NCBI GenBank assembly: GCA_029882685.1
Contig: JAOUKH010000004.1
Location: forward strand, 1 to 44,561
DNA: 44,561 nucleotides
Origin: Cyclobacteriaceae bacterium
Lineage (GTDB): Bacteria; Bacteroidota; Bacteroidia; Cytophagales; Cyclobacteriaceae
Reading direction: 5' to 3'
Shown here: positions 1 to 44,561 of the stretch, one piece after another
How the letters are laid out: every line of letters begins with the position of its first letter
Numbering within the stretch: position 1 is the first letter of the stretch
Translations under genes and position numbers: made by a program
Notes under the pieces: generated by a model
Seen by the model: the letters and a program-made list of their open reading frames with translations, nothing else
Database searches by the model: none
Told to the model about the DNA's origin: nothing

Positions 1-2520
1 TACTGTATTTAGAAAAGACATTTGAAAATCAGGTTCTGCATTTCCAAATACTACTAAACCGTCTTCATCTGGATTAGGACCAACACCTATAATTTCAGTA
101 GGGCTGTGACCTTCTTTAATTCTAAACTGACCTAGAAAATCAGCAAAACCACCAGTAGTGTATGACGGAATGTCTAACCTAGTTACTTCTGCAGTATTCT
201 TCCAAAAGTTAGTTCTACTATTCCATTGAATAGTAGAAGTATTGACCAAGTTCAGATTTAATCCCAATTCTATTCCTTTGTTTTGCATATCAGCTGCATT
301 TACTACTTTTGCAACTTGCCCTGTTGATTGGGGTGTTTCAGCATTTAACAATTGATCTTCTACAGTCTTAATGTAATAAGTAGCGTCTAAGGCAATTTTG
401 CTATCCATTAATGAAACATCGAATCCAAATTCCAATTCTTTTTGTCTTTCAGGTACAACTATTTGATTACCCTGTAAAGTGCCAATTATGAATCCAGATG
501 ATCCATTTATATTGGTTGAGTTTAATGGATTATATTTGGAGCCGAAAACAGCAAAATTTCCAGCCTCTCCATAAGCTGCTCTCAATTTTAATTGGGAAAT
601 CGAAGCTACTGACCAAAAGTCAAATTCATGAATATTTATTGCTAGTGACCCTTTAGGATAATAGTTCATATTATTGGCATCTCCATTATTGGTTGATTTA
701 TCACCTCTTAACCCAATTGCTCCAATAACTTGATCACCAAAATTAACCTCTTCTTGTACAAAGAATCCTTTATCTTGTTGTATTAAACGGTTTTGGATTA
801 TACTTTGTGTAGCAGCGTCATCTAAATTAGTTAAAGATCCAATCATGTTAAACGCTGTGCCTAAGATAGTGTTTCTATCAAAATTTTGCCAAGTGGCACC
901 AATCTGTGTTCTAAATGACAATTCTGATCCAGAAGGAAAAAAATCGTGTACAAGAAATCCAGATAAATTAGTATTGGTGTTTACGGTGTTACCCTGCACA
1001 GAAACGCCATTTAAACCATTACCATCTTTTTGAAATTGCAAAGAATTAGGGAATAAAGCAGTAGTGGAGAGTGTGTAATTATCAATACCTCCACGTACTA
1101 TAAAACTTAGCGACATCTGGTCTGTAGTATATAGTTTTGCATTAAGTTTTCCACCCGAAATTATACGATTAACGGTTTCGTTATTTGTAATCAATTCACT
1201 TGTTTGAAGAAAATTAGAAGCAGCATAAGGATTGTTAGGATAGTTTCCATTTTCATCAGGTAATAAATCAGCCCAAGATGGTGTAGCTACAAAAGCAATA
1301 CCCATTGTAGTCCCTGAGTTGTCATTATTAAAAAAACCTCTATCTGCAGAAGAATTGATATAGTTAGTACTTAATGAAAGATCAATTTTATCATTAATTT
1401 TTTGATCAATATTCAAACGAAATGAATTTTTTTCATAACCTGTGTTTTTTACAATACCTTCATCATCTTTTACTGTAATACCTGCAAAATAGCTAGTGCT
1501 TTCATTACCACCTCTAGCTGTCAAACGAGTTGTACTTAGAAATCCTTTGTTACCATAAAGTTCTTGTTCATAATCTATTATCTTTCCTGCACTTTGGGCA
1601 GCTTGAAAATTGGCAACTTCACCAAGTCCAAATGCTGCTTCTACTTTTGCAGCATCCCATTCTCTTTGTCCAAGTGGGTTGAGCATTTGGGTTATACCAA
1701 CGGTTTGTGATAAAGAAATTTCAGTTTTACCTTGCTTTCCTCTTTTTGTGGTGATGATAACCACTCCGCCAGAAGCTCTAGATCCATAAATCGCAGCAGC
1801 AGATGCCCCTTTTAATATTTCAATTGTAGCAATATCTTCAGGGTCAATATCTGCAATTCTATTTGAAGCGTTATCTTGTGTTGATTGACTACCTCCACCT
1901 GATGCAGCAGATACTACATTTAATCCAGCAGAAATAGCTGAATTGTCCAAATAAACCCCATCAATAATATAAAGAGGTTCATTACTTCCATTAATAGATG
2001 TAATTCCTCTCAGTTTTATAGAAATACCTCCACCTGGTGCTCCTGAATTAGCAGTAATGTTAGCGCCTTTAAATTTTCCGTAGAGAGCTCCATCCATAGT
2101 AGACTGATTACTCATAGATGTAAGCTCTTTAGCTGAGACTGATGCTACAGCATTAGCCAAATTAGACCTTTTAACAGTAGTAGCAAGTCCAGATACTACA
2201 ACCTCTTCCAAATTAGTAATATCTTCTGAAAGAGTTACATTGTAAATGGTGTTTTCAGCAGAATTGGATACAGTTACCTCTGATGTAATAAACCCAACAA
2301 AGGAAAATTGTAAAACATTTCCATCTGAAGCATTTATGGAATAGTTACCCTCAATATCAGTTAGGGTACCATTTGTAGTGCCTTTGATTAGCACGTTAAC
2401 TCCAGGGAGACTTTCCCCTGAGTTTGCATCTGTAACTTTCCCCGAGATACTTACTTGGGAAAATGCTGCCCCTGCATATAATATTAAGCAGAGCAGACTC
2501 AATAAGTAGTGTTTTTTCAT
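1..2520 (-). CDS. SusC/RagA-family TonB-linked outer membrane receptor (partial, 3' end outside window)
   Basis: An open frame runs from ATG at 2520 off the left edge, giving about 840 residues without the C-terminus. It starts with a signal peptide (residues 1-21, ending AAFS before Q22). A carboxypeptidase-like repeat domain follows (VSISGKVTDANSGESLPGVN). Next is a TonB plug with the SusC-type segment GGISIKLRGITSINGSNEPL, then YIIDGVYLDNSA and SGGVVIITTKRGK, and then a long barrel region. Family knowledge: such receptors import oligosaccharides or peptides together with a SusD lipoprotein. A SusD gene would normally lie downstream, beyond base 1, so the partner and substrate cannot be judged here. 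The family call is firm. Confidence 0.93.
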   Translation of the reverse strand, partial: MKKHYLLSLLCLILYAGAAFSQVSISGKVTDANSGESLPGVNVLIKGTTNGTLTDIEGNYSINASDGNVLQFSFVGFITSEVTVSNSAENTIYNVTLSEDITNLEEVVVSGLATTVKRSNLANAVASVSAKELTSMSNQSTMDGALYGKFKGANITANSGAPGGGISIKLRGITSINGSNEPLYIIDGVYLDNSAISAGLNVVSAASGGGSQSTQDNASNRIADIDPEDIATIEILKGASAAAIYGSRASGGVVIITTKRGKQGKTEISLSQTVGITQMLNPLGQREWDAAKVEAAFGLGEVANFQAAQSAGKIIDYEQELYGNKGFLSTTRLTARGGNESTSYFAGITVKDDEGIVKNTGYEKNSFRLNIDQKINDKIDLSLSTNYINSSADRGFFNNDNSGTTMGIAFVATPSWADLLPDENGNYPNNPYAASNFLQTSELITNNETVNRIISGGKLNAKLYTTDQMSLSFIVRGGIDNYTLSTTALFPNSLQFQKDGNGLNGVSVQGNTVNTNTNLSGFLVHDFFPSGSELSFRTQIGATWQNFDRNTILGTAFNMIGSLTNLDDAATQSIIQNRLIQQDKGFFVQEEVNFGDQVIGAIGLRGDKSTNNGDANNMNYYPKGSLAINIHEFDFWSVASISQLKLRAAYGEAGNFAVFGSKYNPLNSTNINGSSGFIIGTLQGNQIVVPERQKELEFGFDVSLMDSKIALDATYYIKTVEDQLLNAETPQSTGQVAKVVNAADMQNKGIELGLNLNLVNTSTIQWNSRTNFWKNTAEVTRLDIPSYTTGGFADFLGQFRIKEGHSPTEIIGVGPNPDEDGLVVFGNAEPDFQMSFLNTV

Positions 2521-2645
2521 AGTTTGGTTTTTTATTTTGGATGGTAAATTAAGTTAAATAATATTGATTTATATAAAATGAAAATATAAATTAATTACAA
2601 ATACACTATAAACTATTGATTAACAAATAAATAAATACAAATTGA

Positions 2646-2660
2646 GCATAATCATTATGC
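2646..2660. promoter_or_regulatory. Perfect 7-1-7 dyad upstream of the SusC-like gene
   Basis: GCATAAT-c-ATTATGC is a perfect inverted repeat about 125 bases upstream of the receptor start at 2520. It could be an operator, or a chance palindrome in AT-rich DNA. No regulator gene is adjacent. Confidence 0.3.
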
Positions 2661-2706
2661 CATTACTAAGTCACTATGTAATGTGCGGATTTGATTATTA
2701 TATAAA

Positions 2707-2725
2707 TATCATTGACATAATGATA
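2707..2725. promoter_or_regulatory. Perfect 7-5-7 dyad upstream of the SusC-like gene
   Basis: TATCATT-gacat-AATGATA is a second perfect dyad in the same 246-bp gap, 46 bases from the first. It lies between the start of the receptor (2520) and the 3' end of the protease gene (2767). It is a possible operator or a weak terminator for the protease gene. Confidence 0.3.
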
Positions 2726-2766
2726 AAATAAATATAAACTAAAAATTTAACATTATAACTGAAAAT

Positions 2767-4422
2767 CTATATGTTACCCAAGATTTCACTATATCTAGGA
2801 GTGTCTTTCAATACTTCCATAGCACTTTGAAGTTGTGGGTCACTTTTCAGAGATGATTGTACTTTTCCTCTTTCAAAATAATAATGTGTGGCAATATCTT
2901 GCTCAATTAACCTTGATATTTGTGATTGATAAGTGGTTAATAACTGTGATTTTTCTTCGGCAATAATCTTTCTAAGTCGAGCAATGTTGTCCTCTATTTT
3001 TTCATAATACATTTCTTTTTTCGCAAGTTTTTCAATACTATCCAGTTGTAGTTCAGTATCTGATTGATATTGATAATTTTGCGTTTTTAGCCACGATTTA
3101 AAATCTTCATATTCAGTATTAGTAAGAGAAAATTTATCTGATGAAGGTATTACCTTGTGCTTGTAATAGTATTCAGTAGCATAGTCAAAAGTAAGTCCAG
3201 TTAAAAATAATGAGGCTGAAACTGGAGCCATTTTTTCACTTGGTATACTAATATCGGGATCTACGCCTCCACCATCAAATACAGATCTTCCAATTTTGGT
3301 TTTAAATTCTGAGATAAGTGAATCAGGAATTTTACCAACACTACCATCAGGGTTTCTATTGCCGTAATCTAATGCTTGAATACAACGACCACTAGGTGTA
3401 TAGTATTTTGCTGTTGTAACTTTAAGTTGCGAATTGTAGGAAAGTGGACGAGGAACTTGAACCAGTCCTTTCCCGTATGATTTTTCACCTACTATGACTG
3501 CACGATCATAATCCTGAAGTGTCCCTGCAACAATTTCAGAAGCGGAGGCACTACCACTATTGATTAAAACAACTATGGGTATTTCTGTATCAAGCGGATT
3601 AGTAGTTGTTTTATATACTAAATTGTTCTTAGTTATTTTTCCCTTGGTCTCTACTATTTTTTGACCTTTATCAATAAAAATATTACAGATATTCACAGCT
3701 TCCATCAATAACCCGCCAGGATTATCTCTCAAATCAAAAACTAGTTTTTTCGCACCTTTATTTTTTAATGCTGTTACACTTTCTTTCATATCTTTACTTA
3801 CATGCATAGTGAATTCAGTAAGTTTAATATAACCAACTTCATTATCGAGCATGCCAAAGTATGGAACATGTTCTATACTTACTTTTTCCCTTTCAAGGGT
3901 GAAATTTATAGAAATAGGTTCGTTGTGACGTTTTATTTTTAAGTTTACTATTGATCCAGCCTGACCTTTCATTATTACGTTAGTCTCAATACTGGACATG
4001 CCAACGATATTAGTGCCATCTACTTCAATAATTTCATCTCCAGTTTTAATACCATTTTTATGGGCTGTGTAATTTTCGTTAACTAGTATAACTTTTGTAT
4101 GTCCGTTGATGTTAGTAGTTACTACCCCTATACCACCATATTCTCCAGTATTTGCTGTGCGATAATCTTCAATTTCATTTTCTGAGATATAATTGGTGTA
4201 TGGATCGAGAGAAGCGAGCATGGCATCAATTCCACTACGCATCAATTTGTTGGGATTCACTTCATCAACGTAGTAAGTGTTAACTTCTTTATATAATGAA
4301 GCAAAAACATCAAGGTTTTTTGCTATTTCAAAATATCTATTACCTGGAATTATTGATGCAATACTTATAACAATTACAAATAGTAATCCAGTAATCAATA
4401 ATGGTTTGTTTGATTTCAGCAT
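2767..4422 (-). CDS. S41 family C-terminal processing peptidase
   Basis: The 551-aa protein starts with one membrane segment (about residues 8-26), followed by an N-terminal helical part. A PDZ domain (about 90-175) contains GEYGGIGV and KTGDEIIEVDG. The S41 core (about 190-400) contains FDLRDNPGGLL and the active-site block NSGSASASEI (288-297). S293 and K318 (GEKSYGKG) have the 25-residue Ser-Lys spacing known for the CtpA/CtpB family, so I take them as the catalytic dyad. A C-terminal helical extension of about 150 residues follows. The protein probably acts in the periplasm, anchored to the inner membrane, cleaving proteins near their C-termini. It lies downstream of fabH and a small unknown gene on the same strand. 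Confidence 0.93.
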   Translation of the reverse strand: MLKSNKPLLITGLLFVIVISIASIIPGNRYFEIAKNLDVFASLYKEVNTYYVDEVNPNKLMRSGIDAMLASLDPYTNYISENEIEDYRTANTGEYGGIGVVTTNINGHTKVILVNENYTAHKNGIKTGDEIIEVDGTNIVGMSSIETNVIMKGQAGSIVNLKIKRHNEPISINFTLEREKVSIEHVPYFGMLDNEVGYIKLTEFTMHVSKDMKESVTALKNKGAKKLVFDLRDNPGGLLMEAVNICNIFIDKGQKIVETKGKITKNNLVYKTTTNPLDTEIPIVVLINSGSASASEIVAGTLQDYDRAVIVGEKSYGKGLVQVPRPLSYNSQLKVTTAKYYTPSGRCIQALDYGNRNPDGSVGKIPDSLISEFKTKIGRSVFDGGGVDPDISIPSEKMAPVSASLFLTGLTFDYATEYYYKHKVIPSSDKFSLTNTEYEDFKSWLKTQNYQYQSDTELQLDSIEKLAKKEMYYEKIEDNIARLRKIIAEEKSQLLTTYQSQISRLIEQDIATHYYFERGKVQSSLKSDPQLQSAMEVLKDTPRYSEILGNI

Positions 4423-4475
4423 TTATAGTTAATACGTTATTACTTTTTCAAAAGGTTTAGTATTTACCTTTTTTA

Positions 4476-4700
4476 TTAAAATTTATCTGGTGTTTGAATG
4501 ATTTTCAAAACTACTTCGTGTGGATCGCCATCATTATCTAATAAATAGAATTTTACCATTGGGTTATCCTCATGTATTTTATTTTCAACTTTTATAATGT
4601 TGTTATCAGAAAGCTGATTACTAATTTTATCTTGTAGTTGATTGATGATATTAGCAAATTCAACTTCAACAGGACTTGGATTATAGGAAGTAGTTTTCAT
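4476..4700 (-). CDS. Small conserved-looking protein of unknown function (74 aa)
   Basis: The family is not recognised. The protein is acidic and predicted soluble, with no signal peptide or membrane segment. Residues 11-40 look helical (VEVEFANIINQLQDKISNQL) and the C-terminal half looks like beta strands (MVKFYLLDNDGDPHEVVLKI). The gene is 17 bases downstream of fabH and on the same strand, so it is probably co-transcribed. An opposite-strand frame at 4638-4919 overlaps it and FabH; that frame has no family features, so I favour this one. Confidence 0.65.
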   Translation of the reverse strand: MKTTSYNPSPVEVEFANIINQLQDKISNQLSDNNIIKVENKIHEDNPMVKFYLLDNDGDPHEVVLKIIQTPDKF

Positions 4701-4717
4701 ATTGTAAGTTTAAATTA

Positions 4718-5719
4718 TTACCATTTTATTAATGCAGAAGCCCAAGTAAAACCACTACCAAAAGCTGCTAAACAAACTAAATCATTTTCCTTAACTTTAC
4801 CCTCTTGCCAAGCCTCACTCATAGCGATTGGTATGGAACCTGCCGTTGTATTTCCATATCTCATTATGTTATTGTATATCTTTTCGTCAGGAAGTTCCAG
4901 TTTTTTCTGTAGAAATTGACTTATTCGTAAGTTGGCTTGGTGAGGAATTAATAGATTTATATCTTCTTTGGAAAGATTATTTTTGTCTAATGCTTCATTA
5001 ATTACCTCGGAGAATCTTACAATAGCATGCTTAAAAACCGCACTGCCATTCATGTGTACTTTGTAAGTAGAAGTGTCTAATATTTGTTCTGGTTGTCGTT
5101 CTTCATTTGGTCTACTACTTCCTGGATCTTTTACATATAGCTCTTCGGCAAATCTGCCATCTGCATGTAGGTGGGTAGATAATATACCTTTGTCATCAGT
5201 AGAAGGCTGTAAAATAGCAGCACCAACACCGTCACCAAATATTACCGCAGTGTTTCGTCCTCGTGTGGTTAAATCTAAAGCAGTAGATTGTATTTCTCCT
5301 CCTATTACTAAGATGTTTTTGTATGTACCTGTTTTAATGTATTGTTCACCTATCGAAAGTGCATAAATAAATCCAGAGCATGCATTACGAATATCAAGTG
5401 CACCAATACCTTCCAGTCCTAGCTCACGTTGTACAAGTACTCCAGACCCTGGGAAAAAGTAGTCAGGAGTGATAGTAGCAAAAATAATAAAATCAATATC
5501 ACTAATTTTAATATTGGCTCTTTCAGCTGCTATTTTTGAAGCTTTAGCAGCCATGTTTGCAAGTGTATCTTTAGAAGGATCTATAAATCTTCTTTGTTCA
5601 ATTCCTGTTCTTTCAATAATCCATTCGTTGTTAGTGTCCATCATTGTGGATAACTCATCATTGGTAACAATTCTTTCAGGAACATGGTGACCAATTCCAA
5701 CGATTTTTGCGTTATTCAT
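4718..5719 (-). CDS. fabH: 3-oxoacyl-[acyl-carrier-protein] synthase III (FabH)
   Basis: The 333-aa protein has normal family length and a complete thiolase-fold catalytic triad: C114 in RNACSGF, H260 in LIPHQANLRI and N290 in RYGNTTAGS. It also has the N-terminal motif RTGIEQRR and the C-terminal FGSGFTWAS. Known role: condensation of an acyl-CoA with malonyl-ACP to start type II fatty-acid synthesis in the cytoplasm. It is the first gene of a minus-strand set (fabH, 74-aa protein, S41 protease). The usual rpmF/plsX neighbours are not present. On the minus strand, 24-32 bases upstream of the ATG, TATACTTTG (5743-5751) resembles a -7 element but has one extra base compared with TAnnTTTG. Confidence 0.95.
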   Translation of the reverse strand: MNNAKIVGIGHHVPERIVTNDELSTMMDTNNEWIIERTGIEQRRFIDPSKDTLANMAAKASKIAAERANIKISDIDFIIFATITPDYFFPGSGVLVQRELGLEGIGALDIRNACSGFIYALSIGEQYIKTGTYKNILVIGGEIQSTALDLTTRGRNTAVIFGDGVGAAILQPSTDDKGILSTHLHADGRFAEELYVKDPGSSRPNEERQPEQILDTSTYKVHMNGSAVFKHAIVRFSEVINEALDKNNLSKEDINLLIPHQANLRISQFLQKKLELPDEKIYNNIMRYGNTTAGSIPIAMSEAWQEGKVKENDLVCLAAFGSGFTWASALIKW

Positions 5720-5844
5720 AAACTTATGTTTGTAATTATCTTCAAAGTATAAAAAATATTATTAACCACGCAGATAAAACTTAATGAATGTAGTCGATAA
5801 TATATAAGGTTTTTGAATCAACTGAAATCTCATGTGTATTGTTT

Positions 5845-6543
5845 TTAATTAAAAAGAGAATAATTACCAAATTGGTCAGCAGGGGTGGAGGGTGTAATCA
5901 ATGAAGGAACATCTTTGTCAATATTATTTATTTCGGGAGAAACCGAATAATGTTCCAATACTTCTGAGTTTGTATTTTGGAGTAATAGCATAAGCTGTTC
6001 CTCATTATTTTCCGTATTTAACCAAATTTGTTCTTGTTCCTTTTTGAACAATGCAGGCATAGTTTTATCGAAGGAAGCTAATATTGTGTTAGCTTCTCTT
6101 AAAATTATCGTAAATGTAGAAACATTTTCTTCTTTATCATTTTCGTATTCTTCATATAATGCAGGAATAGAGTATATATCCTCATTTGGGAAGGTGAATC
6201 GATAAGGAACTTCACCTTTTTTAGAAATTTTTTTCCATGCATAAAATCCATCAATTGGGACAAGACAACGATGTTGGACAAGAGCCTTTCTAAAACTAGG
6301 TTTTTTTGGTATTTCACTTGCCAAAATAGTGTAAAGTTTTTTACTAATGGATTTATTTTTTGACCATTCAGGAGTTACCCCCCAGTGAAAAAAAGAAATT
6401 TGGTCAGGTTTATTAAGAGTAATAACTGGGAGTAAATGAGAAGGAGCCGCATTGAAACGAGGACGGTAAAACTCTTCATTTGCAATAGAGAAACGCTCAG
6501 AAAGCTCTTCTATACTCTTGGTAATTGTATAACGATTGCACAT
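5845..6543 (-). CDS. SRAP (YedK/HMCES-like) domain protein with degenerate active site
   Basis: The 232-aa protein has the SRAP fold signatures: MCNRY at the start (C2, the residue that crosslinks to abasic sites), FNAAPS (N31), FFHWGVTPEW, KPSFRKAL, CLVPIDGFYAWKK and MPALF. Family knowledge: these proteins shield abasic sites in single-stranded DNA through a Cys2 linkage. Aligned by eye with E. coli YedK, C2 and N31 (YedK N37) remain. N75 is I73, R77 is A75, E105 is A102 and H160 is D159. The protein is otherwise full length with no frameshift, so it may be a non-catalytic or altered paralog. The start is fixed by Cys2. The MITE-like element lies 34 bases upstream. Confidence 0.85.
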   Translation of the reverse strand: MCNRYTITKSIEELSERFSIANEEFYRPRFNAAPSHLLPVITLNKPDQISFFHWGVTPEWSKNKSISKKLYTILASEIPKKPSFRKALVQHRCLVPIDGFYAWKKISKKGEVPYRFTFPNEDIYSIPALYEEYENDKEENVSTFTIILREANTILASFDKTMPALFKKEQEQIWLNTENNEEQLMLLLQNTNSEVLEHYSVSPEINNIDKDVPSLITPSTPADQFGNYSLFN

Positions 6544-6576
6544 ATGATAAAAGTAAAGTTTAAAGAGTTAAGAACC

Positions 6577-6739
6577 TAGTGTCAAGTCAAGCGTACTGTG
6601 TTGTATAAGTCGCAGATATTTTGTTTTAGACGATTTGAAAAATATAATTATAGCTGTAGCTACATGCGTATTTTTTAAAGAAGTATGGAGCAAAAAGATC
6701 AAGACTTGGTTTGGCTAAAGTATGTTTGACTTGACACTA
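6577..6739. mobile_element. MITE-like element with 21-bp imperfect terminal inverted repeats
   Basis: TAGTGTCAAGTCAA at 6577-6590 is the exact reverse complement of 6726-6739. The match continues inward to 21 bases with 2 mismatches (6577-6597 against 6719-6739). The outermost TA on each side can be read as a target duplication, leaving 159 bp with GTGTCAAG ends. TA duplication is known for IS630/Tc1-mariner elements, so this could be a non-autonomous derivative; that is inference. It encodes no transposase. It fills the gap between the start of the SRAP gene (6543) and the stop of the hydrolase gene (6744). Confidence 0.6.
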
Positions 6740-6743
6740 TAAT

Positions 6744-7706
6744 TTATAGGTTAGCATTTATAAACGATAATACTCTTTGTTCTGACCAATAATATCCATC
6801 TTTATTTTTGGAAGGAAAACCACAATGACCACCTTTTTCTGGCATTTCTAAATAAACATATTGGTGTGTTTTAGCTATTTCTATTGGATAGCATTCTTTC
6901 GATAGGAAAGAATCGTTTTTTGCATTAATGATTAATGTGGGTATGGAAATTGATTCCAGAAAATTTACAGAACTACATTGTTCATAATAATCTAATGCAT
7001 TTTTATATCCATGTATAGGAGCTGTGTATTTATCGTCAAAATCAATGATTGTGTTTACTTTTGAAATGCCATTTGTTGATAATGCATTGGGCATAATATG
7101 GGATTTTATTTTCACCTTCTTTTTAAGATTTTGTAAAAAACGTTTTTCGTACATGATATTATGAAATTTTGATATTTCGATACAGCTAGAATGTAAATGA
7201 AGGGGAACAGATATGCCAACACCTTTTTTGATTCTCTTATCTAATTTATTGCCGTTTTCACCGATATATTTTAAGACAAGATTTCCTCCAAGGCTAAACC
7301 CGATAAGCGAAATGTTATTGTACCCTTGGTTTATAGCATGTTGTACTACTGCTTGAAGGTCTTCAGTAGCACCACTATGATAGGCTCTTGGTTGCCAGTT
7401 TACTTCTCCACTACATCCACGAAAGTTCCAAGTAAGTACATCAAAGCTATTGTTGGCAAATATTTTAGCCATACCCATCATATAGGGTCTGTCGGAACTC
7501 CCTTCCAGTCCATGGCATATAATAACGAGTTTGTTATTATTGTTTTTAACCCAATCTAAATCAAGAAAATCATCATCGGGAGTATATATTCTTTCACGTT
7601 CGTAATAAACATCTGTGACTATTCGAAATAATGCAGGAATAATGGTTTCTAGATGATGGTTGAAATAGAGGAATGGAGATTTATAATTTGATTTAACTAT
7701 GGGCAT
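6744..7706 (-). CDS. YheT/EMB8-type alpha/beta-hydrolase
   Basis: The 320-aa protein has an alpha/beta-hydrolase triad: nucleophile S138 in GFSLGGN, D265 in INAKNDSFLS and H294 in KGGHCGF. The oxyanion region is ICHGLEGSSDRPY, and NFRGCSGE is typical of the YheT (COG0429) group. There is no signal peptide, so it is probably a cytoplasmic or membrane-associated esterase of unknown substrate. The stop codon lies only 4 bp from the edge of the MITE-like element, so the element did not shorten the visible core domain. The ATG at 7706 gives the normal family N-terminus (KSPFLYFNHHLETI). Confidence 0.88.
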   Translation of the reverse strand: MPIVKSNYKSPFLYFNHHLETIIPALFRIVTDVYYERERIYTPDDDFLDLDWVKNNNNKLVIICHGLEGSSDRPYMMGMAKIFANNSFDVLTWNFRGCSGEVNWQPRAYHSGATEDLQAVVQHAINQGYNNISLIGFSLGGNLVLKYIGENGNKLDKRIKKGVGISVPLHLHSSCIEISKFHNIMYEKRFLQNLKKKVKIKSHIMPNALSTNGISKVNTIIDFDDKYTAPIHGYKNALDYYEQCSSVNFLESISIPTLIINAKNDSFLSKECYPIEIAKTHQYVYLEMPEKGGHCGFPSKNKDGYYWSEQRVLSFINANL

Positions 7707-7836
7707 TGTGTCTTAATTAATAATGTGCAAAGTAGTTTAATTTTGACTTAAATTTCATGTTCATTGCCCAAGGTTTTCTTTTATCATTAATTTTAACCAC
7801 TCTCTTATTTTATCCAAAAGCTGTCATCAATATTAT

Positions 7837-7844
7837 TATTTTTG
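7837..7844 (+). promoter_or_regulatory. Candidate Bacteroidota -7 element for the TonB-dependent receptor gene
   Basis: TATTTTTG fits TAnnTTTG, the known -7 element of the primary sigma factor in this phylum. It lies 58 bases before the ATG at 7903. I see no convincing TTG at the expected -33 spacing, so support is partial. Confidence 0.35.
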
Positions 7845-7902
7845 TTTTTTATTGAAATTTACATTTTGTAAATCATCGAAACATTCGACTTGGTTAAGTA
7901 AT

Positions 7903-10275
7903 ATGAAAAAAAACATAGGACTATTACTGTTCTTCATCGTATTTAATGGTGTTTATGCACAGGATAAACTAACTATTAGTGGATACATTCGTGATGCTCA
8001 AAATGGAGAATCACTTATAGGGGCAACTGTTTTAATTAAAAAATTAAAGACTGGAGTTACAAGCAATGTTTATGGTTTTTATTCTATCACTTTGCCAAGA
8101 GGCAATTATGAAGTTGAATATTCTTACATCGGTTATTCTTCTCAAACAGAACAATTGTCCTTAGACAAAAATATTAAACGTGATATTGAATTAGCTCCAT
8201 CAACGCAGCAACTTGACGAAGTGATTATTTCAGGTGAAGCGGAAGACGAGAATGTATCAAGCATGGAAATGAGTACCAATAAACTTGACATAGAAACCAT
8301 TAAAAAAATTCCTGCCTTTATGGGAGAAGTGGATGTATTAAAAAGTATCCAGCTTTTGCCTGGAGTAAGTACTGTAGGAGAGGGAGCAGCGGGCTTTAAT
8401 GTTAGAGGTGGGGGAGTTGGTCAAAACCTTGTATTGCTAGATGAAGCACCTGTTTACAATCCATCCCATTTATTTGGCTTCTTTTCGGTATTTAATCCCG
8501 ATGCTGTAAAAGATACTAAGTTGTACAAAGGAGCCATTCCTGCACAATTTGGAGGACGAATTGCTTCTCTTTTGGATGTAAGGATGAAAGAAGGAAATAA
8601 CAAAGAATTAAGTGCCTCTGGTGGAATAGGAACAGTATTTAGTCGTTTGGCCGTTGAAGCTCCAATTGTAAAAGACAAATCCTCATTTATTGTAGCAGCA
8701 AGGAGGTCTTATATTGATGTTTTAGCTAAACCTTTTCTAAATGAACTAAAAGATACGGGATTAAACTTTTACGATTTAACACTAAAAACAAACTACAATT
8801 TTAACGATAATAATCAACTTTATCTTTCAGGTTATTTTGGTAGAGATGTTTTTAAGTTTGATGCAAATCAAGGATTTAATTGGGGAAGTAAAACCGCTAC
8901 TTTGAGATGGAATCATCTTTTTAGTGATAGACTATTTTCAAATTTCACATTGGTGTATAGCAAATACGATTATCAGCTAGCATTTGGTGAAGATGCTAAT
9001 GATTCATTTAAATGGGATTCCAATGTTACTAATTACATTTTTAAGCCCTCTTTTACTTATTTCTTGAACAAATCGAATGAAATTAGTTTTGGAGGATCAT
9101 TAATTTATTATCAGTTCGAACCAGCTAATGCAGATGTTGTGAGTGATGGAGATGCAATCAATATAAGTTTAGGCAAGAAATACAATTTAGAATCAGCAGT
9201 ATATGTTAGTAATAATCAAAAAATAAGTAATAGTTTTTCTGTTGAATATGGTCTGCGGTTTTCCAGCTTCCAAAAACTAGGCGCTGCTACTACTTATCAA
9301 TATGACACTCCTGTAAAAGGAGAAAGAAAAGTAGTGACAGGTTTTAAGACTTTTGATAAAAATGAAATTATTGCTTCGTATTCTAATTTCGAGCCACGAT
9401 TGTCTTTTAAATATCAGCCGAACAGCAATAATTCTATTAAGGGAAGTTATAATAGAATGGCACAGTATATTCATCTTATTTCTAATACTACAGCCTCCAA
9501 TCCTTTGGATGTATGGACTGCCTCTTCGGATAATATTGAACCTCAATTAGGCGATCAGTATACTTTAGGGTATTTTCGAAATTTCTTTGATAATGATTAT
9601 GAAACGTCTGTTGAAGTATATTCCAGATACACAAGAAATCAAATTGACTATATTGATGGGGCTGAAATTTTAATAAATGAGCAGCTAGAAGCTGATTTAT
9701 TAAGTGGCATAGGTAGAGCCTATGGTATAGAACTGTTTGTTAAAAAAAATGCAGGAAAACTAAATGGGTGGATTAGTTATACTTTAGGTAGAACTGAATT
9801 GAAAGTGGAAGGTATTAATAATGATGATTGGTATCCTACGAAGTTTGATCAAACCCATAATTTGAAGTTGGTTGGGTTCTATGAGTTGAATGAAAGAGTA
9901 TCTATTTCGACAAATTTCTCATTCATAACGGGTACACCAACTACATTCCCAACATCAAGGTATGTGATACAAGGTGTTTTAGTACCTCACAATTCTAATA
10001 ACTCAAGGAATAATGTTCGAATTCCCAATTACCATCGATTAGATTTATCAGTTCGTATTGATGGTAAAAAAGTTAAACGAGGGAAGCCTAGAAAAGTGGA
10101 GGATTATTTTTCTGTAGGTGTTTATAATTTGTATGCCAATAAAAATGCCTTTTCAATTTATTTTTCTCAATCTGATGGTCGTTATCAATTCAATGAACCG
10201 ATTCCGTCTCAGGCAGCAAAAGTTTCTATTATAGGAACGGCTATTCCATCAATTTCATACAATTTTAAATTTTAG
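7903..10275 (+). CDS. TonB-dependent receptor with N-terminal carboxypeptidase-like domain (DUF4249-partner type)
   Basis: I place the start at ATG 7903 because it gives a proper signal peptide (MKKNIGLLLFFIVFNGVYAQ). The frame is open 17 codons further upstream, but that stretch is charged. The mature protein, of 790 residues in total, has a carboxypeptidase-like repeat domain (LTISGYIRDAQNGESLIGA) and a TonB plug (FNVRGGGVGQNLVLLDEAPV, GGRIASLLDVRMKEG). A barrel follows, ending in the terminal aromatic SYNFKF. Family knowledge: active transport across the outer membrane powered by TonB; the substrate is unknown. A DUF4249 lipoprotein gene follows after 4 bases, a common pairing in Bacteroidota that suggests a two-protein uptake complex. 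Confidence 0.92.
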   Translation: MKKNIGLLLFFIVFNGVYAQDKLTISGYIRDAQNGESLIGATVLIKKLKTGVTSNVYGFYSITLPRGNYEVEYSYIGYSSQTEQLSLDKNIKRDIELAPSTQQLDEVIISGEAEDENVSSMEMSTNKLDIETIKKIPAFMGEVDVLKSIQLLPGVSTVGEGAAGFNVRGGGVGQNLVLLDEAPVYNPSHLFGFFSVFNPDAVKDTKLYKGAIPAQFGGRIASLLDVRMKEGNNKELSASGGIGTVFSRLAVEAPIVKDKSSFIVAARRSYIDVLAKPFLNELKDTGLNFYDLTLKTNYNFNDNNQLYLSGYFGRDVFKFDANQGFNWGSKTATLRWNHLFSDRLFSNFTLVYSKYDYQLAFGEDANDSFKWDSNVTNYIFKPSFTYFLNKSNEISFGGSLIYYQFEPANADVVSDGDAINISLGKKYNLESAVYVSNNQKISNSFSVEYGLRFSSFQKLGAATTYQYDTPVKGERKVVTGFKTFDKNEIIASYSNFEPRLSFKYQPNSNNSIKGSYNRMAQYIHLISNTTASNPLDVWTASSDNIEPQLGDQYTLGYFRNFFDNDYETSVEVYSRYTRNQIDYIDGAEILINEQLEADLLSGIGRAYGIELFVKKNAGKLNGWISYTLGRTELKVEGINNDDWYPTKFDQTHNLKLVGFYELNERVSISTNFSFITGTPTTFPTSRYVIQGVLVPHNSNNSRNNVRIPNYHRLDLSVRIDGKKVKRGKPRKVEDYFSVGVYNLYANKNAFSIYFSQSDGRYQFNEPIPSQAAKVSIIGTAIPSISYNFKF

Positions 10276-10279
10276 ATAG

Positions 10280-11188
10280 ATGAAAACTTTATATAAAATA
10301 GCATTTGTCATTACCATTATTTTTCTATCGGCTTGTGATGATATAATTGATGTGGAACTTCCCATTGGCGAACCTGTTTTAGTTGTAGATGCATGGCTAA
10401 ACGATAAGCCAGAAGATCAATTTATATTATTGACTACTACCATTCCTTATTTCGATGATTCATTACAACCTGAAGTGTCAGGGGCAGTAATTACGGTTAG
10501 TGATAGCGAGGGAAATAACTATGACTTTATAGAACAACAAGATGGAAGATATCGTTGGTCACCTTCTGTTTTGCAGCCTAAATTGGGTAATGTAGGGAGT
10601 ACCTTTCAACTTTCTATTGATGTAAATGGAAATCAATATAGTTCTTCTACGTATATGGGAGGTGTCCCCAAAATTGATAGTATTAGTTTAACTTTTGAAA
10701 AAGGTAATTCCTTTTTTGATGATTATTATTTAGCAGAATTTTGGGCGGACGATTTAATAGGTGAAGGTGATGCTTATTGGATTAAGACGAATAAAAATGG
10801 TGTTGCGATTAATAAACCAAGTGAAATAAGTCTAGCTTTTGATGCAGGATATTCAGAAGGAAGCAATGTAGATGGTATTACATTTATTCAGCCAATCCGT
10901 CAAAGTATCAATCCATTTGAAGAAGACGAAGAAGGAAGGTTTCTATCACCTTATGTACCTGGTGATACTGTTTACGTTGAAATACATTCTGTTTCAATAG
11001 ATGCTTTTAGTTTCTTAAATGAACTAATAATCACGACTAATCGTCCAGGTGGTTTTGGTGAATTGTTTGCTCAACCCTTATCCAATTTGCCCACCAATAT
11101 TTCTAACAACAATGCTACCATTGAAAACGATGTAGTAGGATTTTTTAATGTTGCCTCAGTTTCTGGGTTAGGGCAAAGGTTTCAGTAG
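10280..11188 (+). CDS. DUF4249 domain lipoprotein
   Basis: The 302-aa protein has a signal peptide ending in the lipobox LSAC, with lipidation at C19 (FLSACDDIIDVELP). The mature part has beta-rich DUF4249 features: EPVLVVDAWLNDKPEDQFI, PYFDDSLQPEVSGAVITVSD and, near the end, DVVGFFNVASVSG. It begins 4 bases after the receptor stop codon, so the two genes are translated from one transcript. The family always seems to accompany such receptors, presumably as a surface or periplasmic lipoprotein in the same complex. The exact role is not established. Confidence 0.85.
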   Translation: MKTLYKIAFVITIIFLSACDDIIDVELPIGEPVLVVDAWLNDKPEDQFILLTTTIPYFDDSLQPEVSGAVITVSDSEGNNYDFIEQQDGRYRWSPSVLQPKLGNVGSTFQLSIDVNGNQYSSSTYMGGVPKIDSISLTFEKGNSFFDDYYLAEFWADDLIGEGDAYWIKTNKNGVAINKPSEISLAFDAGYSEGSNVDGITFIQPIRQSINPFEEDEEGRFLSPYVPGDTVYVEIHSVSIDAFSFLNELIITTNRPGGFGELFAQPLSNLPTNISNNNATIENDVVGFFNVASVSGLGQRFQ

Positions 11189-11223
11189 TAGGGCTAACTG
11201 TTAGAGACAACCCAAGATTATAC

Positions 11224-11253
11224 ACTAATAGAAAGTATGCAAATTCTATTAGT
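11224..11253 (+). terminator. Stem-loop downstream of the receptor/DUF4249 operon
   Basis: ACTAATAGAA and TTCTATTAGT form a perfect 10-bp stem with a 10-base loop, 35 bases after the DUF4249 stop. The bases that follow (TAAAATAAC) are not a good U-tract, so it may only stabilise the mRNA end. Confidence 0.45.
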
Positions 11254-11412
11254 TAAAATAACATTAGTGAGAGTAATGTCAAGTTTATAGAATATCCACA
11301 GTGCAGAGTCCTTACAAAGAAATGACACTGAAGTTTTAAGAAATGAAGATAGACTGCTTCTGTTCGATGAATAAACAACAAGACTAATAAACTGAAAATT
11401 GAATGAAAACGT

Positions 11413-11429
11413 TATCTTTACAAAAGATA
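11413..11429. promoter_or_regulatory. Perfect 7-3-7 dyad upstream of the antitoxin gene (candidate operator)
   Basis: TATCTTT-aca-AAAGATA lies 12 bases before the antitoxin ATG (11442). Its left part, TATCTTTA, matches TAnnTTTG at 7 of 8 positions. A dyad over the promoter is what autorepression of a toxin-antitoxin operon would need. This is inference. Confidence 0.4.
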
Positions 11430-11441
11430 TAAACTACAATT

Positions 11442-11672
11442 ATGAGTACAACTCAAATTAGAGAACTACTTCATGAATATATAAATTTAGCGGACGAACG
11501 CTTAATCAATTTGATGTATGCTATGGTTCAGGCTGATATAAAAGAAGAAGATTACGAGTTAAGTGATGCACATAAGAAAATATTAGATGAAAGAATTGCA
11601 GCTCACAATGCTAATCCATCATCTGGGTCAAGTTGGGAGGAAGTGAAATTGCGTCTTAGAAACCAATTATGA
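11442..11672 (+). CDS. Antitoxin, addiction-module component family
   Basis: The 76-aa protein matches the putative addiction-module component family (TIGR02574/PF09720). It has the C-terminal signature HKKILDERIAAHNANPSSG followed by SSWEEVKLRL. The N-terminal half is helical. Its last codon and stop overlap the start of the next gene by 4 bases (ATGA), which couples translation. Family knowledge: a labile antitoxin that binds a RelE/ParE-type toxin. The perfect dyad at 11413-11429 is a candidate autoregulatory site. Confidence 0.9.
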   Translation: MSTTQIRELLHEYINLADERLINLMYAMVQADIKEEDYELSDAHKKILDERIAAHNANPSSGSSWEEVKLRLRNQL

Positions 11673-11959
11673 AGTACACCCTGATTGTTAAGCTAGAAGC
11701 TGAGCTTGACATACTGGAATCAGCCCAATGGTATGAGAAAAAACAGGAAAAGTTAGGTGTTCGTTTTATAGATGAAGTTGGAGAAAAATTGCGTTTGATA
11801 ACTCAAAACCCACTTCATTATCAAGTCAGGCATAAAGATACTCGCCTAGCATTAGTAGATCATTTTCCTTACGCCATTCATTTTATTGTGGAAAATGAAA
11901 TAGTGATAGTCTTAGCTATATTAGGTACTCGAGAAGACCCAAAAAAATGGAATAAATAG
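11669..11959 (+). CDS. RelE/ParE-superfamily toxin
   Basis: The 96-aa protein has the compact RelE/ParE fold pattern: helix-rich N-terminus with LDILESAQWYEKKQEKLG, then FIDEVGEKLRLITQNP, then beta strands with DHFPYAIHFIVENEIVIVLA and a terminal ILGTREDPKKW. This is the usual partner of the PF09720-type antitoxin encoded just upstream. Members are either ribosome-dependent mRNA interferases or gyrase poisons; sequence alone does not separate these here. The frame is intact, so the module is probably functional. Confidence 0.9.
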   Translation: MKYTLIVKLEAELDILESAQWYEKKQEKLGVRFIDEVGEKLRLITQNPLHYQVRHKDTRLALVDHFPYAIHFIVENEIVIVLAILGTREDPKKWNK

Positions 11960-12235
11960 ACCTCGCACTGCCAAGTTCTATATATGTCTTGTTTGACATT
12001 GAGTGTACCTTTAAATGATAAATTGAAAGGAATTTTATGTTTGCTTATTTAGAACATAGACAATCCGTTTAGGTATATTTTTTTTAAGAATCGAACCCAA
12101 GACAGTGTGCTAAAGGTATTTTTGTGTACTATGTTGTAGGAATAATTTGTTAAATTTAGGTGTAAAATAAATATAAAGATGCTTTTTAGTCTTATGGTGT
12201 ATAGCCGTAAGCTAGCCCTTATTTGAAAGAACTAA

Positions 12236-12787
12236 ATGACGAAATACAATCCTTATTTATCTATTTGGTTTAACACTCCTAAAACTATTGATAGCATCTT
12301 AACTGGTAAGAGCAGATTTACATTATACTTACCAATTATTTTAACCTTATGTTCTTTATGGTTTTCTATCCTAAATGATGCAATTACATTGGGACTACCT
12401 TTGACAATAGGCATGATGATTATAGCTTTTGCATTAGGTTATTTGATACTTACACATCTATTACCTAGACTAATTATTTTAACTGGTAAAATATGGAACG
12501 GTAAAAGTGGCATTCCAGAACTAAAAATTATTATAGGACTTGCTCAAATACCCATGTTATTAATTTTAACAGAACAGATTATTTTTTTATTGTTTGGTGA
12601 AATTCTGCCACATTTGGCAGCAAACATCGTACTTCAATGGCTCGTTTGGATTTTCTATCTACGTATTATGATTATTGGAGTGGCAAAAGTTCAAGGTTTT
12701 AACTATACAATTGCATTAGTGAATTTAATAATTAGCTTTTCACCTATCTTCATTATTGACCTGATAATTTTATTAAACAAGGGCTAA
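12236..12787 (+). CDS. YIP1-family integral membrane protein
   Basis: The 183-aa protein has a short cytoplasmic N-terminus with the family motif NPYLSIWFNTPKTIDSIL, then about five hydrophobic segments (about residues 30-50, 55-80, 98-120, 126-148 and 158-180). This N-terminal pattern is typical of bacterial YIP1-domain proteins, whose function is unknown. The 276-bp gap before it contains no other gene that I can support. It is not obviously in an operon with its neighbours. Confidence 0.75.
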   Translation: MTKYNPYLSIWFNTPKTIDSILTGKSRFTLYLPIILTLCSLWFSILNDAITLGLPLTIGMMIIAFALGYLILTHLLPRLIILTGKIWNGKSGIPELKIIIGLAQIPMLLILTEQIIFLLFGEILPHLAANIVLQWLVWIFYLRIMIIGVAKVQGFNYTIALVNLIISFSPIFIIDLIILLNKG

Positions 12788-12875
12788 TATTCGGTATAAA
12801 AACATAGGTCTTGGTTGGTGCATTACACTTTTACATTTATACTTAACGAGAGAGGTTTCAATTGCTACGGACAGT

Positions 12876-12998
12876 ATGATTTATGTCGGTTGCGTTGTTT
12901 TTGGTTGTGGATGTTCCATTTTTTTATGCGTATTTGTCATTTTCTATATCCTATACAAAACCATTCCAATAATTCCCTATCTTCGAGGTTTTCAATAG
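12876..12998 (+). CDS. Candidate 40-aa hydrophobic small protein
   Basis: ATG at 12876 opens a 40-codon frame ending TAG, 9 bases before the ATG of the 1005-aa gene. The peptide has one hydrophobic segment rich in cysteine (VVFGCGCSIFLCVFVIFYIL) and a positively charged end with two prolines (YKTIPIIPYLRGF). There is no good Shine-Dalgarno, and I recognise no family. A longer frame at 12815-13096 in another phase covers the same DNA and runs into the next gene; I consider that one spurious. This could be a real leader or membrane peptide, or chance. Confidence 0.2.
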   Translation: MIYVGCVVFGCGCSIFLCVFVIFYILYKTIPIIPYLRGFQ

Positions 12999-13007
12999 CA
13001 ATACATT

Positions 13008-16000
13008 ATGCGAAACATCATACTCTCTTTTGTTTTACTTTTCATCTCACTAACAGCATTTTCGCAAGAGGCAGTTCTCAATACCAACCCTCCTAGTTTA
13101 AAGTGGAAGAGAATTGATACGGAAGATTTTAGAATAATTTTTCCTGTCAGTTATGAGAGCGAAGCTCAGCGAATGGCAAACACTTTACAAACGATTCATG
13201 CCCCAGAGGCGAAAACATTGGGTACTTTGCCTAAAAAGATATCAGTAATCCTTCAAAATCAAAACTCGATTTCCAATGGGTTTGTGTCTATAGGACCAAG
13301 ACGTTCTGAATTTTTTACTAGCTCACCACAAAATTACAATTTTTTGGGTACTAATGAATGGATGAATTTATTGGCATCTCATGAATATAGACATATTGTG
13401 CAATACGCACATAGTAATACAGGCATGACCAAATTTTTCAAAACTATTTTTGGTCAATATACACAAGCTGCACTATCTAATTTGGCTGTACCAACATGGT
13501 TTTGGGAAGGTGATGCCACAATGATAGAAACGGCATTCACAAAAAGTGGACGAGGTAGATTGCCTAATTTTGATCGCACGTTTAGAGCTAATTTAGTAGA
13601 AGGAAAAAGGTATAAATATGATAAGCAATATTTACGCTCTTACAAAGATTTTGTGCCTAATCATTATGTGTTAGGCTACCATTTTACAACCCATGTGAGA
13701 AGAAAAACCAATGATGCCAATGTATGGAGTGATGTAACGGAAAGAGCGTTTAAATGGCCAATAATTCCTTTTGCATTTTCAAGTTCTTTAAAAAAATCAA
13801 CAGGAAAAAACTTGAAAGAAAATTATAATGAAATGCTTGATGAACTGGATGGTTTATGGACTGATCAGATAGAGAATTTACAACTCACTTCTTTCGAAAC
13901 TATTAATAAACGAAAGAAAACGATTTATACGGATTATAGCAACCCAATGCCAATGATAGATGGTAGTATATTGTGTATGAAATCTGGTATTGGTAATATT
14001 CAACAATTTGTAATTATAGATAAAGAGGGTAATGAAAAAGTGGTGCATACACCTGGGGTAATTAATAATTCTGGTTCTTTTTCTATCTCTGGCAATCAGG
14101 TGGTGTGGAATGAGTTTCGATACAACCCACGATATCCAAATCAAAGTTATTCAGTAATAGAAACTTTAAACACGGGAATTAGAAAAAATAAAAAATTAAC
14201 AAGTAAAACACGTTTTCATAGTGCTGCATTATCTCCTAGTGGAACAAAAATACTCACGGTGGATGCTAAGGTAGATGGTAGTTATCAAGTGGTAGTAATA
14301 GATGCATTTTATGGTAGTGAAATTAAACGATTTGACAGTGAGCCAAACACTTTTTATAATCTACCAACGTGGTCGTCTAGTGAAAATCAAGTATTGGTAA
14401 TGAAAACCAATAGCTTGGGAAAATCAGTAATAGTATTAGATTATGAAACAGGTGTTGAAAAGGAATTAATACATCCTTCACATGAAAATACAGGAAATGC
14501 TTTTTTACATGATGATTATCTTTTTTACCATTCTCCATACTCTGGTATTGATAATGTGTATGCAATGGAACTGGTTTCTGGAAAACATTTCCAGATAACT
14601 AGTAGCAAATATGGAGCATATAATGCGGCAGTTTCGTTAGACAGTAAATCAATTTATTACAACGATCATACAGTAAATGGGCTTGATATTGTTCGCATTC
14701 CGTTTGATCCAAAATCATGGATTCCTTTAGAGAAAGTAAAAGTAGATAAAGTAGAATACTACCAACCTATTGTGGAGCAGGAGGCTGGAGATCATCTGTT
14801 AGAAAATATTTCTACAACAGAATATGATGTAAAGAAATATGGCAAGTTACGAGGGCTGATAAACTTGCATAGCTGGGGCCCATTACTTACCAGTAATATC
14901 AATGAACTGGAAGCTGGGTTACTATCACGTGATGTAATGAGTACTACTTCACTGTCTGCTGGAGTAGTATATGATGCAGTAGAGCAAACTGCATTTGGTG
15001 TTGGTCGTGCAAGTTATCAAGGATTATGGCCGATACTAGATGTAGAGGTTATTAAAGGAAAAAGAAAAGAGGATCGTTCTACAGATAATAAAGAGTTAAA
15101 AGTGGAATGGGAAGAGTCAAGTATTGAAACTGGATTAAGAATACCTTTGAATTTGACTTCTGGAGCATTTCGACAACAATTGACACTAAGTAATTCATTG
15201 GGTATTCGTGAAATAAATAATTATCAAAGTGATTTAGGTACTTTGGGTAGATTTCGCGATGGAATAGGTAGTGCATTAGTTTTGGATACTGTTACAAACA
15301 CATATGATACAGTTAAAGTTGATATAGTTCGCTTAAATTCTACGGATTTGAACGATGGAAAATCAGTTTATAATCATTTTGAATTAAGGTACAGTACATT
15401 TTATAATCAAAGTAGTCGTGATATTTATCCAAAATGGGGCTTTGTTTTAAATCTTGATACATATAATACTATTTATGGAGATTTTAATGGAACATTAACT
15501 GCAATAAATACACGATTTTTTCTCCCTGGACTTTTCAAACATCACTCATTTTATTTTGTAGCATCCAGCCAGATAAGAAAATCACACAGCGATTTCAATT
15601 TATATTCTTTCCAAAATAGAATTTTTCGTGCTAGAGGGCATGGTTTTTATAATGATAAAACTGCTTCCACTTTTAGGTCAAATTATGTCTTACCCATTTG
15701 GCATCCAGATATTGCTCTTGGTCCATTGGTCTATGTAAAAAGGTTTAAACTGAATGGATTTATAGATGTCGGAAAAAGTAGTATTGAGAATTATTATTTC
15801 ATAAAAAGTAATTTCTCATTTTTCACTGATGATTTATTTGAAGTAAAGTATAAATCTTTCGGAGTAGAGCTTACTATGGATTTTAATGTGCTACGATTAC
15901 CATATGATTTGGAAATTGGTGTTCGATTAGTTCATGCTTCATCTCGCATAGTTAGAGATAATGAAGATGATGTAAGTTTTGCTGATACACAATTTGAATT

Positions 16001-16025
16001 CATGATAGGAAATCTTAGCTTCTAA
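13008..16025 (+). CDS. Secreted gluzincin-like metalloprotease with beta-propeller and C-terminal outer-membrane barrel
   Basis: The 1005-aa protein begins with a signal peptide (MRNIILSFVLLFISLTAFSQ). A peptidase domain follows (about 30-280), with HEYRH at 125-129 and a downstream acid E167 in WFWEGDA; the roughly 38-residue gap fits a zinc gluzincin (HExxH plus distant Glu). About 300-600 is a TolB/WD40-like propeller, with repeats such as SPSGTKILTVDA, NLPTWSSSENQVLVM and DSKSIYYNDH. About 640-1005 is beta-rich and ends in F (FEFMIGNLSF), like BamA/surface-antigen barrels. I infer a periplasmic protease tethered to the outer membrane by its own barrel. The domain order is read by eye; the barrel assignment is the least certain part. 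Confidence 0.75.
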   Translation: MRNIILSFVLLFISLTAFSQEAVLNTNPPSLKWKRIDTEDFRIIFPVSYESEAQRMANTLQTIHAPEAKTLGTLPKKISVILQNQNSISNGFVSIGPRRSEFFTSSPQNYNFLGTNEWMNLLASHEYRHIVQYAHSNTGMTKFFKTIFGQYTQAALSNLAVPTWFWEGDATMIETAFTKSGRGRLPNFDRTFRANLVEGKRYKYDKQYLRSYKDFVPNHYVLGYHFTTHVRRKTNDANVWSDVTERAFKWPIIPFAFSSSLKKSTGKNLKENYNEMLDELDGLWTDQIENLQLTSFETINKRKKTIYTDYSNPMPMIDGSILCMKSGIGNIQQFVIIDKEGNEKVVHTPGVINNSGSFSISGNQVVWNEFRYNPRYPNQSYSVIETLNTGIRKNKKLTSKTRFHSAALSPSGTKILTVDAKVDGSYQVVVIDAFYGSEIKRFDSEPNTFYNLPTWSSSENQVLVMKTNSLGKSVIVLDYETGVEKELIHPSHENTGNAFLHDDYLFYHSPYSGIDNVYAMELVSGKHFQITSSKYGAYNAAVSLDSKSIYYNDHTVNGLDIVRIPFDPKSWIPLEKVKVDKVEYYQPIVEQEAGDHLLENISTTEYDVKKYGKLRGLINLHSWGPLLTSNINELEAGLLSRDVMSTTSLSAGVVYDAVEQTAFGVGRASYQGLWPILDVEVIKGKRKEDRSTDNKELKVEWEESSIETGLRIPLNLTSGAFRQQLTLSNSLGIREINNYQSDLGTLGRFRDGIGSALVLDTVTNTYDTVKVDIVRLNSTDLNDGKSVYNHFELRYSTFYNQSSRDIYPKWGFVLNLDTYNTIYGDFNGTLTAINTRFFLPGLFKHHSFYFVASSQIRKSHSDFNLYSFQNRIFRARGHGFYNDKTASTFRSNYVLPIWHPDIALGPLVYVKRFKLNGFIDVGKSSIENYYFIKSNFSFFTDDLFEVKYKSFGVELTMDFNVLRLPYDLEIGVRLVHASSRIVRDNEDDVSFADTQFEFMIGNLSF

Positions 16026-16100
16026 AATCAGGGCAAACTAATTTATAAAATAATTGCTATTTAGAGGTTTATTTCTCGATTCTTGAGGCTTAAAAATCGT

Positions 16101-16126
16101 TAAAACATTCATTATCAAATGTTTTA
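16101..16126 (+). terminator. Hairpin with T-tract downstream of the protease-barrel gene
   Basis: TAAAACATT and AATGTTTTA form a perfect 9-bp stem with an 8-base loop, followed by TTTT (16127-16130), 76 bases after the stop at 16025. The stem is AT-rich, so termination strength is uncertain. Confidence 0.5.
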
Positions 16127-16164
16127 TTTTCTTGATGGTTATGATTTCTTCAGTCCTGCTCCCT

Positions 16165-16241
16165 ATTAAACGGAATCAGGCTTGCGAAATAACAACTTAG
16201 AAGTTATATGCGTTTGCCCTGCTTCTAAAATGCCGTTTATA
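16165..16241. repeat. Nested imperfect inverted repeat in the 285-bp gap before the E2 gene
   Basis: Outer arms TAAACGG (16167-16173) and CCGTTTA (16233-16239) enclose partly pairing inner segments (CAGGCTTGCG against CGTTTGCCCTG) and a central ATAAC/GTTAT stem around AACTTAGAA. The region could be a structured RNA, a remnant of a small mobile element, or chance. No known family is recognised. Confidence 0.3.
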
Positions 16242-16310
16242 TTATTTGAATATCGAAATTTTTACCCCTATTTTTGAGCTTTCATTAATAGATTATACTT
16301 AGAGATAGAT

Positions 16311-17918
16311 ATGGCTGAAATTATCAGAATGCCCAAAATGAGCGACACCATGGAAGAAGGTGTTATTGCAGCGTGGCTAAAAAAAGTTGGAGATGATGTG
16401 AAATCGGGCGATATACTGGCTGAAGTTGAGACAGATAAGGCTACAATGGAGCTAGAATCATATGAGGATGGGACACTTCTTCATATCGGGATAGAAGAAA
16501 AGGCTTCTGTTCCTGTGGATGGTTTAATTGCCATTATCGGTAAAAAAGGAGAAGACATTTCGGCTTTATTATCAGGTGCAGCATCTACTCCTGAAGTTGT
16601 AGCCAGCACACCTGTTACACAGGAAGAAGCTCCTCAAGCTGTTGAAAATATTGATGTTTCAGGAATTAAAGCTACAGTTATTAACATGCCTAAAATGAGC
16701 GATACCATGACAGAAGGTACTATTGCTCAATGGCTAAAAAAAGTAGGAGATGATGTGAAGTCGGGAGATATTTTAGCTGAAGTTGAAACAGATAAAGCTA
16801 CAATGGAGTTAGAGTCTTATGAAGATGGTACTTTATTGTATGTTGGTCCAAAAGATGGAGAATCAGTTGAAGTTGATGGTGTATTGGCAATTGTAGGTGA
16901 AAAAGGAGCAGATTATGAACTATTGTTAAAGGCAGAAGCATCAAAAGGTGCAGCAGCCACAGTAGAGTCTCCTGTAAGCTCTTCTCAACCAGTAGTTGAG
17001 CAACCCAAAAAAGAAGTTCAACCTTTGGTTAATACATCTTCCGGAACAATAGAGTCTAGCAATGGTCGTGTGAAAGCGTCACCGTTAGCTAAAAAGTTAG
17101 CTTTGGATAAAGGTGTAGATATAACTCAAATTCAAGGGTCAGGTGAAAATGGTCGAGTAGTAAAGAGAGATGTAGAACATTTTGTTCCAGCTCAAGTAGC
17201 TCCTTCAACTATATCTACTCCACAAGCCGTAGGGCAAGAAAGTTTTGAGGAAGTTCCTTTATCGCAAATGCGTAAGGTTATTGCCAAGCGATTGTCTGAA
17301 AGTAAATTTACTGCGCCACATTTCTATTTAACTATGGAAATAAACATGGATAAGACCATGGAGGCTAGAAAAAATATTAATGAAATTTCTCCTGATAAAA
17401 TTTCATTCAACGATTTTGTGATAAAGGCTACAGCAGCGGCACTTCGTAAACATCCAGACGTAAATGTATCGTGGCAAGGAGATACTTTAAGAAAAAATCA
17501 TCACATACATATTGGTGTGGCAGTTGCGGTTGATGAAGGGCTATTAGTACCTGTTGTTCGTTTTGCTGACAATAAGTCACTGAGTGCTATATCTTCGGAA
17601 GTAAAAGCTTTAGCTAAAAATGCAGCTGATAAAAAATTACAACCAGCCGATTGGGAAGGAAATACATTTACTATTTCTAATTTAGGAATGTATGGTATTG
17701 AAGAGTTTACGGCTATTGTTAATCCACCTGATGCTTGTATACTAGCAGTAGGAGGGATTAAACAAACGGCAATAGTGAAAAATGGACAACTTGTGCCAGG
17801 AAATGTGATGAAAGTAACGCTTTCATGCGATCACCGTGCTGTGGACGGAGCAGTAGGAGCAGCATTTTTGCACACGCTAAAAGGTCTGTTAGAAGACCCT
17901 GTTAGAATCCTTTTGTAG
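16311..17918 (+). CDS. pdhC: Pyruvate dehydrogenase E2, dihydrolipoamide acetyltransferase
   Basis: The 535-aa protein has two lipoyl domains (about 1-80 and 122-200) with lipoyl lysines K43 and K162 in ETDKATMELES. A peripheral-subunit-binding domain follows (about 253-290, ASPLAKKLALDKGVDITQIQ), then the catalytic acetyltransferase domain (about 310-535) with the active-site motif SCDHRAVDG (H508, D512). Flexible Pro/Ala/Ser/Val linkers join them. The enzyme passes acetyl groups from E1 to CoA. E1 and E3 genes are not in the window. Residues 22-57 and 141-176 are identical between the two lipoyl domains (36 residues), pointing to recent duplication or gene conversion. The specific substrate (pyruvate) is inferred from the two-lipoyl Bacteroidota PDH pattern. 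Confidence 0.92.
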   Translation: MAEIIRMPKMSDTMEEGVIAAWLKKVGDDVKSGDILAEVETDKATMELESYEDGTLLHIGIEEKASVPVDGLIAIIGKKGEDISALLSGAASTPEVVASTPVTQEEAPQAVENIDVSGIKATVINMPKMSDTMTEGTIAQWLKKVGDDVKSGDILAEVETDKATMELESYEDGTLLYVGPKDGESVEVDGVLAIVGEKGADYELLLKAEASKGAAATVESPVSSSQPVVEQPKKEVQPLVNTSSGTIESSNGRVKASPLAKKLALDKGVDITQIQGSGENGRVVKRDVEHFVPAQVAPSTISTPQAVGQESFEEVPLSQMRKVIAKRLSESKFTAPHFYLTMEINMDKTMEARKNINEISPDKISFNDFVIKATAAALRKHPDVNVSWQGDTLRKNHHIHIGVAVAVDEGLLVPVVRFADNKSLSAISSEVKALAKNAADKKLQPADWEGNTFTISNLGMYGIEEFTAIVNPPDACILAVGGIKQTAIVKNGQLVPGNVMKVTLSCDHRAVDGAVGAAFLHTLKGLLEDPVRILL

Positions 17919-17934
17919 AGTGAACCTAATTTAT

Positions 17935-17970
17935 AAAAAGGTATTGAGTTTTCTACTCAATACCTTTTTT
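17935..17970 (+). terminator. Strong Rho-independent terminator after the E2 gene
   Basis: AAAAAGGTATTGAGT and ACTCAATACCTTTTT form a perfect 15-bp stem around the loop TTTCT, ending in a T-run. It starts 17 bases after the stop codon and separates this gene from hslV. Confidence 0.92.
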
Positions 17971-17984
17971 GTTTTTATGCCAAT

Positions 17985-18013
17985 TTGTCAAGGGCATGAA
18001 AATTGACTATAAC
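17985..18013 (+). promoter_or_regulatory. Sigma-70-like promoter candidate upstream of hslV
   Basis: TTGTCA (17985-17990) and TATAAC (18008-18013) are 17 bases apart, the spacing of a proteobacterial-type promoter and not the usual Bacteroidota TTG/TAnnTTTG pattern. An imperfect dyad (ATGCC 17977-17981, GGCAT 17993-17997) overlaps it. The ATG of hslV is 25 bases downstream. This is a by-eye match only. Confidence 0.3.
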
Positions 18014-18038
18014 ATTCAGACTATATAAATTTTATATT

Positions 18039-18578
18039 ATGACTAAAATAAGATCAACCACAGTACTTGCTATAAATCATAATGGAGAAGTAGCTATTGG
18101 AGCAGACGGACAAGCAACTATGGGAAATTATGTAGCAAAGAGTAATGTTAAGAAAATAAGAAAGTTACAAGATGGAAAAATTGTTACTGGTTTTGCAGGC
18201 TCTACAGCAGATGCTTTTACATTATTAGAGAGATTTGATGAAAAGCTAAACTCTTATGGTGGTAATATGAAACGTGCTGCTATCGAATTGGCTAAGGACT
18301 GGAGGATGGATCGTTATTTGAGAAAATTAGAAGCGATGCTTATTACTGCTGATAAAGATGAAGTACTAATAGTGTCTGGTACAGGAGATGTTTTGGAGCC
18401 TGATCACGATATTGCAGCAATTGGATCGGGAGCAATGTACGCACAATCAGCAGCTTTGGCTCTCAAAAAACATGCTGCTCATATGTCGGCAGAAGAGATA
18501 GTAAAAGAAAGCCTAACGATTGCTGGAAATATCTGCATTTATACCAATACTAATTTAATTATTGAGAAGGTGGGGTGA
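18039..18578 (+). CDS. hslV: ATP-dependent protease subunit HslV (ClpQ)
   Basis: I use ATG 18039; the frame is open 12 codons further upstream, but family members start here. The 179-aa protein is MTKIRS followed by TTVLAINHNG, so removal of a 6-residue propeptide would expose the catalytic Thr7. Conserved HslV blocks are GADGQATMGN, KKIRKLQDGKIVTGFAGSTADA, ELAKDWRMDRYLRKLEAML and AAIGSGAMYAQSAA, ending with IAGNICIYTNTNL. HslV forms the two-ring peptidase chamber that works with the HslU ATPase. hslU is not adjacent, so the partner must be encoded elsewhere. The gene stands alone, between a terminator and a convergent kinase gene. Confidence 0.95.
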   Translation: MTKIRSTTVLAINHNGEVAIGADGQATMGNYVAKSNVKKIRKLQDGKIVTGFAGSTADAFTLLERFDEKLNSYGGNMKRAAIELAKDWRMDRYLRKLEAMLITADKDEVLIVSGTGDVLEPDHDIAAIGSGAMYAQSAALALKKHAAHMSAEEIVKESLTIAGNICIYTNTNLIIEKVG

Positions 18579-18648
18579 AAAATACAATCCTGATAAAGCT
18601 TTAGAGGCTTTAGCACAAGCTATATCAGTGTTATTACTATAGATGAAA

Positions 18649-19266
18649 TCACTTGAACAACCCAAATAACTCTGTATCTACCTTATTTACAATTGAAGAG
18701 AAATCTTCAACATTTTTAACAAAGTCAAGGTTGTTTACATCTATTATTAAGATTTTTCCAAGAGAATAATCACTAATCCATTCGGTGTAGTGTTCGTTTA
18801 AGTTAGTTAAATAATCAAGTCGAATAGCATTTTCATAATCTCTACCTCGTTTTTGAATCTGTTGTACTAATTTGGGAATATCAGCTTTGAGATAAATTAA
18901 TAAATCAGGAGCTTCTACATGTTGAAGCATGGAGTGAAACAAACTTAAATAACTCGAATAATCTCGATCATTAATAAATTTTGATTTATATAGATTAGCA
19001 GCAAAAATATAGGCATCCTCATAAATAGTGCGATCTTGAATCGTTGTTTTTTTGCTTGCTCTAATATTTTTAATTTGGTTAAATCTGCTATTTAAAAAAT
19101 ATACTTGCAAGTGGAAAGACCAACGAAGCATATCTTCATAAAAATCGGCCAAGTAAGGATTATCTTCTACTGATTCAAATTCTGCTTCCCAATTGTAATG
19201 TTTAGCTAACATTTGAGCTAATGTTGTTTTTCCTGAACCTATATTTCCGCAAATAGCGATATGCAT
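18649..19266 (-). CDS. Deoxynucleoside kinase
   Basis: The 205-aa protein has a P-loop GNIGSGKTT (7-15), the dNK substrate region VEDNPYLADFYEDMLRWSFH, the DR-type motif QDRTIYEDAYIFAANLY, and the lid region with QKRGRDYENAIRLDYL. This pattern fits the dNK/dGK-dAK family, which phosphorylates deoxynucleosides at the 5'-OH for dNTP salvage in the cytoplasm. Which bases it prefers cannot be said from motifs. It converges on hslV with 70 bases between. Confidence 0.9.
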   Translation of the reverse strand: MHIAICGNIGSGKTTLAQMLAKHYNWEAEFESVEDNPYLADFYEDMLRWSFHLQVYFLNSRFNQIKNIRASKKTTIQDRTIYEDAYIFAANLYKSKFINDRDYSSYLSLFHSMLQHVEAPDLLIYLKADIPKLVQQIQKRGRDYENAIRLDYLTNLNEHYTEWISDYSLGKILIIDVNNLDFVKNVEDFSSIVNKVDTELFGLFK

Positions 19267-19333
19267 AATGTAGTATTTATAGTATCGAAAATAGGGAAAT
19301 TGAAGTAGAACTTTGAATAAAAAAACTTAAATA

Positions 19334-19370
19334 AAAAAAGCCATTACATTAATTTTGTAATGGCTTTTTT
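19334..19370 (-). terminator. Terminator hairpin after the Oar-like receptor gene
   Basis: AAAAAAGCCATTACA and TGTAATGGCTTTTTT form a perfect 15-bp stem around a 7-base loop. Read on the minus strand it begins 26 bases after the stop of the receptor gene and ends in a T-run. It separates the receptor from the kinase gene downstream. The symmetric A and T tracts would let it act in both directions. Confidence 0.9.
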
Positions 19371-19396
19371 ATAGTGGTTGTCTAATTTAGTGAAAA

Positions 19397-22300
19397 TTAG
19401 AATGTGTATCTCAATCCAAATTGCATTTGCCATCTAGAAATTAACCCAGTATCGTTAGTGAACGTTTCAACTTGGTTAGGATCAAAGCTATATGTTGGTG
19501 TATTAGTTCCATCAACAGAAACCCCAATAGGCTGTGTATTTGTTGGAAATTGACGAACACCCCAATTTGAACTTATTAAGTTGCCAATATTTAAGACATC
19601 TATACTTAGCTGTACTTTGTTTCCATTGCTCAAATTGTAATCTTGTAGCAATCTGAAATCCCATCTAGAATACCAAGGGCTAAGTGCTGCATATTTTTCT
19701 GCATAATCACCTCTGTTTTCACTTAAGTACTCATCTTGCGTAATAAAAGCTTCTAAGGCAGTACGCTGCTCTTGTTCAGTTAAACCACTTCCGGTGTCAA
19801 AACTCATTCCCGATATCTCAGCTTGGGTAGGGATATAAATTAAATCGTTTAATGGAGACCCATCATTGTTTATATCCCCTGAATAGGTATAACTAAACCT
19901 ACCTCCTTGAGCATATTCGAAAAATAGAGAGAAAGTAGTTGCCCACTTATCCCCACCGTATTTAAAGGTTTTGTAAGTATTACCTACTATACGATGCTTA
20001 TTTCCATAAATTGATGGAGCTAATTGCGCCTCGTTAGTGTGACCCATCGATGGATTACGATCGTAAGCATCTCCTGAAATTTCTGCTTCAATGGAACTCG
20101 CATCTTTACTGTCTAAATAGTTATAAGAAAGACTGGTATATAACCCATTACTCCAATTTCTTTTTAATTCGAATGTTGTATTTATTGTTCTTCCTACGTT
20201 GGTATTAGTGAATACGTAAGCGTTTGAAGGACCACCAAAAACTAAAGTTCTATCAGTAGCAGAATTGTAAATAGGTCTAGTATCGCTTCCACCATTTAAT
20301 GTTCCTGTAGGAAGTTTTAGTCCATAATTTCTAACCATCATACCGTTTATGTCTTTTGTGTAAGATAAATCCACAGTTGCAGTCCACCCTTCACCGAATT
20401 TTTGATCCCAACCAATGTTCGTTCTCCATACTTGAGGAAATTTGAAATTAGGATCTGTCATTGTGTAGTAGAAAAAATCTGGGTTAGCTACCTGATTACC
20501 TATCCATACAAAAGGAAGCCTACCTGCAAATAACCCTGTACCACCCCTAATCTGCATGGATTGGTCACCATTTACATCATAATTAAAACCTAAACGAGGA
20601 GAAAACAATGTGTTTCCTGTAGGTAAATCGGTGTGATCAAATAAAACAGAGTTACCATCTTTATCAAAATATTCAATGGAAGGGTCGTATGTCCCACCAT
20701 CGGCAAGTAATCCACCTTTACTATCAATACTTTCTTGTATTTTTTCAGATGTATCGAAGTATAGGGGAACGTCCATTCTAAGACCTAATGTTACTGTTAA
20801 ATTATCTGTAGCTTCCCATTTATCTTGAATGTAAAGTGCCCATTGACCTAGATTTGTTTCAGCTAATGCCCAACTGTCATTGGCTTCATTAGTAGTATAT
20901 GCTGCTCTAGCATTGTCTACATCAGTTTGAAATCCACCTGAAGTAACAGCACCATCAAATGCTGCTACAGATGGAAAATCCCAGAATACATTAAACCCAT
21001 AGGAAACAAGGTTAAAGGAATTATCAAAAGAGAATTTCTCAAAAGATGTTCCTAATGTAAGTGTATGATCTCCAAAGTATAAATCGAAGTTATTTGAAAT
21101 TTGAATAACTTTTTGGTCAAGTTTATTATTTACTGAAAATGGTTCGTGACCAGCCACGATGTATCTTACTCCTCCTTCTGCAATATTAATTACTGGAAAA
21201 GGGTCACTAAAAGGGTCTCTTGTGTCTTTGAATTGAGTAAAACCAGCTTGAAATTTATTAGAAGCCTTATTACCAAATATTGAACGTAATTCTACTAATC
21301 CAGAATGGATAACATTATTGATAGCATATCCAGAATTTTGAAATTGGAGAGTAGTGGCATCAGGGCCTCTTCTGCCTATCGCATTAGGATGTGCAGGTTT
21401 TTGTTTGGTTGCATCTAAAAAATTATATGTAGCAGTTAAAGTATGACTCTTGTTAATATTCCAGTCTAGTTTTACAATACCTTTTTGGTTACTTGTTTTA
21501 TGTAAAAAACCTTCGTAATCACCTGTTTGGTAGTTGTAAGCAGAGTCAAGTAAAAAACTCACCCTTTCCAAATCAGTAGCCAATACTCTAGATTCGTTTT
21601 GAGCTCCTGTACCTCGATTAGCAACAAAACTAGACCCTAAATCTGATCTTCTATCCACTTCCATGTTAGCGAAAAAGAAAAGTTTATCTTTAATAATAGG
21701 ACCTCCGATACTAAATCCTGCTTGTGTTTGTGATAAATCTGCAACAATCGCATCTTCTCCACTAATTTTCGAACCTGCAAAATTCTGATTACGATAAAAT
21801 CCAAATACAGTACCACTCAATTTATTTGTACCACTTTTGGTAACCGCATTTATAGAAGCTCCAGTAAATCCAGATTGTGATACATCGAAAGGAGCAATAG
21901 ATACTTGTATTTGCTCGATAGCATCTAATGAAATTGGTTGTGCATCCGTCTGTCCACCAGGTGTAGCGGCATCTAATCCAAAAGGATTATTAAAAATAGA
22001 GCCATCTAATGAGAAGTTATTAAATTGATCGTTTCTACCAGCGAAAGAATTTCCATCAGATGTAGGATTCAATCTATAAATATCTTGTGCTGAACGAGAG
22101 ATAGTTGGCATTTTTTGTATTTCTTCATTTGAGTAACTTGATGCCGAACCTGTACGATCTTTTCCGAAAACATCATCTTCGCCTGTAATTATTACTTCGG
22201 ACAGTTGGGTAATATCTTCAATCATTTCTAAGTTGTATTTGAAATTTTGACCTAATGAAAGAGTAATTCCATCTTGTTTATGGTCACTATAACCTACATA

Positions 22301-22549
22301 GGTAACAGAAATAGAATACGGCCCTCCAACTTTGAGATTGGGAAGATTAAATCGTCCATCAGGTCTTGTAGTAGTGCCATACTGAGTACCTGTGGGTACA
22401 TGCATTGCTACAACGTTCGCCCCTGGGAGAGATTCTCCTTTGGAGTCAGTTATTTGACCACTGATAGAAGCAGTAGTCACTTGAGCATTTGCGTTAATAA
22501 TAACAGTCATGCTCAAAATAATAAAATAAAGTTTTAAGATTTTTTTCAT
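19397..22549 (-). CDS. Oar-like TonB-dependent outer membrane receptor
   Basis: The 1050-aa protein has a signal peptide (residues 1-22, ending NANAQ). A carboxypeptidase-like domain follows (TASISGQITDSKGESLPGAN), then a plug with LDGSIFNNPFGLDA and FDVSQSGFTGASINAVTKSG, typical of the Oar group, then a long barrel ending LRYTF. The group is named after a Myxococcus outer-membrane protein; in Bacteroidota its substrates are mostly unknown. No SusD or DUF4249 partner is adjacent. It is a single-gene unit with its own terminator and a candidate -7 element upstream. Confidence 0.92.
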   Translation of the reverse strand: MKKILKLYFIILSMTVIINANAQVTTASISGQITDSKGESLPGANVVAMHVPTGTQYGTTTRPDGRFNLPNLKVGGPYSISVTYVGYSDHKQDGITLSLGQNFKYNLEMIEDITQLSEVIITGEDDVFGKDRTGSASSYSNEEIQKMPTISRSAQDIYRLNPTSDGNSFAGRNDQFNNFSLDGSIFNNPFGLDAATPGGQTDAQPISLDAIEQIQVSIAPFDVSQSGFTGASINAVTKSGTNKLSGTVFGFYRNQNFAGSKISGEDAIVADLSQTQAGFSIGGPIIKDKLFFFANMEVDRRSDLGSSFVANRGTGAQNESRVLATDLERVSFLLDSAYNYQTGDYEGFLHKTSNQKGIVKLDWNINKSHTLTATYNFLDATKQKPAHPNAIGRRGPDATTLQFQNSGYAINNVIHSGLVELRSIFGNKASNKFQAGFTQFKDTRDPFSDPFPVINIAEGGVRYIVAGHEPFSVNNKLDQKVIQISNNFDLYFGDHTLTLGTSFEKFSFDNSFNLVSYGFNVFWDFPSVAAFDGAVTSGGFQTDVDNARAAYTTNEANDSWALAETNLGQWALYIQDKWEATDNLTVTLGLRMDVPLYFDTSEKIQESIDSKGGLLADGGTYDPSIEYFDKDGNSVLFDHTDLPTGNTLFSPRLGFNYDVNGDQSMQIRGGTGLFAGRLPFVWIGNQVANPDFFYYTMTDPNFKFPQVWRTNIGWDQKFGEGWTATVDLSYTKDINGMMVRNYGLKLPTGTLNGGSDTRPIYNSATDRTLVFGGPSNAYVFTNTNVGRTINTTFELKRNWSNGLYTSLSYNYLDSKDASSIEAEISGDAYDRNPSMGHTNEAQLAPSIYGNKHRIVGNTYKTFKYGGDKWATTFSLFFEYAQGGRFSYTYSGDINNDGSPLNDLIYIPTQAEISGMSFDTGSGLTEQEQRTALEAFITQDEYLSENRGDYAEKYAALSPWYSRWDFRLLQDYNLSNGNKVQLSIDVLNIGNLISSNWGVRQFPTNTQPIGVSVDGTNTPTYSFDPNQVETFTNDTGLISRWQMQFGLRYTF

Positions 22550-22617
22550 GGTAGTTGGTTAAGTTGTTTTTTATGTAAAATTATGCTAAAATATAACTTT
22601 ATGGTTAAATAAAAAAT

Positions 22618-22625
22618 CAAAATTA
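22618..22625 (-). promoter_or_regulatory. Candidate Bacteroidota -7 element for the Oar-like receptor
   Basis: On the minus strand this reads TAATTTTG, a full match to TAnnTTTG, about 68 bases upstream of the ATG at 22549. A TTG at the ideal -33 distance is not evident (TGTG sits there). Confidence 0.35.
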
Positions 22626-22703
22626 TTAAAACTAATCCATGTGTTTCACATACGCTTATTAATGACATTTGTATATTTAACAATAATTTAACCTATTCTA
22701 TAA

Positions 22704-23699
22704 TTGAAATTATTAATCATTCAAACAGCGTTTATTGGTGATGTGATTTTAGCGACATCGCTTATTGAAAAATTGAAACTGCATCACCCGAATGCAGTTA
22801 TAGATTTTTTAGTGAGAAAAGGAAATGAGTCATTGTTAAAAGAACATCCGCATATTGGAGAATGTTTGGTGTTTGATAAAAACAAAACAAAGTACACAAA
22901 CCTTTTTCGACTGATTCGAAAAATCAGGGGTAAAAAGTACAATTATGTAATTAATGCGCAACGTTTTTTCACGACTGGTTTAATCACGGTATTATCAGGG
23001 GCAAAACATAAAATTGGGTATAATAAAAACCCTCTTTCGTTTTTGTTTAACATGAAGGTTAAGCACGAAATAGGTACTGACAAACTAAACTATAAACATG
23101 AAATTGAGCGAAATCAACTATTGATACAAAAACTAACTGATGCTATAGCACAAAACCCTAAATTGTATCCATTAGTTAATGATTTTGAAAAAGTAAAAAT
23201 ATACAAGTCAATACCCTATATATGTATAGCCCCAACTTCGGTATGGTTTACAAAACAGTTTCCAATGTCAAGATGGGTGGAGTTTATAAATCTTGTAGAT
23301 GAAAATATTCAAATATATTTATTGGGAGCACCTTCTGATGCACAAGCATGTGAAAATATTATTAATGATGCTTCTCATAAACTAATTAAGAACCTAGCTG
23401 GAAAGTTGAGCTTATTAACTTCAGCTGCACTTATGAAGGACAGCATTATGAATTATGTTAATGATTCTGCACCAATGCACTTGGCATCGGCTATGAATGC
23501 TCCAGTTTGTGCTATTTATTGTTCTACTGTTCCAAATTTTGGTTTTGGTCCTCTATCAGACATATCACATGTTATTGAGGTTAAAGATGATTTAGATTGT
23601 CGCCCTTGCGGTTTACATGGACATAGAGCTTGTCCAGAAGGTCATTTTAAATGTGCTAATAAAATTGATGTAAATAGAATGATCTCAATAATTACTTAA
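22704..23699 (+). CDS. Glycosyltransferase family 9 (LPS heptosyltransferase-like), TTG start
   Basis: The 331-aa protein begins KLLIIQTAFIGDVILATSLI, the standard GT9 N-terminus. It continues with the acceptor-side Rossmann half, then CIAPTSVWFTKQFPMSRWVE, and the NDSAPMHLASAMNAPVCAIY motif that binds the nucleotide sugar. GT9 enzymes add heptose or similar sugars to the lipopolysaccharide inner core at the inner membrane. The initiation codon must be TTG 22704: the codon just before it is a stop (TAA), and the conserved N-terminus starts at once. A C-terminal cysteine cluster (DCRPCGLHGHRACPEGHFKC) is retained. The gene diverges from the Oar-like receptor. Confidence 0.9.
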   Translation: MKLLIIQTAFIGDVILATSLIEKLKLHHPNAVIDFLVRKGNESLLKEHPHIGECLVFDKNKTKYTNLFRLIRKIRGKKYNYVINAQRFFTTGLITVLSGAKHKIGYNKNPLSFLFNMKVKHEIGTDKLNYKHEIERNQLLIQKLTDAIAQNPKLYPLVNDFEKVKIYKSIPYICIAPTSVWFTKQFPMSRWVEFINLVDENIQIYLLGAPSDAQACENIINDASHKLIKNLAGKLSLLTSAALMKDSIMNYVNDSAPMHLASAMNAPVCAIYCSTVPNFGFGPLSDISHVIEVKDDLDCRPCGLHGHRACPEGHFKCANKIDVNRMISIIT

Positions 23700-23736
23700 T
23701 TTTTTCAAAATTCCACCAACCATCAATACATCACCT

Positions 23737-24321
23737 TCATTGATTGAACTTTAATAATTCAGTATATAGCTTGTGAGTAGGAAGACCCATTACATTGAAG
23801 TATGAGCCTTCAATACGCTCAATAGCTGCCATTCCTAACCATTCTTGTATGCCATATGCCCCAGCTTTGTCAAACGGTTTACACCTTTTTATGTAATAGT
23901 CAATTTCTTCTTTGCTGAGATTTTTTAGTTTCACTTGAGTTGTATCACTGAAAACAACTTGCTTGGTTTTATTCAGTAAACATACTCCGGTAATTACTTG
24001 ATGCGTTTTTCCTGAAAGGTTTGAGATCATTTCATAGGCATGATCATAATCTTTTGGTTTTCCTAATATCGTTTTTTCTAATACTACTATAGTATCGGAT
24101 GCGATGATAATTTCATCTTCCACCTCATTTAATAATGCTTTTGCTTTTTTGATGGCTAAAAAAGAAGGGACATCTTCAGGAGATAGGTTTTCTGGGTAAG
24201 ATTCGTCTGTATCTTTCGCTTTTATAGTAAAATTAAATCCCAATTCTCGAAGAAGTTGTTGTCTTCTGGGACTCTTTGATGCTAACACCAAAGGAGGGTT
24301 GAAATCAAGATATATCGACAT
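23737..24321 (-). CDS. maf: Maf-like nucleoside triphosphate pyrophosphatase
   Basis: The 194-aa protein has the Maf signature LASKSPRRQQLLRELG near the N-terminus, the catalytic ASDTIVVLEKTILGKP region, and SGKTHQVITGVCL and FDKAGAYGIQEWLG later. Maf proteins hydrolyse non-canonical or excess NTPs to NMP and pyrophosphate. The first 17 bases overlap the 3' end of nadB, so it is the last gene of the nadA-nadB-maf run. Confidence 0.93.
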   Translation of the reverse strand: MSIYLDFNPPLVLASKSPRRQQLLRELGFNFTIKAKDTDESYPENLSPEDVPSFLAIKKAKALLNEVEDEIIIASDTIVVLEKTILGKPKDYDHAYEMISNLSGKTHQVITGVCLLNKTKQVVFSDTTQVKLKNLSKEEIDYYIKRCKPFDKAGAYGIQEWLGMAAIERIEGSYFNVMGLPTHKLYTELLKFNQ

Positions 24322-25840
24322 TATAGTAGCCTCCTTTGTTTATTTTTCTATCTAATGAATGTTTTATTATTAAATGAGCTATAGTGAATAAGTTCCGTAT
24401 GGTAATAAGTTCTGTAGAAGTAAACTTTAAATTAACTTGATTATTGAATTTTTGCTCTAAAGTAGTTATTTCTTCTTGCGCCTTAGTAAGACCCTTGGTA
24501 GTTCTAACAATACCTACTGAATGACTCATAATTTCTTGTAGTTGTCTCTGTAATGATTGGATGAATTCATTATTGAGTTTTACAACTTCGTAATTAGGTA
24601 AATCGAATTGAATTTCTTGCTTATTAGAATCATTAACTGTTAGCATAGTATGCTGGTAGGTGCGATGTGCATAGACTACTGCTTCTAATAAAGAGTTTGA
24701 AGCTAGCCTATTAGCACCATGTAGCCCCGTTCTAGAGCATTCTCCTATGGCATATAAGTTTGAAATACTTGAAAGTCCATCCTTATTTACTTTAATACCT
24801 CCACAAACATAGTGAGCTGCTGGTGCTACTGGAATCATATTAATAGCAGGATTAATCCCGATAGTCATACATTTTTCATGAATACTTGGAAAGTGATGCT
24901 TAAACTTCTCGTTATCTAAGTGTGTGCAATCCAGATAAACATGACTAGAGTTGTTTTTTTTTAGTTCGGAGTGTATGGCTCTTGCAACAATATCTCTTGA
25001 AGCTAATTCCTTTCTTTCATCATACCTGTACATAAAGGCTTCTCCTTCTTTATTTCTAAGAATAGCCCCAAAACCACGTACTGCTTCAGAAATTAAGAAA
25101 ACAGGTTTTTTATCAGGATAATATAAAGCAGTCGGATGAAATTGAATAAACTCCATCTCTTCTATTTTTGCTCCAGCTCTTTTAGCCATAGCAATGCCAT
25201 CTCCAGTGGCAATATCTGGATTAGTAGTAAATGTATACACTTGCCCAGCACCTCCTGATGCTAGAATTGTGTTCTTTGCTATTATGTGTTTTATTTCTCC
25301 TTTTAAATTGTCTAGAATAACGGCTCCATGACAAGAAGATGATTTACTTTTTGAAGTGAGTAGGTCTATAGCAGTATGGAAAGAAAGTATTTTGATATTT
25401 GACATTTGAATGGCTGTAGCTCTTAAAGCTCTCATTATTTCACGCCCCGTCATGTCTTTGTGATGTACAACACGATGTTTTGTATGACCACCTTCATTCT
25501 CTAGAGAAAAACCTCCATCGCTATTTCTATCGAATTGAGCACCCCAGCTAATAAGTTCCTTTAATCGCTCTGGCCCTTCGTTTACCACCATTTCTACTAC
25601 TTCTTGATCACATATGCCATCTCCTGCAATGAGAGTATCTTTGATATGTTGTTGTGCGGAGTCCTTTGAGTAATCTGTAACTACTGCAATACCTCCTTGA
25701 GCGTATTTAGTATTAGATTCATTTAAGTCATTCTTAGTTACAACCAAAATGTCATGGTGGGGAGCATCTTCTGCTACTTTTATGGCATATGAAAGTCCAG
25801 CAATACCTGATCCTATAATCAGAAAATCGGTATGAATCAT
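24305..25840 (-). CDS. nadB: L-aspartate oxidase
   Basis: I use ATG 25840, which starts MIHTDFLIIGSGIAGLSYAI with the FAD-binding GxGxxG at once and sits 1 base after the nadA stop. An open frame continues 11 codons upstream inside nadA, without conservation. The 511-aa protein has the flavoprotein blocks KYAQGGIAVV, HHKDMTGREIMRAL, MEFIQFHPTALYY, SEAVRGFGAILRN, SRDIVARAIHSEL and GECSRTGLHGANRLASNSLL. It oxidises aspartate to iminoaspartate, the first step of de novo NAD synthesis, and hands it to NadA, encoded just upstream. Confidence 0.94.
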   Translation of the reverse strand: MIHTDFLIIGSGIAGLSYAIKVAEDAPHHDILVVTKNDLNESNTKYAQGGIAVVTDYSKDSAQQHIKDTLIAGDGICDQEVVEMVVNEGPERLKELISWGAQFDRNSDGGFSLENEGGHTKHRVVHHKDMTGREIMRALRATAIQMSNIKILSFHTAIDLLTSKSKSSSCHGAVILDNLKGEIKHIIAKNTILASGGAGQVYTFTTNPDIATGDGIAMAKRAGAKIEEMEFIQFHPTALYYPDKKPVFLISEAVRGFGAILRNKEGEAFMYRYDERKELASRDIVARAIHSELKKNNSSHVYLDCTHLDNEKFKHHFPSIHEKCMTIGINPAINMIPVAPAAHYVCGGIKVNKDGLSSISNLYAIGECSRTGLHGANRLASNSLLEAVVYAHRTYQHTMLTVNDSNKQEIQFDLPNYEVVKLNNEFIQSLQRQLQEIMSHSVGIVRTTKGLTKAQEEITTLEQKFNNQVNLKFTSTELITIRNLFTIAHLIIKHSLDRKINKGGYYNVDIS

Positions 25841-25841
25841 A

Positions 25842-26795
25842 TTATTTTTTTGATAATGCCAACATTCGCTCAATAGGTAATTTTGCTTTTATTCTAATTT
25901 TTTCAGGGACATCCACTTCAGGGTATCCAAATTTCAAACAATCCCTAAGTTTTTGCATGGTATTCATTTTCATGTAGATACATTCACTGCATGAACAAGT
26001 ATTATCCTCTTTGGAAGGAGCAGGAATTAATGTTTTATTACCTACTTGTTGTTGTATTTGATGTAAAATACCTGCTTCGGTGGCTATAATAAAAGTCGAC
26101 TTACTACTATTATTTATGTAATCTAACATTTGGGATGTAGAGCCAATATAGTGTGCTATTTTTAAAATATGACTTTCAGATTCGGGATGAGCTACAATTT
26201 CAGCTTTAGGGTGTTCTTTGTAAATTGACAATAGTTTTTCCATCGAAAAAGCTTCGTGTACCACACAGGCACCATCCCACAGCACTAAATCACGACCAGT
26301 TTGTTTGGCAACATATTTACCTAAGTTTTTATCAGGAGCAAAAATTATAGGCTGATCTTTTGGGTAAGAGTTTACCACTTTTATTGCATTAGAAGATGTG
26401 CAGGTGATATCACTAAGTGCTTTTACTTCTGCCGAACAGTTAATGTAAGTAATTACTTTATGATTGGGATACTGTTTTATGAAGTTTTCGAATGCTTCGG
26501 TTGGAGCTGATTCAGCTAAGGAACAGCCTGCATCTAAATCAGGTAAAAGCACTTTTTTATTGGGATTAATGATTTTAGCAGTTTCTGCCATAAAATGAAC
26601 ACCCGCAAATACGATGATATCTGCATCTGTTTTAGCAGCTTCTTGAGAAAGCCCCAAACTATCACCCACGTAGTCAGCTACATCCTGTATCTCAGGAATT
26701 TGATAGTAATGTGCCAAAATAACAGCATTTTTATCAGCTTTTAATTGAAGTATTTCTTGGACTAAATCGTTATCTGCTATTGTTTCTGAATTCAT
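25842..26795 (-). CDS. nadA: Quinolinate synthase A
   Basis: I use ATG 26795, which has a Shine-Dalgarno-like AAAGGAG 6 bases upstream; the open frame extends 10 codons further. The 317-aa protein has [20 protein letters not shown], the three expected 4Fe-4S cysteines ([20 protein letters not shown] and the final C of CSCSECIYM), and HPESE. It condenses iminoaspartate with dihydroxyacetone phosphate to quinolinate. nadB follows after one base. nadC is not in the window. A perfect palindrome and -7-like element lie 23-38 bases upstream of the start. Confidence 0.95.
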
Positions 26796-26817
26796 GAAAA
26801 CTCCTTTTATTAATGTA

Positions 26818-26833
26818 ACGTACAAAAGTACGT
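26818..26833. promoter_or_regulatory. Palindrome overlapping a -7 element in front of nadA (candidate operator/promoter)
   Basis: ACGTAC-aaaa-GTACGT is a perfect 6-4-6 inverted repeat. On the minus strand TACTTTTG (26823-26830) fits TAnnTTTG, 28 bases before the nadA ATG. A repressor bound here would block the promoter. Known NAD-biosynthesis repressors exist (NrtR, NiaR, NadQ), but I cannot assign the site to one. Confidence 0.5.
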
Positions 26834-26910
26834 ATTAGGTCATATTCATCCACCTATTATTGCAAATTTTATAACTAATAATAGCTGTTTGTATATGAGA
26901 AATGTAATAT

Positions 26911-28206
26911 TTACGAATTAAGTGATGGGTAAAATTCACCCTTTTTTATTGAACTAAACAAAAAACCACAAATTACCTTAGGATAAAAATAGGTTGATTT
27001 TTGTGGCATTGTATAACCACTATGGCACACTTTTTTAATATCTTCCATTGAAATGCCATTAGTAATAATTGCTAATTGAACATCATTTTGAATCACTTTT
27101 GTAAGGCAGTCAGCAAAGCTACGATCAAACAAAATATTTTCAGAATACCGTTGTTCCTTCCCTAAAATATTTAACACTTTTTCGATAATAAAATAGTGCA
27201 TTACTGTTAAGTCCAGTTGTTTAATTTCGTCAGAAAAGGGCCAACTTAACTGTGAGTGTACCTCAGGTTTAAGGCGTAATTTGTAACTACTGTTCTTAAA
27301 TAGAAGTCCGAAAGCCCACTTTTTACCCAATATGATTTCATTTATTAAAAAGGCATCTTCTATTTCCTTTATTATAAAATATTTACTGAGTGACTTGATA
27401 ATTTGATCCTCATTAAATTTAGATAAACCATTTATCATTCGGTGTGTAGGCAATACTCTCAGGTTATCAGTTTCAGTATTAGTAAGGTACATCATGTGAT
27501 AGTTGTAACCTTCATTCCCAGTATGGTTTGGATTTTTAGCTTTTTGAGATTTTCTATATTCTAATGATCCTTCATACCTGTGATGTCCATCAGCTAGAAT
27601 AATTTTTTTATCTTCTATAAGCTGGATAAATTTTTGAACTACAGATGGGTCATTAATTACTGCCATTACATCTCTTACTCCCTGATAATCCTCGGTCTCA
27701 AATATTGGTGTTTTTATAGCCTCATCCATATAGCTTTCCAGTATATAATTAGGATCCGTATAAAGCCCATGAGTTGGGCTTACATTGAGTTGTGTTTTGT
27801 TTAATAAATCAATGCGGTCATTTACAGATTTTGGCATTGTGTTTTCATGCCTTAATATTACTTTTTCCGACCAATCATATGCCTTAATATTACATATAAA
27901 TCCTTTTCTGCAAATTTCAGTATTATTTCCATGAAGCGTGAAATATTGATAATACACATATATTCCAGGAGCAGTGTCTTGTACAATGGTGTTGTTATTT
28001 TTCCACTGTGTAAGCGTTTTTAGTGCCTTTTCTGATGGATTATTACCAACAGGAACGGATAGATGAATACTATTTAAATCATTTTTGTACAGTTTTTTGC
28101 GTTGCTTCTCCGAAACCACATCAAAAAGGGGAGAGGTAAGTGATTCAATGTTTTTCTTTAATTCATCATTGTATAACCACGCTTTTAAGGGAAGGATTTC
28201 TGCCAT
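26911..28206 (-). CDS. DUF1015 family protein
   Basis: The 431-aa protein has the DUF1015 hallmarks: an N-terminal part beginning ILPLKAWLYN, the segment LLNKTQLNVSPTHGLYTDP, the central motif IILADGHHRYEGSLEYRK and DLTVMHYFIIEKVL. It has no signal peptide and is predicted soluble. The family is widespread and mostly uncharacterised; a kinase-like or ParB-related role has been suggested for relatives, which I treat as unproven here. The gene starts 3 bases after the biotin carboxylase stop, and the nad genes follow 115 bases downstream. Confidence 0.85.
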   Translation of the reverse strand: MAEILPLKAWLYNDELKKNIESLTSPLFDVVSEKQRKKLYKNDLNSIHLSVPVGNNPSEKALKTLTQWKNNNTIVQDTAPGIYVYYQYFTLHGNNTEICRKGFICNIKAYDWSEKVILRHENTMPKSVNDRIDLLNKTQLNVSPTHGLYTDPNYILESYMDEAIKTPIFETEDYQGVRDVMAVINDPSVVQKFIQLIEDKKIILADGHHRYEGSLEYRKSQKAKNPNHTGNEGYNYHMMYLTNTETDNLRVLPTHRMINGLSKFNEDQIIKSLSKYFIIKEIEDAFLINEIILGKKWAFGLLFKNSSYKLRLKPEVHSQLSWPFSDEIKQLDLTVMHYFIIEKVLNILGKEQRYSENILFDRSFADCLTKVIQNDVQLAIITNGISMEDIKKVCHSGYTMPQKSTYFYPKVICGFLFSSIKKGEFYPSLNS

Positions 28207-28209
28207 GTT

Positions 28210-29712
28210 TTAGTATCGTCTACTTTTCCATTTATTTGTAGACCTGCTTTTTACGTTGGTCGTATTATTAGAAGTTGTTTTATGTTTTGTGTCAGACACA
28301 AATTTAACAGCTAATATAGAAGCAAGGTTTTCCATATTTTTATTTATTGGGGAGTTTAGTTTTTCTGGAGAGAAATGATTTTTAACAAAATTAGTATCAA
28401 ATTTACCACTTCTAAACTCTTCATGATTTAGTGCATATTTACAGAAAGGGAGTGTTGTTTGAATACCAGTAATGGTATATTCTTCAATAGCTCGAATCAT
28501 TCTATTAATAGCTAGTTCACGATTTTCAGCATACGACACTAATTTAGCAATCATAGGGTCATAGTATATAGGAATATTCATTCCTTCTTCAAAACCATTA
28601 TCAACTCTTACTCCAGGGCCCTGAGGTAGAATATATGTTTTAAGAGTACCAATGTCTGGAAGAAAGTTGTTGGCAGGGTCTTCAGCGTAAACACGACACT
28701 CTATTGAATGACCTCTCATTTTTATATCCTCCTGTTGAAATTCTAATTTTTCTCCTTCTGCTATTTTAATTTGTTGTCTGACTAAATCTATTCCTGTTAT
28801 TTCTTCAGTTACAGGATGCTCTACTTGCAAGCGGGTATTCATTTCTAGAAAAAAGAAATTGAGATTTTCATCCATGATAAATTCAACCGTTCCTGCACCA
28901 AAATAGTCACATGATTTAGCTACATCAACGGCAGCTTCCCCCATTTCTTTGCGAATTTTGTCTGTAAGAATAGGTGATGGTGCCTCTTCTATTACTTTTT
29001 GATGTCTTCTTTGTATGGAGCATTCTCTGTCATAAAGATGAACAATATTGCCATGCTGATCACCAATAATTTGAAATTCTATATGTTTGGGAGATGTAAT
29101 ATACTTTTCAATAAAAACTGATCCATCACCAAATGCAGATTGAGCTTCACTAATTGCTCTATTCATCTGATCTTCAAAGTCATTGTCGCTCTCTACTATT
29201 CTCATTCCTTTTCCACCACCACCAGCGCTTGCTTTAATTAGTATGGGGTAACCTATTTCTTTTGCTAATTTCTTAGCCTCAGAAATATCAGTAATAGCTT
29301 TGTCTGTACCAGGTACCATAGGAATATCGTACTTTGATACAGCAGCTTTGGCAGCTAATTTACTACCCATAACTTCTATAGCTTCGGGAGATGGACCAAT
29401 AAAAATTAACCCAGCTTCTGTAACATTTTTTGAAAATTCAGCATTTTCAGATAAAAATCCATAGCCTGGGTGTATGGCATCAACATTTAGCTGTTTACAT
29501 ATTTTTATTATTTTATCACCAAGTAGATAAGATTCGGATGAAGGGGGAGGGCCAATGCATACTGCTTCATCAGCAAATTTCACATGTAAGGCATTACGAT
29601 CAGCTTCACTATAAATAGCAACGGTTTTGATCCCCATTTCCTTGGCAGTTCGTATTACTCGTAAAGTTATTTCTCCTCTATTAGCAATAAGTATTTTTTT
29701 AATTTTACCCAT
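28210..29712 (-). CDS. Biotin carboxylase subunit (acyl-CoA carboxylase type)
   Basis: The 500-aa ATP-grasp protein starts KKILIANRGEITLRVIRTAK. It contains DAIHPGYGFLSENAEFSK, the ATP loop SAGGGGKGM, EAQSAFGDGSVFIEKYI, YDRECSIQRRHQKVIEEAPS and the metal/active-site EMNTRLQVEHPVTE. It carboxylates biotin on a carrier protein. No carrier or carboxyltransferase gene is adjacent. The wording around GDKIIKIC and PEAIEVMGSKLAAK resembles the subunits used with propionyl- or acyl-CoA carboxylases more than the usual fatty-acid AccC; this is a by-eye judgement. The last 40 or so residues are a basic, Ser/Thr/Asn-rich tail (STNKWKSRRY). Confidence 0.9.
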   Translation of the reverse strand: MGKIKKILIANRGEITLRVIRTAKEMGIKTVAIYSEADRNALHVKFADEAVCIGPPPSSESYLLGDKIIKICKQLNVDAIHPGYGFLSENAEFSKNVTEAGLIFIGPSPEAIEVMGSKLAAKAAVSKYDIPMVPGTDKAITDISEAKKLAKEIGYPILIKASAGGGGKGMRIVESDNDFEDQMNRAISEAQSAFGDGSVFIEKYITSPKHIEFQIIGDQHGNIVHLYDRECSIQRRHQKVIEEAPSPILTDKIRKEMGEAAVDVAKSCDYFGAGTVEFIMDENLNFFFLEMNTRLQVEHPVTEEITGIDLVRQQIKIAEGEKLEFQQEDIKMRGHSIECRVYAEDPANNFLPDIGTLKTYILPQGPGVRVDNGFEEGMNIPIYYDPMIAKLVSYAENRELAINRMIRAIEEYTITGIQTTLPFCKYALNHEEFRSGKFDTNFVKNHFSPEKLNSPINKNMENLASILAVKFVSDTKHKTTSNNTTNVKSRSTNKWKSRRY

Positions 29713-29736
29713 TTGATGATACGGTTTTATTCGTAA

Positions 29737-30858
29737 TTAATATTTAGGTATAGAAGCATCTATTTCATCCGACCATGCCAAAATTCCACCTTTCAGATTA
29801 TATAAATTATCGAAACCAAACTCTTCTTCTAGTTTTAAAATCACATTAGCACTTCTTACACCACTTAAGCAATGTACCACTACTTTTTTATTAGTTTTTA
29901 TCTTTTCTACTTGACTGAAAATTTCTTCCATTGGGATAAGTTCTCCATTAATATTAGCAATTTGGTATTCATGCTCTTTTCGCACATCAATCAATTGAAA
30001 ATCTTGATTGTTATCAAACATTGATTTCAATTCATGAACGGTAACTTCTTTCATTTTTGTAGTAGAATTTTCTGAATTACCAATATTACAAAATTCTTCA
30101 TAATCGATAAGTCCATTAATTAACGTTCTGTTTTTTGGTATACTAAATTTAATAATTCTGCTTTCAAAAAGTAGAGTGTCAAATATAAACATACGACCTA
30201 CCAATGGTTTACCAATTTGTGCAATTAATTTAATTACTTCATTAGCCTGAATACTTCCAATGATACCTGGTAGAACTCCTAACACACCACCTTCTGCACA
30301 ATTTGGAACTAGCCCTGGGGGTGGAGGAGCAGGAAAAAGATCCCTATAATTTGGTGAATCTTCTTGTGGATAATTAAATACAGAAACCTGACCTTCAAAA
30401 CGAAAAATAGATGCATAAACATTTATCTTATTGAGTAATACGCATGCATCATTCACTAAATATCGAGTGGCAAAATTATCTGTGCCATCAGCTACAACAT
30501 CATATTTTTTTATGATTTCAAGAGCATTGCTAGTTGTTAACCTTTCATTAAATGACGTGACCTTAATATATGGGTTTAGTAGTTCAATTCTTTTTTTTGC
30601 AGTAATAGCTTTTGGTTTTCCTATATCATCGGTTGTGAATAGAACTTGACGCTGAAGGTTCGAATCTTCTACTATATCGTCATCAATTATACCAATTTCA
30701 CCTATCCCAGCGGCAGATAAATAAAGAAGTAGTGGAGCACCTAGCCCTCCTGCTCCAACAACCAGTACTTTTCCTTCTTTTAATTTCTGTTGTCCAGAAA
30801 CACCCATTTCGGGCAATGTTATATGACGGCTATATCGTGTAAGTTCTTCTTTGTTCAT
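29737..30858 (-). CDS. ThiF/MoeB-type adenylyltransferase fused to a rhodanese domain
   Basis: The 373-aa protein has an E1-like domain (about 1-250) with YSRHITLPEMGVSGQQKL, nucleotide loop VVGAGGLGAPLLLYL, NLQRQVLF and DGTDNFATRYLVND, then VPNCAEGGVLGVLPG. A rhodanese domain (about 268-373) carries the active cysteine C330 in HCLSGVRSA. Such fusions activate the C-terminus of a ubiquitin-like sulfur carrier (MoaD or ThiS) and load sulfur. No carrier gene is next to it, and no paired CxxC zinc motifs are visible. Its ATG overlaps the lhgO stop by 4 bases, so the two are translationally coupled. Confidence 0.88.
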   Translation of the reverse strand: MNKEELTRYSRHITLPEMGVSGQQKLKEGKVLVVGAGGLGAPLLLYLSAAGIGEIGIIDDDIVEDSNLQRQVLFTTDDIGKPKAITAKKRIELLNPYIKVTSFNERLTTSNALEIIKKYDVVADGTDNFATRYLVNDACVLLNKINVYASIFRFEGQVSVFNYPQEDSPNYRDLFPAPPPPGLVPNCAEGGVLGVLPGIIGSIQANEVIKLIAQIGKPLVGRMFIFDTLLFESRIIKFSIPKNRTLINGLIDYEEFCNIGNSENSTTKMKEVTVHELKSMFDNNQDFQLIDVRKEHEYQIANINGELIPMEEIFSQVEKIKTNKKVVVHCLSGVRSANVILKLEEEFGFDNLYNLKGGILAWSDEIDASIPKY

Positions 30859-32078
30859 TTTAATTTACTCAAAGCCATTTCAGCAACTGTTTCTCCTATT
30901 GAAAGAGAGGAGGTTGCAGCTGGTGAAGGTGCATTACACACATTAATAGTTTTATTATCTTCAAAAATCAAGAAATCATCGATTAACCCTCCGTTTTTAT
31001 CACATGCCTGAGCTCTAACACCTGCTCCACCTTCAGTGAGGTCTGCTTCTGTAATTTCTGGAATTAGTTTTTGCAGGGCTTTTGTAAATGCAGATTTTGA
31101 GAACGAGCGATACATTTCACCCATTCCAGTTTTCCAGTATTTAAAAGCTACTTTTTGAAAACCAGGCCAAGCCAATGATTCTATTAATTCTAAAATATTG
31201 ACATTTGATTTTTTATATCCTTCTCTGCTAAATGCCAATACCGCATTAGGACCTGCTTCCACTCCTCCCTTCATCATACGAGTAAAATGTACTCCTAAAA
31301 ACGGAAAATTTGGATCGGGGACAGGGTAAATTAAGTTTTTGACAAGAGATTCCTTTACCTTGGTAAGCTTATAATATTCGCCTCTGAAAGGAATGATTTT
31401 TACATTTAATTTTTTCTCTGTTAAACGTGCAATTTTATCAGAATAAAGACCTGCGCAATTAATTACTAAATCAGATTCATACTCACTAGTATTAGTTCTT
31501 ATTATATTAGTAGTACCTTGTTGATGAATATCCTTTACTTTTTCATTTAACTTAATTTCACCATCTAGAGACTGAATTAGTTCTGCATATTTTTCGCTAA
31601 CTTTAACATAATCAACAATTCCAGTCTGGGGAACGTGAATTCCTCCTATGCCCTCAACATGAGGTTCATACTCCTTAATTTCTTCTTTATTAAGGATGGT
31701 CAGGTTCTTAAGTCCATTTTGTTTACCTCGCTCAAAGAGATTATTCATTAGAGGAATTTCATTTTTGGAAGTTGCTACAACTACTTTTCCACATAGGTCA
31801 TAAGGGATATCATTAGTGTCGCAAAAATCAACAAGTTTATGATAGCCGTTTATGCAATTTTTAGCTTTTAAGCTACCAGGTTTATAATAAAGCCCAGAGT
31901 GAATAACACCACTATTATTACCAGTTTGATGCTTGGCTATTTTATCTTCCTTTTCGAGTAGAAGAAGACTATAATTAGGATTTTTTTTTCTTAATGTTAA
32001 TGCTGTAGCTAAACCAACTATGCCACCACCTATAATTACAATATCGTATTTCAAATCAATGTCATTAGTATGAAACAC
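30855..32078 (-). CDS. lhgO: L-2-hydroxyglutarate oxidase
   Basis: The 407-aa FAD-dependent oxidoreductase has IVIIGGGIVGLATALTLRKK near the N-terminus, the family motif HQTGNNSGVIHSGLYYKPGS, GGIHVPQTGIVDY, INCAGLYSDKIA and, near the end, GAGVRAQACDKNGGLIDDF. This series identifies LhgO. It oxidises L-2-hydroxyglutarate to 2-oxoglutarate, passing electrons to the membrane quinone pool. It overlaps the ThiF-rhodanese gene by 4 bases; no functional link between them is known to me. Confidence 0.92.
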   Translation of the reverse strand: MFHTNDIDLKYDIVIIGGGIVGLATALTLRKKNPNYSLLLLEKEDKIAKHQTGNNSGVIHSGLYYKPGSLKAKNCINGYHKLVDFCDTNDIPYDLCGKVVVATSKNEIPLMNNLFERGKQNGLKNLTILNKEEIKEYEPHVEGIGGIHVPQTGIVDYVKVSEKYAELIQSLDGEIKLNEKVKDIHQQGTTNIIRTNTSEYESDLVINCAGLYSDKIARLTEKKLNVKIIPFRGEYYKLTKVKESLVKNLIYPVPDPNFPFLGVHFTRMMKGGVEAGPNAVLAFSREGYKKSNVNILELIESLAWPGFQKVAFKYWKTGMGEMYRSFSKSAFTKALQKLIPEITEADLTEGGAGVRAQACDKNGGLIDDFLIFEDNKTINVCNAPSPAATSSLSIGETVAEMALSKLK

Positions 32079-32126
32079 GAAAATAAAAAAAGCGAAAGAA
32101 TATTCACTTAATCATTAGTAATGTTT

Positions 32127-32609
32127 CTATAACTTTTTAAAATCAAGCGATACTGAATTAATACAATATCGTAATCCTGTAGGTTTTGGCCCATCTGGAA
32201 ATACATGCCCTAGATGACCTTCACATTTACTACATACTAGCTCTTCTCTCACCATACCAAAACTAACATCTTTTTTTATTTTAACATTATCTTTACTGAT
32301 AGCATCATAAAAACTTGGCCAACCACTACCTGATTCAAATTTCGTTTCGGAACTAAATAGTTCAAGTTGGCAGCCAGCACATATATAGATGCCTTTTTCG
32401 TGATGATTCCAGAATTCACCTGTAAAAGCTCGTTCAGTACCTTTTTTTCTTAAAACCTGATATTCCTCTTCTGTGAGTTTATGTTTCCACTGTTCATCAG
32501 ACTTGGATATTTTGTCTTCCATTTCTTTTTGGTTTGATGTTTGCTGAGCACAAGATGTGATGCATACTAACAAAAATGCACTGAGTAGTATCTTCTTTAT
32601 TGATGCCAT
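32127..32609 (-). CDS. msrB: Peptide-methionine (R)-S-oxide reductase, lipoprotein form
   Basis: The 160-aa protein has a lipoprotein signal peptide with lipobox ITSC (C20), so it is exported and membrane-anchored. The MsrB domain (about 40-160) has zinc cysteine pairs C77/C80 (CAGC) and C126/C129 (CSKC), [24 protein letters not shown] and catalytic C149 in RYCINSVSL. It reduces methionine-R-sulfoxide in envelope proteins. It is probably transcribed alone or at the head of the following minus-strand block (lhgO is 48 bases downstream). Confidence 0.94.
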
Positions 32610-32789
32610 GTTAGGTGTAACAAATAAAGTTATAAAATGGTTGCGTTAAAACTAGTATAAATTATTTATTTACATTTAATTGATAGTGTAATAATTAATT
32701 GTTTAAAATATATTGCAAGTCATTAACTTTTTAAACCTTCCAAAACCGAAAAGTGTAGATAACAGTTTAATTACTTATATTTAAAAGTG

Positions 32790-33296
32790 ATGAAAAAAAA
32801 TCTTTTTGTATTAGCCTTAATAGCAAGTATTTTTATAAATAAAACTATTGCTCAAAATTATCAAGTACATTCATTATACATGTATAGTTTTACTAAATAT
32901 GTAAAATGGCCAGAATCATATTCCAAAGGCGATTTTGTGATCGGAATAATAGGAAATTCTGAAATAAAACAACATTTACAGAAAATGGCTTCAATTAAAA
33001 AAGTTGAAAACAGGCTAATTAGAGTAGTAGAATATTCTTCTGTTGATAAAATTGAGAAATGTAACATGCTTTTTGTGTCTGATGCAGAAAGTGGTAATTT
33101 TGAGTCTATTAAAAATAAGGTGAAGGGTACTTCAACATTAATACTTACTGAGAAAGAAGGATTAGGAAAGAAAGGAAGCGCAATTAATTTTATTCAAAGA
33201 CAAAATAAGTTATTATTCGAATTAAATCAGTCAGAAATTGAGAGAGCTGGCTTACAAATATCCAAAGAATTAGTAAAATTTGCCATATTGATTTGA
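32790..33296 (+). CDS. YfiR-family (DUF4154) periplasmic protein
   Basis: The 168-aa protein has a signal peptide (MKKNLFVLALIASIFINKTIAQ) and the DUF4154/YfiR pattern: YQVHSLYMYSFTKYVKWPES, FVIGIIGNSEI, CNMLFVSDAESGNFE, TSTLILTEKEGLGKKGSAIN and a C-terminal FELNQSEIERAGLQISKELV. I use ATG 32790; a GTG sits one codon earlier. In Pseudomonas, YfiR is a periplasmic repressor of the diguanylate cyclase YfiN. Here the next gene, 33 bases downstream, encodes a membrane sensor with HAMP, so a similar periplasm-to-membrane signalling pair is likely, but without a GGDEF domain. Confidence 0.88.
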   Translation: MKKNLFVLALIASIFINKTIAQNYQVHSLYMYSFTKYVKWPESYSKGDFVIGIIGNSEIKQHLQKMASIKKVENRLIRVVEYSSVDKIEKCNMLFVSDAESGNFESIKNKVKGTSTLILTEKEGLGKKGSAINFIQRQNKLLFELNQSEIERAGLQISKELVKFAILI

Positions 33297-33329
33297 TAGA
33301 ACAGTTTTCTAAAATTATAAATACAAGAA

Positions 33330-35309
33330 ATGAATAACACAAGGCTTTCTATTAAATACCGCATTTTTGGAGGTTTTATTTTTATGGTAATTGCTTTCAT
33401 TATAGTAGCAATTATAAGCTTTTATAATGCTGATAAAAACAACTTCATAGTTAAGGATGCTTCTGAGAACAAACGCCCATCTTCTAAGTCAATCTACGAC
33501 TTAAAGCATTTAGCTACACGTTCTAAAATGTTGATCACAAATTGGGTGTACTTACAAGGAAATAATGATGAAGATAAAGAAGCTTTAAAATATCTTATCG
33601 AAATAGAGTATCCTACACTAAAGGAAAACATTACAAAGTTGAAGGAAAATTGGGAGGATAGTAGTTTAAACAAAAGTGTAGACACTGTTTTATTCACTTT
33701 CGATAAAATGATAGGAATAGAGCAAGGGATAATGGAACAGCTAGTGGATTTTGAAGATTATGAGGATCCTTTTACTAAGTTGATGGCTGAAGATGCTGTT
33801 ACTACTGAAATTTTACCTTTAACAACTTTTATGAATGAACAACTTGCAATTGCTGAGTCTATTCAAGATAGAATCACTACTTCTGCTGATCAGGATCAGA
33901 TTAAGGTTGGTGCAAGTATGAAAACTACCACAATAATTGCTGGGATTATTATTGTTGTATTTGGTTTGACCATGGCTTATTTTATGAGTATATCTATTAC
34001 AAACCCTATAAACTTCATTAAAGAAATGGTTGTAAAAATGGGTTTAGGAGAACTTCCAGAAGATCAAGATAAAAATTTTAAAAATGATGAAATTGGTGAA
34101 ATGGCGAAAGCCATGGATAATCTTATTAATGGACTAAAGAGTACTACAGTTTTTGCTGAAAATATTGGTAATGGTAATTATGAGTCAGAATATAAACCTC
34201 TGAGTGATAACGATGTGCTGGGTAATGCATTAATAGAGATGCGCAGTAACTTGAGAAACGTTGCAGAAGAAGATAAGAAGAGAAGCTGGGCTACTGAAGG
34301 GCAAGCTCTGTTTGGAGAAATACTTCGTAGTAATAATAGTGATATAGATAAACTTGCGGATGATATTATTCGCAATTTAATTAAATACCTTAATGCAAAT
34401 CAGGCGGGGCTATTTGTAATAAATAGCAGTGATGATGATGAGCCATTTATGGAATTGCTTTCATGTTATGCATGGGATAAGAAAAAATATTTAGATCAAA
34501 AAATTTATAAAGGTGATGGGTTGGTAGGGCAATGCTGGCAGGAAATGGATAAAGTCTATATTACTGATGTGCCAGATGGGTATGTAAATATAACTTCTGG
34601 TTTAGGAGATGCAAACCCTACAAGTATTCTAATTATGCCATTAAAAGTAAATGATGAAATACATGGCGTAGTTGAGATGGCATCTTTCACCGAATTTAAG
34701 GTCCATGAAATAGAATTTGTAGAAAAAATAGCTGAAAGTATAGCTTCTACTATTTCTACCGTACGTGTGAACGCTAAAACGCAAAGTTTATTAGAAGAGT
34801 CTCAACAAATGACAGAAGAGATGCGTGCTCAAGAAGAAGAGATGCGTCAAAATATGGAAGAGTTGCAAGCTACACAGGAAGAGGTAGAACGTTCTACCGG
34901 AGAGTATAAGAGTCAGTCGTTGGTAATGAATGAAACAAGAATGATTGTTTCTAAGACAGACAAAAAAGGAATTATCACATATGTTAATGATAAATTTTGT
35001 GAAATAGCAAAATATTCAAGAGAGGAACTTTTGGGCAAATCTCACAATATTGTGCGTCATCCTGACATGACAAAAGCTGCTTTTAAAAATCTGTGGGATA
35101 CTATTCAAAGAGGTGATATTTGGAAAGGGTATGTAAAAAATAGATGTAAAGATGGTGATTTCTATTGGGTGGATGCTACCATTATGCCAGTTAAAGGTCG
35201 TGATGGTGCCATTGAGGGGTATATCGGGGCACGATATGATTTAACTGAATTTGTAAATGATAAAGAATTAGTGGAAGCTGTAAAGAAAGCATTTCCTGAT
35301 ACAGTTTAA
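33330..35309 (+). CDS. Membrane sensor protein, HAMP-GAF-PAS, no output domain
   Basis: The 659-aa protein has TM1 (about 13-33), a periplasmic helical sensor domain (34-196), TM2 (about 199-222) and HAMP (222-272) with a second HAMP-like unit (about 275-310). A GAF domain (about 325-475; GDGLVGQCW, PTSILIMPLKVNDEIHGVVE) is followed by a coiled coil (480-525; EEMRAQEEEMRQNMEEL) and a C-terminal PAS domain (about 532-640; GKSHNIVRHPDMTKAAF, GDFYWVDATIMPV) of the Aer-like type. There is no histidine-kinase, GGDEF/EAL, cyclase, phosphatase or MCP signalling tip. It probably signals through protein contact. The YfiR-like gene directly upstream is the likely input partner. Confidence 0.88.
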   Translation: MNNTRLSIKYRIFGGFIFMVIAFIIVAIISFYNADKNNFIVKDASENKRPSSKSIYDLKHLATRSKMLITNWVYLQGNNDEDKEALKYLIEIEYPTLKENITKLKENWEDSSLNKSVDTVLFTFDKMIGIEQGIMEQLVDFEDYEDPFTKLMAEDAVTTEILPLTTFMNEQLAIAESIQDRITTSADQDQIKVGASMKTTTIIAGIIIVVFGLTMAYFMSISITNPINFIKEMVVKMGLGELPEDQDKNFKNDEIGEMAKAMDNLINGLKSTTVFAENIGNGNYESEYKPLSDNDVLGNALIEMRSNLRNVAEEDKKRSWATEGQALFGEILRSNNSDIDKLADDIIRNLIKYLNANQAGLFVINSSDDDEPFMELLSCYAWDKKKYLDQKIYKGDGLVGQCWQEMDKVYITDVPDGYVNITSGLGDANPTSILIMPLKVNDEIHGVVEMASFTEFKVHEIEFVEKIAESIASTISTVRVNAKTQSLLEESQQMTEEMRAQEEEMRQNMEELQATQEEVERSTGEYKSQSLVMNETRMIVSKTDKKGIITYVNDKFCEIAKYSREELLGKSHNIVRHPDMTKAAFKNLWDTIQRGDIWKGYVKNRCKDGDFYWVDATIMPVKGRDGAIEGYIGARYDLTEFVNDKELVEAVKKAFPDTV

Positions 35310-35377
35310 CTTATAACAACAATTTATTAATGTAATAGAAAACATCTATTTATGAGAATAAAAAAAACTAAAAGGTA

Positions 35378-36601
35378 TTGAATTTTAGAGATTTTAAACT
35401 AGAAGAACCTGTTTTTGAGAGTATTGATGCTATGGGATATGACAAGCCTACGCCAATACAAGAAAAATCTATACCAATAACACTTCAAGGAAAAGATTTA
35501 ATTGCTTGTGCCCAGACAGGAACAGGAAAAACAGCAGCTTTTCTATTACCCGTTATTTCTCAAATAATAGCTAAAGGTAATGACGAACATAAGATAAAAG
35601 CATTAGTTATTACACCAACGCGTGAATTGGCTATTCAAATTGATCAGCAGCTTGAGGGCATGTCTTATTTTGCTAATGTGAGTTCTCTAGCAATATATGG
35701 TGGTGGAGATGGAATGAGTTTTGAAGTAGAAAAAAAAGCATTACTTGAAGGAGCTGATATTATAATTGTTACTCCAGGTCGTTTTATTTCTCATTTAAAT
35801 TTAGGGTACGTGGATTTCTCTAGCCTTGATCACCTTATTTTAGATGAAGCAGATCGAATGCTTGATATGGGGTTTATGGAAGATATTATGAAAATAATTA
35901 ATAGTATGCCTAAAAATCGGCAAACTTTAATGTTTTCGGCTACTATGCCTACAAAAATAAGACAGCTTGCCAAAAAGATATTAAATGAACCAGAAGAAGT
36001 AAGCATTGCAATTTCAAAACCTGCAGAAGGGGTATTTCAAGCTGCTTTCATGGTGTATAATGAACAGAAAATTTCTTTACTTACACACTTGTTATCATCC
36101 AAAAATATTGATAGCTCCATTATTTTTAGTTCTACTAAAGATAATGTCAAAAAGCTGTATAAGGAATTGAAAAAGTTAAAGATGAATGTTGGTGCTATTC
36201 ATTCAGATTTGGAGCAAAGCGAAAGACAAGAGGTACTGAGACTGTTTAAAAACCGAGAACTCCAAGTTATTGTTGCTACAGATGTAATGGCTAGAGGAAT
36301 TGATATTGAAGGAGTTGGTTTAGTGATAAATTATGAAGTGCCATCCGATGTTGAAGATTATATCCATAGAATTGGTCGTACAGCTAGGGCAGATACAAAG
36401 GGAATAGCTTTTACTTTTGTGAATAATGAAGATCAATATAAATTCTATGATATCGAGAAATTTCTGGAAAAGTCAATCCCAAAAGGGAAATTGCCTGATT
36501 CGATAGGTGAAGGACCTATATATGATACTACAAAATTTAATAATAAAGAAGGTAGAGGTAAACGTCCAACTTATAAAAGAAAGAACTTCAAAAAAAAATA
36601 G
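35378..36601 (+). CDS. DEAD-box RNA helicase, RhlE-like, TTG start
   Basis: The 407-aa protein has a Q-motif (F3/F6 through PTPIQ), Walker A AQTGTGKT (45-52), PTRELAIQ, TPGR, DEAD with DRMLDMGF, SAT, then ARGIDIEG and HRIGRTAR, plus a basic C-terminal tail (RGKRPTYKRKNFKKK). The order and the short tail fit the RhlE group, ATP-dependent RNA remodelling enzymes. TTG 35378 is the only start that keeps the Q-motif: an in-frame stop lies 9 bases upstream, and the first ATG is after the aromatic Q-motif residues. AAAGG lies just upstream. arsC-like gene follows after 9 bases. Confidence 0.93.
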   Translation: MNFRDFKLEEPVFESIDAMGYDKPTPIQEKSIPITLQGKDLIACAQTGTGKTAAFLLPVISQIIAKGNDEHKIKALVITPTRELAIQIDQQLEGMSYFANVSSLAIYGGGDGMSFEVEKKALLEGADIIIVTPGRFISHLNLGYVDFSSLDHLILDEADRMLDMGFMEDIMKIINSMPKNRQTLMFSATMPTKIRQLAKKILNEPEEVSIAISKPAEGVFQAAFMVYNEQKISLLTHLLSSKNIDSSIIFSSTKDNVKKLYKELKKLKMNVGAIHSDLEQSERQEVLRLFKNRELQVIVATDVMARGIDIEGVGLVINYEVPSDVEDYIHRIGRTARADTKGIAFTFVNNEDQYKFYDIEKFLEKSIPKGKLPDSIGEGPIYDTTKFNNKEGRGKRPTYKRKNFKKK

Positions 36602-36610
36602 TGACATATT

Positions 36611-36955
36611 ATGCTGACTATATATCATAACCCACGGTGCAGAAAAAGTCGAGAAACGTTGAGTTTGATTAACGATAGTAACTCGGATGTTGAAATTGTT
36701 GAATACCTTGTAAATACACCTACAGTAAAAGAACTAAGTGTATTAATTGACAAATTGGGGATGCAAGCTGGTGAAATTGTTAGAAAAAATGAAGCCGTTT
36801 TTAAAGAGAAATATAAAGGAAAAACACTTACACATGATGAATGGATTGAGGCAATGGTGCAATATCCAAAACTAATAGAACGACCAATAGTAGTTAAAGG
36901 AAATGAGGCAGTACTTGGCAGGCCTCCAGAAAATGTACTTCAACTTATAGATTGA
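36611..36955 (+). CDS. ArsC-family (glutaredoxin-type) arsenate reductase
   Basis: The 114-aa thioredoxin-fold protein starts LTIYHNPRCRKSRETL, with the active C10 (CxxS). Three arginines that bind oxyanion in E. coli ArsC have counterparts: R58 (VRKNE), R91 (ERPIVV) and R104 (GRPPE). It may reduce arsenate, or be one of the many ArsC-like proteins of unknown substrate; no other ars gene is near. It probably shares a transcript with the helicase gene. Confidence 0.87.
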   Translation: MLTIYHNPRCRKSRETLSLINDSNSDVEIVEYLVNTPTVKELSVLIDKLGMQAGEIVRKNEAVFKEKYKGKTLTHDEWIEAMVQYPKLIERPIVVKGNEAVLGRPPENVLQLID

Positions 36956-36964
36956 CATAAGTCT

Positions 36965-36987
36965 ACAACTCAAAATGTGGTAGTTGT
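36965..36987. terminator. Weak hairpin between convergent genes
   Basis: ACAACT and AGTTGT pair around an 11-base loop in the 49-bp gap between the convergent ArsC-like and sulfatase-like genes. There is no clear T-run, so a terminator role is uncertain. Confidence 0.3.
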
Positions 36988-37004
36988 TCTCAATCTATAG
37001 AGGC

Positions 37005-38831
37005 TTATTTCTTATTGAAATCACTAAATATCGTTTGCATATAAGCTTTCCCATTTATCAGTTTTGAGGAGTCTCCACTCATCTTAATAACCTGATTACT
37101 ATTTAGATCATATATTATTTGAGTATGATCATCTATGTATCCAAACCCATTATTGAAATCATAAAATGAAAATGATTTTGATGATTCTGAAAAGATATTT
37201 TTACTATAATTGAATTGAGATGAATTTTTCCCGAGTTGATTTAACAGCGTTGCTGCCAAATCCGTTTGTGAAGAATATTTGCTAATAACTGTATCGATAA
37301 CATTTAATGCGCCACCTACCCACAACATAGGTATATGAAATTTATCTACTTCATGTACTTTATTATTGTTTGGATGCCGAGATCCGTGATCGGCAGTAAT
37401 AATTACTAATGTGTTGTCCCATAATGCAGTTTTTTTAAATTTTGATATAAATTCACCTAGTTCTTTATCAGTATAATGTACGGAGTTTAAATATTTACTC
37501 TCCTCAGTTTCTCCATAAAATGAAGATTGTAAAGGAACATCAAAAGGCTCATGACTACTTAAAGTTAAGAGTGTAGTGAAAAAAGGTTGTTGATTGCGAA
37601 GAATGTGACTGTACAAACTATCGAACACAATACCATCATGTACCCCCCACTTTGATGTAGACAACTCAGTATCGAAGTAATGTTTACTAGTAATGTTATC
37701 GAACATACACATATTTAGGTATGAGTTTATATTGGCGAAATTAATATCACCTCCATAGATAAATGAAGTAGTATACCCCATATCTAAAAATTCGTGATTG
37801 AGCTTTGGAAGCTGCTTAGTTTTATTAGTATATGTGATAATTGAAGTTTTTGGCTGAGCAGGAAAACCACTTAGAATTGAAATTAACCCTTTGTCGGTTC
37901 TACTTCCACTTGAGTAGAAGTTTTCAAATAAAACACCTTCTTTACTAAGTGCATTAATGGTTGGTGTTACTTCTTCTAAACCTCCTAAAGTGGCTATTGT
38001 TTTGGCGGTAAAACTTTCCAATATTATTAATAAAACATTTGGATTGTCTATTATTAGCTTAATAGTATCACTACTATTATTAGCGTATAGATTATTAAAG
38101 ATTGATTTTGTTGTTTCAGGATCAAGAAAATTCTCCGGGTAATTTTTTTCCTCCAAGCTTTTAGTCACTGAATCACCAAAATTCCAGAACAAGTTAATGG
38201 CTGCTTGATTAGCAAATGGATTTTTTTTGTGAAAAAAAACAGTCCCTGTATTCATTGGGCCAATATCCAAGCTTCCTCGAATGGGTAAAATTAAAAAGGC
38301 TGTGGCTAACAAATATACTGGGGAATGAGACCAATGGCTTTTAGTAAAAACGATATAAGTTGATCGTGTCAAACGCCAATATAAGAATAGAATACTTACT
38401 AGTAAGACTAAAAAAAGCGTTGTTAATAATAGAATGATTAAAAATTCTGAGGAGGCAAGGCTTTCTTTCCCAATATATTTTAGCGGGCTAACATCAAACC
38501 TAAAACCCCAGTTCCTAAATAATTCAAAGTCAAGTGTAGTGATTAAGCATAAAAATATTGACATTATAGCTGTATATCCATGAATGGAATTGATGAACCA
38601 ACGAGGAGGAAGTAAAGGGGTTAAGCACAATAATAGCCCTGGAATAAGTAGGATATATCCAGTAGCTGATAAATCCATCCTTAAGCCATGGAGAAATATT
38701 TTGGCTATTTCAAAAATGTTTAAATGTTGACTTTGATCATATTGATAAATAAGAAAAATGCCTTTAGTAACCAGAAAAAATATAATCCATAAAGAGGCAT
38801 ATTTTAGAAAAAAAGAAAATTTTTGTTTCAA
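37005..38831 (-). CDS. LTA synthase/sulfatase-family membrane phosphoglycerol transferase-like protein
   Basis: The 608-aa protein has about five N-terminal membrane helices (residues 1-190) and an extracytoplasmic alkaline-phosphatase-superfamily domain (about 260-560). It has the LTA-synthase-type blocks NVLLIILESFTAKTIATLGG, VTPTINALSKEGVLFENFYS, the nucleophile threonine in GSRTDKG (about 312), LLTLSSHEPFDVP and VIITADHGSRHP (about 478). Family members transfer phosphoglycerol or phosphoethanolamine to envelope glycans or lipids; Bacteroidota lack LTA, so the acceptor here is unknown. On the minus strand TACTTTTG (38858-38865) lies 26 bases upstream of the start and fits TAnnTTTG. Confidence 0.88.
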   Translation of the reverse strand: MKQKFSFFLKYASLWIIFFLVTKGIFLIYQYDQSQHLNIFEIAKIFLHGLRMDLSATGYILLIPGLLLCLTPLLPPRWFINSIHGYTAIMSIFLCLITTLDFELFRNWGFRFDVSPLKYIGKESLASSEFLIILLLTTLFLVLLVSILFLYWRLTRSTYIVFTKSHWSHSPVYLLATAFLILPIRGSLDIGPMNTGTVFFHKKNPFANQAAINLFWNFGDSVTKSLEEKNYPENFLDPETTKSIFNNLYANNSSDTIKLIIDNPNVLLIILESFTAKTIATLGGLEEVTPTINALSKEGVLFENFYSSGSRTDKGLISILSGFPAQPKTSIITYTNKTKQLPKLNHEFLDMGYTTSFIYGGDINFANINSYLNMCMFDNITSKHYFDTELSTSKWGVHDGIVFDSLYSHILRNQQPFFTTLLTLSSHEPFDVPLQSSFYGETEESKYLNSVHYTDKELGEFISKFKKTALWDNTLVIITADHGSRHPNNNKVHEVDKFHIPMLWVGGALNVIDTVISKYSSQTDLAATLLNQLGKNSSQFNYSKNIFSESSKSFSFYDFNNGFGYIDDHTQIIYDLNSNQVIKMSGDSSKLINGKAYMQTIFSDFNKK

Positions 38832-38857
38832 AATTAATTACCATTGTTTGTTGGTTT

Positions 38858-38865
38858 CAAAAGTA
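38858..38865 (-). promoter_or_regulatory. Candidate -7 element for the sulfatase-like gene
   Basis: Read on the minus strand it is TACTTTTG, the same octamer and almost the same distance from the start codon (26 bases) as in front of nadA (27 bases). No TTG at the standard -33 spacing is clear. Confidence 0.4.
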
Positions 38866-38925
38866 AAAAATATAATGCTCAATTAACCTGTTTATATTGA
38901 TTTTGAATTATAGCATTCTTAATAT

Positions 38926-39801
38926 ATGGTAACAAAGAAAAAATTACTTTTTATAATTAACCCGAATTCGGGTAAAAAGGATGCTAGTAGAGTAATAAAT
39001 ACTATACCTAAATACCTTGATAAGGATAAGTTCTCCTATACTTTTGAATTGACAGAATATGCTGAACATGCAATTGAAATAACTCAAAAAGCTGTGATCG
39101 ATAAAGTAGATGTTGTAGTAGCAGTTGGCGGAGATGGTATTGTTAATGAAATATTTCAAGCTTTAGTTCACACAAAAACTGCACTAGCAATTTTGCCCAA
39201 GGGTTCAGGAAATGGTATAGCACGGTCGCTTAAAATTCCGATGAATACACGAAAAGCTATTCAAAAACTGAATAGTGCTTCTGAAAAAACTATTGACACT
39301 TGCCTGTTCAACGATCAGCCATTTTTAGGAGTATCAGGAATAGGGTTTGATGGATTAATTAGTTCCGAATTTGCTAAAATGAAGAAGCGTGGTTTAAAGA
39401 CTTATGTAAAATTAATTTTATTGAAAATGATGAATTACAAATCACAATCATATCATTTTGAGGTTGGAGATGTAAGTTTTAGTACAAAAGCATTTATTGT
39501 AGCGTTTGCAAACACAGAGCAATACGGGAACAATGCTATCATAGCTCCAAAAGCTAAATTGGATGATGGGAAAATTGATTTGGTAATTTTTAAAGATTTT
39601 TCAAAATGGTTGATACCATTAATTGCATTGAAAGTAATGACCAAATCAATATATAATTCGAAGCACATCATAAATTATACAGCATCGTTGGTTAAGGTTT
39701 CCACAAGTGCAAAAGAGGCTCATTTGGACGGTGAGCCAATTGTTGCAAATCAAAATAACACTATAAAAGTAGTGCCTAATTCACTGGATGTTTTTGTTTA
39801 G
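38926..39801 (+). CDS. Diacylglycerol/lipid kinase family protein
   Basis: The 291-aa protein begins KKLLFIINPNSGKKDASRVI, contains the nucleotide-binding VVVAVGGDGIVNEIFQAL (GGDG) and LPKGSGNGIARSLKIP, then FLGVSGIGFDGLISSEFAK and a C-terminal SAKEAHLDGEPI. This is the DAGK catalytic family (YegS/BmrU-like). Members phosphorylate diacylglycerol or other lipids; the exact lipid is unknown. It is cytoplasmic or peripheral to the membrane. It diverges from the sulfatase-like gene, with 94 bases between. Confidence 0.92.
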   Translation: MVTKKKLLFIINPNSGKKDASRVINTIPKYLDKDKFSYTFELTEYAEHAIEITQKAVIDKVDVVVAVGGDGIVNEIFQALVHTKTALAILPKGSGNGIARSLKIPMNTRKAIQKLNSASEKTIDTCLFNDQPFLGVSGIGFDGLISSEFAKMKKRGLKTYVKLILLKMMNYKSQSYHFEVGDVSFSTKAFIVAFANTEQYGNNAIIAPKAKLDDGKIDLVIFKDFSKWLIPLIALKVMTKSIYNSKHIINYTASLVKVSTSAKEAHLDGEPIVANQNNTIKVVPNSLDVFV

Positions 39802-39860
39802 TTAAGTCTTTTTTTGTGTTGTAAACCACTTATAACAATACCAAATAACCCAATTCTTAT

Positions 39861-39876
39861 CCTTTTAAATAAAAGG
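39861..39876. promoter_or_regulatory. 7-2-7 dyad in the gap before the amidohydrolase genes
   Basis: CCTTTTA-aa-TAAAAGG is a perfect dyad 60 bases after the lipid kinase stop and 68 bases before the amidohydrolase start. TATACTTTG at 39900-39908 further downstream resembles the -7-like sequence in front of fabH. The dyad could be a terminator stem or an operator. Confidence 0.25.
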
Positions 39877-39944
39877 CTAATTGATTCACTAAAAAAAGCT
39901 ATACTTTGTGATTAATTTCTAATTACAACTTAACTCAATAAATT

Positions 39945-42900
39945 ATGCGAAAAATATTACTTACTGTATTTATTACTGTATGGAGTTTGGTTTCTTTTTC
40001 TCAAGACAATTTTCCTGTCAACGATGTGAAAGATAACAGAACTAACTCCTATGCTTTCACAAATGCAACCATTCATGTAGATTATCAGACAACCATTAAC
40101 AATGCTGTAATGCTTATTAAAGAAGGTGTTATTCAGCAAGTAGGTACTGGTATTAGTATTCCGAAGGGATATACTACAATTAATTTAAATGGAAGACATA
40201 TCTATCCATCATTTATTGAAATGTATAGTAGTTATGGCTTACCTAATCCTGATAAGTCAGGTGGTTTTAGTTGGGGGCAAGCTGAAAAAATCACACCATT
40301 AACCAAAGGTGCGTATAACGCAAATGATGCGATTCGCTCTTTTTATGATGCTGGCAATGATTTTTCTATTGAAAAAAAATCTGCTAAGGAATTACGAAAT
40401 ATTGGCTTTGGTGTTACATCGTCATTTATGAAAGATGGAATAGCTAGAGGAACTTCAGTTTTGGCAACACTTGGATCAGTTTCTGACAATGAAGTAATAT
40501 TGAGTGATAAAGCGGCAGCCTATTACTCCTTAAATAAAGGAAGTTCCAAACAAACTTTTCCAGTATCCTTAATGGGCTCAGTTGCACTTTTAAGACAAAC
40601 GTATATGGATGCAGAGTGGTATAAATCTACACACCCATTTACAGATTTATCATTAGATAGTTGGATCGACCAGCAGTCTTTACCTCAAATATTTGAAGCA
40701 AATAATAAGTTAAGTTTATTACGTGCTGATGCTGTTGGTGATGAATTTGGCGTTCAGTATATTATTAAAGGAGGTGGCGATGAATACCAGAGAATCTCAG
40801 AAATAAAAGCAACTAATGCACCATTAATTATTCCTGTCAACTTTCCTAAGGCGTACGATGTGTCAGACCCTTTTGAGGCTAATGATATTTCTTTGGCTGA
40901 TATGAAACACTGGGAATTAGCACCTACTAATCCAGGAGTTCTAGCATCGAAAAATATTCAATTTGCTTTTACAACTGCTGATTTAAAGAACAAATCAAAT
41001 TTCATTAAAAATATAAGGACTGCTATAGAATATGATTTGACAGAATCAAAAGCATTAGAAGCTTTAACGATGACACCCGCTCGATTACTTAAAGTAGACG
41101 ATAAGTTAGGGTCATTGCACAAAAACAAAATTGCCAATTTCCTTATTACCTCAGGTGGTATATTCGATGAAAAAACAAAGATTTATGAAAACTGGGTCCA
41201 AGGTGAACAATTTTTAATTAATAAGGCGGATGTTGCTGTTCAAATAGGTAAGTATACTTTTAAAGTAGGAGATGAAAGTTATAATACTGAGGTTTCAGGC
41301 GATGTCGGCAGTTACAAATTTAAAATTGTTATTAACGATTCTACTGAAATTAAGATTACTCAAAAATTGGTAGATGAAGTGATTAATCTCAATTACACTC
41401 CTCAGGATAAAGATGCTGAAGTAAGATTAACAGGCTGGAAATCAGAAAATGGGTGGAAAGGTAAAGGACAGTTGGTAGATGGAACTTGGGTAAACTGGCA
41501 AATGAATTATGAAGGAGATTTAGAAGAAAAGAAAGAGGATGAAAAAAAAGAAGCGTCTAAAGAGGAAGAAACCTTGGCTAAGCTTGGTGATGTAATTTAT
41601 CCATTTGTAGCTTATGGCAATGCTATTTCTCCAGTTCAAGAAACACTGATTATTACCAATGCAACGGTTTGGACAAATGAAAGTGAAGGAATTGTTAAAA
41701 ATACTGATGTACTTATTCAAAATGGGAAAATCACTAAAATAGGTAAAGGACTTACGTTAAGTGGAGCTAAAGTAATTGATGGAACTGGGAAACATTTGAC
41801 AGCTGGAATTATTGATGAACATTCTCATATCGCATTGCGAGGGATCAATGATGTTGCTACAAATAGTGGCATGGTTCGGATGAATGACGTTGTAGATTCT
41901 GAGGATATTAATATATATCGTCAGCTTTCAGGCGGAGTAACAGCATCACAACTTTTACATGGTTCTGCTAATCCAGTAGGAGGACAGTCTGCAATAGTCA
42001 AGCTAAGATGGGGAGCCTCTCCTGATGAGATGTTAATTAAAGGTGCTGATCCATTCATCAAATTTGCATTAGGAGAAAATGTGAAACGATCATCCAATAA
42101 TAACTCGATTCGTTATCCACAAACAAGGATGGGAGTAGAACAAGTATATGTTGATGCTTTCACTAATGCTCTTAATTATGCGAAGGAATGGGATGCTTAC
42201 AATGCATTACCTTCAAAAGTAAAAGCAAAGACCGTAAAACCAAGGAGAGATATTGTTCATGATACCATGTTAGAAATTTTGAGAGGAAAACGATTTGTTA
42301 CATGTCATTCTTATGTGCAATCTGAAATTAACATGTTAATGAAGGTAGCAGAGGAGTTTGGATTTAGAGTAAATACATTTACACACATATTGGAAGGGTA
42401 TAAAGTAGCTGATAAAATGAAAGCACATGGTGTGGGAGGATCTACTTTTGCAGATTGGTGGGCTTATAAGTGGGAAGTGCGTTATGCTATACCATACAAT
42501 GCTACTTTAATGAACAACGAAGGTGTAGTTGTAGCTATAAATTCTGATGATGCAGAAATGGGAAGACGCCTAAATCAGGAGGCGGCAAAATCGGTTAAAT
42601 ATGGAGATATGAACGAAGAAGATGCACTTAAAATGGTGACACTCAACCCTGCTAAACTGTTGCATTTAGATGACAGAATGGGAAGTGTTAAAGTAGGAAA
42701 AGATGCTGATGTAGTACTGTGGTCGGATAATCCATTATCTATTTATGCGAAAGCTGAAAAAACAATAATTGATGGAAAAGTATATTTTGATAGGGATAAG
42801 GATAAGGAAATGAGAAAAAACATACAGAAGGAAAGAGCTCGATTAATTGGTAAGATGAAATGTGATAAAAATGGGGGAGGAGCAACTCAAAAACCAGTAA

Positions 42901-42968
42901 AAAAAGCAACTCATAATTTCCATTGTGATGATATTGTTCGAACAGGCTTATTTACGCAAAACAAATAA
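39945..42968 (+). CDS. Secreted two-domain amidohydrolase; first domain lacks metal ligands
   Basis: The 1007-aa protein has a signal peptide (MRKILLTVFITVWSLVSFSQ) and two amidohydrolase-type units. The first (about 25-440) keeps the frame of the fold (AFTNATIHV, LNGRHIYPSFIEMYSSYGLP, LTMTPARLLKVDDKLGSL), but the usual HxH metal pair after the glycine-proline turn is absent. The second (about 565-960) is complete: GIIDEHSHIALRG (H626, H628), TCHSYVQSE, FTHILEGYK and INSDDAEMGRRL. It is probably an exported hydrolase of cyclic amide or dipeptide-like substrates; the substrate is unknown. A Glu/Lys-rich linker (EEKKEDEKKEASKEEE) joins the halves. The next gene follows after 18 bases. Confidence 0.88.
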   Translation: MRKILLTVFITVWSLVSFSQDNFPVNDVKDNRTNSYAFTNATIHVDYQTTINNAVMLIKEGVIQQVGTGISIPKGYTTINLNGRHIYPSFIEMYSSYGLPNPDKSGGFSWGQAEKITPLTKGAYNANDAIRSFYDAGNDFSIEKKSAKELRNIGFGVTSSFMKDGIARGTSVLATLGSVSDNEVILSDKAAAYYSLNKGSSKQTFPVSLMGSVALLRQTYMDAEWYKSTHPFTDLSLDSWIDQQSLPQIFEANNKLSLLRADAVGDEFGVQYIIKGGGDEYQRISEIKATNAPLIIPVNFPKAYDVSDPFEANDISLADMKHWELAPTNPGVLASKNIQFAFTTADLKNKSNFIKNIRTAIEYDLTESKALEALTMTPARLLKVDDKLGSLHKNKIANFLITSGGIFDEKTKIYENWVQGEQFLINKADVAVQIGKYTFKVGDESYNTEVSGDVGSYKFKIVINDSTEIKITQKLVDEVINLNYTPQDKDAEVRLTGWKSENGWKGKGQLVDGTWVNWQMNYEGDLEEKKEDEKKEASKEEETLAKLGDVIYPFVAYGNAISPVQETLIITNATVWTNESEGIVKNTDVLIQNGKITKIGKGLTLSGAKVIDGTGKHLTAGIIDEHSHIALRGINDVATNSGMVRMNDVVDSEDINIYRQLSGGVTASQLLHGSANPVGGQSAIVKLRWGASPDEMLIKGADPFIKFALGENVKRSSNNNSIRYPQTRMGVEQVYVDAFTNALNYAKEWDAYNALPSKVKAKTVKPRRDIVHDTMLEILRGKRFVTCHSYVQSEINMLMKVAEEFGFRVNTFTHILEGYKVADKMKAHGVGGSTFADWWAYKWEVRYAIPYNATLMNNEGVVVAINSDDAEMGRRLNQEAAKSVKYGDMNEEDALKMVTLNPAKLLHLDDRMGSVKVGKDADVVLWSDNPLSIYAKAEKTIIDGKVYFDRDKDKEMRKNIQKERARLIGKMKCDKNGGGATQKPVKKATHNFHCDDIVRTGLFTQNK

Positions 42969-42986
42969 TTTAAAAAGCATAAGATT

Positions 42987-44282
42987 ATGAAAATCAGATA
43001 TATTATAGCATTTGTATTCGCTTTTTCAATAGGAAATACGTTTGCACAATCTAATCAACCTGCACCTAATCAGGCAAAACCCATATTGTTAATGAATGGA
43101 ATTGCTCATTTAGGAAATGGTGAAGTGATAAAAAACTCAGCCATAGGTTTTGAGAATGGTAAACTTACTATGGTGGTTGATGCTACTGTCGCACGAATTG
43201 ATATGAGTAAGTTTGAAGTGGTAAAAATCGAAGGCCAACATGTTTATCCAGGTTTTATATTGCCTAATTCAGAATTGGGTTTACGAGAAGTGAATGCAGT
43301 TCGTGCTACTGTTGATGCTCGAGAAGCAGGTGATTTAAAACCTAACGTACGTTCAGTTATTGCATATAATACCGATTCTGAACTTATTACTACGTTTAAG
43401 CATAATGGTATATTAACAACACAAATAGTACCTAGTGGTGGTACAATTTCGGGTACTTCATCTATAGTTCAGCTTGATGCTTGGAACTGGGAGGATGCTG
43501 TAATTAAAGAAGATGATGGAATTCATTTAAATTGGCCTGCCAGAAAAATTAGACCTAGATGGTGGATGGGTGAGACCGAATATCAAGTAAATAAAGAGTA
43601 TGATAATACAGTAGCTAAAATTCAAAAGCTATTTAGTGATGCGAAAGCATATAGCGAAAATAATGGGGGGAAGACAAACATAAAACTGGAAGCAATGCTT
43701 GGGCTTTATGATGGAAGTAAGCAATTGTTTATTCATGAAAATGCAGCTAAGTCAATATTGGAAAGCGTGCAATTTGCTAAGAATAATGCTGTTAAAAAAA
43801 TAGTTGTTGTTGGTGGTAGAGATGTTAGTATGATTACAGAATTTATTAAGGATAATGATATTTCAGTAGTGCTAAATGGTGTGCATATAATGCCAAGTAG
43901 AGAGGAGTCTGATGTAGATATGCCATATAAAACACCAGCACTATTACAACAAGCAGGAATAAAGTTTTGTATAGCTTATGGGGGATCAATTATGAATCAT
44001 CGTAATTTGCCTTTTCTAGCAGGTACAGCAGCAGCTTATGGTCTAAGTAAGGAAGAAGCATTAAAAACCATTACTTCTAATGCTGCTGAAATATTAGGTC
44101 TTGCAAATCTAGGCGTATTGAAAGAAGGGTATAGGGCTACACTTTTCGTAAGTGAAGGTGATGCTTTGGACATGCGTACTAATAATGTTATTCATGCATT
44201 TATTGACGGACGAAATGTGAAAACTGATGGTATGCAAGAAATATTGTACGAGAGATATAAAGAAAAATATGGTCAGGAATGA
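42987..44282 (+). CDS. Secreted amidohydrolase-fold protein without HxH motif
   Basis: The 431-aa protein has a signal peptide (MKIRYIIAFVFAFSIGNTFAQ) and the amidohydrolase frame: ILLMNGIAHLGNGEVIKNS, IEGQHVYPGFILPNSELGL, then GLSKEEALKTITSNAAEILG and GVLKEGYRATLFVSEGDAL. The metal-binding DxHxH after the PGF turn is replaced by LPNSELG, so it looks non-catalytic, like the first domain of the protein encoded 18 bases upstream. The pair is probably one operon and may form one complex in the periplasm, with the active site supplied by the upstream protein. That is inference. Confidence 0.87.
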   Translation: MKIRYIIAFVFAFSIGNTFAQSNQPAPNQAKPILLMNGIAHLGNGEVIKNSAIGFENGKLTMVVDATVARIDMSKFEVVKIEGQHVYPGFILPNSELGLREVNAVRATVDAREAGDLKPNVRSVIAYNTDSELITTFKHNGILTTQIVPSGGTISGTSSIVQLDAWNWEDAVIKEDDGIHLNWPARKIRPRWWMGETEYQVNKEYDNTVAKIQKLFSDAKAYSENNGGKTNIKLEAMLGLYDGSKQLFIHENAAKSILESVQFAKNNAVKKIVVVGGRDVSMITEFIKDNDISVVLNGVHIMPSREESDVDMPYKTPALLQQAGIKFCIAYGGSIMNHRNLPFLAGTAAAYGLSKEEALKTITSNAAEILGLANLGVLKEGYRATLFVSEGDALDMRTNNVIHAFIDGRNVKTDGMQEILYERYKEKYGQE

Positions 44283-44345
44283 TTTGAGAAAAGAATTACT
44301 GTCACCTGCTTAAAAAAGCACATTATGTGTTTCTGTGATGAAAAT

Positions 44346-44407
44346 ACCCCTATAATCCCCTCAAGGGGATATTACCGACTCTCCCCTTGAGGGGAGACAT
44401 AGAGGGT
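44346..44407. repeat. Inverted pair of palindromic intergenic repeats
   Basis: ATCCCCTCAAGGGGAT (44355-44370) and CTCCCCTTGAGGGGAG (44381-44396) are each near-perfect palindromes. They are also inverted copies of one another, with flanks ACCCCTATA and TAGAGGGT that pair in part. GC-rich palindromes of this kind in AT-rich Bacteroidota DNA are often dispersed genome repeats. It lies 63 bases after the last gene and may end its transcript. Confidence 0.6.
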
Positions 44408-44490
44408 GTTTTTCATTGTTAAACAGGAAGTTTATCGATAACCGAACACTTTTGTTCTTTTTGGAATTTAATTGGATGTCAGTAATTTTC

Positions 44491-44535
44491 AAAACACCCT
44501 TTCTATCTTACTTGAGGAGGTTGGAAGGGCGTTTT
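44491..44535. repeat. Second hairpin repeat at the right end
   Basis: AAAACACCCTT (44491-44501) and AAGGGCGTTTT (44525-44535) form an 11-bp stem with one mismatch. The interior (CTTGAGGAGG) resembles a decayed copy of the repeat at 44346-44407. No gene is visible between 44283 and the window end. Confidence 0.45.
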
Positions 44536-44561
44536 GTTATAGAATTTTGAATAAAGCTTTT

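Follow-up and report, generated by a model that had tools for sequence, protein, structure and literature searches.

SRAP proteins are understood through a single reaction, the crosslinking of Cys2 to abasic (AP) sites. The 44,561-nt stretch analyzed here (the window; contig JAOUKH010000004.1 of assembly GCA_029882685.1, positions 1 to 44,561) comes from a metagenome-assembled genome of a Cyclobacteriaceae bacterium (3.43 Mb, 89% complete) and carries a SRAP gene in which most residues of this reaction are replaced. The question raised by the locus is what such a gene is kept for.

A complete predicted SRAP domain with a replaced active site

The window protein matches the Pfam SRAP profile (PF02586) over residues 1-207 with 165.5 bits (cut-off 27.1), and its sole match in NCBIfam is the YedK subfamily, far under the cut-off. 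The AlphaFold2 model of the protein, built from 79 aligned sequences, has a mean pLDDT of 91 and a pTM of 0.88, and all 21 Foldseek matches of the model at E <= 0.001 are SRAP structures. The closest solved structure is Bacteroides BT_1218 (PDB 2f20; VIA-align Z 25.3, 24% identity over 211 residues), and the model also aligns with the YedK-DNA complexes (Z 24.3-24.8) and with HMCES (Z 23.5-23.9). Profile and fold (Z 24-25) both place the protein in the SRAP superfamily (PF02586), and the model indicates that its SRAP domain is complete, in agreement with a preliminary description of this DNA that had reported an intact frame and a well-kept fold. BT_1218 carries canonical NARA, YFEW and KHRM motifs in the alignment, and the window protein lacks all three.

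The alignment to E. coli YedK, whose numbering agrees with PMC9436759, pairs C2 with C2, G3 with N3, R4 with R4, N37 with N31, N75 with T72, R77 with L74, E105 with A102, H160 with D159 and R162 with T161. It confirms the earlier claims that C2 and N37 are kept as C2 and N31, that E105 and H160 have become A102 and D159, and that, Cys2 and Asn37 apart, the known catalytic residues have been lost. N75 and R77 are both gone as claimed, but their assignment to I73 and A75 was off by one column; the correct equivalents are T72 and L74, because an ungapped alignment with L063 (KIYNVPSADI against KLYTILASEI) fixes the columns. Compared to E. coli YedK and human HMCES (PF02586), the window protein shares the whole fold, Cys2, Asn37 and Arg4, whereas Gly3 is replaced, as are Glu105 and His160 (the catalytic residues of AP-site-crosslinking SRAPs), Asn75 (which positions Cys2) and the conserved pocket-rim arginines, Arg77 and Arg162. 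No catalytic residues supplied from other positions are seen in the alignment. We take R77 and R162 of YedK to be the equivalents of R86 and R180 of 1zn6 in PMC3765255. Cys as residue 2, the superfamily criterion of PMC3765255, is present in the window protein and in its ortholog from a second species (below); the available part of that paper describes Cys2 as absolutely conserved in the superfamily and names conserved Asn, Glu and His. Judged from its residues, the window protein is best classed as a variant within the SRAP superfamily and not as a member of the AP-crosslinking functional class.

Substitutions of these residues in YedK are described in the available part of PMC9436759. E105A decreases the fast phase about 2.5-fold and the slow phase at least 1000-fold and gives 50% crosslinking in 1 h, H160A causes a loss of at least 10-fold, H160E is about 3-fold slower, N75A has little cost, and C2A is an AP lyase that acts via the N-terminal amine. 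The window protein resembles a YedK double mutant at 105 and 160 that keeps C2 and also lacks the pocket-rim arginines. Because Glu105, His160 (acid-base catalysis) and R77/R162 are gone, at most, thiazolidine would be expected to form slowly with an aldehyde and largely without assistance; C2-A102-D159 might still crosslink slowly, because YedK E105A and H160E keep partial rates in the available part of PMC9436759. Fast abasic-site crosslinking is thus probably absent from the window protein, and AP-site crosslinking at the normal speed of YedK or HMCES would not be expected of it. The preliminary description had made a three-way guess about the function of the protein. Its first option, irreversible DNA binding, is improbable with the two pocket-rim arginines and the residues for both promotion and reversal of the crosslink all lost. 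The other two, action on another substrate and lost catalysis, may each apply; the order-wide pattern favours a loss of fast crosslinking in which a non-covalent role is kept.

A positional ortholog of the canonical SRAP gene

No canonical SRAP copy was found in the window genome (G000), which yields one SRAP match, the window gene, in an assembly that is 89% complete. A second species of the genus (G054) also yields one SRAP match (L062), 68% identical to the window protein, with C2, S3, T and L in the N75 and R77 columns, S105, E160 and T162; orthologs with the same kinds of substitution, which the preliminary description had proposed to look for, are therefore present in a second species. 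The neighbours of the G054 gene match those of the window SRAP (Table 1).

Table 1. Features of the window discussed in the text
Feature	Position	Strand	Remark
S41 C-terminal processing peptidase	2767..4422	-	Next same-strand gene; same place in G054
FabH (beta-ketoacyl-ACP synthase III)	4718..5719	-	Conserved downstream SRAP neighbour
SRAP-fold protein, 232 aa	5845..6543	-	ATG (6543) to TAA (5845); Cys2 and Asn31 kept; N75/R77/E105/H160/R162 equivalents are T72/L74/A102/D159/T161
C-terminal tail, residues 223-232 (DQFGNYSLFN)	5848..5877	-	Beta-clamp-motif-like
Met1-Cys2-Asn3	6535..6543	-	N-terminal Cys kept, Gly3 replaced
YheT-like alpha/beta hydrolase	6744..7706	-	PRK10985 match below its cut-off; conserved upstream SRAP neighbour
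Likely type II toxin-antitoxin pair	11442..11959	+	76-aa ORF 11442..11672 (by eye) overlaps ParE-family ORF 11669..11959 by 4 bases
1005-aa protein	13008..16025	+	No Pfam match; homologs near SRAP in 12 other loci

The gene order at the window locus is hydrolase-SRAP-FabH-S41 peptidase. Among 101 fetched loci of the family, the YheT-like hydrolase is found at 81 (in 77 of these on the SRAP strand and roughly 1 kb upstream) and FabH at 51; either gene lies within the fetched stretch at 91 loci, both at 41 and neither at 10. The canonical loci have the hydrolase in 17 and FabH in 16 of 19 cases, and the non-canonical loci in 64 and 35 of 82 cases, respectively. Because both forms share the hydrolase/FabH synteny, canonical and non-canonical SRAPs occupy one ancestral locus. 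Canonical Cytophagales SRAPs (Algoriphagus, Cyclobacterium, Belliella) are about 40-48% identical to the window protein, have the same tail and stand in the same place beside the hydrolase and FabH in part of the genomes; unlike the window protein, they keep C2-G3-E105-H160. The I2/V2 clade keeps the hydrolase, and its FabH is mostly replaced by a different gene. In position the window gene corresponds to the canonical YedK/HMCES-type SRAP gene of Cytophagales, and it is an ortholog of that gene. The suggestion that it is a paralog is rejected: no other SRAP was found in its genome (89% complete), and synteny puts it where the canonical gene stands.

A sole SRAP of this kind is found repeatedly. 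By hand count, this holds for 24 genomes of at least 95% completeness, each with a single SRAP match that lacks Glu105 (Asp105 in two of the 24). A paralog subfamily that begins MC[YF] occurs at other loci in other genomes of the family and makes up 11 of 19 rows that were aligned. Like the window protein, these paralogs are SRAPs by profile, and some have QLxLF ends, but they keep His160 and have Glu at 105 (Asp in one row); an LF ending is found in 6 of the 11, some as QLGLF or QLDLF (e.g., L264, L267 and L268). No MC[YF] paralog was found in the window genome (89% complete). Separately, the 12-16 kb stretches L081 and L135 hold, besides the syntenic SRAP, a second copy that is very divergent and tailless (C2-N3-R4, NCYY[CI]W).

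The canonical site was lost repeatedly

We compared 100 full-length rows of the family. C2-G3-E105-H160 is found in 19 and other states in 81, which is not a prevalence because a low Pfam score was one of the reasons for choosing loci. Glu105 is absent from 71 rows, His160 from 73 and both from 68, and Asn37 is kept in 99. Cys2 persists in 16 of the 81 non-canonical rows and is absent from 65; across the 100 rows, residue 2 is C (35), I (29), P (11), S (8), L (6), G (5), V (3), F (2) or Y (1). The non-canonical copies include those of Fulvivirga kasyanovii, F. marina and Roseivirga ehrenbergii among the matches listed. A wider scan of genome contigs, from which the best 80 of at least 583 relatives were taken, includes 36 rows (L224-L259, among the matches listed) that all have C2-G3-E105-H160, except one with Asp105. 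These rows belong mostly to other orders and phyla; four carry titles of Cytophagales organisms. A phage origin of the window gene was considered and set aside, as one scan of viral contigs with exact peptide patterns of the window protein found no relative. No description of bacterial SRAPs without Cys2 or Glu105 was found among the open-licence PMC papers listed.

Trees were built without the active-site columns and rooted with YedK or with other families of the order. From the second tree, 13 family rows out of 103 were left out (L161, L081a and L135a, and a further 10 that are truncated or have long branches), as were three of the 28 rows from the order (L300, L326 and L327); YedK was removed after alignment. 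With both rootings, canonical forms are among the deep branches and non-canonical forms are nested in several places, and the minimum number of Glu105 changes is 12 on the YedK-rooted tree and 9 on the tree rooted with other families. A single origin of the Glu105 loss is rejected by the AU test (delta lnL 89.6, p-AU ~1e-111) on 27 rows hand-chosen from 115 after the tree had been seen. These results indicate an ancestral canonical site in Cytophagales and repeated losses of Glu105.

The loss of Glu105 goes together with that of Gly3. With YedK included, Gly3 is found in 26 of 30 rows that keep Glu105 and in none of the 71 rows that lack it, where residue 3 is Asp or Glu in 57; in the wider set, the corresponding counts for Gly3 are 37 of 42 and 0 of 73. 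A sign test of the co-change is not significant, with only 3 independent pairs on well-supported branches, and the coupling is carried by the 2x2 table and the repeated clades, not by the sign test. An acid at 3, 105 or 160 is kept in 62 of the 71 Glu105-less rows. These counts can be cited for a reading in which abasic sites would still be crosslinked or processed, with the Glu105 carboxylate supplied from another position: from Asp/Glu3 in most relatives and from Asp159 or Glu at the His160 position in the window genus, with the N-terminal proline as a Schiff-base nucleophile in P2 forms. Some P2 forms indeed keep Gly3, Glu105 and His160. On the other side, Met1 removal is not expected before Ile2, so the 29 Ile2 rows would lack a residue-2 amine; the window pair has Asn3/Ser3 and no acid at 3, along with changes in the N75-R77 loop and at R162; and nine Glu105-less rows have no acid at 3, 105 or 160. 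The small, 3-fold cost of H160E in YedK and the AP lyase activity of C2A via the N-terminal amine (PMC9436759, available part) speak for such relocated chemistry, which we nevertheless consider, in all its parts together, rather unlikely.

The P2 forms with Gly3, Glu105 and His160 intact are L071, L084 and L317 (also L076). An N-terminal proline is the Schiff-base nucleophile in Fpg/Nei, and in these forms a proline nucleophile would predict an AP lyase rather than a stable crosslink.

Selection keeps the protein while the pocket varies

The dN/dS ratio is 0.016-0.21 in seven non-canonical pairs with dS<1 and 0.055 in one canonical pair; between the window gene and its G054 ortholog it is 0.107 at a dS of 1.9, which is near saturation. 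The losses common to a second species and this purifying selection support the earlier argument against simple decay. Decay in one strain is rejected, because the G054 ortholog, at the identity given above, has matching losses and is under purifying selection. In family f8, the assemblies are 1.0-1.6 Mb (54-93% complete) and the SRAP gene is kept; a useless gene would not be expected to last in such small genomes. All eight f8 loci examined (L308-L315) lack C2, G3, E105 and H160, and all eight have FabH adjoining SRAP and the tail NQYGNYSLFD; no YheT-like hydrolase was found near SRAP at these 8 loci.

We compared the entropy of each position between 81 diverse non-canonical rows and 19 canonical rows, which are closer to each other. 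The largest gains in the non-canonical rows are at window positions 159, 84, 149, 102, 77, 111, 2, 73 and 91, followed up to rank 18 by 210, 75, 206, 74, 11, 29, 3, 9 and 13. Eight of these 18 (159, 102, 2, 3, 73, 74, 75 and 77) are catalytic positions, Gly3 or the N75-R77 loop, and position 149 aligns with T149 of YedK. Window positions 226, 227, 230 and 231 stay conserved. The strong variation of pocket positions between lineages, with fold and tail kept and low dN/dS within lineages, is consistent with a pocket retuned in each lineage for another ligand (a modified base, a nucleotide, a protein N-terminus or a small aldehyde), and the I2/V2 clade is set apart by a TerC-family pair lying upstream of the hydrolase at 28 loci. 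However, no gene was seen to accompany the loss of the pocket from lineage to lineage, canonical and non-canonical forms have hydrolase and/or FabH neighbours in common, and a pocket that has ceased to matter would explain the variation equally well. We regard a retuned pocket as improbable.

The neighbours also bear on a role as a SRAP-like, UmuD-like accessory subunit of a Y-family polymerase (UmuC/DinB). The available part of PMC12926913, a 2026 survey, links a SRAP-related group with UmuC-like polymerases and proposes its members as PolY-binding subunits acting with translesion polymerases. The window genome has two Y-family genes, and in L065 the SRAP ORF has a Y-family ORF about 1.2 kb away. 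This is the only such case found among 101 loci searched by BLAST with 17 query ORFs. In the annotated first 16 kb of the window, none of umuDC, dinB, imuB/dnaE2 and lexA is among the nearest neighbours of the SRAP gene (hydrolase, FabH and S41 peptidase). The group in PMC12926913 is defined by its Y-family association, which the window gene lacks, and the available part of the survey does not give it as lacking catalytic residues or as coming from Cytophagales. A polymerase subunit of this kind is very unlikely. A slow decay of a dispensable gene on its way out, for which the missing catalytic residues and the 4 of 196 family genomes without a SRAP match could be cited, is the least credible reading of all, as no listed SRAP match has an in-frame stop, selection is purifying, synteny and tail are conserved and the gene is retained in the small f8 genomes.

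A conserved C-terminal tail resembles a clamp-binding motif

Most long-form orthologs end with DQ[FH]GN[LYF][ST]LF plus 0-3 residues, and G226, L230 and F231 are invariant in 79 aligned rows (79 of the 103 family rows). A hydrophobic-x-L-F ending is found in 99 of 103 SRAP ORFs versus 3 of 1207 other ORFs at the same loci, which include spurious and contig-cut ones. E. coli YedK, unlike the window protein, does not have the Cytophagales tail. The consensus of the beta-clamp-binding motif is QL[SD]LF, and most clamp motifs have the Gln. In the window genome, DinB ends with QLTLDF and a UmuC-like protein has VQLHLFEN, and UmuC-like proteins of related genomes carry HQI[ST]LFDD or YQIDLFDD. The window tail (NYSLF) has Asn in place of the motif Gln, and its pLDDT is lower than that of the domain, with a mean of 73 for residues 221-230 and 48 for residues 231-232. 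The tail resembles a beta-clamp-binding motif and may dock on the clamp; it may also simply pack on the SRAP domain. Human HMCES reportedly binds PCNA through a C-terminal PIP box. The available part of PMC10250235 does not show this binding, and we found no description of a clamp motif in SRAP among the open-licence PMC papers listed.

Similar endings occur outside the syntenic genes. Canonical SRAPs of several groups (L225, L230, L233, L239 and L247) end with QxxLF or QLxLF, which is beta-clamp-motif-like, and 10 of the 36 rows L224-L259 (among the matches listed) end in or near LF, five of them as QxxLF.

The reading that we prefer, at roughly even confidence, is that of a replisome-tethered SRAP in which fast abasic-site crosslinking has been dispensed with and a non-covalent role kept. 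In several lineages, including that of the window, the AP-site-crosslinking pocket would have been taken apart under continued selection on the remainder of the protein. The protein would most likely be brought to the replication fork by its conserved beta-clamp-motif-like tail, where it could work without a fast covalent bond, either reading ssDNA or abasic sites while tethered or serving fork or translesion factors as an adaptor. This reading draws on the residues, the fold model, the synteny, the repeated loss, the purifying selection and the conservation of the tail, and it supposes clamp docking, DNA binding and the absence of fast crosslinking. Against it, no DNA-repair or SOS gene adjoins the window SRAP, and Asn occupies the tail position that is Gln in most clamp motifs.

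Implications for SRAP function

A more far-reaching and doubtful possibility is that the Cytophagales SRAP pocket has not been lost but repeatedly rebuilt: with Glu105 gone, a changed side chain at position 3 (Glu, Asp or Asn) would be combined with a changed N-terminus (Pro, Ser, Gly, or Ile behind a kept Met1). If this were true, clamp-tethered proteins with new activities would replace suicide crosslinking at the fork, for example, non-covalent abasic-site caps, AP lyases with an N-terminal proline, or readers of another aldehyde lesion.

That this bacterium and a number of relatives keep the gene intact, at one chromosomal position and with its tail nearly unchanged, suggests a second job for the protein. 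The residues of the one known reaction are lost repeatedly while fold, locus and tail are kept, often in the sole SRAP of the genome, which points to a selectable function besides the crosslink. The non-canonical SRAPs of Cytophagales would be natural separation-of-function variants, with one group inside an otherwise canonical clade.
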